Shown in pieces: positions 1 to 47,799 of a stretch of DNA of 47,799 nt. Source of the stretch: Eubacterium sp. Its GTDB lineage: Bacteria > Bacillota > Clostridia > Oscillospirales > Acutalibacteraceae. Below the pieces are notes generated by a model. That model made no database searches. It was not told the DNA's origin and saw nothing but the letters and a program-made list of their open reading frames with translations. The DNA is taken from assembly GCA_022511205.1 (NCBI GenBank), contig JAFLRY010000013.1, positions 1 through 47,799 on the forward strand, given 5' to 3'. The position numbers and the translations under genes are program-made. The stretch's first letter is position 1; each line of letters starts with the position of its first letter.

Positions 1-96
1 TTACTCTCTTGCGTAACACGAAAGAGAGTAACGCCCCGCCGCGGCAGTGGCAAATCTAATTATAAGAATAATTTAGCCTGCCACGTCAGTGGCAAA
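1..96. repeat. Left copy of a dispersed palindromic repeat
   Basis: Bases 1-10 (TTACTCTCTT) and 22-31 (AAGAGAGTAA) form a perfect 10-bp hairpin. It is followed by CGCCCCGCCGCGGCAGTGGC, an AT-rich spacer, and TTTAGCCTGCCAC with a second small hairpin (GCCAC gtca GTGGC). The same unit occurs in inverse orientation at 47703-47799. The outer hairpin differs in sequence between the copies but keeps its pairing. The window starts at the first base of the hairpin, which is typical of an assembly break at a repeat. No coding potential was seen here. Confidence 0.85.
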
Positions 97-137
97 AACA
101 ATTTTACAAAAAAGGCCCTGCGCCGCAGGCGCAAAAT

Positions 138-181
138 AACCCCTCTGTTCAGCAGCAAAACGCAGTGTTGACAGAGGGGTT
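138..181 (-). terminator. Terminator-like hairpin downstream of the Nudix gene
   Basis: AACCCCTCTGT (138-148) pairs with ACAGAGGGGTT (171-181) across a 22-base loop. Read on the minus strand the 3' arm is followed by ATTTT, so it could end the Nudix transcript. The loop is long for a strong intrinsic terminator. Confidence 0.55.
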
Positions 182-200
182 GTCAGCAAATATATAAGGC

Positions 201-677
201 TTATTCAACCGTTGTCAGGAATTCCAAATGGTCGGGCAAATCAAAAATCTTTTCCTTTAAAAACAGCGGATAAAAGTATTCCGATTTGAGCCTTTCAAAT
301 TCAAGCCACTCAAAATCGTGGGTATGATGTCTTTCTTTAAGAGTGAATTTTTTGCCTTTGGAAAGCAGATCGGTTTTGGAAATATCAACGAGATAATAAA
401 CGCAGAGCTCGTGGAATTTTTCACCGTTAACATCTTCAACAAAAAAGCTCTCGTTAAACCAAAGCGGGCGCACGATTTCAGCGTCGATCTCCAATTCTTC
501 CTTGATTTCGCGCAAAACGGCGCTTTCTGCCGTCTCATGCAGAGCAACTCTGCCGCCGGGCAAATAGTAATAGGGCGAGCGTTCGTCGTGCATGGCAAGA
601 ATTTTATTTTCGTTCGTTATAATGGCGCAGACTCTGTAATTAAATCTGCCCTTGAATGTGCGAAAGGTTACGTCCAT
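201..677 (-). CDS. Nudix hydrolase
   Basis: A 158-residue hydrolase of the Nudix family, which cleaves nucleoside diphosphates linked to another moiety using divalent metal. The Nudix box is seen at residues about 41-64: GGR, a Glu seven residues on, then REIKEELEI with the metal-binding glutamates. The length is usual for a single-domain Nudix protein. The ATG at 677 follows GGAGGT at good spacing. A promoter TTGACA-17-TATAGT lies just upstream, so the gene is probably monocistronic, and a hairpin follows its stop. The substrate cannot be told from sequence; house-cleaning of oxidised or non-canonical nucleotides is only one possibility. Confidence 0.9.
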   Translation of the reverse strand: MDVTFRTFKGRFNYRVCAIITNENKILAMHDERSPYYYLPGGRVALHETAESAVLREIKEELEIDAEIVRPLWFNESFFVEDVNGEKFHELCVYYLVDISKTDLLSKGKKFTLKERHHTHDFEWLEFERLKSEYFYPLFLKEKIFDLPDHLEFLTTVE

Positions 678-724
678 TGATTTTACCTCCGTTATACTGA
701 AATTCGCCGTTTGGCGGTCAGATA

Positions 725-753
725 ACTATAAAACTTTTTATCGGCGCTGTCAA
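725..753 (-). promoter_or_regulatory. Promoter of the Nudix gene
   Basis: On the minus strand TTGACA (753-748), a 17-base spacer and TATAGT (730-725) form a near-consensus sigma-A promoter. The -35 lies 20 bases past the stop codon of the GH4 gene. Confidence 0.75.
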
Positions 754-772
754 CGTTTCTAAGATCTGTATT

Positions 773-2104
773 TTAATTAAATTTCGGCAGGTAATCGCCG
801 TGGGCGGCGATGAGTTCGTCACACATTTTGATGATCGTATCTATATCAAGCTCCGCTGAGGTGTGGGGATCGAGCATTGCGGCAAGATAAACGTCATTTT
901 TCTTTCTGCTTCTCGCTGCCTCGATCGTCATAAGCTGGCAGTTGATATTGGTCATATTAAGTGCGGCGCAAGCCGTCGGCAGAGCGCCCACCGCTGTTGG
1001 ATGAATGCCAACTCCGTCTATAAGGCAGGGTACTTCAACGCAGGCCTCCTCCGGGAAATTGGTGATAAGGTGATTCGTATTCAGCACGTTTCCGCCGATC
1101 TTATAGGGTTTGTTCTCAATGACCGCTTCCATAATGCGGGAGGCATATTCATTGGAACGGATTATCTCCTTAATGCCGCCGTTTTTCAGCTCCTCATACT
1201 CCGTTTTCCAGCGAGCGATCTGGTCAACACAGCGCCTTGGGTATTCATCCAGCGGGATATTGTGCCGCTCTATAAGCTCGGGATATTTCGATTTGATGAA
1301 ATAGGGATTGTATTCCGCGTTGTGTTCGCTGCTCTCCGTGCAGTAATAGCCGAAGCGATCAATATAGGTGAAGCGCACCTGATCCCAAAAGTCCGCGTCA
1401 TCAAGCAGCTTCTGACGCGCTCTTTTTCTGATTTCGGGGTAAAGATCGTTTCCGAATTTATCCTCAAGCCTCAGCAGCCACGCCTGATGGTTTATGCCTG
1501 CAATGAGCTCCTTTCGCTCGTCGCTGTAATAATCCTTCATTCCAACGCCTTCCAGCAGACTTCTTGCGCAGCCCTGAACGGAGTGGCAAAGCCCAACCGT
1601 GTTGGGGAAGCAATAGCGCTGCATATATCCTGTTATCATTGCCATGGGATTAACGTAGTTGAGGAACATGGCGTCGGGGCAAACCTCGTTCATATCCCGC
1701 GCGAAATCCTCAACCACGGGAATGGTGCGAAGCGCCCTCATAATTCCGCCGATACCCAGCGTGTCTCCGATCGTTTGGCGAAGGCCGTATTTCTTTGGAA
1801 TTTCGAAATCGATCACCGTGGAGGGCTCATAGCCGCCCACCTGAATAGCGTTGATCACAAAGGAGGCGCCCCTTAACGCTTCTTTTCGGTTTTCAACGCC
1901 TAAATGTGTAGTGATTTTTCCCGTTCCGCCCGCTGTTTTGTTCATTGCCTCAACGATAACGCGGCTCTCCTCAAGGCGCTCGCCGTCTATATCGTAAAGG
2001 GCGAACTCGCTGTCTTTTAAGCATTCGGTAGCGAGGCAATCGCCGATTATGTTTCTTACGAACACGGTGCTTCCCGCGCCCATAAACGCAATTTTGATGG
2101 ACAT
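773..2104 (-). CDS. GH4 family alpha-galactosidase/alpha-glucosidase-like glycosidase
   Basis: A cytoplasmic family-4 glycoside hydrolase of 443 residues. This family cleaves glycosides by an NAD+- and Mn2+-dependent oxidation/elimination mechanism. The N-terminus is a Rossmann nucleotide-binding strand (KIAFMGAGST). The metal-site cysteine motif GLCHSVQGC, the NPMAM segment and the NHQAW motif are all present. The pattern is closest to MelA-type alpha-galactosidases, but alpha-glucosidase or another specificity is possible. The start at 2104 was chosen over an in-frame ATG at 2125 because AAAAGGAGAT sits 6 bases before it; that ribosome site would lie inside the longer version. It is divergent from a beta-mannosidase with a shared control region, which suggests removal of galactosyl side groups from galactomannan fragments. 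Confidence 0.88.
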   Translation of the reverse strand: MSIKIAFMGAGSTVFVRNIIGDCLATECLKDSEFALYDIDGERLEESRVIVEAMNKTAGGTGKITTHLGVENRKEALRGASFVINAIQVGGYEPSTVIDFEIPKKYGLRQTIGDTLGIGGIMRALRTIPVVEDFARDMNEVCPDAMFLNYVNPMAMITGYMQRYCFPNTVGLCHSVQGCARSLLEGVGMKDYYSDERKELIAGINHQAWLLRLEDKFGNDLYPEIRKRARQKLLDDADFWDQVRFTYIDRFGYYCTESSEHNAEYNPYFIKSKYPELIERHNIPLDEYPRRCVDQIARWKTEYEELKNGGIKEIIRSNEYASRIMEAVIENKPYKIGGNVLNTNHLITNFPEEACVEVPCLIDGVGIHPTAVGALPTACAALNMTNINCQLMTIEAARSRKKNDVYLAAMLDPHTSAELDIDTIIKMCDELIAAHGDYLPKFN

Positions 2105-2129
2105 AATATGATCTCCTTTTCGCATTAAT

Positions 2130-2156
2130 AAATACAGTTGAACTATTTCTGTATTT
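2130..2156. promoter_or_regulatory. Operator-like inverted repeat between the GH4 and GH2 genes
   Basis: AAATACAG (2130-2137) and CTGTATTT (2149-2156) are perfect 8-bp inverted arms with an 11-base spacer. The -35 of the beta-mannosidase promoter lies inside the spacer. The whole element falls just downstream of the predicted start point of the GH4 transcript, so one bound regulator could control both genes. The regulator is not identifiable here. Confidence 0.6.
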
Positions 2157-2166
2157 ACATTATAAT
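2138..2166 (+). promoter_or_regulatory. Promoter of the beta-mannosidase gene
   Basis: TTGAAC (2138-2143), a 17-base spacer and TATAAT (2161-2166) form a strong sigma-A promoter. Its -10 overlaps the -10 of the opposing promoter, because ATTATAAT is its own reverse complement. Confidence 0.8.
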
Positions 2167-2187
2167 AGTTTTACAGACCCATTGCAA
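2159..2187 (-). promoter_or_regulatory. Promoter of the GH4 gene
   Basis: On the minus strand TTGCAA (2187-2182), 17 bases and TATAAT (2164-2159). It overlaps the opposing promoter, so the two polymerases should exclude one another. Confidence 0.65.
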
Positions 2188-2211
2188 TATAATTAAATCG
2201 GGAGATACTCT

Positions 2212-4785
2212 ATGGATATTTTACTTAACGGCGAATGGAAATTCAGGAAAAAAGACGGTGGCGAATGGCTCGGCGCACAGGTGCCCGGCTGTAATTATCT
2301 TGATCTTTTAAGGCTTGATAAGATAAAAGACCCCTTTGTCGGAACGAATGAAAAGGAAGCTTATTGGGTGGCGCTGGAGGATTGGGAGTATGCCCGAAGC
2401 TTTCCGGTCACGCAAGAGTTGCTTGAAAGCGACAGGGTGATACTCCGCGCCGATATGCTTGATACGATTTGTGACGTATATATCAACGATATTTTGGTAG
2501 GAAACGGCCAAAACTGCCATTTGAGATATGAATGGGATATTAAGGACAAGCTTCGTGCCGGTGAAAATGAGATACGCATTGTATTCTATTCCCCTGTCCG
2601 CTACGTTGAAAAGAAGCAGGCGCAGGAAAAATGCCCGCCAAACAGCAACGGACAAAACGGCATTCCCCATATCCGCAAGCCCCAATGCCATTTCGGCTGG
2701 GACTGGGGTCCCGTTCTTCCGCCAAGCGGAATCAGCGGCGATATCGGCATCATTGCCCAAAACGGCGCGGTGATAAAGGATGCTATTATTAAGCAATCTC
2801 ATTCCGATAACAAGGTCACTCTTGATATCAGCGCGCAGGCGGAGATACTCAGCGATAAATACGTATCGTATGAACTCATCGTTACCGCGCCGAACGGTGA
2901 GGTCATTGCCGATATAAACGGCGAAGCGGCGGAGCGTATTTCCCATACTGTGGAGATAGACGATCCTCAGCTGTGGTGGACGCACGAGCTCAATCCCGTT
3001 GATGAACAGCCGCTCTATGATGTAGCGATAACGCTCAAAGATAATTCAGGCAATTCCCTTGACAGAACAGATAAAAAAATCGGTCTGAGAACGCTTACCC
3101 TTGACAGAAGCAAGGACGAGTGGGGCTTCAATTTTCGCTTTATTCTCAACGGAGTTCCGATTTTCGTTAAGGGGGCCAACTGGATCCCTGCGGACAGTTT
3201 CATAAACAGATACACCCGCGAAAGGCTTGAATACGATCTGCAGGCGGCGTTGTTTTCCAATATGAATATGCTGAGAATTTGGGGCGGCGGTTACTACGAG
3301 AGCGATCTTATGTACGATTTCTGCGATAAATACGGGATCCTTTTGTGGCAGGATTTTCAGTTTGCCTGCCAGGCATATCCGTTTTTCGATAACGAGCTGA
3401 CGGAGAACGTTAAGGCTGAGGTTGAATACAACGTTAAAAGGTTGCGCCACCACGCAAGCCTTGCCATTTGGAGCGGAAACAACGAGATCGAAGCCATGAG
3501 TATGGGCTGGATGTTCGCTAAAAATTATATTGCGTGGACGGAAAAATTCTTTTATCATATTCTGCCGGAGCAACTCAGAAAATTCGATGATATCACTCCA
3601 TACATCCCCGGCAGCCCCTGCGGTATAGATCATATGAAGGGACACGATCGCGACAACGTGGGCGATACCCATCTGTGGGCGGTATGGCACGGCTTACAGC
3701 CGATGAATTATTATCGCAAGAGGCTTACGAGATTCTGCAGTGAATTCGGATTTGAAAGCCTGCCGGATATCAAAACCATTCAGCGCTTCGCGAAGCCGGA
3801 GGAGTATTCCCTTACCTCAAAGGTGTTCCTCTCCCACCAGAAGTGCCTCAGCGGAAATATGAAGATGATCTATTATATCGCTTCACGTTTCAGATTGCCG
3901 AAGCATTTTGAGGATTATATTTATCTCTCTCAGATCAGCCAGCAGGAATGTATTAAGGACGCCACCGAGCATTGGCGCAGAAACAAGGGCAGATGCAACG
4001 GCGCAATGTATTGGCAGATGAACGATTGCTGGCCCGTATGCAGTTGGGCGGGAATGGATTACTATGGCAATTACAAGGCGCTTCAGTACACATCAAGGCA
4101 TTTCAACGCGCCGGTTTCCGTTTCCATTCAGGACGAGAAAAACGATATAAAAATATATGCCATCAACGATACGCTTCACGGCGGTGAATACGAGATCGAA
4201 TGCGCCGTTTACGATTTTGACGGCAAGGAGCTTATCAAACAGCGCAAGGCGATTGAGCTTAACGCGCTTAGTATGGAGATTCCTTTTACGGTAAGCAGAG
4301 CGGATATAAAGGAAAAGGAATACGTGCTTGTTGCCGAATTGTATAAGGACGGCGCGCTTGTCAACAGTAAGACTTATCTGCCGAAAGCGGAAAAGGATCT
4401 TCATCTGCCGAAGGCGAAATGCTCGCGTCGCACTGAAATCAAGGGAGATACGGTGCATATCTATCTGAAAAGCGATAAATTCATGCGCCTTGTGAGAGTG
4501 GAATCGGATAGCAACACAATGCCCTTCAGCGATAATTATTTCGATCTGCTTCCCGATAGAGAAATATGCATAACGCAGAAGCTTCCGGAAAATACGGATA
4601 TTGAGAAATATGTTGCGGGTCTCAGCGTGCGTTGTGTTCAGGATATTGAGCCAAAGGGCAGCCGCCTTGCGGATAGCTTAACAAGGCTCAGAATACTTCT
4701 CAATCCCGTAAACCTCGGCGGCTATGTATATAACAGAAACATTCCGAAAGATATTGATACGAAAGGGATAGAATCTGTAAAATGA
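2212..4785 (+). CDS. GH2 family beta-mannosidase
   Basis: An 857-residue family-2 glycoside hydrolase that would remove beta-1,4-linked mannose from the non-reducing end of manno-oligosaccharides. The N-terminal sugar-binding and immunoglobulin-like domains are followed by a TIM barrel. The acid/base motif WSGNNE places Glu425 and the nucleophile motif SEFGF places Glu511, both as in beta-mannosidases. Length is normal for this family, and no signal peptide is seen, so it is likely cytoplasmic and acts on imported oligosaccharides. GGGAGA lies 6 bases before the ATG. Divergent from the GH4 gene with a shared operator and followed by a bidirectional terminator. Beta-galactosidase or glucuronidase of the same family is less likely, given the extended NNE motif context and length. 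Confidence 0.9.
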   Translation: MDILLNGEWKFRKKDGGEWLGAQVPGCNYLDLLRLDKIKDPFVGTNEKEAYWVALEDWEYARSFPVTQELLESDRVILRADMLDTICDVYINDILVGNGQNCHLRYEWDIKDKLRAGENEIRIVFYSPVRYVEKKQAQEKCPPNSNGQNGIPHIRKPQCHFGWDWGPVLPPSGISGDIGIIAQNGAVIKDAIIKQSHSDNKVTLDISAQAEILSDKYVSYELIVTAPNGEVIADINGEAAERISHTVEIDDPQLWWTHELNPVDEQPLYDVAITLKDNSGNSLDRTDKKIGLRTLTLDRSKDEWGFNFRFILNGVPIFVKGANWIPADSFINRYTRERLEYDLQAALFSNMNMLRIWGGGYYESDLMYDFCDKYGILLWQDFQFACQAYPFFDNELTENVKAEVEYNVKRLRHHASLAIWSGNNEIEAMSMGWMFAKNYIAWTEKFFYHILPEQLRKFDDITPYIPGSPCGIDHMKGHDRDNVGDTHLWAVWHGLQPMNYYRKRLTRFCSEFGFESLPDIKTIQRFAKPEEYSLTSKVFLSHQKCLSGNMKMIYYIASRFRLPKHFEDYIYLSQISQQECIKDATEHWRRNKGRCNGAMYWQMNDCWPVCSWAGMDYYGNYKALQYTSRHFNAPVSVSIQDEKNDIKIYAINDTLHGGEYEIECAVYDFDGKELIKQRKAIELNALSMEIPFTVSRADIKEKEYVLVAELYKDGALVNSKTYLPKAEKDLHLPKAKCSRRTEIKGDTVHIYLKSDKFMRLVRVESDSNTMPFSDNYFDLLPDREICITQKLPENTDIEKYVAGLSVRCVQDIEPKGSRLADSLTRLRILLNPVNLGGYVYNRNIPKDIDTKGIESVK

Positions 4786-4793
4786 TTTAATAA

Positions 4794-4827
4794 AATAAAG
4801 GCCTTAGCAATTGCCAAGGCCTTTATT
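4794..4827. terminator. Bidirectional terminator
   Basis: AATAAAGGCCTT (4794-4805) pairs with AAGGCCTTTATT (4816-4827) around an inner GCAATTGC palindrome. The flanking A/T runs allow it to serve both the beta-mannosidase gene and the convergent small gene. Confidence 0.85.
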
Positions 4828-4843
4828 TATTATGGCGCTTTAG

Positions 4844-5089
4844 TTATACAAAATACTGTAAAATAGCTTCGCATTTTTCTGTAAGACGATAATTCATTGA
4901 TTTTTTATCATATGGTTCGGCGGTAAAATAACCCTCATCGCAAAGCTCGTTCATAACAGGCAAAAGCTTCTTTTTTTCATCTCTGCGTAAATTATTTTTG
5001 AATGCTAACCATTGCTGAGCAGTCCATAAATCACCGTTTTTAAATTTAAGGTTTTTTAGCTCTATAAATATTCTGTTTTTCAAATTCAT
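4844..5089 (-). CDS. Small protein, winged-helix-like, function unknown
   Basis: An 81-residue basic protein. I do not recognise a named family. The C-terminal half (LLPVMNELCDEGYFTAE, then a turn and YRLTEKCEAIL) reads like the recognition helix and beta wing of a winged-helix DNA-binding domain. Two starts are possible: ATG at 5104 has GGGG only one base upstream, too close to work; ATG at 5089 has GGAAAG seven bases before it and is preferred. It has a consensus promoter (TTGACA-17-TAGAAT, minus strand 5182-5154) that overlaps two operator-like repeats, and it is divergent from an XRE regulator that may repress it. Confidence 0.6.
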   Translation of the reverse strand: MNLKNRIFIELKNLKFKNGDLWTAQQWLAFKNNLRRDEKKKLLPVMNELCDEGYFTAEPYDKKSMNYRLTEKCEAILQYFV

Positions 5090-5153
5090 TTTATTTCTTT
5101 CCATTCCCCTTTTTTATTCCGACCTTTTCATATTCTGAGCAATGTATAAAATA

Positions 5154-5195
5154 ATTCTAATACGATATTCTCGTTTTGTCAACGATATTATAGTT
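5154..5195. promoter_or_regulatory. Minus-strand promoter overlapped by two XRE-type operator sites
   Basis: TTGACA (5182-5177) and TAGAAT (5159-5154) on the minus strand are 17 bases apart. ACGATATTnTnGTT occurs twice, at 5162-5175 and 5182-5195, exactly 20 bp apart, and each copy is itself partly palindromic (AAC..ATA.TAT..GTT type). The sites cover the -35 and spacer, as expected for repression by the adjacent XRE protein. Confidence 0.6.
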
Positions 5196-5247
5196 TTCAA
5201 CATTATTTTTCCTTTCGTTCATATAAAATGGACAAGAGGTGATTTAA

Positions 5248-5589
5248 TTGAGTTTCAGCAATAAATTACGCGCTTTAATAGAGGAACGAAATATAACGCA
5301 AAAGCAGGTTGCCAACGATCTGAATATCGCGCCGTCAACGATGGGCGGATACGTGCAGGGCAGCAGTGAGCCTGATTTTGAAACTTTAAAAAGACTGGCA
5401 ACTTATTTCAACGTTACAACTGATTATCTTTTAAATGTGCATTCAAGTAAAAGCAATAATTATCTTGAAGATGAATTGTTGAGAGTGTTCCGCTCAATGA
5501 ACGCCGAGCAACAAAGCCTTTTTGTTGAGCAAGGGAAGGTGTTTGTGCGCGCAAATGAAGCTCATCGAGATAAAACAATAACATCGTGA
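5248..5589 (+). CDS. XRE-family helix-turn-helix transcriptional regulator
   Basis: A 113-residue regulator with a Cro/CI-type HTH at residues about 6-60 (ITQKQVANDLNIAPSTMGGY is the two-helix core, followed by PDFETLKRLATYF). The C-terminal 45 residues form an acidic, probably helical tail that may mediate dimerisation. The start is TTG at 5248 with AGAGGTGA six bases upstream; no better ATG exists. It is divergent from the small winged-helix-like gene, and the paired operators between them suggest repression of that gene, perhaps with autoregulation. No phage genes are nearby, so it is probably a chromosomal regulator rather than a prophage repressor. Confidence 0.88.
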   Translation: MSFSNKLRALIEERNITQKQVANDLNIAPSTMGGYVQGSSEPDFETLKRLATYFNVTTDYLLNVHSSKSNNYLEDELLRVFRSMNAEQQSLFVEQGKVFVRANEAHRDKTITS

Positions 5590-5607
5590 GTTGGTTCATA
5601 ATAAATA

Positions 5608-5646
5608 AGCCATTGAAATCCTTGTGATCTCAATGGCTATTATTTT
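5608..5646. terminator. Terminator after the XRE gene
   Basis: AGCCATTGA (5608-5616) pairs with TCAATGGCT (5630-5638), followed by ATTATTTTT on the plus strand. It probably serves the XRE gene and, in reverse, transcripts arriving from the PAS gene. Confidence 0.75.
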
Positions 5647-5713
5647 TCCTCTTCGTTATCATTCTCTTTTTTGGATAAATTGCGCGCTGTCTGCACCATC
5701 TTGAAGCCGCAAG
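5640..5713 (-). pseudogene. Remnant of a surface-protein C-terminal anchor
   Basis: Read on the minus strand, this segment matches the 3' end of the surface-protein gene at 12348-13811. Eleven bases coding LAAS match exactly, then a diverged stretch with a one-base indel, then 40 of 41 bases coding RNLSKKENDNEEE followed by a stop. In the intact gene this is the end of the transmembrane anchor and the cytoplasmic tail. Here there is no gene body in front of it: it follows the stop of the PAS gene by 36 bases and has lost its frame. It looks like the leftover of a deleted or recombined paralogue. Confidence 0.6.
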
Positions 5714-5748
5714 AATAGCTTCGGCCCTCCTCTTGTTTTATGCGTTGC

Positions 5749-6876
5749 TTAATCTGTTGTTTCAAGCTCGCAGATGAGGGTTTTGGAGCCGTCCGTCTGC
5801 GTGACGAGCTTTCTGACGTCACGCACCGCCACGTTATTCGCATTTTTATCACGAAGCGTATAGGTGAGCTCTGCTCTTCCGCCCTTGGCAACCTGAGCCT
5901 TTATGCTTCGCTCGAGCTCGGAGGCATCCTCTTTTATAAGCTTGCTCAAATCATTTCCGAAACGGCTTTCAAGAACTTCCCTTGAATATCCCGTGAGCCG
6001 CGCGAAATCTCCGCTGACGTAATCGGTTAAAAACGGCTTGTCAAGATCGGCGAAGAATATCGCGCCGGAGAGATTTTCAAGCAGATTTATCAGCTTATCG
6101 TTCGCCTCGTCAACTCGTCTTTCCGCTTCCTTGATTTTGGTTATATCGGTAAACACAGCGTGGAAAATCGGGCTTCCGTCACTGTCATATTTCTGCACGG
6201 CGGCGTTGCACTTACACCATAAATATTTGTCCTTATGGGTGATAACGCGAAATTCAAGATCGATTTCCTCTTTCATCGCAAGCGCTCTTCCGATCGCCTG
6301 ATAAACAACGGTTTTATCACGCTTATAGATAAGCTCATTGATATCATAGTCGCGCCAATCATAGTTTTCTTTAGTAGTTCCGAAAAGTCGGCAGCAAGCC
6401 TCGTTTATGTAGAGTATCTGAAGATTCATCTCGGGCGTGACTTTAAACAGGCACACGCCGCCGCTTACCAGATCAATAAGGTGGCTGACCTCGTTCGCCC
6501 GCTCTTCAAGCTCCCTGCTTTTTTCACGGCTCTTTGAAACGTCGGCGAACACAAGCCTGCAGAGATTTGACTCACTGTAATTTTGGGCGGTGCAGTGAAT
6601 AAAAACCGGGCGATCATCCTTATCCAAAATGTTAAAATCTATGTAAACGTATTTTGAATTTTTCTTACATAGAGTTTTAAATATTGTATCCCTGTCCATA
6701 GGGCGGATTATATCCTTGAGAAAGAGCTTGCCCTGCCTGATTTTTGAAATATGTACACCCACGAATTCAGAAAAGTGGCTGTCTGAATCGATCACTTTGA
6801 AATCGTCGGACTTATCTATAACACAGTTTAAAAATTCAACTTCGTATGAAGCATCGTTAAACATATTCTCCGCCAC
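5749..6876 (-). CDS. Protein with three PAS domains and no output domain
   Basis: A 375-residue soluble sensor-like protein. Three PAS-type modules can be seen: residues about 10-115 (degenerate, ending LVFADVSKSRE), 125-255 (with FGTTKENY and a PAC-like end VFTDITKIKEAE) and 265-372 (LTGYSREVLESRF). Short coiled segments rich in Glu/Arg join them. Proteins of this type usually end in a kinase, GGDEF or HTH domain, but this one stops after the third PAS. Start is GTG at 6876 with AAGGAGT 12 bases upstream. The gene ends next to the surface-anchor remnant, so a recombination could have trimmed the locus, although the last PAS looks complete. It may work by binding another signalling protein. 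Confidence 0.75.
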   Translation of the reverse strand: MAENMFNDASYEVEFLNCVIDKSDDFKVIDSDSHFSEFVGVHISKIRQGKLFLKDIIRPMDRDTIFKTLCKKNSKYVYIDFNILDKDDRPVFIHCTAQNYSESNLCRLVFADVSKSREKSRELEERANEVSHLIDLVSGGVCLFKVTPEMNLQILYINEACCRLFGTTKENYDWRDYDINELIYKRDKTVVYQAIGRALAMKEEIDLEFRVITHKDKYLWCKCNAAVQKYDSDGSPIFHAVFTDITKIKEAERRVDEANDKLINLLENLSGAIFFADLDKPFLTDYVSGDFARLTGYSREVLESRFGNDLSKLIKEDASELERSIKAQVAKGGRAELTYTLRDKNANNVAVRDVRKLVTQTDGSKTLICELETTD

Positions 6877-7061
6877 GGCTGTTTGTGACTCCTTTCAAAT
6901 TGATAAGTATAAAAACGTTATTCTATAATTCTTATGTTGAGGTTGAGGGAGTAGAACACGGATCGCCCCATCTCTCCCAACTTAAGTATAACATATTATT
7001 TAAAAAATTGTTAGTGTTAACTTCTTTTTTACAAAATATTGATAAAAATTTAAGAAATATA

Positions 7062-7090
7062 TAGGCAAAAAAAAGAGTTTGTGGTATGAT
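7062..7090 (+). promoter_or_regulatory. Candidate purL promoter
   Basis: TAGGCA (7062-7067), 17 bases and TATGAT (7085-7090). The -35 is weak (4 of 6). No purine riboswitch aptamer or Bacillus-type PurBox was recognised in the 255 bases between the PAS gene and purL. Confidence 0.4.
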
Positions 7091-7131
7091 ACATGTACTA
7101 TTATTTTAATATAGTGAGGAGTAATAAAATA

Positions 7132-10100
7132 ATGGCAAAGGTTTTTCGTGTTTTTGTTGAAAAAAAGAGCGGCAACGATATCGAGGCTCGCGGAATTCTT
7201 GAGGATCTTAAAACGAACGTTGGTATTACGGGGCTTGAAAAGCTCAGAATAATCAACCGTTATGATGCCCAGGGCGTTTCCGAAAACGAGTTTGCGGACG
7301 CGGTAAGGGAAGTTTTTTCCGAGCCCAACCTCGATAACGTTTATTATGAAATAGATATTCCCGATGACTGGCGTTATTTCGCGACTGAATTTCTCCCCGG
7401 TCAGTACGATCAGCGGGCGGACAGCGCGGCGCAGTGCATTCAGCTTCTCACGGCGGGCGACCGCCCCGTTGTGGCAAGCGCAAAGCTGATCGCCGTTAAG
7501 GGCGATATAAGCGACGCTGAATTTGAAAAAATCAAAGCATATATTATAAACCCCGTTGAATCAAGAGAGGCTTCGATGGAAATGCCCGAAACGCTTGATA
7601 TTTCAGCGGATGCTCCTGCCGATATCGTTCGTATTACCGGATTTATCGGCAAGACAGATGAGGAGATCGAAGAATATCACAAATCAATGGGCTTCGCCAT
7701 GAGCGTTGCCGATCTCTGCTGGGTTCGCGATTACTTCAAAACCGAGAGCAGAGACCCGAGCCTTACGGAGCTTAAGGTTATAGATACCTATTGGAGTGAC
7801 CATTGCCGTCACACCACCTTCAGCACGAAGCTTGACAGTATTGAAATTGAGGAAAGCAAATACAATAAGGCTATCGAGGAAGCTCTTGAGCAGTACTTTG
7901 AGATCAGAAAAGAGGTTTACGGCGACCGTGAAAAGGACGTTTGCCTTATGGATATGGCCGTTATCGGCACGAAGGTGCTGAAAAAGCGCGGACTCGTAGA
8001 CGATCTTGACGAAAGCGACGAGATCAACGCCTGCTCCATTCAGGTTCCCGTTGTTATCGACGGCAAAGAGGAGCAGTGGCTCGTTCAGTTTAAGAATGAA
8101 ACCCACAACCACCCCACGGAAATCGAGCCCTTCGGCGGCGCGGCAACCTGCCTCGGCGGCGCGATCCGCGATCCGCTTTCAGGCAGAGCCTACGTTTATC
8201 AGGCGATGCGCGTTACCGGCTCGGGCGATCCCACGACTCCTTTCGAGGAAACCCTTGACGCAAAGCTTCCCCAAAAGAAGATCACCACCGGCGCGGCCCA
8301 GGGCTATTCAAGCTACGGCAACCAGATAGGTCTTGCCACCGGTCAGGTAACGGAGCTTTACGATGACGGCTACGTTGCGAAGCGTATGGAGATCGGCGCG
8401 GTTATCGGCGCGTCTCCCAAGGAAAACGTTATCCGCGAGGTTCCGCAGGAGGGCGATATCATCGTGCTTCTCGGCGGACGTACGGGACGTGACGGTTGCG
8501 GCGGCGCTACCGGCTCATCAAAGGCGCACAACAGCACGTCCATAGAAACCTGCGGCGCTGAGGTACAAAAGGGTAATCCGCCTACGGAGAGAAAAATCCA
8601 AAGGCTGTTCCGCAATCCGGAAGTTGCGAAAATGATAAAAAGATGCAACGATTTCGGCGCGGGCGGCGTTTCCGTTGCTATCGGCGAGCTGGCGGACGGG
8701 CTTAATATAGACCTTGATAAAGTTCCGAAAAAATATGACGGCCTTGACGGCACAGAGCTTGCCATTTCCGAATCACAGGAGAGAATGGCGGTAGTGCTCA
8801 ATAAGGAGGACGTTGATAAATTCATTGCCCTTTCAAACGAGGAAAATCTGGAGGCTACTCCCGTTGCGGTAGTAACCTCCGCAAACCGCCTCGTTATGAC
8901 CTGGCGCGGCGATAAGATCGTAGATATCAGCAGAGATTTCCTCAACACAAACGGCGTAACGCAGCATGCAGACGCGGTTATAGCGGCAGTTGATGAAAAT
9001 AATAATTACAGAAATCTTGTTCCCGCCGAGCTTGAGGGCAAATCAAATGCCGACGCGTTAAAGGCCAACCTTTCAAGGCTTGAGGTTTGCAGTCAGAAGG
9101 GTCTCGTTGAGCGCTTCGACTCCTCTATCGGCGCGGCAACGGTGCTTATGCCCTACGCGGGTATGTATCAGCTCACTCCCGAGGAGGCAATGGTGGCCAA
9201 GATCCCGCTTCTTGAGGGCGAAACGGACACGGCAACCGTTATGGCTTACGGCTTTATTCCGAAACTTTCACGCTGGAGTCCCTTCCATTCAGCCGCCTTT
9301 GCGGTTACCGAATCACTCGCTAAGCTTGCCTGCGTTGGTTGCGACCCGAGCAAAGCAAGGCTTACTTTCCAGGAATATTTTGAGAGGCTGAACGATGATC
9401 CCAAGCGCTGGGGCAAGCCCGCGGCGGCGCTTCTCGGCTCCATTACGGCGCAGATCGGCTACGGCACCCCGTCAATCGGCGGTAAGGACAGTATGAGCGG
9501 TTCTTTCAACGAGCTTGACGTTCCGCCCACCCTCGTTTCCTTTGCCGTTGGCATCAGTGAAGCTTCCAAAACCGTTTCCGCTCAGTTCAAAAGAGCCGGC
9601 TCAAAGGTGTATATGGCGGAGCTTCCCGTTAACGCCGAAACGGGAATGCCGAATTACGAAAAGGCGATGTGCCTTATGATGGATATTTATGCCGGTGTAA
9701 GAAGCGGCGATATCCTTGCCGCAAGCGTTGTTAAAGAAGGCGGCGCGGCGGCCTGCATCTGCAAAATGGCATTCGGCAATAAATCAGGCTTCACCTTCGC
9801 TCAGGAGCTTGACAAGGAAACGCTCTTTGCCGCAAAGCAGGGCAATATAATCGTTGAGATCCCCGAGGATAAGGAGTTCAACTTCGTCGGCGGCGCTACG
9901 CTTCTCGGTACGGTTAACGACAACGGCGTATTTATCATAGACGGCAACGTGCTCACCGTTGACGAGCTGATCGAAGCGTGGACGGGCAAGCTGGAGGGCG
10001 TATTCGCAACAGACAGCAAAACCGACGCGGCTATGCCATACGACGTTCCGCTTTACAAAGAGCGCTCGATTTTCATCGCGAAAAACAAGGTAGCCAAGCC

Positions 10101-10893
10101 GAAGGTATTTATCCCCGCTTTCCCGGGCACGAACTGTGAGATAGACACGGCCCGCGCCTTTGAAAAGGCAGGCGCCGAAACGGAGATACTTGTAGTAAAC
10201 AATCTTTCCGCTTCCGCGATCAATGAAACGATAGACAAAATGGTTAAATCCATTGAGGAAAGCCAGATCGTTATGCTTCCCGGCGGCTTCTCCGGCGGCG
10301 ACGAGCCGGAGGGCTCAGGCAAATTCATTGCCACCACCTTCCGCAATCCCAAGGTTAAAGAGGCTGTTTCAAGGCTTCTCAATTGCAGAGACGGTCTCAT
10401 GCTGGGTATCTGCAACGGCTTCCAGGCACTCATCAAGCTTGGTCTCGTTCCCTACGGTGAGATCGTAGAAATCAAGCCGGACGATCCCACGCTGACCTTC
10501 AATACCATCGGCAGACATATTTCCTCCATGGCATACACGAGAGTTACCAGCACAAAATCCCCGTGGCTTGCGGGCGTTGAGGCGGGAGATATGTTCGCGA
10601 TCCCGATCTCCCACGGCGAGGGCAGATTTGTTGCCAACAACGAGGTTATGAAGAAGCTCATTGAAAACGGACAGGTTGCCACCCAGTACGTGAATCCGAT
10701 GGGAGAACCCGTTGCCGATATGCCCTTTAATCCCAATGGCTCTGTTTGCGCTGTTGAGGGTATCACCTCACCGGACGGACGTGTATTCGGCAAAATGGGC
10801 CACTCCGAGAGAAAGGGAACCGATCTTTACGGCAACGTTCCATTCGAAAAGGATATGAAAATATTTGAAAGCGGCGTAAAATATTTTAAATAA
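7132..10893 (+). CDS. purL: Phosphoribosylformylglycinamidine synthase, single-chain PurL
   Basis: A 1,253-residue enzyme of purine biosynthesis that converts FGAR, glutamine and ATP into FGAM. It is the large single-chain form: an N-terminal PurS-like region, the linker motif DTYWSDHCRHTTF near residue 220, two AIR-synthase-like halves (FKNETHNHPTEIEPFGGA in the first) and a C-terminal class I glutaminase domain. The glutaminase nucleophile is Cys1094 in LGICNGFQAL, and the SHGEGRF motif carries the catalytic histidine. The start at 7132 was chosen because GAGGAG lies 10 bases before it and the protein begins MAKVFRVFVEKK; an upstream in-frame ATG at 7093 lacks a ribosome site. The only other purine-type gene nearby is none, so purL stands apart from the usual pur cluster. 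Confidence 0.97.
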   Translation: MAKVFRVFVEKKSGNDIEARGILEDLKTNVGITGLEKLRIINRYDAQGVSENEFADAVREVFSEPNLDNVYYEIDIPDDWRYFATEFLPGQYDQRADSAAQCIQLLTAGDRPVVASAKLIAVKGDISDAEFEKIKAYIINPVESREASMEMPETLDISADAPADIVRITGFIGKTDEEIEEYHKSMGFAMSVADLCWVRDYFKTESRDPSLTELKVIDTYWSDHCRHTTFSTKLDSIEIEESKYNKAIEEALEQYFEIRKEVYGDREKDVCLMDMAVIGTKVLKKRGLVDDLDESDEINACSIQVPVVIDGKEEQWLVQFKNETHNHPTEIEPFGGAATCLGGAIRDPLSGRAYVYQAMRVTGSGDPTTPFEETLDAKLPQKKITTGAAQGYSSYGNQIGLATGQVTELYDDGYVAKRMEIGAVIGASPKENVIREVPQEGDIIVLLGGRTGRDGCGGATGSSKAHNSTSIETCGAEVQKGNPPTERKIQRLFRNPEVAKMIKRCNDFGAGGVSVAIGELADGLNIDLDKVPKKYDGLDGTELAISESQERMAVVLNKEDVDKFIALSNEENLEATPVAVVTSANRLVMTWRGDKIVDISRDFLNTNGVTQHADAVIAAVDENNNYRNLVPAELEGKSNADALKANLSRLEVCSQKGLVERFDSSIGAATVLMPYAGMYQLTPEEAMVAKIPLLEGETDTATVMAYGFIPKLSRWSPFHSAAFAVTESLAKLACVGCDPSKARLTFQEYFERLNDDPKRWGKPAAALLGSITAQIGYGTPSIGGKDSMSGSFNELDVPPTLVSFAVGISEASKTVSAQFKRAGSKVYMAELPVNAETGMPNYEKAMCLMMDIYAGVRSGDILAASVVKEGGAAACICKMAFGNKSGFTFAQELDKETLFAAKQGNIIVEIPEDKEFNFVGGATLLGTVNDNGVFIIDGNVLTVDELIEAWTGKLEGVFATDSKTDAAMPYDVPLYKERSIFIAKNKVAKPKVFIPAFPGTNCEIDTARAFEKAGAETEILVVNNLSASAINETIDKMVKSIEESQIVMLPGGFSGGDEPEGSGKFIATTFRNPKVKEAVSRLLNCRDGLMLGICNGFQALIKLGLVPYGEIVEIKPDDPTLTFNTIGRHISSMAYTRVTSTKSPWLAGVEAGDMFAIPISHGEGRFVANNEVMKKLIENGQVATQYVNPMGEPVADMPFNPNGSVCAVEGITSPDGRVFGKMGHSERKGTDLYGNVPFEKDMKIFESGVKYFK

Positions 10894-10935
10894 TATCCTT
10901 GATTCGCGTTAAATTCTAAAATGAATAGAATATGC

Positions 10936-10958
10936 CGGGCGGATAAAATATCCGCCCG
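10936..10958 (+). promoter_or_regulatory. Strong hairpin between purL and the phosphoglycerate mutase gene
   Basis: CGGGCGGATA (10936-10945) and TATCCGCCCG (10949-10958) form a 10-bp perfect stem with a three-base loop. It is not followed by a T run, so it is more likely an mRNA-stability or processing element than a terminator; the two genes could be co-transcribed. Confidence 0.5.
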
Positions 10959-10991
10959 AGCGTTTCCATATTACAGGAGGATACAAGATAT

Positions 10992-12200
10992 ATGAAATAC
11001 GTAGTTGTTCTTTACGACGGAATGGCGGATTATCCCGTGCCGGCCTTAGGCGGAAAAACACCTATGATGGTGGCGGATAAACCCAATCTTGATTATCTCG
11101 CGCAGCGCGCGGAGGTCGGCCTCGTGCGCACCGTTCCAAAGGGAATGAAGCCCGGATCGGACGTTGCCAATATGAGCGTTATGGGCTTTGATCCCGCTAA
11201 ATACTACACGGGCAGAAGCCCCCTTGAGGCGGCGTCGATCGGTATTGATATGAAGCCCACCGACGTTTCGCTTCGCTGTAATCTCGTAACTCTGTCTGAG
11301 GATGATAAGCCCTATGAAGAAAAGATCATGGAGGATTACTGTGCTGACGATATTTCATCAGAGGAAGCGGCTGAGCTGATAAAAGCCATTGATAAGGCGT
11401 TTGGAAATGAAATTTTTCGTTTCTATCCCGGCGTTTCATACCGCCATTGCCTGATCTGGAATAACGGCACCACCGAGCTTGGCACACTCACTCCGCCCCA
11501 CGACATCACCGGCAGAGTGATAACCGAATATCTTTCAACCGGTGAAAACGCCGGCGTACTCATCGATATGATGAAAAAATCTTACGATATTCTTAAAGAC
11601 CACCCGATAAATCTCGCCAGAAAGGCAAGGGGCAAGCGTCCGGCAAATTCCATTTGGCTTTGGGGCGAAGGCACGAGACCCGCTATCGGCAGCTTTGAAG
11701 AGATAAACGGCATAACCGGCGGTGTTGTTTCGGCGGTCGATCTCATCAAGGGCATCGGCGGCTGCGCTAAAATGGAGGTTGCCGAGGTTGAGGGCGCAAC
11801 GGGATATATAGACACCAACTTTGAGGGCAAAGCAAAGGCGGCGCTGGATATTCTTGAAAGAAACGATCTCGTTTATATCCATTTTGAGGCGACCGATGAA
11901 TGCGGCCACAGAAATGAGCCTGAAAACAAGGTGAAGGCAATTGAAATTATTGATCAGAGAGTTCTGCCTATTCTCTTTGAGGGGCTGAAGAAATATGACG
12001 ATTATAAAATAATGATCCTTCCCGATCATCCAACGCCCATCGTTACGAGAACCCACGCTTCCGACCCTGTGCCTTATCTTATTTATCATAAGAAAAAGGA
12101 AATCAGCGGGGTCAAGACTATCAACGAGGAAACAGCTGAGTCTACCGGAATTTTTATTGATTTCGGGCCGGGTATAATGAAGCATTTTATCAATGATTAA
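10992..12200 (+). CDS. ApgM-type cofactor-independent phosphoglycerate mutase (or proposed homoserine kinase)
   Basis: A 402-residue member of the alkaline-phosphatase superfamily, archaeal-type 2,3-bisphosphoglycerate-independent mutase branch, which interconverts 3- and 2-phosphoglycerate. Asp9 in LYDGMADYP and Ser56 in PGSDVANMS match the metal ligand and the phosphorylated serine. FEATDECGHRNEP and LPDHPTPI with the following THASDPVP supply the other metal ligands. Some bacterial members of this subfamily have been proposed to act as homoserine kinase instead; no threonine-pathway gene is adjacent, so the mutase call is preferred but not certain. AGGAGG precedes the ATG by 10 bases. It follows purL by 98 bases and ends at a strong terminator. 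Confidence 0.85.
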   Translation: MKYVVVLYDGMADYPVPALGGKTPMMVADKPNLDYLAQRAEVGLVRTVPKGMKPGSDVANMSVMGFDPAKYYTGRSPLEAASIGIDMKPTDVSLRCNLVTLSEDDKPYEEKIMEDYCADDISSEEAAELIKAIDKAFGNEIFRFYPGVSYRHCLIWNNGTTELGTLTPPHDITGRVITEYLSTGENAGVLIDMMKKSYDILKDHPINLARKARGKRPANSIWLWGEGTRPAIGSFEEINGITGGVVSAVDLIKGIGGCAKMEVAEVEGATGYIDTNFEGKAKAALDILERNDLVYIHFEATDECGHRNEPENKVKAIEIIDQRVLPILFEGLKKYDDYKIMILPDHPTPIVTRTHASDPVPYLIYHKKKEISGVKTINEETAESTGIFIDFGPGIMKHFIND

Positions 12201-12213
12201 CGTTTATAGAGTA

Positions 12214-12243
12214 AAAGAGGATCCTTTTTGGATCCTCTTTTTT
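12214..12243 (+). terminator. Intrinsic terminator of the phosphoglycerate mutase gene
   Basis: AAAGAGGATCC (12214-12224), loop of five T, GGATCCTCTTT (12230-12240) and a run of T. The stem is perfect. Confidence 0.92.
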
Positions 12244-12284
12244 CGACAAAATATTACAATTACATTACGATTGATATCGTTAGG

Positions 12285-12314
12285 TTTACAATCAAAACTG
12301 CGCAATGGTAAAAT
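12285..12314 (+). promoter_or_regulatory. Promoter of the Thr-rich surface protein gene
   Basis: TTTACA (12285-12290), 18 bases and TAAAAT (12309-12314). Upstream at 12253-12269 is ATTACA-N5-ATTACG, which on the reverse strand is one mismatch from a WalR-type TGTWAH-N5-TGTWAH box. Confidence 0.55.
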
Positions 12315-12347
12315 ATTCCTGTAATTACTTTGAGTAGGGGAAAATTT

Positions 12348-13811
12348 ATGAAGGCAATACGCTTTTTATCAGTTTTATTGTTGCTGTGTTTCTTTCCGAT
12401 TTGTGTTTTCGCAATGGATTCGGGCTTTGTTTACAATTCAGCCCGGTGGCAGTTTAATAAAGACGTTGTTCACAGACTGCTTGATATCAATTCGCAGGGC
12501 GATAATTTAAACGGTGTTTGCAGTTATTATTCCGATGTCCCCAATAGTTGTTTTTATCTGCATTTAAGCTATAACGAAAGCAGTATGACGGATAGCGGCA
12601 ACGTTATCTATCTGCGCTTTAATATCAATAACAGCCGCCACTCGTATCAATTCAATGTTGATAAAAACGGCCTTCTTAATTCTGATAAAACTACTGCCGC
12701 AGCCTTCGATATAATCCCCAATTTTTATACAGCTTCGCAGTATGGGCAGGAGATATATCTCGGTTTGGATTTCCTTAACAAAGAGGATACAAAGCTGAAT
12801 ACCTCTATTGAAATAACCCTTAACGTTAACGGCAAAGCATATAAGCTTTTAGGCGATGGCGTTCGTCTGAATTACGGAGATTATGCCGCAAGCCTGCCCA
12901 CAACGAAACCGACAACAACCAAACCGACTACCACAAAGCCCACTACCGCAAAACCAACAACTACGAAGCCTACTACTACAAGACCCACGACCACAAAATC
13001 AACGACGACGAAACCTACAACAACAAAACCCACGACCACCAAGCCGACTACTACAAAACAAACAACGACCAGACCGACAACTACTAAGCCCACTACCAAT
13101 AAACCAACTACGACCAAGTCAACAACTACGAAACCGACAACCACCGCGAAACTGACGACAACAAGGCTCACAACCACAAAGCCTACTACTACGAGGAAAG
13201 AGACAACGACTAAGTTCAGCTTCACGAGACCGGCTTTGGAGCATACTACCGAAAGAACAATGGAGCAGCAGTTTGCAGGCATAACAAGCTTTGAGCATAC
13301 GGAAACGGTTGCCACACAGAATACGAATCAAAACAATGCTTTTGATCAGGCAACTGAACAGCAACCGAATTCTGATCAAGACGCGATCAAAGAGCCTACA
13401 GCCACCACCAATAAAACCGCGGCTCCGGAAAGCGAAGCCACCACGAAATTCAAATACACCGGAGTTGCTGCCTCTTCAGAATCGGAGGGAAATGACAACA
13501 ACTCAGTAATAGATAACAATTCTAAGCAACAAGAAAGCAGCACAAAATTTCATTATGTCCCGGGCGAGATCACAGACGGCGCTGAGACGCAACCGGCTCA
13601 AGAAAACATTATTCAAGCTGACGATAATCAACAAGAGATCAATCAAATCGGTGACGAAATAATACTTCCCGAAGGTGAAAATCCCGGGAGCCTGTCTCCC
13701 CAATCAAAGCTGCTTATAGCCGTTGCCGTAATCCTTGCGGCTTCGGGAACGGCGCTGATAGTGCGCAATTTATCCAAAAAAGAAAATGATAACGAAGAGG
13801 AAAACGTATAA
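12348..13811 (+). CDS. Secreted Thr/Pro/Lys-repeat protein with C-terminal membrane anchor
   Basis: A 487-residue surface protein of unknown function. It has a signal peptide (residues 1-23, MKAIRF then a Leu/Phe core), a globular domain to about residue 183 that I do not recognise, and a (TTKPT)n stalk at residues about 184-290. A low-complexity acidic/Gln/Asn region with three related F-[KSH]-[FY] motifs (TTKFSFTRP, TTKFKYTGV, STKFHYVPG) follows. It ends with a hydrophobic helix (LLIAVAVILAASGTALIV) and the charged tail RNLSKKENDNEEENV. There is no LPxTG, so it would be membrane-held rather than sortase-linked. TTKPT-type linkers are common in ruminococcal surface and cellulosomal proteins. 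ATG at 12348 follows AGGGG by 7 bases. Its stop overlaps the radC start. Confidence 0.8.
   Translation: MKAIRFLSVLLLLCFFPICVFAMDSGFVYNSARWQFNKDVVHRLLDINSQGDNLNGVCSYYSDVPNSCFYLHLSYNESSMTDSGNVIYLRFNINNSRHSYQFNVDKNGLLNSDKTTAAAFDIIPNFYTASQYGQEIYLGLDFLNKEDTKLNTSIEITLNVNGKAYKLLGDGVRLNYGDYAASLPTTKPTTTKPTTTKPTTAKPTTTKPTTTRPTTTKSTTTKPTTTKPTTTKPTTTKQTTTRPTTTKPTTNKPTTTKSTTTKPTTTAKLTTTRLTTTKPTTTRKETTTKFSFTRPALEHTTERTMEQQFAGITSFEHTETVATQNTNQNNAFDQATEQQPNSDQDAIKEPTATTNKTAAPESEATTKFKYTGVAASSESEGNDNNSVIDNNSKQQESSTKFHYVPGEITDGAETQPAQENIIQADDNQQEINQIGDEIILPEGENPGSLSPQSKLLIAVAVILAASGTALIVRNLSKKENDNEEENV
12897..13215 (+). repeat. Tandem TTKPT-coding repeat
   Basis: About 20 units of a 5-residue repeat (TTKPT and variants TTRPT, TTKST, TTNKPT) with varied synonymous codons. 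It codes a stiff extracellular stalk. Codon variation between units suggests the repeat is old and held by selection on the protein. Confidence 0.9.
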
Positions 13812-14497
13812 TGGACGATTACAAAGCCGGTCACAGAAAACGAGTAAAGGAAAAGTATGCCAAAAAGGGCGAAGGGGCGTTTTACGATTATGAGCTTCTG
13901 GAAATGCTTTTATTCTACTCTATCCCGCGCAAGGACACGAAGGAAATAGCCAAAAGATTACTAAGCACATTCGGCTCTATGGATAATCTTCTGAATGCGG
14001 ATATAATGCAGACAGCAACGGTTGAGGAAGTCGGAACGCAAACGGCGATACTTATTAAGCTGGTGGCGGATATAAGCAAAAGAGCGCTTGACGACAGGGA
14101 AAAGCAGATCGCGGTAAAGGGCGTGGATCAGGCAGGGGAATATTTTCAAAAGCTTCTTAAAAATGAAGCAGTAGAAAAATTTGCCGTACTACTTTTGGAT
14201 AACGGTAACAGGGTGCAATTCAGCGGAATTATAGACGGCGGGACCGGGGGAGCGATGGATATATCTATGAATAAGCTCGCTCAGCTCATCATCGTTCATC
14301 AGGCTACAGGGCTGATAATCGCTCACAACCACCCAAAGGGTATCGCGAAGGCCTCCGGAGCGGATGTAAGCGCCACGTTAACCATAAGGGATTTTGTGAA
14401 AAAGATCGGCGTAAAGCTAATGGATCATATAATCATCGGCTCAAACGGAGTCTATTCCATGCGCTCCGATCTGGAATATAACCACTATTTCAGTTAG
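13811..14497 (+). CDS. radC: RadC/JAB domain protein
   Basis: A 228-residue RadC family protein. The N-terminal third is a helix-hairpin-helix-like region (LLEMLLFYSIPRKDTKEIAK). The C-terminal JAB/MPN domain carries the metal-site pattern HNHPKG...SGAD (the His-x-His and the distal Asp). The family's cellular role is unsettled; some members are linked to DNA repair or mobile elements. The usual HNHPSGDPTPS segment is replaced by HNHPKGIAKAS, so one loop differs while the metal ligands remain. The ATG overlaps the upstream stop in TAATG, so translation is probably coupled to the surface-protein gene, an unusual partner. A terminator follows 50 bases downstream. Confidence 0.88.
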   Translation: MDDYKAGHRKRVKEKYAKKGEGAFYDYELLEMLLFYSIPRKDTKEIAKRLLSTFGSMDNLLNADIMQTATVEEVGTQTAILIKLVADISKRALDDREKQIAVKGVDQAGEYFQKLLKNEAVEKFAVLLLDNGNRVQFSGIIDGGTGGAMDISMNKLAQLIIVHQATGLIIAHNHPKGIAKASGADVSATLTIRDFVKKIGVKLMDHIIIGSNGVYSMRSDLEYNHYFS

Positions 14498-14546
14498 TAA
14501 ACTGAATTTCTGCGGAGAAATCAATAACTCCGTGGGCGTTAAAAGA

Positions 14547-14577
14547 AAAAACAGGGTGGCGCGCCATCCTGTTTTTA
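14547..14577 (+). terminator. Intrinsic terminator of radC
   Basis: AAAACAGG and CCTGTTTTT enclose an inner TGGC/GCCA stem with one bulge pair; a T run follows. Confidence 0.85.
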
Positions 14578-14671
14578 ATTATATGTAAAAGTTATGTAGC
14601 AGAAGAGTGGAAGGGCATCTCTCTTCCGCAGATCAGCTGTTAAAACAGCGTGGTTTGCCTACAAGTGCTTT

Positions 14672-14869
14672 TTAAAGATCGTCAGCGTCCTGAATAGGAA
14701 TATCGTACTCATCGTGATAATACGTATCCGCCGTCATTCCCGTATAGCTGCCATTCGTGTCGCTCTGAACCATTTCGGGGCTTATATAGGACGTAAGATC
14801 TATTATTTTTTTGCCGTTGATATTATCCTTTTTTTTATTTAATTTTTTATTCTTATCATTGTTTTTCAT
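14672..14869 (-). CDS. Small hydrophilic protein, function unknown
   Basis: A 65-residue protein with a very basic N-terminal third (Lys/Asn-rich) and an acidic C-terminus (HDEYDIPIQDADDL). No membrane segment or known motif is seen. It is supported as a gene by a GAGGTGA ribosome site six bases before the ATG and by its position 76 bases after the unknown gene at 14946-15569 on the same strand. The ribosome site lies in the 3' arm of a hairpin that also looks like a terminator, so its expression may be limited by that structure. The 174 bases between it and radC hold the radC terminator and two weak hairpins only. Confidence 0.6.
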   Translation of the reverse strand: MKNNDKNKKLNKKKDNINGKKIIDLTSYISPEMVQSDTNGSYTGMTADTYYHDEYDIPIQDADDL

Positions 14870-14876
14870 AAAAAAT

Positions 14877-14905
14877 TCACCTCGTTATATTGTAGTCTGA
14901 GGTGA
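14877..14905 (-). promoter_or_regulatory. Hairpin hiding the ribosome site of the 65-residue gene
   Basis: TCACCTC (14877-14883) pairs with GAGGTGA (14899-14905), flanked by A and T runs. In the minus-strand RNA the paired arm just before the ATG is the Shine-Dalgarno sequence itself, followed by a T run. It can act as a terminator for the upstream gene and as a block to translation of the downstream gene. Confidence 0.6.
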
Positions 14906-14945
14906 TTTTTTTATTCCTCTTTCTAAATGGCAGTTCTTTCAAGCG

Positions 14946-15569
14946 CTATATTTTTTCAACGTCTATCAAGGCAATTTTATCCATAAAGAGCTTTGGCGTG
15001 ATGACGTCTCCCATTTCAAAGAAATCGTCCATATTCAAATTAAAATTATTAACGAAAATCGGTGTGTTTTCATATTCAATATCTATATGAAGCCTTTGCG
15101 CGTCGCTGGCGATTTGCTGAGGATCATATGTGGTGCTGTCGTAATATCTGCAAGCCTTGATCTCCCCGTTTTTAATGTATTGAAGCACTATGTTCCTGGA
15201 GGATTTCGAAACGGAGATGTAGGCGGAAACGTCCTTTGAAAGCGCCTGCCCCATCGTCAGCTGAGCAACCGCCTTGCACGCTCCGGAATTCAGGAAAAAT
15301 TCGTTAATAAAAATGCTTTCAAGGGCGCTGGTATCGTCCGGCACTATAATGGCAAGTATATTCTTAGATGATCGCCCCGGATAGATAGATTTTACAAATT
15401 CTTTAAAGTAATGCTGGCTTTCGGCGATTTTTTTTGCGAAGGTATGATAAAAGGGAATATTCGGCTGCGTTGAAATACCGGGCGGAGAAAACGCCTTGTA
15501 CTGTTCGGTAGCTTTATCGAAAACAAGAATATTCGAATTGGTTATTATTACGGGAACGCACCGTGCCAT
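14946..15569 (-). CDS. Unknown protein with actin/MreB-like sequence pattern
   Basis: A 207-residue soluble protein of unknown function. The middle region (AIIVPDDTSALE, a helix, then LNSGACKAVAQL) and the following strand-rich part ending in IKNGEIKACRYYD resemble the order of motifs in one half of actin-fold proteins such as MreB and FtsA. The N-terminal strand-turn-strand that binds phosphate is not obvious, so nucleotide binding is doubtful. The similarity is judged by eye and is weak. ATG at 15569 is preferred to a GTG at 15578 because AGGAAG lies eight bases before it. A good promoter lies 32 bases upstream, and the gene is divergent from the DUF3048 gene. Confidence 0.6.
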   Translation of the reverse strand: MARCVPVIITNSNILVFDKATEQYKAFSPPGISTQPNIPFYHTFAKKIAESQHYFKEFVKSIYPGRSSKNILAIIVPDDTSALESIFINEFFLNSGACKAVAQLTMGQALSKDVSAYISVSKSSRNIVLQYIKNGEIKACRYYDSTTYDPQQIASDAQRLHIDIEYENTPIFVNNFNLNMDDFFEMGDVITPKLFMDKIALIDVEKI

Positions 15570-15600
15570 TCTGTTCACTTCCTAACGATTATTCATTAAT

Positions 15601-15629
15601 ATTTTACTACATATTACGAATGAAATCAA
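15601..15629 (-). promoter_or_regulatory. Promoter of the actin-like unknown gene
   Basis: TTGATT (15629-15624), 17 bases and TAAAAT (15606-15601) on the minus strand. Confidence 0.65.
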
Positions 15630-15665
15630 ATATTTTAAAAAATTAGTGCATTTATCTGTGATATG

Positions 15666-15674
15666 TGTTAAAAT
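15666..15674 (+). promoter_or_regulatory. Extended -10 promoter of the DUF3048 gene
   Basis: TGT followed by TAAAAT (15669-15674) forms an extended -10 about 33 bases before the ATG. No convincing -35 is present. Confidence 0.4.
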
Positions 15675-15706
15675 AATCTTGATCTATTATTTGAGGAGAA
15701 TAAAAA

Positions 15707-17023
15707 ATGAGCAATAAAGACGAAGAACTTGAAAAAATCTTAAATGAGTTTAAAACAGAAGATATAAAAGCCTCCCCTGAGCCTAAAACGGAAAACGATG
15801 AAGCCAAAGCGGCGCAAGCGCCTAAAGCGGAGCCGGCAGCCGATGCCTATGCGGCAAGAGCCGCGCATTTGAGCGCGCAGGAGGATAATTTGCCTGAAGC
15901 GTATAAGCAAACTGAAAAACGGGAAAAGGGAAAAAGCAAGATAATAATCATTGTCATCGCCGTAGTAGCTGTTATTGCGATAGCCTGCGCCGCGGGATTC
16001 GGGCTTTTTTCGGGAGGAAAAGAGGAAGAGCCGTCTACTGACGCACCCACCGAACCTCCGGTAATTACGACAGAAGCTCCTGCGCCGGTCAGTACGAACA
16101 ATCCCTTGACGGGTGAAGCTGATTATAACGCGATGGCCGTTGGCTTAAGACCTATTGCCGTAGTTGTTGATAACGCCTCAGGAGCAAGACCTCAGTATAA
16201 TCTTGACGCCGCCGATATCGTAGTTGAGGGAGAGGTCGAAGGCGGAGAAACGCGTATGCTCTGGCTGTTTTCTGATATGACCGATCTGCCGGAATTGCTT
16301 GGCCCGACGCGCTCTGCAAGACCCAGCTACGTGCAGTTTTCCGAGCTGTTTGACGCGATCTTTATCCATTTCGGCGGAAGCCATAGCAAGGGCGATTACG
16401 TTGGCGGATACGAGGTCATTGCCGCTGACAACGTTGACGATATAGACGGCATGAAGACCTCCGCTTGCTTCAAGCGCACCTCGGACAAGCACAGCCCTCA
16501 CAATGCGGCGCTTCTTGGTAATAAGCTCATTGACGTAATTGAGAGCAAGGGCTACAGAACGAAGATGGATCAAAACTCCTTTGCCGATCTGAGCTTTAAT
16601 GAAAGTGTAATTCCTGTTTCAAGCACTGCATGCAGCGGCGCTACAGTTAAGTTCTCGTCACGCACCAGAAGCCATACGTTTGCTTATAATGAGGCCGAAA
16701 AGGTATATACCAATCAGAGCGATTACGGAACGCCCGTAAGATTTACAAACGTTATCGTTATGTTCGCTCAATCTGAATATATCGTTAAATACGATTATAA
16801 GCAGCAGGGCAAAAATGAAACCTATCTTAACTATTCCCTTACGAGCGGCACGGGTAAGCTGCTCTCCTGCGGAACTGAAGTTGATTTCACCTGGAGCGTT
16901 GATAACGGAAAGCTTTCCTTTAAGGACACAGCCGGCAATCAGCTTGATCTCAATCCCGGAAAGAGCTATTTGGCACTCGTTTCTTCCAACAATGGCGGAA
17001 GCGTTTCAGTAAATGCGGAATAA
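15707..17023 (+). CDS. DUF3048 domain membrane protein (YerB-like)
   Basis: A 438-residue protein with a cytoplasmic Ala/Glu/Lys-rich N-terminus of about 77 residues, one membrane helix (IIIIVIAVVAVIAIACAAGF), a short Pro/Thr/Glu linker and an extracellular DUF3048 domain from about residue 133. The start of that domain is clear: NPLTGEADYN, then RPIAVVVDNASGARPQYNLDAADIV and GPTRSARPSYVQ. The function of DUF3048/YerB is not established; it is a common extracellular family in Gram-positive bacteria. Usual members are lipoproteins, so here the lipobox is replaced by an internal signal anchor. GAGGAG precedes the ATG. It is monocistronic, with a strong terminator downstream. Confidence 0.88.
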   Translation: MSNKDEELEKILNEFKTEDIKASPEPKTENDEAKAAQAPKAEPAADAYAARAAHLSAQEDNLPEAYKQTEKREKGKSKIIIIVIAVVAVIAIACAAGFGLFSGGKEEEPSTDAPTEPPVITTEAPAPVSTNNPLTGEADYNAMAVGLRPIAVVVDNASGARPQYNLDAADIVVEGEVEGGETRMLWLFSDMTDLPELLGPTRSARPSYVQFSELFDAIFIHFGGSHSKGDYVGGYEVIAADNVDDIDGMKTSACFKRTSDKHSPHNAALLGNKLIDVIESKGYRTKMDQNSFADLSFNESVIPVSSTACSGATVKFSSRTRSHTFAYNEAEKVYTNQSDYGTPVRFTNVIVMFAQSEYIVKYDYKQQGKNETYLNYSLTSGTGKLLSCGTEVDFTWSVDNGKLSFKDTAGNQLDLNPGKSYLALVSSNNGGSVSVNAE

Positions 17024-17030
17024 GATCGCT

Positions 17031-17076
17031 AAAAAAGAACCCCATACAGAGCGTTCTGTTTGGGGTTCTTTTTTAC
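17031..17076. terminator. Bidirectional terminator between the DUF3048 and serpin genes
   Basis: AAAAAAGAACCCC (17031-17043) pairs with GGGGTTCTTTTTT (17062-17074), with an inner ACAGA/TCTGT stem. It is symmetric and can serve both convergent genes. Confidence 0.92.
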
Positions 17077-17110
17077 TTTTGAGACATCAAATATCTCTTA
17101 TTTTCGTAAT

Positions 17111-18262
17111 TTAGTTACCTTTCATAAGCTGTCCGTAAAGCAGCATATGCTGACTGTTAGTACCGAAATCAGAGAAAACAGCAAAGGAAAATGAACTGTC
17201 AGCGATGAATTCATTTACTCCGGCGCTTTCTTTAGGTTCACCCGCCTTAGCCTTTTTGTTTTTCGGCGCTGAACCGATACCCTTTTCGTCAATTGTGATC
17301 CTGGTTTTTTGTATGATCTCCTGAATAAACCAATTTGCATCTGTGCACATGTTGTAGAAATTCGCGCTGTTTTCGTTGATTGCATCCTTGACGCCGCGCG
17401 ACAGCAAAAAGCCCAACAGGTCATTTGAATTAAAGGTTGACTCAAGATCGAATTTCGGCAAGACTACGTGAACCTTTTCCATATGAATCTTAGTCATTTT
17501 GTCAAACATATCCGTGCGGTTACCAAGAAAACAAACGAAGCTCATATTGTCTTTCATAGGGAGAACAAGCACTTTCGTGCCGGCTTCATTGCAATACAAA
17601 AATTCGCCTGTATTCTCCATAAAGTTCATGGTCTGCTCTTGACCGTCAATACCAACAAACGTGTTTTCATAGGTTGAGAATTTTGAGAACGCATTCTCCC
17701 ATGCGGTTTTTAAATGTATCGTGTTGATAAAAATTGCAGACGCGCCGACGGCATCATTCGCGGCAGTCGTGATCATACCGTCTGTTTTTTGATCGATCCA
17801 TTCGTTTATTGCCGGAAGCATCTCATCGGGATTGTAAGAATAAGCGTCGGCGTCATAAGTTTCTTTAATGCTTGACGTATAAATATCGGTGAACCCGCCC
17901 ATAAGATCCGTGTTGCTCCAAAGGGAATTTGCCACGGAGAACGACGGCTTGGCGTTTTTCATGCGGGAATACCATTTATTGAGCGAATCAATATCGGAAA
18001 AACCTGCGGCTTTCACCAATTCCGCACGGGTATCGCTCTGAGCGCTCGACGCGGCAAGACATAAAGCTACGCGTAAAGCTGTCGGCGATACCATGAAATC
18101 AGAATCATCATAGCCATTAAGACATAAATATGAAATCAATTCACCGTCAAACTCGCTGAGCTTATAATTTATAGGTCCCTCTGTATCAGGCTTTGATTTA
18201 TTACAAGCAACAAACCCTGTCAAAAGAACTACACACATAAGTAATGCCGCAATTTTTTTCAT
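17111..18262 (-). CDS. Serpin-family lipoprotein
   Basis: A 383-residue serpin, a fold that traps serine (sometimes cysteine) proteases by a suicide mechanism. Recognisable parts are NGYDDSDFMVSPTALRVAL near the start, FINTIHLKTAWENAF, and the distal strand FIADSSFSFAVFSD. The signal peptide ends in GFVAC, a lipobox, so it is probably held on the outer membrane face. The reactive-loop hinge is odd: after DEKG comes IGSAPKNKKAKAGEPKE, with Lys in place of the small residues that inhibitory serpins use for loop insertion; inhibition is therefore uncertain. Start at 18262 is chosen for the signal peptide; an ATG at 18319 would add 19 residues before it. Neither start has a good ribosome site. 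It is divergent from the giant surface protein. Confidence 0.85.
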   Translation of the reverse strand: MKKIAALLMCVVLLTGFVACNKSKPDTEGPINYKLSEFDGELISYLCLNGYDDSDFMVSPTALRVALCLAASSAQSDTRAELVKAAGFSDIDSLNKWYSRMKNAKPSFSVANSLWSNTDLMGGFTDIYTSSIKETYDADAYSYNPDEMLPAINEWIDQKTDGMITTAANDAVGASAIFINTIHLKTAWENAFSKFSTYENTFVGIDGQEQTMNFMENTGEFLYCNEAGTKVLVLPMKDNMSFVCFLGNRTDMFDKMTKIHMEKVHVVLPKFDLESTFNSNDLLGFLLSRGVKDAINENSANFYNMCTDANWFIQEIIQKTRITIDEKGIGSAPKNKKAKAGEPKESAGVNEFIADSSFSFAVFSDFGTNSQHMLLYGQLMKGN

Positions 18263-18345
18263 AAAACCCGCGCCGCGAATACCAACGGTTTCGACCGAAA
18301 GGAAACCGAAGCTTCGCATCCTTTCTAAAGAGTATTTCCTTGTTT

Positions 18346-18374
18346 AGTATAGCATTATTCTATAGTTAAATCAA
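18346..18374 (-). promoter_or_regulatory. Promoter of the serpin gene
   Basis: TTGATT (18374-18369), 17 bases and TATACT (18351-18346) on the minus strand. The predicted leader from about 18339 contains the inverted repeat CGGTTTC...GAAACCG, which falls between the two candidate start codons. Confidence 0.7.
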
Positions 18375-18471
18375 TGCTTTATTAAAAACACGGCTCGCAT
18401 TGCGGAATGCATAAAATTTACGCAAAATTTGCAATTTTTTCTAAAATACACAATAGTATAATTATAAAATA

Positions 18472-18500
18472 TTGATTTTATATTATTACTGTGATATAAT
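18472..18500 (+). promoter_or_regulatory. Promoter of the giant surface protein gene
   Basis: TTGATT (18472-18477), 17 bases and TATAAT (18495-18500). The -35 is the same hexamer as in the divergent serpin promoter about 100 bases away. Confidence 0.75.
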
Positions 18501-18553
18501 AAAAACTGGATTTTTATCTGCGCAGTAATTTTAAATTATGGAGGAATGAGTCT

Positions 18554-21500
18554 ATGGGCAAAAAGTTTCGAAGCTTAGCGGCAGTGCTGCTGATCTTGGT
18601 AATGATCGTTCAAATGATACCTGCCAGCATTTTTTCCGCTCAGGCAATAGGCGATGCTTCGGGTAACGGCGCTGCCGTTTCCGTTGAAGAGATCGATTTT
18701 TCTCTGAAACGTCTGTTGGTAGGCACGAATGATTCATCTATCTTTGAAGAGGATACGAAAGTGATCGCTGAGTATGGCGATGTGTATCTGCTTGAATTCG
18801 AAGATGAAGATGAAACAAAAAGCGCCTATACATACTATAGCGAAGCAGCGGAGTTTGTTGACGCTGACGTTGCGTTGTTTGTTGCGGATAACGAGTCTAT
18901 CGATGGGAAGTCGACAGAGTCTGCAAACGCAGTAAGCGGCACGCAGTCGAATGCCAAAAACAATATCAGTAAAGGGCATTACGATGTTGCGATTATTGAT
19001 ACCGGCGTTGCAAACGGCGCGGCAGAATCTGTTTCTGTTATTGGCGGTGACGGCGTTGATGATAACGGTCACGGCACAGCTATGCTTGATGCTGTAAAGA
19101 GTGTTTCTGATGCTGTTTTCGTATTGTCTATCAAAGCGTTTGACAGCCACGGCATTGGATATCTGTCTGATGTGTATGCCGCCATACTGTGCGCCATTGA
19201 GCAGAATGTCAGCGTGATCAGTATGTCTTTCGCCGCAGAGATGAAAACAAACGGCTTTGTACTGGAGCACGCTGTTGCTATGGCAAAGGAAGCGGGCATT
19301 ATCTTCGTCGGCGCTGCCGGTAATGATAACGCCAACGTCTCCAAATATCTTCCCGGCAGATTAAATGATGTTTATATTGCCGGTGCTTGCGATGAAGACG
19401 GCGTAAGGCTTTCAACCTCCAATTACGGAGATAATGTGACGTGCAACGTAGTTGCCGGCTCTACCTCCGAGGCCGCCGCCAAGTTGGCTGCTATTATTGC
19501 TTTATACGGCGAAGACTATATAAGCGCCGAAATGAATAAGGGAGTTTTATTTGAAAAGAGCTACGGTATCCCTGCAGAGGAGCATGCTCAGCTGGTTGAG
19601 ACAGAAGCTTCTAACAACAGCCTTTTGAACAAGTCAGAGCTGACCGCCGCAACATTGGATGCGATCAGCGGAAAGCCCGTTGCTTCAACGAACAAGACTG
19701 ATACTGCAGACGAAGAGCCTGCTGATGTAGCTGACGAGACCACCGACGCAGCAGACGAAACTACGGATACAGCAGATGAGCCTGCTGATGTAGCTGACGA
19801 GACCACTGACGCAGCAGACGAGCCTGCCGATGTGGCCGACGAGACCACCGGCGTAGCAGACGAAACTGCTGATACAGCGGACGATCCCGCCGATGCGGCT
19901 GACGAGACCACCGATGTAGCAGACGAAACTGCTGATACAGCCGACGAGCCTGCCGATGTAGCCGACGAGCCTGCCGTTATAGCTGATGAACCGGAAGCTA
20001 TAACTGACGAGCCCTCCGGAGTTGATGATCCCGCTCAGAATACGGATGAAGATGAGGATGATGAGGATGACGAGGAAGATTGGACAACTCCGCCTTCTCA
20101 GGATCCTGATACAGTTGACAATACGACGATTGAGAGAGTTTATGTACGCTGGCAGAGCACAAGCGCCGGCGAAGAGACGCCTGCCTATTTCGGAACTTTG
20201 AAATTGGCTCCGGATTCAGAGCTTGTTGCGGATCAGCAATTCCAGATCGACTTTGCTCTTTCAGGTCAGGAACCTTATGAGCCCGGTATGATCGAGCTCA
20301 CGTTCCCGGCATACCTCTGGAAAGACAGATATGGCAAAGAGCCCGGCTATCTCACTGTAGCCGTTCCGGAAGATCCAACAGAAGGCGCGGAGTTTGTTTG
20401 GAAGCGAGTTGATAATAATATCGTTATTACCAACTCAAAGACGATCCCCGCCGCAAGCAAGGTAATGATCCAGGGCACGTTCCGCGGCGTTGTCGCTCCT
20501 GATATGAAGGACGAAACGTCTTCACTTGATTTTGTTGACTTTGGTGTAACGCTTACCGTTGAAACACCGCTTCACAATACCATTACCAAAAGGAGTAATA
20601 GTATTGACGCGAAAATTGATACGTCTGTAAAAGCAACCTATGCGAACAAGACGGCGTATAACAGCTTTACAAGAACTTACGATGTTTGGTGGGAGGAAAT
20701 TCCCGACAGCATCCCCAATGAACTGCTCCCCAAAAACCCGAATAATTATGCGTATATCCGCTGGTATGTTTCGGGTACTGCTTACGGAAGCCAGCCCTTT
20801 GATATGTACGTAACCGATACCGTTACGGATGATTACGGCGGGATCATGCTCGGTGTGTCTCACTGTGCTCAGGGAAACGGAACTGTTAAATCTACGAATA
20901 ATAAGACAGTCACAGCTCTGTTATATCACGGATACAGCACCACGGCAAAAACGGCTTACGTTTGGACTGCGTATCCGAAAGATAAGTTCCCCGAAGACGA
21001 AGTAGTTATGATACCCAACGAGCAGACTATTTCAGTTGTTGGCTGGGATGATGAAATCGAAACAACTCAAAAAGCGGAAAGCTCCGTAGACACAAAATCT
21101 CCTACTACATATACGTTTATCAAGCACTGGGACGATTTAGATGACGCGTGGGAAGTTCGTCCTACAAAGCTGGATCTGAACATTCTTTATGAAGGCCGCC
21201 TATGGAAAACCGTCACGCTTACAGAAGCCGATGCCTCTGATGGCGGAGATAACGATTGGAAATACACCTGGTCTGACGGCGGTCTCGCCGGTACTTTTGA
21301 CGTATCCGAAACCATGTATGATTACTATGGCGTTTGGGAAAAACGATTTGACGGCACAGGTCACCAGCTTGAATGGAACTACATTTTGGTTGGAACAGAC
21401 TATGACCCGGACACGCATACGTGGATTTATACGAACCGTTATGATGAGGGATGGATCAAGTTTGAGATATCCAAGATAGAAAAGAATGTTGAGTACAAAT

Positions 21501-24500
21501 TTAATGATAGCTCAACTGTAAGCTCCCGTGATAAGCTTTCTCTGAACAAGCTGCTGAGAAATGAAGATGTACTTGTGGAATATCCTGTTAAATCTCATAT
21601 CTCCGTTGCCAAGCCGTCGGTTTGGTTTGGCGTAAAGCCCAACAGGTTTGTTCTGGAGGACGTAGAATATATCCTGAATGATAATACCAATCTAACCGTT
21701 GATGACGTAAGTATTAACGCTGTCACCCTTGAGAATCCGGTTGTATGGCATTATATAGAGAATTCTTATAATGAAGACGGCTGGTATCAGCGCGAAACAG
21801 TGAAAGCTCCGGAAGCAACCCTCTACGGCTTAATGGGCGAAGACAATTGGGTCAAGATGGCAACACTTCTTGACGGCAAAGTTACGCCTGTTGGAGAGAA
21901 CGTAACTGTTACCGATATGCGTGTTAAGCTGCCGAACGGCGTTTCCAGAGTAAAGCTGGAGCTTGAATCTGACGAAGCTGTTGTAGAGATGAATTACACG
22001 GTTGAGCTTCGTGTAAGACCGACAGAACCGGTACTTGCCATGATCAACTCCGAATTCCAAAACAACGATCATCTGCGTTTCACCTTATACAACAAAGCCA
22101 ACGCTTACGCTATTTATCTTGGCGAAGAGGAAAAGATGGTCGACTGGATCCCCTATAAAACAGGCGACCGCGTCAGTGATATGTCTGACATAGCCATTGG
22201 TTACTTACACGGCAGACAGTTTAAAGTTGCGACTGATTTGGAGAAAAAGTTCGAGCTGACCGGAAGCGACGAGGTCAATAAGAGAGTCAAACTGACCGCT
22301 GAGCTGACGCTGACACAGCAATCCAACGTTAATACGATATCCGAGTACAAAGACGCTATTGCTGAAGGTGAAATTCCAAACACGAAATCAGGTGTATTTT
22401 ATGATCTTCTGCCCTTTGGTGTAGATCCTGATTTGACATCGATCAAAGCCGGTGATAATGACAGAATCGCGAACGCCTGGGTCGTTGAAAACTATAAGGA
22501 CTCCGGCCGCACGCTGCTTGTAGTCAAGGTTGAGTTTGAAGATAACATCAGCAATACTGAAGAGAGCAAGTATCCGGATAAATCAACTTATCCGACCGTT
22601 GGTTATAAAAACCAGCACACGATCAAGTTTGATTCCTACTGCCCATGGACAGTAGTTGCGAATACGTCTACAGGCTTTGCCGAGATGCGCAACGTTGCTG
22701 CCTATGAGGCAGACGAGCAGGATATCGGTACTTACACCGAATGGTCAGGCGAGCCGGACGATCCCACTAAGAATCAGCACGTATTATCTAGTACCGCAGT
22801 GGGACCTGATGCTGAGCTGATGACTGATCTTGATCCGAATCGTGACGATCCTTCATTCGTATACGCCGGCGCACCGCTTATCTATAAATCCATTGACGTT
22901 CAGGCGATAACGGGACTTGAAAAGAGCGTTCAGGCAGCAGGCTCAGGTTACTGGTCTAAGGGTCTTGATAATGACGTTAACGTTCAGGAGGGCGGCAAGT
23001 ATACCTACCGTCTGTCTGTAACCTCCGCACCGGATACCATTACGCAGGATATCATCCTTTTGGATTCTATTGAAAACTACATGCCTCAGGATTCTGATGA
23101 TCCGAAAGATATCGCCGATAAACACTGGCATGGTACCCTGGTGTCCGTCGATTTGGCGCAGGCTAAGAAGGTCGGCGTGGCCCCTGTTGTATATTACAGT
23201 ACAGTAAAGAATATTGACATCTCCGAATATGCCATGACGGTAGAAGGTACTCCGGATGATGTTATAGAAAAATTGGCAAGTTCACCGGATTGGTCAACGG
23301 AAGTATCGGATCTTTCTCAGGTTACTGCTGTTGCTATTGATCTCCGCAATCGCGAGGACGGCTCCGATTTCAGTCTTCAGTCCGGCGAGTCTCTGACAGT
23401 TTACCTGCATATGCGCGCCCCGTTTGAAAAGGATAATCCCAATCCCGACTATTTCAAGGGAACAAACGGACGTAATCATGTTAATAACGCCCATGCATAT
23501 AACGATATATATCTGAACTGTCTGCAGGTTGTTCATGGCACGAACACACATGCCTATATTCATAACAGCTATACGAAGGTCGGTATCTATACAAAATACA
23601 TCGACGTTAAGAAAGCTTGGGATGACGATAACGACCGCGACGGTAAGCGCCCCGGCTCGATCAAAGTTCATCTGTATGCCGACGGTGTAGACACCGGAGA
23701 GTACGTTGTTCTTAACGATGATAATAAATGGACCGGCACTTTTGAACGTATGCTTACCTACAATGAAGAAGACGGTAGCTATATCGACTATACTTTTGTA
23801 GAAGAGTTTGATAGCAAAGACGAATATCAGTTAAAAACAAAACAAGAGATTCGTAAAAACGGATCGGTTCTTATTACGTTAACCAACAAGCACGATCCGG
23901 AGACGATCAAAATCCCCATAACAAAGTTGTGGGATGATGAAAATAACAACGATAAAACAAGACCCTCTTCCATCATGGTGCGTCTGTATGCTGATGGTAA
24001 GCTTTACAAGACGATTACGATCACTCCGGATGTGGACGGAAACTGGTATGGCGAGTTTACGGATCTGCCGAAGTATCGCGATAAGGGCCAACCTATCGAG
24101 TATACGATTACAGAAGCTAACGTTGACAATTACATCCCGGGTAAAACCGAGGGTGATATGGACGAAGGCTTCACGCTTAACAACATATACTATCCATTCG
24201 GTGATTTGCTCGTTAAGAAGGTTCTGGAGGATGAGACTCTCAAATCTGCCGATACGGAGTTCACCTTCACATTGCTGCTGACAACCAAAGATGAAAACGG
24301 CAACGTGATAGATGAAACAAATAAATATAAATATACTATTCTTGATGGCGACGGCAAGGAAATCAAGAGCGGCGAGATCGGTAACGGTGATGAGTTTGTG
24401 CTCAAGGGCGGTCAAACGTTCCATGTTAAGGATATTCCGACAAACGTTGAGTACGCTGTCAGCGAAGCGAGCACAAACGGTTTCGAGATAATTGCATCGA

Positions 24501-27500
24501 ATGAAACCGGCAAAATCAGCTCATGGAAGCCGGCGGAAGCAGTATTTAAAAATAAGTATTCAAGCAAGGGCAATGCTCAGCTGGAAGCTATGAAATGCCT
24601 GTATGGCCGTGATCTGGTAAATCGTCAGTTCCGTTTTGAGTTATATGATGAACACGGCAATTTGCTGAGAACGGGGTATAATGATGAGAACGGTAAGGTA
24701 ACATTCGGCCAGATCGGCTATACGAATAAAGATGACGGCCTTGAGTTCAAATATAAGATATCCGAGTTTGAAGCAAAGAATCCCGGTTATACTTATGATG
24801 ACACGGTTTATTTCGCTACGGTTATTCCTCACGATAACGGCGACGGTACAATGACCTGCGAGGTCAAATATTATGACGCCGGAGGCAATGAGCTCAACAT
24901 CACCGAAGGCGAGAAGGATTATAAGGTACCGGTATTCAGAAATATTTACGAAGCAAAAGGCAGCATCTCGTTCCGCGCATGGAAGCTTATCGACGGCCGC
25001 GATGTTAATAACGAAGAGTTTACATTTGACATTTACGATGAAAACTTCAATTACATCGGCTCCGCGAAGAATGACGGCGACGGAATCATCAATTTCGAAA
25101 AGTTCAACTTCACGGAAGCTGACGCAGATAAGACATATTGGTATTATGTTCGCGAGCAGGTCGGTACGGATAAGACCGTTGTTTATACCGATGCGATTCT
25201 CGGCTATGTTGTAACCGTTGTTGATAACGGCGACGGCACGCTCAGCTTTAATCAGGGCTCTTATGATATGACTGAAGCGTTCTCCGAGTGCAAAGCTTGC
25301 GACGGAACAGGCAAAATTAAAAGGGCAACCTGTGAAACCTGCAATGCCTTTAAATATGTTCTTGATCCTGAATGGGTACAGCCGGACAAGAGCAACGTGC
25401 CGGTATTCTACAACGGACTTGTAGACGGCTCACTCTCTATAAGCAAGTATATTGATGGCGGCGGCGATCCGTATAAGGAATTTAAGTTCAAAGTCAAATT
25501 GATCGGCGAGAAGATCGAGGACGGCGAAATTGAGTTTGAAATTTCAGCCGCTGATTCCCGCGAATTCCCCAATACAAGCGGTTATCAGGCGATCTCAACC
25601 GATACTCCGGTTGCGCAGATACCTGCCGGTAACGAGAACCTTGACAATGAAAATACAGATGATGAATATTCAATCATGCCGCTTGCAGATACCACTTGGG
25701 GAATATCGTGGTCATACAGTAGCGGAGTTTTGACTATTGAACCCAGTAACGGTGTTGAAGGTACTTGGTATTTGCCACCGTCTCCAGGCTCAACACAAGA
25801 ATATATCTGGCCTTGGAATTCTTATCAAGGTTCTATGACAAAGGTTGTAACCACCGGTAAAATCAAGCTGGTTGGCGATGCGAGAGATTTATTCCGTTAC
25901 TGCTCGAGGCTGACGGATATCTCCGGCTTGGCGAATTGGGATGTGTCTGAAGTTACATCATTGAAGAGAGCGTTTGTGGATTGTACAATGCTTTCAGATA
26001 TCTCCCCGTTAAAGAATTGGAAGCCGAAAAAGCTGGAAACAATGGAGCAAACTTTCTATTCTTGCTCACGAATTAACAGTTTAGAGCCATTGGCGAATTG
26101 GACAACGGATAGCTTAATTTCGTTGGAGAAAACCTTTAGCGGCTGTAGCGGTGTTCAATCTCTTTCCGGATTAGAAAATTGGAAGACATCAAAAGTAGAA
26201 AAGCTGAATGAAACGTTCCGAACTTGCAAGATGGAGGGCGTTTCCGAGTTGGCAAACTGGGATACGTCATCAGTGAAGCAAATGGAAAAAACGTTTGAGG
26301 CTTGCAGTGCTTTGTATGATATTTCACCGTTGGGAAAATGGAATGTTGACAATGTAGAAACCTTTAGCAATATGTTCTCGGGTTGCTCCGTTCTTGATGA
26401 TATTTCTACTGTAACCGACTGGTGTAAAGAAGGCGCGAGAACAAGGTCGTTTAAAGAGATGTTTAAGAATTGTAAAGCTCTTAAAGATCTTACTCCGTTA
26501 AAGTATTGGGATATGAGCAACGCAACGAGTGTTGAAGGTATGTTTAACGGTTGCTCAATGCTTAAAGATCTTACCCCGTTGAAGGATTGGGAGATCACAA
26601 ACACGAAATCGCGAGCCTCTTTGTTCTCCAACTGCAGTATACTTACCGATCTCACGCCGTTAAAGGATTGGGATATGTCAGAAGTAACATCAATGGCTTC
26701 GATGTTCTCCTATTGTAAGGCGCTTACCGATCTTTCTCCGATAGCAAATTGGGAAACGACAAAATTGAGCAACTTAAGCGGCACCTTTGCAGGCTGCAAC
26801 ATTTTGACAGATATTTCTCCGTTAGCAAATTGGAGTACGGAAAATCTGACGGACACAAGCACTACGTTCTCCGGCTGTTACGCGCTTACCGATCTTTCTC
26901 CGATCACGAATTGGAATATGTTAAATGTTACAACGATGGAGAAGATGTTCCAAAGCTGTTACTCCCTTACAGACCTTTCTCCGATAGCAGGCTGGTTTAA
27001 GAATGATCCGGGCGCAAGCAAGTCGATGTACGGTCTGTTCTACTCCTGCCGGACGCTTACCAGTATTGCGCCGTTAAAGGATTGGAAGACATCAAATGTA
27101 ACGAATATCCGTTATATGTTCGACTTCTGTTACGAGCTTAGTGATATTTCCGCATTCGCAAATTGGGATGTATCCAGTGTAAAGAATATGGACAGCGTGT
27201 TTGAGCAGTGCCATTCTCTTTCCGATATTACTCCGATGAAGGATTGGGATACTTCAAGCGTAACATCGATGACGTATATGTTTGAGAAGTGTTACTCTCT
27301 TTCCGATGCTTCAGCGATAGCAAATTGGAATACAGAAAAGGTAACTACGATCAACAATCTGTTCTTTGATTGCACAAGCCTTACTACTGTTGACTTCAGC
27401 GGCTGGAATACTGCCAACATGACGAGCTATAATTCTGTTGAAAATATCTTTAGAAACTGCCCCAATGTATCGAAGATAACATTCGGCGAGAATTTCTTTA

Positions 27501-30500
27501 AGACCAGCAAATCATTTGCGTTTCCGACACCGGATTCAACTGTTTCAACGGGCAAATGGATAAACGAAAATGAATCCGATTGGCCGATGAGTTCTCAAAC
27601 TACATATTCTTCTGCACAGCTTGCCAGCAATAAGATGATCGGCACGTTTATATGGCAGTATAAGGACACGTCATATGATATAGATTTTGAGGCGGACGAA
27701 GCCAACGGTTTAATGCTCCGTGTAAAGGGCTCTTCCGTTGCAAATTACACGCTCCCGAGAAACGGATTTACAAAGCCGGGATGCACTTTTGCAGGCTGGC
27801 AGGATAAGAATGATAACACTAAGAATTTTGCGCTTTCATATGAAACCGGAATTTGTACGATCCCCGCAGGCACTTATGAGGCAGGCGCGGAAGTTACCCT
27901 GATTCCTGTTTGGTATGAGAATAGGCACAGCGCCGAAATCAAAGAAGGCGAGTTTGAACTCATTCTTCACGGCGGCGAGAAAGCAACCTTTGACAATCTT
28001 CCCGCCGGCACGATCTATCAGATTTGGGAAGAAACGCCGAACGGCTGGATTCTCATTAAGACTGTTGACGCTTCCGGCGTGATCAAGCCCAACGAAACGG
28101 TAGCGGCTGAATTCTATAACCTATATCAGCCGAATATGACGGCGGCAACGATCATCGGTACCAAGACGTTCGATAATCTTCCCGCCCATCAGGATAACAA
28201 GGGTAACGCTTTCGCATTTGAACTGCTGGAAAACAACAGAGTGATTCAAACGGTAAATGCAAAGCCCGGCGGTTTCATTCAGTTTAACTCGATCACATAT
28301 AGAACAGAGGGTACGCATACATACACAATTCGTGAAAAAGTAGGCTCTAATGCCGACATTCAGTATGATACCCATCAAGAGACTGTTATCGTAACGATTT
28401 CAAGGGACGACGACGGCAATATGTTTGCCACAGTTGAGTATGACGATGACGGCGCGAAGTTTGAAAACCGCTCCATTCCCGGCAAGCTGGAGATCAGCAA
28501 GGTCGGCGAAGGTATGACGGAGAGCACCAAAAACCCTGACTTTAAGTTTAAGGTTAAGCTCTATAACGAAAACGGCATACCTGTTGACGGCGAAGCCATT
28601 AAGTGGTATGTGATCGACAGCGAGACCGGCGAGGTTGTAAATAACAACACCGATCCAATCGTACCTGACGAAGAAATCAATAACAACGCATCCGCGCCGT
28701 TCGGCCTCGTTGCAAGTGCCGCGGTAAATGAGAACCTTGACAATAAGAATACAAAGAATGAAAATTCGATTGCAACTATTGCAGATGAAGAGCGAACTGT
28801 TTTCAAATCAGGTGCATATCAGGGTGTAATATGGACTCTTTATGAAAACTTTGATGACCCAAGTACGTATACTTTGTCTGTTGAGCCTAATCAGAATCCC
28901 GGCCCGAGACCATCCGGTGAATACGGTAACTATAGGGTAGGTGAGTTGCGTTTCCTTGGTGAAGGTGCTTATTATGATAAGCCGTGGAATTCTTACACCG
29001 GTAAAATTACTGCTATAGAGACCAAAAACGGTAAGATCCTCTGCGTCGGCAGCGCAAACGGCAACGGAAATAATCCCGGCATAGGATTTAATATGTTTGG
29101 CTATTATAGCATTCTTAAGGATCTTTCAGGTTTAGCGAATTGGAATGTCAGCAATATGTCATCGCTGAAGAAAGCATTCTACTATTGTAAAGAGCTTGAG
29201 AGCCTTTCCGGATTAGAGACCTGGAATGTATCAAATGTAAACGATATGGAACAGATGTTCTATGAGTGCGGGAAGCTTACGGACCTTACAGCGTTAAAGA
29301 GCTGGTATCCGTCAAGTATGAGCATTTATAAGGAAACGTTTGGTTATTGTAAGAGTATTGAAAGCCTTGAGGGATTAGAGAATTTCGGCAAGGCCAATCT
29401 AACTTCGCTGGATCAGACCTTCAATAACTGCCAGAAGCTCAGTGATATTTCCGCGTTAAAAGGTTGGAACGTATCGGGTGTACAAAGCATGAATCGCTTG
29501 TTCTGCAGTTGTTATGCACTCTCTGATATTTCTGTATTAGCGAGTTGGACTCCGTATTCGCTGAAGAAGTATGACGAGTTATTCGCCAATTGCCATATTC
29601 TTGAGGATATTTCTCCGATAACGAATTGGACGCCAAGGAATAACGAGACGACTATGGATAGTATGCTTTCAGGTTGCTATTTACTTTCCGATCTTACTCC
29701 GCTAAAAAATTGGAACACAGCCACAGTAACATCGATGGGTTCTTTGTTCTCCAGCTGCACCAATATCACCGATCTTTCTCCGTTGGCGAAATGGAATATG
29801 TCAAGTATAACGTCGATATATAATATGTTCAACGGCTGTACCGGTATTTATGATCTTAGTCCGTTAGGAAATTGGAGAATGAATAATACTTCGGTGCAAG
29901 TCGGAGGCATGTTCCAAAACTGTACCGGTATTACGGATATTTCGCCGTTAGCAAATTGGAAGCCGCAAAGCATCACGGGCAATGCTTCCCATATGTTTGA
30001 CGGTTGCACCGGTATTACTGACGCTACTCCGATAGCGGATTGGATTTATTCTTCGGGAACGTTTTCGTGTTATCAGATGTTCAGAAACTGCAGCAATCTT
30101 GTTGTTGTCGATATCAGCAAATTGAATTCCGCCGGTTGGAGGTGGGGAGAATCAGGTAGAGATATCTTTTCTGGATGCAGTAAGCTGTCTAAACTCACGA
30201 TTGGCGAGGGATTATATAACTATACAATAAACACACAAGTTACGCTCCCAACACCGAATCCGAATTACACAACAGGCAAATGGGTAAGAGAAGAGGAAGC
30301 AGATTGGGAGAATCCCGATGCTTATACTTCGGCAGAGATTATCAGTAACAAGATGACCGGTACGTTTGTATGGCAGTATCTGCCCAGTATGTACACCATT
30401 CATTTTGACGGCAACGGCGCGTCCGGCTCAATGATATCTCAAAAAGCAGCCGCGGCGGAAAATTACACGCTTCCGAATAATACGTTCTTAAACCCGGGCA

Positions 30501-32932
30501 ATGAATTTCTGGGCTGGCAGGATAAGAATGATCCTGACAATTACTTTGCGTTCAAAGACGGCAAGTGCGTGATCCCCGAGGGAACCTATGAGCCCGGCGA
30601 GACCATTACTCTGGAAGCTGATTGGAAGGATCTTGGCAATCCGAATTTAGTTCCCTATTACATTTATCATTATCAGCAAAATACAAATCTTAATGGTTAT
30701 GATCTTGCCGATATGGAGGTTAAGTATGCCGAGATCGGCACTTACGTTCCGGTAGAGACCAAATATTATGATGGTTTTGTTACTCCCACGCAGCAGGCTG
30801 ATAAGAAGATTTCGGCAAACAATGTGCTTAACGTTAAATACAATTATGGCCGCATTAGATACACCATTCATTTCGACGGCAACGGCGCTGATTTCGGAAG
30901 TATGGCCAATCTCACAATGATTTATGGAGTAGGCAAGGTTTTCGGCAATGGCTTCTCAAAGACTGAAAGCGCGTTCCTTGGTTGGAATACAGAGCCGGAC
31001 GGCAGCGGCAAGAGATATAGCGCCGTTATTCCCATTCAGCTCCCTGCGCAAAACGGAGAGACCATTACCCTGTACGCAGAGTGGGCAACGATAGATCAGT
31101 CTGCAGAGCCGTCTCAGGGCGAAATCATCGTTTCGTGCAAGGCCGGTCAGACTATCGTGATCCCGGATCTTCCCGCGGGTACAACTTATGAGATCGAAGA
31201 GATCAACATACCTTTCGGCTGGGTACTTGAGAATGAGAATGACATAAATGGTCAAATCAGCGCAAATAAGGCCTCTCAGGAGATAGTAACCAACCTTTAC
31301 AACGCAAGAGGCGTTGGATCGATCGTAGCGCATAAGACCCTTGTCGGTGATGCGTTGAATGCAGGCGCGTTTACGTTTGAGTTGTTTGATGAAGATCCTG
31401 AAAACTCTGATTCAGCTCTCGAACCGATTCAATCCGTTGTAAACGGCGAGGTGGATACGGTAGAAAAATCCACCGATGAAAACGGCGACATTGTTGATAA
31501 TCCGTGGTACGGCAAGGCGTCTGTTGTATTTGACGGCTTACAGTTTACTGAGCCCGGCGATTATACGTACTATATCCGCGAAAAAGCAGGAAACGATTCA
31601 ACGATCGTTTATGATACCCACGTTGAAAAGGTTACGGTTCATGTAACCGACAATGGCGACGGCTCGTTGGCAACAAAGGTTACCTATGAGAATAAGAATG
31701 GCGCTCCGTTCATCAATGAAATGCATCCGGGCGAGCTGACGGTTTCCAAGCACTTAGAAAACGCCACAGGCGCGGCTGAGCAGAAGAACTTTGAATTCCA
31801 AATCAATCTGACGGATGCTTCAGGCAACCCGCTGAACGGTATATATGACGTTGTAAAATCAAACGGTTCAAAAGAAAAGCTTATTGTTATCGACGGTATC
31901 GGAAGCATCATCAAAATCAAGGGCAACGAGAAGTTTACCGTAGAAGGTCTGCCTCACGGTGCTCAGTACAACGTAACAGAGCTTGAAGCTCAGGGCTTTG
32001 AACTGGTAAGCGCAGAGGGCGCTTCAGGTACTATCAAAGGCGGCGAAGAAGCGAAAGCCTCCTTCACCAACGTTTATATTGCAACGATTGAGCTTCCGTT
32101 AGGCGCAACGAAGATTTTCTTAGGCGGCAAGATTGAAGAAAACATGTTCTACTTTGAGCTGTTGTCTGACACAGGCAAAGTATTAGAGACAGTCGCAGCG
32201 GGAACTGACGGCAAGGTAGAGTTTAGCGCCATCGGTTACTCACAGGCGGACGTAGGGAATACCTTTACCTATATGATTCGTGAGGTTATAGACGATCTTG
32301 ACGGCGTTAAGTATGACGCTCATACCGAAACCGTTGAGGTTACCGTATCGAACGATGAAGACGGTAATATCATATTAACAGCAAACAAAAATGCTGAGGA
32401 TATAGTATTCACCAATGTTGCGCTGTTCGATCTTGATGTTTCTAAGACAGTAACAGGCACTTACGGTAATCAGAACAGAGAATTCAATTTCATTTTGACA
32501 ATGGAAAATGATACGTATGATCTGTCTGACGTAAGATGGTCAAAGGGCGGCAATTCCGACATCCTCAGACTGGATGAAAACGGTCAGTATGAGTTTGCGC
32601 TGAAGCACGATGAAACCATCAGCTTTAAGTATCTTCCCTTCGGTACGACTTATACTATAGAGGAAGTCAAGAATGGTCAGGATGATGATATATATTGGAC
32701 CACTATCCACACAACAATATCCAACGAGGAGGTTGTTGTTGAGGACGTGACCGTTACGGGTCAGATGGAAGCAAGCGCCTCCATCGAGTACATAAACCAC
32801 TGCACGATTGCAGAGTTACCCGAATTCGGCGGCGCGGGAACAATGCTGTTTTATTTCATTGGCATCATTCTGATGCTTGCTACTGCAGGCGCATGGCTGT
32901 ATAGCCGTAAGCATCGCAGGAATTTGGCATAA
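18554..32932 (+). CDS. Giant multidomain surface protein with subtilisin-like, Cna_B/SpaA-like and BspA-like LRR domains
   Basis: A 4,792-residue secreted protein. In order: signal peptide (1-31); S8 subtilisin-like domain with Asp149 (IIDTGV), His173 (NGHGTA), Asn257 (AAGNDN) and Ser305 (GSTSEAA, replacing GTSMA); a 7-residue acidic tandem repeat (about 383-494); adhesin-type beta domains; Cna_B-like repeats near 855, 1682 (KKAWDDDNDRDGKRP) and 1785; then alternating DUF7601/SpaA-like and pilin-isopeptide-like domains to the end. Two DUF7601-like domains (about 2290-3191 and 3310-4253) are interrupted by DUF285 leucine-rich blocks and InlB-type repeats. A CxxC-x10-CxxC motif lies at Cys2246-2263. 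The end is LPEFGG at 4755, a membrane helix and an Arg/Lys tail: a sortase-type signal with Phe in place of Thr. GGAGGA precedes the ATG. Likely role: adhesion with possible self- or host-protein cleavage. Confidence 0.88.
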   Translation: MGKKFRSLAAVLLILVMIVQMIPASIFSAQAIGDASGNGAAVSVEEIDFSLKRLLVGTNDSSIFEEDTKVIAEYGDVYLLEFEDEDETKSAYTYYSEAAEFVDADVALFVADNESIDGKSTESANAVSGTQSNAKNNISKGHYDVAIIDTGVANGAAESVSVIGGDGVDDNGHGTAMLDAVKSVSDAVFVLSIKAFDSHGIGYLSDVYAAILCAIEQNVSVISMSFAAEMKTNGFVLEHAVAMAKEAGIIFVGAAGNDNANVSKYLPGRLNDVYIAGACDEDGVRLSTSNYGDNVTCNVVAGSTSEAAAKLAAIIALYGEDYISAEMNKGVLFEKSYGIPAEEHAQLVETEASNNSLLNKSELTAATLDAISGKPVASTNKTDTADEEPADVADETTDAADETTDTADEPADVADETTDAADEPADVADETTGVADETADTADDPADAADETTDVADETADTADEPADVADEPAVIADEPEAITDEPSGVDDPAQNTDEDEDDEDDEEDWTTPPSQDPDTVDNTTIERVYVRWQSTSAGEETPAYFGTLKLAPDSELVADQQFQIDFALSGQEPYEPGMIELTFPAYLWKDRYGKEPGYLTVAVPEDPTEGAEFVWKRVDNNIVITNSKTIPAASKVMIQGTFRGVVAPDMKDETSSLDFVDFGVTLTVETPLHNTITKRSNSIDAKIDTSVKATYANKTAYNSFTRTYDVWWEEIPDSIPNELLPKNPNNYAYIRWYVSGTAYGSQPFDMYVTDTVTDDYGGIMLGVSHCAQGNGTVKSTNNKTVTALLYHGYSTTAKTAYVWTAYPKDKFPEDEVVMIPNEQTISVVGWDDEIETTQKAESSVDTKSPTTYTFIKHWDDLDDAWEVRPTKLDLNILYEGRLWKTVTLTEADASDGGDNDWKYTWSDGGLAGTFDVSETMYDYYGVWEKRFDGTGHQLEWNYILVGTDYDPDTHTWIYTNRYDEGWIKFEISKIEKNVEYKFNDSSTVSSRDKLSLNKLLRNEDVLVEYPVKSHISVAKPSVWFGVKPNRFVLEDVEYILNDNTNLTVDDVSINAVTLENPVVWHYIENSYNEDGWYQRETVKAPEATLYGLMGEDNWVKMATLLDGKVTPVGENVTVTDMRVKLPNGVSRVKLELESDEAVVEMNYTVELRVRPTEPVLAMINSEFQNNDHLRFTLYNKANAYAIYLGEEEKMVDWIPYKTGDRVSDMSDIAIGYLHGRQFKVATDLEKKFELTGSDEVNKRVKLTAELTLTQQSNVNTISEYKDAIAEGEIPNTKSGVFYDLLPFGVDPDLTSIKAGDNDRIANAWVVENYKDSGRTLLVVKVEFEDNISNTEESKYPDKSTYPTVGYKNQHTIKFDSYCPWTVVANTSTGFAEMRNVAAYEADEQDIGTYTEWSGEPDDPTKNQHVLSSTAVGPDAELMTDLDPNRDDPSFVYAGAPLIYKSIDVQAITGLEKSVQAAGSGYWSKGLDNDVNVQEGGKYTYRLSVTSAPDTITQDIILLDSIENYMPQDSDDPKDIADKHWHGTLVSVDLAQAKKVGVAPVVYYSTVKNIDISEYAMTVEGTPDDVIEKLASSPDWSTEVSDLSQVTAVAIDLRNREDGSDFSLQSGESLTVYLHMRAPFEKDNPNPDYFKGTNGRNHVNNAHAYNDIYLNCLQVVHGTNTHAYIHNSYTKVGIYTKYIDVKKAWDDDNDRDGKRPGSIKVHLYADGVDTGEYVVLNDDNKWTGTFERMLTYNEEDGSYIDYTFVEEFDSKDEYQLKTKQEIRKNGSVLITLTNKHDPETIKIPITKLWDDENNNDKTRPSSIMVRLYADGKLYKTITITPDVDGNWYGEFTDLPKYRDKGQPIEYTITEANVDNYIPGKTEGDMDEGFTLNNIYYPFGDLLVKKVLEDETLKSADTEFTFTLLLTTKDENGNVIDETNKYKYTILDGDGKEIKSGEIGNGDEFVLKGGQTFHVKDIPTNVEYAVSEASTNGFEIIASNETGKISSWKPAEAVFKNKYSSKGNAQLEAMKCLYGRDLVNRQFRFELYDEHGNLLRTGYNDENGKVTFGQIGYTNKDDGLEFKYKISEFEAKNPGYTYDDTVYFATVIPHDNGDGTMTCEVKYYDAGGNELNITEGEKDYKVPVFRNIYEAKGSISFRAWKLIDGRDVNNEEFTFDIYDENFNYIGSAKNDGDGIINFEKFNFTEADADKTYWYYVREQVGTDKTVVYTDAILGYVVTVVDNGDGTLSFNQGSYDMTEAFSECKACDGTGKIKRATCETCNAFKYVLDPEWVQPDKSNVPVFYNGLVDGSLSISKYIDGGGDPYKEFKFKVKLIGEKIEDGEIEFEISAADSREFPNTSGYQAISTDTPVAQIPAGNENLDNENTDDEYSIMPLADTTWGISWSYSSGVLTIEPSNGVEGTWYLPPSPGSTQEYIWPWNSYQGSMTKVVTTGKIKLVGDARDLFRYCSRLTDISGLANWDVSEVTSLKRAFVDCTMLSDISPLKNWKPKKLETMEQTFYSCSRINSLEPLANWTTDSLISLEKTFSGCSGVQSLSGLENWKTSKVEKLNETFRTCKMEGVSELANWDTSSVKQMEKTFEACSALYDISPLGKWNVDNVETFSNMFSGCSVLDDISTVTDWCKEGARTRSFKEMFKNCKALKDLTPLKYWDMSNATSVEGMFNGCSMLKDLTPLKDWEITNTKSRASLFSNCSILTDLTPLKDWDMSEVTSMASMFSYCKALTDLSPIANWETTKLSNLSGTFAGCNILTDISPLANWSTENLTDTSTTFSGCYALTDLSPITNWNMLNVTTMEKMFQSCYSLTDLSPIAGWFKNDPGASKSMYGLFYSCRTLTSIAPLKDWKTSNVTNIRYMFDFCYELSDISAFANWDVSSVKNMDSVFEQCHSLSDITPMKDWDTSSVTSMTYMFEKCYSLSDASAIANWNTEKVTTINNLFFDCTSLTTVDFSGWNTANMTSYNSVENIFRNCPNVSKITFGENFFKTSKSFAFPTPDSTVSTGKWINENESDWPMSSQTTYSSAQLASNKMIGTFIWQYKDTSYDIDFEADEANGLMLRVKGSSVANYTLPRNGFTKPGCTFAGWQDKNDNTKNFALSYETGICTIPAGTYEAGAEVTLIPVWYENRHSAEIKEGEFELILHGGEKATFDNLPAGTIYQIWEETPNGWILIKTVDASGVIKPNETVAAEFYNLYQPNMTAATIIGTKTFDNLPAHQDNKGNAFAFELLENNRVIQTVNAKPGGFIQFNSITYRTEGTHTYTIREKVGSNADIQYDTHQETVIVTISRDDDGNMFATVEYDDDGAKFENRSIPGKLEISKVGEGMTESTKNPDFKFKVKLYNENGIPVDGEAIKWYVIDSETGEVVNNNTDPIVPDEEINNNASAPFGLVASAAVNENLDNKNTKNENSIATIADEERTVFKSGAYQGVIWTLYENFDDPSTYTLSVEPNQNPGPRPSGEYGNYRVGELRFLGEGAYYDKPWNSYTGKITAIETKNGKILCVGSANGNGNNPGIGFNMFGYYSILKDLSGLANWNVSNMSSLKKAFYYCKELESLSGLETWNVSNVNDMEQMFYECGKLTDLTALKSWYPSSMSIYKETFGYCKSIESLEGLENFGKANLTSLDQTFNNCQKLSDISALKGWNVSGVQSMNRLFCSCYALSDISVLASWTPYSLKKYDELFANCHILEDISPITNWTPRNNETTMDSMLSGCYLLSDLTPLKNWNTATVTSMGSLFSSCTNITDLSPLAKWNMSSITSIYNMFNGCTGIYDLSPLGNWRMNNTSVQVGGMFQNCTGITDISPLANWKPQSITGNASHMFDGCTGITDATPIADWIYSSGTFSCYQMFRNCSNLVVVDISKLNSAGWRWGESGRDIFSGCSKLSKLTIGEGLYNYTINTQVTLPTPNPNYTTGKWVREEEADWENPDAYTSAEIISNKMTGTFVWQYLPSMYTIHFDGNGASGSMISQKAAAAENYTLPNNTFLNPGNEFLGWQDKNDPDNYFAFKDGKCVIPEGTYEPGETITLEADWKDLGNPNLVPYYIYHYQQNTNLNGYDLADMEVKYAEIGTYVPVETKYYDGFVTPTQQADKKISANNVLNVKYNYGRIRYTIHFDGNGADFGSMANLTMIYGVGKVFGNGFSKTESAFLGWNTEPDGSGKRYSAVIPIQLPAQNGETITLYAEWATIDQSAEPSQGEIIVSCKAGQTIVIPDLPAGTTYEIEEINIPFGWVLENENDINGQISANKASQEIVTNLYNARGVGSIVAHKTLVGDALNAGAFTFELFDEDPENSDSALEPIQSVVNGEVDTVEKSTDENGDIVDNPWYGKASVVFDGLQFTEPGDYTYYIREKAGNDSTIVYDTHVEKVTVHVTDNGDGSLATKVTYENKNGAPFINEMHPGELTVSKHLENATGAAEQKNFEFQINLTDASGNPLNGIYDVVKSNGSKEKLIVIDGIGSIIKIKGNEKFTVEGLPHGAQYNVTELEAQGFELVSAEGASGTIKGGEEAKASFTNVYIATIELPLGATKIFLGGKIEENMFYFELLSDTGKVLETVAAGTDGKVEFSAIGYSQADVGNTFTYMIREVIDDLDGVKYDAHTETVEVTVSNDEDGNIILTANKNAEDIVFTNVALFDLDVSKTVTGTYGNQNREFNFILTMENDTYDLSDVRWSKGGNSDILRLDENGQYEFALKHDETISFKYLPFGTTYTIEEVKNGQDDDIYWTTIHTTISNEEVVVEDVTVTGQMEASASIEYINHCTIAELPEFGGAGTMLFYFIGIILMLATAGAWLYSRKHRRNLA
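19700..20033 (+). repeat. 21-bp tandem repeat coding a 7-residue acidic linker
   Basis: About 15 units of ADEPADV, ADETTDA and close variants. It is a flexible, strongly acidic spacer between the subtilisin-like and adhesin parts and ends in a run of Asp/Glu. Near-identical 21-bp units could change number by slippage or recombination. Confidence 0.9.
25890..27480 (+). repeat. First DUF285 (BspA-like) leucine-rich block, about 19 units
   Basis: Units of about 27-30 residues with the pattern LTDISPLxNWxxxxVTSMxxMFxxC. Each unit holds one Cys after the MF pair. The final units lose the SPL segment (TTVDFSGW, ITFGENFF). The block is followed by an InlB-type repeat (FAGWQDKND). Confidence 0.9.
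29090..30210 (+). repeat. Second DUF285 (BspA-like) leucine-rich block, about 13 units
   Basis: Same unit type as the first block. The two modules share near-identical borders: GAGAACCTTGACAAT (about 25635 and 28730) before the block, and GGCTGGCAGGATAAGAATGA (about 27796 and 30512) after it. This points to duplication of a whole module followed by divergence of the repeats. Confidence 0.88.
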
Positions 32933-32945
32933 GCAAAACAAATAA

Positions 32946-32979
32946 GGACGAGTGCGAAAGCACTCGTCCTTTTCCTTTT
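32946..32979. terminator. Terminator of the giant surface protein gene
   Basis: GGACGAGTGC (32946-32955), loop GAAA, GCACTCGTCC (32960-32969) and TTTTCCTTTT. The perfect 10-bp stem with a GNRA loop is very stable. Confidence 0.93.
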
Positions 32980-33027
32980 ATATTGGAGCAAGCTTATTAT
33001 TTGTTAGGTAAAATCGTCCATAGGTTC

Positions 33028-33549
33028 TTATTTCAGCTTTTTCAGATGTTTAAACGTTTCATTTTCGCCCTTTTCTTTGAGCATCACGAGAAGCTCCTCT
33101 AAGAGTGCGGAGGTGTTTGGGTGGATAAGTATTCTGCTTTTCGCGTTTTGAAAATATTGCAGAGGGTGAGCCTCGGTGTAATTTTCGCCCTGATAGATTT
33201 TGCTGGCGGCAACACGGTCGCAAAACATTTCCTTAACGTATTTCAGCGGCATTTCAACAGGCTCTATTCGCTTGGTTTTCGGATTATAATCCGTCCAATA
33301 CTCATAATGGTGGCGGTTTCTGCCCTTGTGGTGAAGCCACGCGGAGGAATAGCCGATGTTTTCTCTTTCAACCTCATTGGGGGAACGTGTTCCGGCATAG
33401 TATTTCGCGCCGGGAATAAATTCCGTTGGGGAATATTTAGATAAATCGTGCCTTAATCCCTGCCAAGGAATTCCCGCCTTGAAGCAGTGGCGGATCACCT
33501 GGTGCCTGTGTTTGGTTATCGTTTTGAAATGAGAAAATGCTTTATTCAT
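33028..33549 (-). CDS. DUF5662 family protein
   Basis: A 173-residue soluble protein, probably of the DUF5662 family, whose function is not established. It is rich in His and aromatic residues, with clusters HFKTITKHRHQV, LRHDLSKYSPTEF and HHKGRNRHHYEYW that look like metal or phosphate ligands of an HD-like helical fold; this is inference. The start at 33549 follows AAGGA by eight bases; an upstream GTG at 33603 has no ribosome site. It lies 66 bases after dnaJ on the same strand with no terminator between, so it may be read through from the heat-shock operon. Confidence 0.75.
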   Translation of the reverse strand: MNKAFSHFKTITKHRHQVIRHCFKAGIPWQGLRHDLSKYSPTEFIPGAKYYAGTRSPNEVERENIGYSSAWLHHKGRNRHHYEYWTDYNPKTKRIEPVEMPLKYVKEMFCDRVAASKIYQGENYTEAHPLQYFQNAKSRILIHPNTSALLEELLVMLKEKGENETFKHLKKLK

Positions 33550-33615
33550 TGCTTTATCCTTAAAATAGAATGGGCGGCATTGGAGCGTATATCCCTTTGC
33601 CACCCATTATTTATA

Positions 33616-34767
33616 TCATTTTTTCTTGAATTTGTCAAAAAATCCGTCCTTTTTTGGATCCTTCGGAGCGGAATAATTTTCGTCAAAAGCTCTGAGTATA
33701 TCCTTCTGCTCGTCCGTAAGACCCTTGGGGATATCTACGATGATCCTTACGAATTCATCACCCCTGCCGAAGGAATTGAGCCTTGTGATGCCCTTTCCGC
33801 TAAGCTTAAATACCTCGCCGGGCTGTGTGCCGGCGGGCATATTGTATTTCACATCGCCGTCAAGGGTGGGGACCTGGAGCTCCGCGCCCAGCGTTGCCTC
33901 AACGATTGAAACGTGCTTGTTGTACCAAACGTTGAAGCCGTCACGCTCAAAATGCTTGTGGTGCTTTATATTGATAACGATCTTAAGGTCGCCGGCAGGG
34001 CCTCCGTTAAAGCCCGTGTCGCCGTAGCCGCGCATATTTACAACCTGGTTGTTGTCGATACCCGCGGGGATATTTACCTCAACCTTGCTCTTGCGCCTTA
34101 CCTTGCCCTTGCCGCCGCATTTCTGGCAGGGGGTCTCTATGATCTTGCCGCTTCCGTTACAGGCGGAACAGGGGCGCTGTGTATTCATAACGCCGAAAGC
34201 CGTTCTGCTCTGAACGTTGACTACGCCTCTGCCGCCGCATTGCGGGCAGGTTTTTGCCGACGTACCCTTTGCCGCGCCGGTACCGCCGCAGTCGCTGCAG
34301 TTTTCAACTCTTGAAACGTCAACGCTCTTTTTGCAGCCCTTTGCCGCCTCTTCAAAGGTGAGAGAAAGGGGTACCTGAATGTCGCGGCCTCTTTGCGGCG
34401 CGTTGGGGTTTCTTCCGCCGAAGCCGCCGCCAAATCCGCCGCCGAAGAAGGAAGAAAAGATATCGCCAAGATCAATATCGCCGTCAAAGCCGAAGCCACC
34501 ACCGAAACCGCCGCCCTGTCCAGCGCCGTAGCTGGGATCAACTCCCGCGAAGCCGAACTGGTCGTAGCGGGCTTTTTTATCAGGATCGGAAAGAATCTCG
34601 TAGGCCTCGTTGCATTCCTTGAATTTTTCCTCCGCGACCTTGTCGCCGGGATTCAGATCGGGGTGATACTGTTTTGCGGTTTTTCTGTATGCTTTTTTTA
34701 TTTCGTCTGCCGAAGCGTTTTTCTGAACGCCCAGCACTTCGTAATAGTCTCTTTTTTCCTCAGGCAT
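33616..34767 (-). CDS. dnaJ: Chaperone protein DnaJ
   Basis: A 383-residue type I DnaJ co-chaperone that delivers unfolded proteins to DnaK and stimulates its ATPase. The J domain has HPD at residues 35-37. A Gly/Phe-rich linker follows ([11 protein letters not shown]). All four zinc-finger motifs are intact ([32 protein letters not shown]), and the substrate-binding beta domains end normally. GGAGGG lies six bases before the ATG. It is the last gene of the hrcA-grpE-dnaK-dnaJ operon, separated from dnaK by 97 bases with a hairpin. Confidence 0.98.
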
Positions 34768-34802
34768 GATTGCCCTCCGTAAGTAGTTATTTTAAATGCG
34801 CA

Positions 34803-34829
34803 GGTATCCCGCTTAAAAAACGGGATACC
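34803..34829 (-). promoter_or_regulatory. Hairpin between dnaK and dnaJ
   Basis: GGTATCCCG (34803-34811) and CGGGATACC (34821-34829) form a perfect 9-bp stem. On the minus strand no T run follows, so it is more likely a processing or stability element that lowers dnaJ relative to dnaK than a full terminator. Confidence 0.5.
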
Positions 34830-34864
34830 GCCTAAGTTATTTATAGGTTTGATGCTGTCTGATG

Positions 34865-36697
<1,833 letters not shown>

Positions 36698-36701
36698 CTA
36701 A

Positions 36702-37226
36702 TTAATTTGCAGATTTGACCATTGCGGGTCTTATTATCTTATCGTTTATTTTGTATCCCTTTTGGAACACGTCAACGATTTCGCCGTTTTCATAATTCTC
36801 GTCCTCAACATGCATTACCGCGTTGTGAAGATTGGGATCAAAGATATCTCCGGGCTTTCCGTAGACCTCAACGCCCAGCTTTCCGAGAATGCTCATAAGG
36901 TTTTCAAAGGTCATTTCAACGCCTTTTTTCAGCGCGTCGAAATCTCCGTTTTCAGCGGATATCGCTCTTTCAAGATTATCAACTACAGGCAGAAGCTCTC
37001 TAACCGTTTCGGATTTCGCAAAAATGAAGGCGTCCTGCTTTTCCTTTTCGCTCCTCTTGCGGAAGTTTGCGTATTCCGCCGTTACACGAAGCAGATGATC
37101 TTTCGTATCGGCAAGCTCCTTATCTGTGGAATTTTTCTCGGCGGTTTCGGTTTTTTCCTCTGCCGCGGCCTCCTCAGCTTTCTGAAGCTCGGGCTCTTCA
37201 ACCTTATCTTTCTCTTTTTTACTCAA
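36702..37226 (-). CDS. grpE: Nucleotide exchange factor GrpE
   Basis: A 174-residue GrpE, which releases ADP from DnaK. It has a charged, disordered N-terminus (Glu/Lys/Ala-rich), a long helix (LLRVTAEYANFRKRSEKEKQ) and the C-terminal wing with NLHNAVMHVED and GYKINDKIIRPAMV. The start is TTG at 37226 with AGGAGG eight bases upstream, inside the 3' end of hrcA. The two genes overlap by eight bases (TTGAGTAA), so translation is likely coupled. Confidence 0.95.
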   Translation of the reverse strand: MSKKEKDKVEEPELQKAEEAAAEEKTETAEKNSTDKELADTKDHLLRVTAEYANFRKRSEKEKQDAFIFAKSETVRELLPVVDNLERAISAENGDFDALKKGVEMTFENLMSILGKLGVEVYGKPGDIFDPNLHNAVMHVEDENYENGEIVDVFQKGYKINDKIIRPAMVKSAN

Positions 37227-38256
37227 ATTCTATTCCTCCTTTGCGGAATAATTTTTTGACTGTATTCATTATATATTCAACTCGTGGGAGAACGGATGCG
37301 TAATCTATTCTCGTAGAGCCTATAATGCCAAGCACCGCCTGCTGATTGTCGTTATAATTGAATTTTCCAAGGGCGGTAACGGTGTTTTTCAACTCATAGT
37401 GGTAATTCTCTTCACCGATGAAAAGCTCGGTTTCCCTGCCGAATTTGGCGTATTCCGCAATGATCTCCTTTAGACGATCCTTAGCGGCGAGGAAGGATAA
37501 GAGTTTATATGCTCCGCTTCCCAGCTCTTCGTGGGAGAGAAGATTGGTCTCCCCGTTGAGGAATAACATACTTTCCGAGGCTTCGTTGCAGAGGGAGCAG
37601 AGGCTCGTGAGAACGGGAAGCATATCAAAAATCCTTGCGCCCAAAGCGGGAACGGTGCTTTGAACAAGACCGAGGTTTATGTCTGTCAGTGCCGTGCCGA
37701 TGAAGAATTCGGACATTATATAATAAAAAAGAGCTTTAAAATCGTTATCTATCGGGCAATCAAGGGCGCAGACGGAGGATCTTATCTTTCCGCCCACAGT
37801 CAGCATAACCAGCATTGCTCTGCCGTTTCCGGCGGGGATCAGGTCAACGCCCTGTACGCTGTCCAGCTCATCCTTTACCGTGCAGAAGAAGGCGGCGCAG
37901 TTGGTGAGCTCCGCCAGCAATACGGCGGCATCGTGGAGAAGTCTTTCGGGATCGCCCGCGTTTACGGAAAGCTTTTCAATAATGTAATGCTTTTCATAAT
38001 CGGAAAGCGCCTTCGGCACCATAAGGTTATCAACGTAATAACGATAGGAAGCCTTGCTTGGAATCCTGCCGCCGCTGGTGTGCATTTGCTCCAGCAGGCC
38101 AAGCTCTGAGAGGTATGCCATCTCATTTCGTATGGTGGCGCTTGAAATGCGGTAGGGCAGAAGCTCGGTGAGCGTTTTGGAGCCTATCGGCTCGCCGGTT
38201 TTGATGTAGCTGTCAATAATCAAAGCGAGTATCGCAGCCCGTCTGTCACCTATCAT
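37219..38256 (-). CDS. hrcA: Heat-inducible transcription repressor HrcA
   Basis: A 345-residue HrcA, the repressor that binds CIRCE and controls the DnaK operon. The N-terminal winged helix is clear (YIKTGEPIGSKTL, then ISSATIRNEMAYLSELGLLEQMHTSGGRIPS), followed by the GAF-like and dimerisation domains. The start is placed at ATG 38256, because the only longer in-frame start, a GTG at 38286, lies within the CIRCE operator, and known HrcA proteins begin close to this point. The ribosome site is weak (GGTGGAAAGG just before the ATG). First gene of the operon; it represses its own transcription. Confidence 0.95.
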   Translation of the reverse strand: MIGDRRAAILALIIDSYIKTGEPIGSKTLTELLPYRISSATIRNEMAYLSELGLLEQMHTSGGRIPSKASYRYYVDNLMVPKALSDYEKHYIIEKLSVNAGDPERLLHDAAVLLAELTNCAAFFCTVKDELDSVQGVDLIPAGNGRAMLVMLTVGGKIRSSVCALDCPIDNDFKALFYYIMSEFFIGTALTDINLGLVQSTVPALGARIFDMLPVLTSLCSLCNEASESMLFLNGETNLLSHEELGSGAYKLLSFLAAKDRLKEIIAEYAKFGRETELFIGEENYHYELKNTVTALGKFNYNDNQQAVLGIIGSTRIDYASVLPRVEYIMNTVKKLFRKGGIEFE

Positions 38257-38279
38257 CCTTTCCACCGCCTTTTCATGGA

Positions 38280-38306
38280 TTAGCACTCTTTAACCTCGAG
38301 TGCTAA
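38280..38306. promoter_or_regulatory. CIRCE operator
   Basis: TTAGCACTC (38280-38288), nine bases, GAGTGCTAA (38298-38306): an exact match to the consensus CIRCE element bound by HrcA. It lies between the promoter and the hrcA start. Confidence 0.97.
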
Positions 38307-38314
38307 TTTCAATA

Positions 38315-38346
38315 ATTATATTATATCCATTATTTTCTTTTGTCAA
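38315..38346 (-). promoter_or_regulatory. Promoter of the heat-shock operon
   Basis: TTGACA (38346-38341) on the minus strand is followed by an A/T stretch TATAATATAAT (38325-38315). The -10 is TAATAT at 17-base spacing, or one of the two flanking TATAAT hexamers at 15 or 20 bases. Confidence 0.75.
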
Positions 38347-38435
38347 CACTTTTTTTGAAAACAATTTGTGAATTTGGCACTTTTTACATTTGAGTGCGAA
38401 GCAATTCCGGCGGGATATGATTTTTTCATAAAAAA

Positions 38436-38455
38436 GGAGAGGCGTCTGCCTCTCC
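38436..38455 (-). terminator. Intrinsic terminator of the CHAP protein gene
   Basis: GGAGAGGC and GCCTCTCC (38436-38443 and 38448-38455) with a four-base loop; on the minus strand TTTTTT follows. Confidence 0.92.
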
Positions 38456-38510
38456 AATGAATAAAATGTTATTTAATTGTTCTTATTATATATAGTAATA
38501 TGTTTACTGA

Positions 38511-39176
38511 TTATTTTACTGCGCTGGTAAGCATCCTGCTGTTTAGAAGCAGCTGAGGAGCGCATTCAGCAATCAGGTTAGCGGAGGGGAAAAGACTATC
38601 ATCCGCTTCCTCAGGAAGCTGGAACGGCGGCACTTCAAGCTTGTAGCTGTAAACGGGTTCTTCCTGAGCCTCAAAGAATGAATCGCAGGCATAAATAAAG
38701 CCGTAAAACTTCTGGCCGTAGCGATTTGCGCCTATCTTAACGGTATCTGTATCAAAATAGTTACCGCCCCAATGGGATTGGGAGATGGTGATAGTGTTTC
38801 CATCGATAACCTCAACAACGGCAACGTGATTGCTCCAGCAGGCGATAGCGCCTATTTTAGGCTCAGAGCCGTATTCGTAATAGCCGTTGCGTTTGTTGAT
38901 AGACCACCAGCTTCCGGCGTTTCCTCTTCTGATAAGGGGGGCTTCACCGGTGATCTCGTATATTCTTCCGTAAACGTATGCGGTGCAGTTGGGCATACCG
39001 TATCCGTATTTGGAAAATGCGTTTAGCGAACGATTGTAATAAGCATTGTCACGGCTGGGAGACGTCAGTCTCGGCTCAAAAGAGGCTTCAGCAGCTAACG
39101 CTTTGCTTGGGAACAAGCATAAAAGCGTAAGCAAAGCCAGTGAAACAATCATAATCGCCTTTATTGATTTAAACAT
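38511..39176 (-). CDS. Secreted CHAP-domain cell-wall amidase/endopeptidase
   Basis: A 221-residue exported protein with a signal peptide (residues 1-28, ending SKALA) and a CHAP domain, a papain-like fold that cuts peptidoglycan peptides or amide bonds. The catalytic Cys64 lies in MPNCTAYVYGR and His117 in WSNHVAVVE; GNAGSWW and SQSHWGG are also typical. The C-terminal 60 residues are a Pro/Leu-rich tail without a known domain. ATG at 39176 follows AGGAGG by six bases. Its upstream region carries two exact WalR-type boxes, which fits control of a cell-wall hydrolase by the essential WalRK system. Strong terminator downstream. Confidence 0.9.
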   Translation of the reverse strand: MFKSIKAIMIVSLALLTLLCLFPSKALAAEASFEPRLTSPSRDNAYYNRSLNAFSKYGYGMPNCTAYVYGRIYEITGEAPLIRRGNAGSWWSINKRNGYYEYGSEPKIGAIACWSNHVAVVEVIDGNTITISQSHWGGNYFDTDTVKIGANRYGQKFYGFIYACDSFFEAQEEPVYSYKLEVPPFQLPEEADDSLFPSANLIAECAPQLLLNSRMLTSAVK

Positions 39177-39265
39177 GATTTCCTCCTGCGCAAAGCAAAT
39201 CAAAAGCTATGATCTGCCTTGACTTCTGATTGGCGGGTGGCCTTTCTCTGTCGGACGGGTTAAAT

Positions 39266-39282
39266 TGTAACATATTTGTAAT
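39266..39282 (+). promoter_or_regulatory. WalR (YycF)-type box 1
   Basis: TGTAAC-N5-TGTAAT matches the published WalR consensus TGTWAH-N5-TGTWAH exactly. It lies 90 bases upstream of the CHAP gene start. Confidence 0.65.
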
Positions 39283-39315
39283 CTTTTAATCTATGTGAAT
39301 TCCACACAAGCATTT

Positions 39316-39332
39316 TGTAACCAATTTGTAAT
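39316..39332 (+). promoter_or_regulatory. WalR (YycF)-type box 2
   Basis: A second exact TGTAAC-N5-TGTAAT, exactly 50 bp from the first and in the same orientation. Including the preceding T, the two copies match at 16 of 18 bases. Confidence 0.65.
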
Positions 39333-39514
39333 AGTTGTACACAATATACAAAATTTTATGAAAGGACTTGACAAAAATCGCCGTTTTCAAAGCTATTGTT
39401 GCCTTTCATAGCTAAAATTATTAAATCTTTATAAATATTTCCTAAAGAAATTATAAAACGTCATCAAATATCATTCGGAAACAGGGAAACAATACTCATG
39501 AAAGGATTGATAAA

Positions 39515-39673
39515 ATGCCCGATTTGTTTAACCTTACGCCTGAAATGAGCAAATATTTTAATTCGCTTCCCAAGGATGTACAGGAGATGATAATGCGCGG
39601 CGGCGCAAAAATAAACAGCCTTGATGATCTCAAGGCTGCGGCGAAGGAGCGTTCAGTTCATGAAGATGCCTGA
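39515..39673 (+). CDS. 52-residue small protein, function unknown
   Basis: A short open frame beginning MPDLFNLTPEMSKYF and ending RSVHEDA. It is supported by AAAGGA seven bases before the ATG, a protein-like composition (Leu/Met/Lys/Asp with helix-forming stretches such as LPKDVQEMIMRGG) and a 14-base overlap with the next gene in a different frame. The SLDDLKAAAKE end resembles small clostridial proteins of unknown role seen with spore genes; this is an impression only. Probably co-translated with the downstream small protein. Confidence 0.6.
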   Translation: MPDLFNLTPEMSKYFNSLPKDVQEMIMRGGAKINSLDDLKAAAKERSVHEDA

Positions 39674-39872
39674 AAAGGATAGGGCGGTGTCAGCGCCTGA
39701 CGGAAGCTATAAAAAGAAATATCATTTAAAAAAAGAGATGACCAACAGGTATTGCGTTAACGCAACCAACCCCACCGTTCAGCCGGACGCGCGCACGGAA
39801 ATGGGAGTTGCGATCCCGTCTACGGAAAACGTGGAGTACTCAAAGGAGTATCAAGAGGAGAATAAGCTGTAA
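39660..39872 (+). CDS. Small spore-surface-like protein (DUF3787-like)
   Basis: A 70-residue hydrophilic protein. The C-terminal half, NPTVQPDARTEMGVAIPS then ENVEYSKEYQEENKL, resembles the small clostridial family DUF3787, which includes a Clostridioides difficile spore surface protein (CDIF630_02480 type). I am moderately sure of that match. The start at 39660 has AAGGAG 11 bases upstream and lies inside the preceding small gene. A terminator follows the stop by six bases. If correct, the organism is a spore-former or descends from one. Confidence 0.65.
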   Translation: MKMPEKDRAVSAPDGSYKKKYHLKKEMTNRYCVNATNPTVQPDARTEMGVAIPSTENVEYSKEYQEENKL

Positions 39873-39878
39873 AAAAAG

Positions 39879-39906
39879 GCCCGCTTTTCAGCGGGCTTGA
39901 ATTTTT
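39879..39906 (+). terminator. Terminator of the small-protein pair
   Basis: GCCCGC (39879-39884) and GCGGGC (39891-39896) with a six-base loop, then TTGAATTTTTT. Confidence 0.85.
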
Positions 39907-39951
39907 TATTAATAGTATAAGGCGGCAAAATGTTGCCGAAGTGAGAGGTTA

Positions 39952-40791
39952 TTATAAATGGAAAATAAGATCGTCACTCTTCTTATTGAATATCCAGATT
40001 CCTACCATAAGCGTTCCGAAAGCCCAGGCAGCGGCGTGCAACAACAGATTCAAGTCCATAGGCTGGCAGAAAAGCACACATTGACGGAAAAGCTGAATGA
40101 TGGAATTCATAGGATTTATTTGTATCAAAGTGCGTGTCCAATCCGATTCAATTTTTTCTAATGTGTAGATGATCGGAACCATATAGAAAAGAAGTGTACA
40201 GAAAACATCCCAGATATACTGGATATCTCTGAAATAGACCTGCAAAACCGCAAGTATAAAACCAACACCTATTACAAAAACGAGCAACAGAAAAAGAGGA
40301 ACAAAGAAAAGAAGCGCATAGCCGTTGATCGTAAGTCCGTCTCCGCCTGAAATTCCTGTAAGCTTAAAGAATATCCAAACCGCAACAAAGCAGGTAAGCG
40401 ATATAGCCAGTGTAATGAAATTTGCGAATATGCTGGAAAGAGGATACATATACTTCGGCACATATACCTTTTTCATTATAGCGGCATTCGAGCGGAACGA
40501 ACCCAGCGCCTTTTTAGTGGAGGAGCTGAAAAATTCGAACAGCAATCTACCGGAAAACAGATAAACAGGGTAACAGACAACGCCTTTAAGATTTCTTCCT
40601 AATATTGCTCCGAAAACTACAGATAAAACAGTCATCGTAAGCAGGGGCTGAAAAAAGCTCCATAAAATTCCAAGCCACGAATCCCGGTACTTTAATTTTA
40701 TATTTTTTCGAGTAAGTTCAAGTAAAAGGCCTTTGTATTTATTAAACATGTCTACAAAATGAGACAGTCCGCCTACAGATTTGAATTCCAT
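39952..40791 (-). CDS. ABC-2 type permease for polysaccharide export
   Basis: A 279-residue membrane protein with about six transmembrane helices. The N-terminus (LLLELTRKNIKLKYRDSWLG) and the LFSGRLLFEFF region are typical of permeases of the TagG/Wzm kind that export teichoic acid, O-antigen or capsule chains. Such permeases need a separate ATPase (TagH/Wzt type), normally the next gene downstream; here the next gene is a convergent, unrelated small protein. GAGG precedes the ATG by seven bases, and a clear promoter lies upstream. The protein appears complete, so the ATPase is either encoded elsewhere or lost. Confidence 0.88.
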   Translation of the reverse strand: MEFKSVGGLSHFVDMFNKYKGLLLELTRKNIKLKYRDSWLGILWSFFQPLLTMTVLSVVFGAILGRNLKGVVCYPVYLFSGRLLFEFFSSSTKKALGSFRSNAAIMKKVYVPKYMYPLSSIFANFITLAISLTCFVAVWIFFKLTGISGGDGLTINGYALLFFVPLFLLLVFVIGVGFILAVLQVYFRDIQYIWDVFCTLLFYMVPIIYTLEKIESDWTRTLIQINPMNSIIQLFRQCVLFCQPMDLNLLLHAAAWAFGTLMVGIWIFNKKSDDLIFHL

Positions 40792-40828
40792 TGAAAAACC
40801 TCAAAATCATATAGAAAAAGTGTAAATC

Positions 40829-40857
40829 ATTATAGCACAGGTGTTTTTGTTTTTCAA
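40829..40857 (-). promoter_or_regulatory. Promoter of the ABC permease gene
   Basis: TTGAAA (40857-40852), 17 bases and TATAAT (40834-40829) on the minus strand. Confidence 0.8.
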
Positions 40858-40886
40858 TACCGTTTACAAATTGTTAAAAAACAGAG

Positions 40887-41375
40887 TTATTTAAACAAAT
40901 CGGCAATAATAAACGCGGTTCTTCTGGCGGACATATCGCCGTTAACAATATGATCCGCCGCGGCAGTGTATTTCTCGCGCCTTTCATCATAAAGCCTTTT
41001 GGCATTTTCGCGGTTTTTAAACAGCGGGCGCGATGAAGCATCGCCCACCCTATCGCAAATAACGTCAAACGAAGCGTCAAGAAAAACGACCTCGGAGCCC
41101 TGCTTTATCGCTTCAACATTTCTTTCAAAGGTCATCGCTCCGCCGCCGGTGGAGATCACCACGTTTTTAAGCATTGCCGCCTTCTTGCATATCTCAAATT
41201 CAAGGTCGCGGAAATACTCCTCACCGTGCGCGGCAAAAATAGCGGGGATGGAAATGCCGGTTTCCTCCTCGATCATTTCATCCGTATCAACGAATTTTCT
41301 GCCCATTATTTTGGCAAGCTCTTTGCCGACAACGGTTTTTCCCGCGCCCATGAAGCCGCAAAGAACTATGTTCAT
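40887..41375 (-). CDS. aroK: Shikimate kinase
   Basis: A 162-residue kinase that phosphorylates shikimate at the 3-OH with ATP, in the pathway to chorismate and aromatic amino acids. The P-loop GFMGAGKT is at residues 7-14. DTDEMIEEETG, the substrate arginine in EEYFRDLE, the STGGGAM motif and the lid region SSRPLF with its arginine are all present. Length is typical. Its ATG overlaps the aroE stop in ATGA, so the two are translated together as an aroE-aroK pair. Confidence 0.96.
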   Translation of the reverse strand: MNIVLCGFMGAGKTVVGKELAKIMGRKFVDTDEMIEEETGISIPAIFAAHGEEYFRDLEFEICKKAAMLKNVVISTGGGAMTFERNVEAIKQGSEVVFLDASFDVICDRVGDASSRPLFKNRENAKRLYDERREKYTAAADHIVNGDMSARRTAFIIADLFK

Positions 41376-42202
41376 TTTTTCATCAGCTCCGTTTCAGTCG
41401 TTTTGATAACCTTTTTGATATCTTCTTCAGAGAAGGTGATATGATTCCAAATCTCCTCGGCGGCAACGGCCTGTAATACGAGCATTGAAAGCCCGTTTGA
41501 ATATTTTAATCCCGCTTCCTTGGCGTATTTAATAAGCTGCGTTTCGCCGGGGTTATAGATCGCGTCAAACACGGCGCCTGATTTTTGAATGATCTCTTTC
41601 GGAAGAACGCAGGCGTTAATGAAAGGATACATACCGACAGGCGTGCCGTTGATTATTAGATCATATCCTTCTTCAACGTCGCGCAGATTTGTTACCTGCG
41701 TATCCTTATCAAGCTTGTCCTTGATTTCATCTTTGATCACGTTCGCGGCAGGGATATCTTCATCCCTCGCCGCAATGGTTAAGTCGCAGCCGGCAAGGGC
41801 GGCTTCAAAAGCGAACATTCTTGCAACACCGCCTGCGCCGCAAAGAAGCACCCTCCCTTCAAGCGGGATACCCGCCATTTCAAGAGCGCGGAGGAAGCCG
41901 ATGCAGTCCGTATTATATCCAACGGTCTTTTTACCCACTTTAACAGTGTTGACAGCGCCGAACAGCGCCGCTTTTTCATCTAATTCATCAAGATAAGAAA
42001 TAACTTCAACCTTATGGGGAATAGTTACGTTGAAGCCGCATAGACTGTTTTTAAGAGCGGCAATACCGATTCCGAGATTTTCGGGGGCAAGCTCGTAGAG
42101 CTTATATTCGCCGTCGATGCCCGCGATTTTAAATAATTCCCCATGGATCACGGGTGAGAGAGAATGCCCGAGAGGATATCCCGTAAGGCCGTACAAATTC
42201 AT
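41372..42202 (-). CDS. aroE: Shikimate dehydrogenase
   Basis: A 276-residue NADPH-dependent enzyme reducing 3-dehydroshikimate to shikimate. The N-terminal substrate site GYPLGHSLSP and the catalytic lysine in FNVTIPHK are clear, as is the glycine-rich nucleotide loop GAGGVARMFAFEA; the AARDE after it replaces the usual NR-T pattern for the NADP phosphate. ATG at 42202 follows AGGTGA by five bases; a GTG at 42211 would lie inside the ribosome site. First gene of the aroE-aroK pair and divergent from the acyl carrier protein gene. Confidence 0.96.
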   Translation of the reverse strand: MNLYGLTGYPLGHSLSPVIHGELFKIAGIDGEYKLYELAPENLGIGIAALKNSLCGFNVTIPHKVEVISYLDELDEKAALFGAVNTVKVGKKTVGYNTDCIGFLRALEMAGIPLEGRVLLCGAGGVARMFAFEAALAGCDLTIAARDEDIPAANVIKDEIKDKLDKDTQVTNLRDVEEGYDLIINGTPVGMYPFINACVLPKEIIQKSGAVFDAIYNPGETQLIKYAKEAGLKYSNGLSMLVLQAVAAEEIWNHITFSEEDIKKVIKTTETELMKK

Positions 42203-42214
42203 TATAATCACCTA

Positions 42215-42243
42215 TTGACAAGTTAATCCAAATTTTATAATAT
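42215..42243 (+). promoter_or_regulatory. Promoter of the acyl carrier protein gene
   Basis: TTGACA (42215-42220) with TAATAT at 17 bases (42238-42243) or TATAAT at 15 bases (42236-42241). A weaker divergent promoter for aroE (TTGCTT 42262-42257, 17 bases, TATAAA 42239-42234 on the minus strand) overlaps the same -10 region. Confidence 0.65.
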
Positions 42244-42295
42244 GATAATAACACATAAGCAAAGCATTAACAACTATTTTTTAGGAGAGACGATT

Positions 42296-42526
42296 ATGGT
42301 ATTTGAAAAGGTAAAAGAGATTTTAGCGGAGCAGCTTGATATCGAAAATATTGATTCTATCACTATGGACAGTCTGTTGGTTGAGGATCTTGGCGCGGAC
42401 AGCCTTGATTCCATCGATATCGTGATGAGCGTTGAGGACGAGTTCAAGATCGAAGTTCCCGATGAGGTCGTAGAAAATATGACCAGCGTTGCAGATATCG
42501 TTAATTTCATCGAAAATAACGAATAA
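42296..42526 (+). CDS. Acyl carrier protein
   Basis: A 76-residue acidic carrier that holds growing fatty acyl chains on a phosphopantetheine arm. The attachment site is Ser36 in LGADSLDSID. The four-helix pattern and length are those of AcpP. AGGAGA precedes the ATG by about seven bases. It stands alone, away from fab genes, with its own promoter, so it may be the housekeeping AcpP or a second, specialised carrier. Confidence 0.92.
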   Translation: MVFEKVKEILAEQLDIENIDSITMDSLLVEDLGADSLDSIDIVMSVEDEFKIEVPDEVVENMTSVADIVNFIENNE

Positions 42527-42553
42527 TATAATATGTAATAGAATTACATAATA

Positions 42554-42582
42554 TTGACATATTTAATAAAAAAGATTAAAAT
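42554..42582 (+). promoter_or_regulatory. Promoter of glpK
   Basis: TTGACA (42554-42559), 17 bases and TAAAAT (42577-42582): near-consensus sigma-A promoter with a leader of about 50 bases. No antiterminator-type hairpin was recognised in the leader. Confidence 0.8.
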
Positions 42583-42642
42583 TAAAGAGTAAGTGAAGGC
42601 TTGCTCTTTATTTTTATACTCATTAATCAAAGGGGGATTAAT

Positions 42643-44145
42643 TTGTCTGAAAAATACGTAATGGCGCTCGATCAGGGTACCACAAGCTCAAGAGTAATTA
42701 TTTTCAACAAAAAAGGCGAGGCAGTCGCCAAATCACAAAAGGAATTCACTCAGTATTATCCGCAAAACGGTTGGGTAGAGCACGATCCGAATGAGATCCT
42801 GTTTTCCGAAATGGAGGCTATCCTCGGCGTTTTAAGGCAGGAGAAGATCGATCCCAAGGATATCGCGGGTATCGGTATCACGAATCAGCGTGAAACTACC
42901 ATCGTTTGGGATAAAGAAACCGGAAAGCCCATATATAACGCTATCGTTTGGCAGTGCCGCCGTACGGCTGATTACTGCGAGCAGCTCAAGGCTGAGGGCT
43001 TGGGAGAATACATAAAATCCACCACCGGTCTTTTGATAGACGCGTATTTCTCCGCAACGAAGATCAAGTGGATTCTTGATAACGTTGAGGGCGCCCGTGA
43101 GAGAGCCGAAAAAGGCGAACTGCTTTTCGGAACTATCGATACGTGGCTTATTTGGAATCTCACCTGCGGCGAGGTTCACGTTACGGATTACAGCAACGCC
43201 TGCCGCACTATGCTTTTCGATATCGACAAGCTTCAGTGGGATCCGTTCCTCTGTGAAAAGCTGGGCATTCCTATGTCTATGCTTCCTGAGGTAAAGCCTT
43301 CAAGCTGTATTTACGGCAGATGCGCCAAATTCCCCGGTATGGAGGGAATTGAGGGCGTTCCGATCGCAGGCGCGATAGGCGACCAGCCCGGCGCGCTGTT
43401 TGGTCAGGGTTGCTTTGAGGAAGGTCAGGCGAAGAACACCTACGGCACAGGTTGCTTCCTGCTTATGAACACAGGGGAAAAGAGAATCAATTCACGCTCA
43501 AACCTCTTAACGGGCATTGCCTGGGGTCTTGACGGCAAGGTTACATATGATCTTGAAGGCTCAGCCTTCAACGCGGGCTCTGTTATCAAGTGGCTCAGAG
43601 ATGAGCTGGAGCTCATTAAGGACGCGCCCGATTGCGATATCTACGCAAGCGAGGTTGAGGATACCAACGGACTTTATTTCGTTCCCGCGTTTACAGGTCT
43701 CGGCGCTCCCTATTGGGATATGTACGCCCGCGGCTGTATGATCGGTCTTACGAGAGGTATAAATAAGAGACACATCTGCCGCGCCGTTCTGGAGAGCATT
43801 ACGTTCCAGATGACCGATTTGCTTGAAGCTATGATGAGCGACAGCGGAATACTTCTCAAGGATCTGAGAGTTGACGGCGGCGCTTCCGTTTCCGATATTA
43901 TGATGCAGATTCAGGCGAATATGACCGGCGTTAACGTTAACCGCCCTGTAAACAGAGAGGCTACGGCGCTTGGCGCGGCTTATCTTGCGGGTCTTGCCAC
44001 CGGAGTATGGAAGGATACCGCGGAGATCGAGGCGAACCGCAAGGTGGATAAGATTTTCGTTCCTGCTATGGAAGAGACAAAGCGCAACGAAATGTATGCC
44101 AACTGGAAAAGAGCGGTTGAACGCTCAAGAAACTGGGAAAGATAA
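42643..44145 (+). CDS. glpK: Glycerol kinase
   Basis: A 500-residue FGGY-family kinase making sn-glycerol-3-phosphate from glycerol and ATP. The start motif [14 protein letters not shown], the substrate segment ITNQRETT with [18 protein letters not shown] and the C-terminal [17 protein letters not shown] are all diagnostic. The start is TTG at 42643 with GGGGG seven bases upstream, which gives the usual GlpK length; an in-frame start at 42601 lacks a ribosome site and would overlap the leader. The histidine-containing loop used for PTS activation in Bacillota is not obvious. It is followed by a dehydrogenase and malic enzyme on the same strand. Confidence 0.96.
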
Positions 44146-44231
44146 AGTCGGAACACATAGCTTAAATAAACAGGAATATACACGCTGAGCTTTAGAACTT
44201 GCGTGCAAATATAAAATAGGAGATAAAAACT

Positions 44232-45395
44232 ATGCCAAAAGTAATTTGTCCATGGAATCTGATTTCGGATTTTGTTACCGACGCTTTCGTCGGCTACGGT
44301 GTGCCGAGAGAGGATGCGGAAATCTGTACCGACGTTCTTCTTGAGTCGGACAAAAGGGGTATTGAAAGCCACGGCTGCAACCGCTTTAAGCCTATCTATA
44401 TTGATAGAATTATCGCCGGAATTCAGAATCCCGTAACCGAATTCGAAATTTTAAAAGAGACCCCCACCACGGCTGTTGTGGACGGTCACAACGGTATGGG
44501 TCAGGTCATCGGCGTTAAGGCAATGCAGATGGCTATTGATAAGGCGAAGCAGTACGGCCTCGGTATGGTTGCCGTTCGCAATTCCTGCCACTACGGTATT
44601 GCGGGCTACTATGCCACGATGGCAACTCAGCAGGGCTGTATCGGTATGACCGGAACGAACGCGAGACCGTCAGTCGCTCCCACCTTTGGCGTTGAGGGCA
44701 TGTTCGGAACGAATCCCTTCACCATCGGTATTCCGTCGGACGAAAAGTTTGATTTCATTTTCGACTGCGCAACCTCAATTACCCAGAACGGTAAGATCGA
44801 GTATTACGCAAGAATAAAAGAGGACGTTCATCCCGGAACCATCATCGGACTTGACGGCGATCCCATCGAGGGCGATGCCGGCGAGGCGCTTAAGAAGATC
44901 CGTCAGGGTACGGCTGCGCTTACCACGCTCGGCGGTATCGGCGAGGCACTCGGCGGCTACAAGGGCTACGGCTTCGCAATGGTTGTTGAGCTTCTTTCCG
45001 CTATCCTTCAGGACGGCGCTTACGGCAAGGATCTTGACGGTAAGGATGAAAACGGTAATATCAGACCGTATCATCTCGGCCATTTCTTCATCGCTATCGA
45101 CACCAACCACTTCCTCGGCGAGGACGTTACGAGAAAGAAGGCCGGCGAGATACTCAGAACGATTCGTGACTCTAAGAAGGCTCCCGGCGCTGAGAGAATC
45201 TACACCGCAGGCGAAAAGGAATATGAGATCTGGAAGCAGCGTGAAGACAGCGGCGTTCCGATCAACGAGGCTGTTCAGAAGGAAATTCTCGCGGTTCGCG
45301 ACGAGTTGAAGCTTGATTACGTTTTCCCGTGGGAGGATAATTACGTTCCTGCTGATACCAAGAGAAAAACCGCTTCATCTATTGAAAATTTATAA
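44232..45395 (+). CDS. Ldh2-type malate/L-lactate/ureidoglycolate dehydrogenase
   Basis: A 387-residue NAD(P)-dependent oxidoreductase of the malate/L-lactate dehydrogenase (Ldh2) family, distinct from classic Rossmann malate dehydrogenases. Typical segments are ESDKRGIESHG near residue 40, the catalytic-histidine region RNSCHYGIAGYY, GTNPFTIGIPS and GGYKGYGFAMVVELLSA. AGGAG lies about eight bases before the ATG. The 19-base gap to the malic enzyme gene suggests an operon and favours malate as the substrate (oxaloacetate reduced to malate, or the reverse), but sequence alone does not settle substrate or cofactor. Confidence 0.9.
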   Translation: MPKVICPWNLISDFVTDAFVGYGVPREDAEICTDVLLESDKRGIESHGCNRFKPIYIDRIIAGIQNPVTEFEILKETPTTAVVDGHNGMGQVIGVKAMQMAIDKAKQYGLGMVAVRNSCHYGIAGYYATMATQQGCIGMTGTNARPSVAPTFGVEGMFGTNPFTIGIPSDEKFDFIFDCATSITQNGKIEYYARIKEDVHPGTIIGLDGDPIEGDAGEALKKIRQGTAALTTLGGIGEALGGYKGYGFAMVVELLSAILQDGAYGKDLDGKDENGNIRPYHLGHFFIAIDTNHFLGEDVTRKKAGEILRTIRDSKKAPGAERIYTAGEKEYEIWKQREDSGVPINEAVQKEILAVRDELKLDYVFPWEDNYVPADTKRKTASSIENL

Positions 45396-45414
45396 TTAAA
45401 AGAGGACAAAAACT

Positions 45415-46587
45415 ATGGATTACAGAAAAGAATCTTTAAGACTTCACGGAGAATGGCAGGGCAAGATCGAGGTTATCGCAAGATCCAAGGTGGATAACAA
45501 GGAAGCCCTTTCTCTGGCTTACACCCCCGGCGTTGCTGAGCCCTGTCTTGCAATTCAGGACGATTATAAAAAGAGCTGGGAGCTTACCCGCCGCTGGAAT
45601 ATGGTTGCCGTTATTACTGACGGTACGGCCGTACTCGGCCTCGGCGATATCGGTCCTGAAGCCGGTATGCCGGTTATGGAGGGAAAATGCGTACTCTTTA
45701 AGGAGTTCGGCGGCGTAGACGCGTTCCCGATCTGTGTTCGCACCAAGAATGTAGACGAGTTTGTACAGACCGTTTACAATATCAGCGGCTCTTTCGGCGG
45801 TATTAACCTTGAGGATATTGCTGCTCCCAGATGCTTTGAGATCGAGGAAAAGCTCAAGAAGATCTGCGATATCCCGATCTTCCACGACGATCAGCACGGC
45901 ACTGCGGTAGTTTCCTCTGCGGCGCTTATCAATGCTATGAGGATCACCGGCAAAAAGCTTGGCGACTGCAAGGCAGTTATCAACGGCTCAGGCGCGGCGG
46001 GTATTGCTATCGCGAAGCTCTTAATGACTCTCGGTCTTAAGGACGTTATCCTTTGCGACAGAACCGGTGCCATCTACGAGGGCAGAGAAAACCTCAATGC
46101 TTCTAAGGAAGAAATCGCGAAAGTCACCAACAGAGGTATGACCAAGGGTAGCCTTAAGGAAGCAGTTGTAGGCACTGATATTTTCATCGGTGTTTCCGCT
46201 CCCGGTGTTCTCACTCCCGAAATGATCAAGACTATGAATGCTGATCCCATCGTGCTTGCTATGGCGAATCCCACTCCCGAGATCATGCCTGATGAAGCTA
46301 AGGCATCAGGCGCAAAGATCGTTGGCACAGGCCGTTCCGATTTCCCGAACCAGATCAACAACGTGCTTGCTTTCCCCGGAATTTTCCGCGGCGCGCTGGA
46401 CGTTCGCGCAAGCCAGATCACGGAGAATATGAAGATAGCCGCGGCTTACGCGATCGCTTCTCTTGTTGACGATAAGGATCTGAATCCCGATTATATCCTT
46501 CCCTATGCGTTTGACGAGCGCATTAAGGATACTGTTGCTAAGGCTGTTGCTGAAGCGGCAAAAAAAGACGGAGTCGCAAGAATTTAA
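45415..46587 (+). CDS. NAD(P)-dependent malic enzyme, short bacterial type
   Basis: A 390-residue enzyme that decarboxylates malate to pyruvate and CO2 while reducing NAD(P)+. Motifs: [12 protein letters not shown] (catalytic tyrosine), [31 protein letters not shown] (metal ligands), FHDDQHGTA, and the nucleotide loop [15 protein letters not shown]. It lacks the phosphotransacetylase-like tail of MaeB, so it is the short form common in Firmicutes. It follows the Ldh2 gene by 19 bases (AGAGGA before the ATG), and a strong terminator follows. With the upstream dehydrogenase it could convert oxaloacetate to pyruvate through malate and exchange reducing power between NADH and NADPH. Confidence 0.95.
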
Positions 46588-46605
46588 CGATGTCTTAAAA
46601 TATGG

Positions 46606-46635
46606 AAAGGAGTACCCGCAAGGTACTCCTTTTTT
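46606..46635. terminator. Bidirectional terminator between malic enzyme and hemW
   Basis: AAAGGAGTACC (46606-46616), loop CGCAA, GGTACTCCTTT (46622-46632) and a T run that reaches into the hemW stop codon at 46634. Confidence 0.92.
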
Positions 46636-47674
46636 AATCTGTTATATTTGCAATGATCGTATTTGAAACGAGAAAGCCCTTTGGGGTGAACGAAACGCTT
46701 TCGCCGATCTCCTCCATAAATCCGGCCTTAATATATGGTGTGATATCCCTTTTTATAAGGGATTTTTTTATGCCTTTTTTCAGCCGCAGACCAAGCATAA
46801 TTTGCTCGTCAATACCGCCGCCCTCTCCGTCATCGATAATATTGAAGTCCTTATCATAATAAAAGCGTCTGCCGTTCCAAAAGGAATGGGCGGAAGCGCC
46901 GATGCCGAGATACGGCACAAGCTCCCAGTATTTAACATTGTGTCTGCTCTCAAAGCCGGGCTTTGCAAAATTGCTTATCTCGTATTGTTCAAGGCCGAGG
47001 GCGGCAAGCCGTTCAACGGTTTTTAAATACATATCGGAAACCGTATCCTCATCGGGGAGGGAAAGCTTATCCTGCAACTTGTAAAATGGAGTATTCGGCT
47101 CAATTTTCAGAATATAGGCGGAGATGTGCGTAACATCCATTTCCGCAATAAAATCAAAGGTTTCGTCAAGTCCTTCAAGGGTCTGCTTTGGTGTACCGAG
47201 CATTAAGTCAAGGCTGATATTTGTTATGCCTGCGGACTCGGCGTTATAAATTGCCTTGGCAACGTCCTCCTTTGAGGCGCGTCTGCCCAGCGCAAGGCGT
47301 TCTTCTTTAACTGCGCTCTGCATACCAAGCGAAATTCTGTTAATGCCGAAGGAATGATATTGCTTGAAATCTTTCGAAAGATCTTTGCCGGGGTTGCATT
47401 CAATAGTGATCTCCGAATTATTATCTATAGAAAAATTCTTGTGGATAGCTTCAAAGATTTTGCCAATCAAATCGGGTTCCAAAATGCTCGGTGTTCCGCC
47501 GCCGAAATAGACCGTGTCAAACTCAGCACTCTTATATTTTTCAAATTCAGCGGTCAAGCGGGAAACGTAGTTTTCAGCGATATCCCTATCATATTTAACC
47601 GAATAAAAATCGCAATAGGGGCATTTGTTCAAACAAAAAGGAATGTGAATATATAAACCGCATTTGTTGTTCAT
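46634..47674 (-). CDS. hemW: Radical SAM heme chaperone HemW-like
   Basis: A 346-residue radical SAM protein. The iron-sulfur motif is Cys14-x3-Cys18-x2-Cys21 in PFCLNKCPYCDF, followed by YFGGGTPS and ECNPGKD, and the HemW-type segment SLGMQS. HemW proteins resemble coproporphyrinogen dehydrogenase HemN but are thought to insert heme into acceptor proteins. The CNKCxYC-F form, rather than HemN's CxxxCxxCxC, supports HemW; length is slightly short for the family because the C-terminal domain is compact. In many Clostridia hemW sits directly upstream of hrcA; here it is about 9 kb away. The ribosome site is weak (GGGATGTGAT). Confidence 0.9.
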   Translation of the reverse strand: MNNKCGLYIHIPFCLNKCPYCDFYSVKYDRDIAENYVSRLTAEFEKYKSAEFDTVYFGGGTPSILEPDLIGKIFEAIHKNFSIDNNSEITIECNPGKDLSKDFKQYHSFGINRISLGMQSAVKEERLALGRRASKEDVAKAIYNAESAGITNISLDLMLGTPKQTLEGLDETFDFIAEMDVTHISAYILKIEPNTPFYKLQDKLSLPDEDTVSDMYLKTVERLAALGLEQYEISNFAKPGFESRHNVKYWELVPYLGIGASAHSFWNGRRFYYDKDFNIIDDGEGGGIDEQIMLGLRLKKGIKKSLIKRDITPYIKAGFMEEIGESVSFTPKGFLVSNTIIANITD

Positions 47675-47702
47675 AATATCACATCCCTAATATTATTTTA
47701 TA

Positions 47703-47799
47703 TTTGCCACTGAGTGGCAGGCTAAATAATTTTTAATTTTATATTTTGCCACTGCCGTGGCGGGGCGTATCATTCTTTTGAGTCGCAAAAGAACGATAC
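47703..47799. repeat. Right copy of the dispersed palindromic repeat, inverted
   Basis: TTTGCCACTGAGTGGCAGGC, an AT spacer, GCCACTGCCGTGGCGGGGCG, then the hairpin GTATCATTCTTTTG / CAAAAGAACGATAC (47767-47780 and 47786-47799, one mismatch). It is the reverse complement of the unit at 1-96 in layout and core sequence. The window ends at the last base of the hairpin. Confidence 0.85.

Follow-up and report, generated by a model that had tools for sequence, protein, structure and literature searches.

Two CnaB-like stalk domains of a giant surface protein, most likely a wall-anchored fibrillar adhesin, very probably each host a nested module of leucine-rich repeats (LRRs) and Flg_new repeats, with the host domain closed and isopeptide-locked around its guest and the guest forming a side arm that tension along the stalk bypasses. 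The protein is encoded in the window (the whole stretch of DNA that was analysed, 47,799 nucleotides) by an open frame of 4792 residues with a start that, by eye, resembles a signal peptide. Above the Pfam cut-off in at least one piece, the frame matches Cna_B, DUF7601, FctA, DUF285, LRR_5, Flg_new, and DUF5979, among which Cna_B, FctA, and DUF7601 are stalk domains, and the NCBIfam models add PARCEL repeats and streptococcal pilin isopeptide repeats. The C-terminus consists of LPEFGG, a hydrophobic stretch, and a basic tail, and the LPXTG_anchor model of NCBIfam falls just below its cut-off there (E 0.028, 15.1 bits, cut-off 15.9). This make-up points most probably to a fibrillar adhesin anchored in the cell wall.

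The split domains and their inserts

A profile search of the genome with PF24547 (DUF7601) at E ≤ 10 places five copies of the domain in the giant protein, at the positions that the earlier note had given. Three copies are uninterrupted, and two are split into complementary parts of the one Pfam model, with gaps between the parts of ≈790 residues (site 1) and ≈810 residues (site 2). The features are as follows.

18554..32932, plus strand: giant surface protein, 4792 residues
24200..24559, plus strand: uninterrupted DUF7601 copy (E 2.4e-17)
25427..25576, plus strand: site 1, N-terminal part of split DUF7601 (model positions 1-53, E 0.004; Lys 2298 at 25445-25447)
25559..25696, plus strand: site 1, linker predicted to be disordered (AlphaFold2 model residues 47-92, pLDDT < 50)
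25694..25894, plus strand: site 1 insert, N-terminal cap region of the leucine-rich module
25892..27334, plus strand: site 1 insert, leucine-rich repeats of the DUF285/PARCEL family (15 repeat-model hits)
27674..27832, plus strand: site 1 insert, diverged Flg_new (InlB-type) repeat (E 1.8e-4, below the curated cut-off)
27935..28120, plus strand: site 1, C-terminal part of split DUF7601 (model positions 50-114, E 2.0e-7; Glu 3159 at 28028-28030, Asn 3189 at 28118-28120)
28481..28645, plus strand: site 2, N-terminal part of split DUF7601 (model positions 1-53, E 0.012; Lys 3316 at 28499-28501)
28823..29098, plus strand: site 2 insert, N-terminal cap region
29090..30043, plus strand: site 2 insert, leucine-rich repeats of the DUF285/PARCEL family (10 repeat-model hits)
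30392..30559, plus strand: site 2 insert, first Flg_new repeat (E 7.1e-9 for the whole piece, two stretches, above cut-off)
30860..31096, plus strand: site 2 insert, second Flg_new-like repeat (boundaries by eye)
31073..31294, plus strand: site 2, C-terminal part of split DUF7601 (model positions 41-114, E 8.7e-9; Glu 4216 at 31199-31201, Asn 4247 at 31292-31294)
31730..32077, plus strand: uninterrupted DUF7601 copy (E 2.3e-24)
32429..32743, plus strand: uninterrupted DUF7601/DUF5979-like copy (model positions 2-93)

When the four pieces are scanned singly, DUF7601 is the top Pfam family for each, with E values of 0.00065 (N) and 7.8e-8 (C) in the first split copy and 0.0011 (N) and 3e-9 (C) in the second; the pieces cover positions 1-54 and 50-114, and 1-52 and 41-114, of the 116 in the model. 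The C parts lie above the Pfam cut-off and the N parts alone are weak and fall below it, but we consider the N parts convincing despite these scores because of their position, their register, and the related proteins. The proposal that two of the five copies are split around an LRR and InlB-type module thus holds, with complementary PF24547 parts flanking DUF285 and Flg_new, as does the claim that both are split at the same loop, the N parts ending and the C parts starting around one model position. The borders of the two copies, described earlier as near-identical, are indeed alike (NENLDNENT and NENLDNKNT), but near-identity does not extend over their full length. Compared as a whole, the two split regions share 42% identity.

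The two LRR stretches start ≈2450 and ≈3510 residues from the beginning of the chain, each flanked by the parts of a split domain. DUF285 (PF03382) is matched with E 1.2e-102 in the site 1 insert and 3.5e-44 in the site 2 insert, and with 1.4e-91 and 4.3e-38 when the protein is scanned in pieces; TIGR02167 of NCBIfam, above its cut-off, gives 6e-31 and 1.1e-13. In the window protein, PF09479 (Flg_new) exceeds its cut-off at site 2 only, and the trimmed site 1 insert gives no Flg_new match at E ≤ 0.001. The AlphaFold2 model of the site 1 region has an LRR solenoid in the insert, and the 50 matches listed in a fold comparison of this model, which covers the LRR part, are LRR proteins. Base composition gives no clear signal that the inserts arrived recently, with 43.2 and 43.8% G+C in the inserts compared with 45.6% for the whole giant gene.

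Several other features of the protein and its surroundings deserve mention in their own right. A subtilisin-like stretch near the N-terminus (18980-19522) carries the motifs IIDTG, NGHGT, and STSEAAA and matches the NCBIfam model QhpE below its cut-off (3.5e-13). Similar motifs are present in the homologous protein L043, and these patterns have no match in the first 600 residues of L092, L093, and L119 (the L092 frame starts at a contig end). Downstream of this stretch are low-complexity acidic repeats of the TADEPADVADETTD type (19700-20032), and a serpin gene on the minus strand (17111-18319, Pfam 5.3e-46) is divergent from the giant gene. Just upstream of site 1, adjoining an FctA domain, lies a DnaJ-like cysteine motif (CKACDGTG...CETC, 25229-25351; DnaJ_CXXCXGXG of Pfam, E 0.0039, below cut-off), and similar cysteine motifs occur at the equivalent place in L043, L092, and L093 and partly in L118. 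The C-termini of eight homologues (L042, L044, L118-L123) share a similar YGxxNxF/Y...WxW tail. In contrast to the window protein, L043, and L093, the last 60 residues of these eight contain neither an LPXTG signal nor a membrane stretch, and their tail perhaps represents another anchoring route.

Predicted bond-forming residues and predicted fold of the host

According to the portions of PMC12617251 used here, DUF7601 is a CnaB-like domain with Lys, Glu, and Asn as bond residues. In CnaB-like domains, the bond links the first strand to the last, and the loops of CnaA and CnaB folds alike can accept inserted domains (same source). In the window protein, the predicted bond residues are K2298/E3159/N3189 at site 1 and K3316/E4216/N4247 at site 2, and each insert therefore lies between the Lys and the Glu and Asn of its host domain. 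Across the gap, Lys is kept in 20/20, Glu in 20/20, and Asn in 19/20 of the split copies examined, over Lys-Glu separations of 568 to 1005 residues in the seven split copies measured. When the four unsplit site domains of the first 12 homologous proteins are added, Lys and Glu are present in 24/24 and Asn in 23/24 (two cells of the table, which the pattern missed or cut, were read by eye); the sole replacement is Asn to Asp in site 1 of L123.

The point of insertion was compared with length variation among 60 intact copies, including uninterrupted site 1 domains and seed copies. Most inserted residues in these copies fall at model position 47, where 31 copies carry inserted residues, 244 in total and at most 38 in one copy; the next most length-variable place, position 88, has 66. 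In most split copies, the break between the N part and the C part falls around position 47, and the guest therefore sits in a loop that is naturally variable in length. In the AlphaFold2 model of the site 1 region (pTM 0.61), strands at residues 3-9, 20-28, and 34-43 precede the insert and a run of strands follows from residue 844 on, a placement that would put the split loop between the third and fourth strands. Among solved structures, sequence comparison yields one weak relative, 7w7i (E 0.0025), of the uninterrupted L043 domain.

Overall, these features are best explained by a DUF285/PARCEL module, followed by Flg_new repeats, that occupies the DUF7601 loop joining strands three and four. 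The three strands before the insert and the strands after it would most likely close into one sandwich, which a Lys-Asn isopeptide bond from the first to the last strand, with Glu as the presumed catalyst, would lock. Because the bond would tie both ends of the host domain together, tension on the stalk should pass through it and bypass the insert, and the inserts would then most likely serve as ligand-binding arms that stand sideways on the stalk, free of tension.

Filled and empty sites and their descent

A scan of the species collection matched the whole split region at three loci: L042 and L044, in records named Erysipelotrichaceae (water buffalo abomasum, sheep duodenum), and L043, in the Oscillospiraceae isolate HAN069. 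A search model combining the N part and the cap (A4), built from seven copies, matches 21 of 295 genomes of the order at E ≤ 0.001, with both model parts covered in the protein's own genome only, and among 398 genomes of the phylum, the own genome alone reaches 1e-6. The layout is thus rare, shown with this model by the own genome alone within the order and phylum samples. The same model matches 15 of 120 relatives of the L044 genome at 0.001 and nine of 81 relatives of the HAN069 genome (both parts in HAN069 itself only), and 12 of 272 genomes of the L044 family reach 1e-8. In a search of 150 genomes of the family with the whole split region, 19 match through LRR or DUF7601, and the frames at five of these loci were without the layout. 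The stretch upstream of site 1 matches four of 40 relatives, including the own genome; the strongest match outside the own genome has 9.4e-13 and spans the query in part.

From matches in large frames, we assembled 16 homologous giant proteins, including that of the window, from 13 genomes (three in HAN069 and two in genome G500). Weaker matches were left out, among them G1066 (N part only, in a frame of 1008 residues) and G1040 (cap only). Six large DUF7601 proteins (L087-L091 and L124) were also excluded because reading them revealed no split copy; the frames of L088, L090, and L124 are longer in the genome than the stretch read.

A DUF7601 model made from 14 intact copies and run over the 16 proteins shows two consecutive DUF7601 positions that recur across the set. 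Site 2 is interrupted in 16/16. Site 1 is interrupted in 11/16, namely the window protein, L042, L044, L092, L118, L120, L121, L123, L130, L131, and L133 (the N part of the last lies beyond the contig end). It is uninterrupted in the other five (L043 2331-2448, L093 1983-2100, L119 2110-2242, L122 1937-2054, and L132 1848-1966), which are natural versions of the site 1 domain without a guest. Of the 27 filled sites, the 20 that belong to the first 12 proteins were compared with Pfam, and DUF285 is above cut-off in 19 of these 20; the exception, site 2 of L123, has Flg_new only. At E ≤ 0.001, Flg_new is found in 12/12 site 2 inserts and 0/8 site 1 inserts as trimmed. Five proteins, L118 (protein residues 4058-4300), L122 (3222-3432), L130, L131, and L133, contain one more split DUF7601 copy, in which the insert is small (≈110-180 residues). 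Pfam gives no match at E ≤ 0.1 for the two such inserts scanned, those in L118 and L122. Paralogues within one genome also differ at site 1, which is uninterrupted in two and filled in one of the three in HAN069 (genome G448; L043, L092, L093) and filled in one and uninterrupted in the other of the two in G500 (L118, L119).

The history of the host domains can be followed in their flanks. Between different proteins, the N parts average 47.1% identity at the same site and 26.5% between sites, and the C parts 51.4% and 36.7%, with pairs between the close relatives L042 and L044 dropped. The two sites of one protein, however, are no more alike than those of different proteins, both in the N part (27.6% within and 26.7% between proteins; 3129/20000 permutations as high) and in the C part (36.7% and 37.0%; 13123/20000). 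A tree built from 32 rows of C parts sets site 1, site 2, and eight other copies each on one side of a branch (93/77, 95/95, and 92/88), and the four uninterrupted site 1 domains fall among site 1; the tree has few columns and four long-branch rows, and L130-L133 were left out. The separation of the 24 site 1 and site 2 rows from the eight other copies (92/88) still makes an old duplication of the host DUF7601 domain likely, as judged from these sequences.

The inserts behave differently from their hosts. The whole-insert score ratio is 0.204 within proteins compared with 0.132 when the site 1 and site 2 inserts come from different proteins (5/5040 permutations as high; 5/720 without L044). 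Because same-site inserts of different proteins reach 0.187, the within-protein excess is moderate. The N-terminal cap carries no site signal (25.7 versus 25.1%) and is 46.2% identical within compared with 29.8% between proteins, in four proteins (2/24 permutations); of the 20 split copies, five had no cap hit and five weak hits were dropped. For the C-terminal cap, the values are 43.2 and 38.5% (330/5040 permutations as high; one copy had no hit and one weak hit was dropped). In our reading, the two host domains are old, and within each gene their guests have either been kept similar or been replaced.

There is about an even chance that the inserts have been kept alike within a protein by recombination between its sites, through homogenisation or module exchange, while the hosts evolved separately, a process compatible with nested modules in locked hosts. 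The whole-insert ratio and the N-terminal cap argue for it, although the cap comparison draws on four proteins and the C-terminal cap taken alone gives a weak signal. Same-site inserts are nearly as alike, perhaps partly because Flg_new goes with site 2, and a protein-specific repeat type could give the same picture. The two inserts of the window protein also share no near-identical DNA tract, the longest matches being 65-66% over 271 and 364 bases.

The earlier note had instead proposed that one module was duplicated together with its insertion site. Such duplication of split domain and insert as a unit in this lineage is improbable, even though the inserts and borders are alike within the protein (42% overall) and site 1 and site 2 stand together apart from the other copies in the tree. 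The idea is partly right in that the inserts are more alike within a protein; the flanks are not, and they group by site across genomes. As a recent event it is already contradicted, and since each site is common to homologues in other genomes, a joint event would predate the family. Least likely of all, and very unlikely in our judgment, are flanking pieces that are remnants of a domain broken by the insertion and unfolded, with the LRR modules strung in line; the N parts do score weakly, but same-site flanks averaging 47 and 51% identity and the near-complete retention of Lys, Glu, and Asn are not those of decaying remnants, and AlphaFold2 predicts strands in both pieces.

Returning to nested modules in closed hosts, the data suggest that the split loop can be used repeatedly as a slot in which binding modules are displayed. 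A broader version of this idea, which we put forward tentatively as somewhat less than an even bet, is that this loop, which would join strands three and four of an isopeptide-locked CnaB-like domain, has been conserved as a display slot in Oscillospiraceae- and Erysipelotrichaceae-labelled genomes and their relatives. It would be left empty or filled by an LRR module, by Flg_new alone, or, in a further copy, by a small insert. A protein may lose or gain guests and swap them between its slots, with the hosts fixed by descent and the bond keeping the arm out of the line of force, so that binding specificity would change without touching the stalk.

The proteins form a natural series in which the same stalk domain occurs with and without a guest of ≈270 to 1240 residues. 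With this series, one can study the folding of a covalently locked domain that contains an insert, and the question of whether pulling force spares a side arm. Nesting of this kind is easily overlooked by scans that expect one continuous domain match.

Comparison with known systems

In the Listeria internalins, the LRRs lie close to the N-terminus and follow the line of the chain. Unlike those in-line N-terminal repeats, the LRRs described here are deep in the chain, in a loop of a stalk domain. LRRs are counted as an adhesive domain in a survey of fibrillar adhesins, in the part of it used here (PMC9210967). PARCEL repeats are modular regions that occur in differing flanks and have likely spread between genomes, and the PARCEL/DUF285 surface proteins share the repeat family of our inserts; nesting in a named host domain is not described in the portions of that study on which we draw (PMC2996958). 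The literature searched, with most subscription journals outside its scope, holds no description that we found of an LRR nested in an isopeptide stalk domain or of a slot that is filled or empty, and PMC12617251 was the one source found to name DUF7601 or PF24547.

The arrangement had been called an unusual adhesin layout in the earlier note, a description that fits the guest but not the principle, as nested adhesive domains are known in kind (PMC12617251, PMC7835359). In the pilus-tip adhesins RrgA, GBS104, and Mfa5, a stalk domain that bears an isopeptide bond is divided into two segments with an adhesive vWF domain between them (PMC7835359, in the sections used here). The window protein shares with this type a large domain placed between the predicted bond-forming residues of its host. 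Unlike the present case of a CnaB-like DUF7601 host, an LRR guest, and two sites, these adhesins have a CnaA-like host, a vWFA guest, and one site. Spy0125 and other insert-bearing CnaB-like domains similarly hold a large domain between their bond-forming residues, but the guests named in those parts of PMC12617251 that we cite are CnaB, vWFA, and thioester domains, with no LRR among them. As far as these portions of the sources extend, nesting in CnaA and CnaB loops is already known from RrgA, GBS104, and Spy0125, and the LRR guest is the new part. If our reading is right, leucine-rich modules are a further kind of guest, beside those already known, that isopeptide stalk folds can carry.
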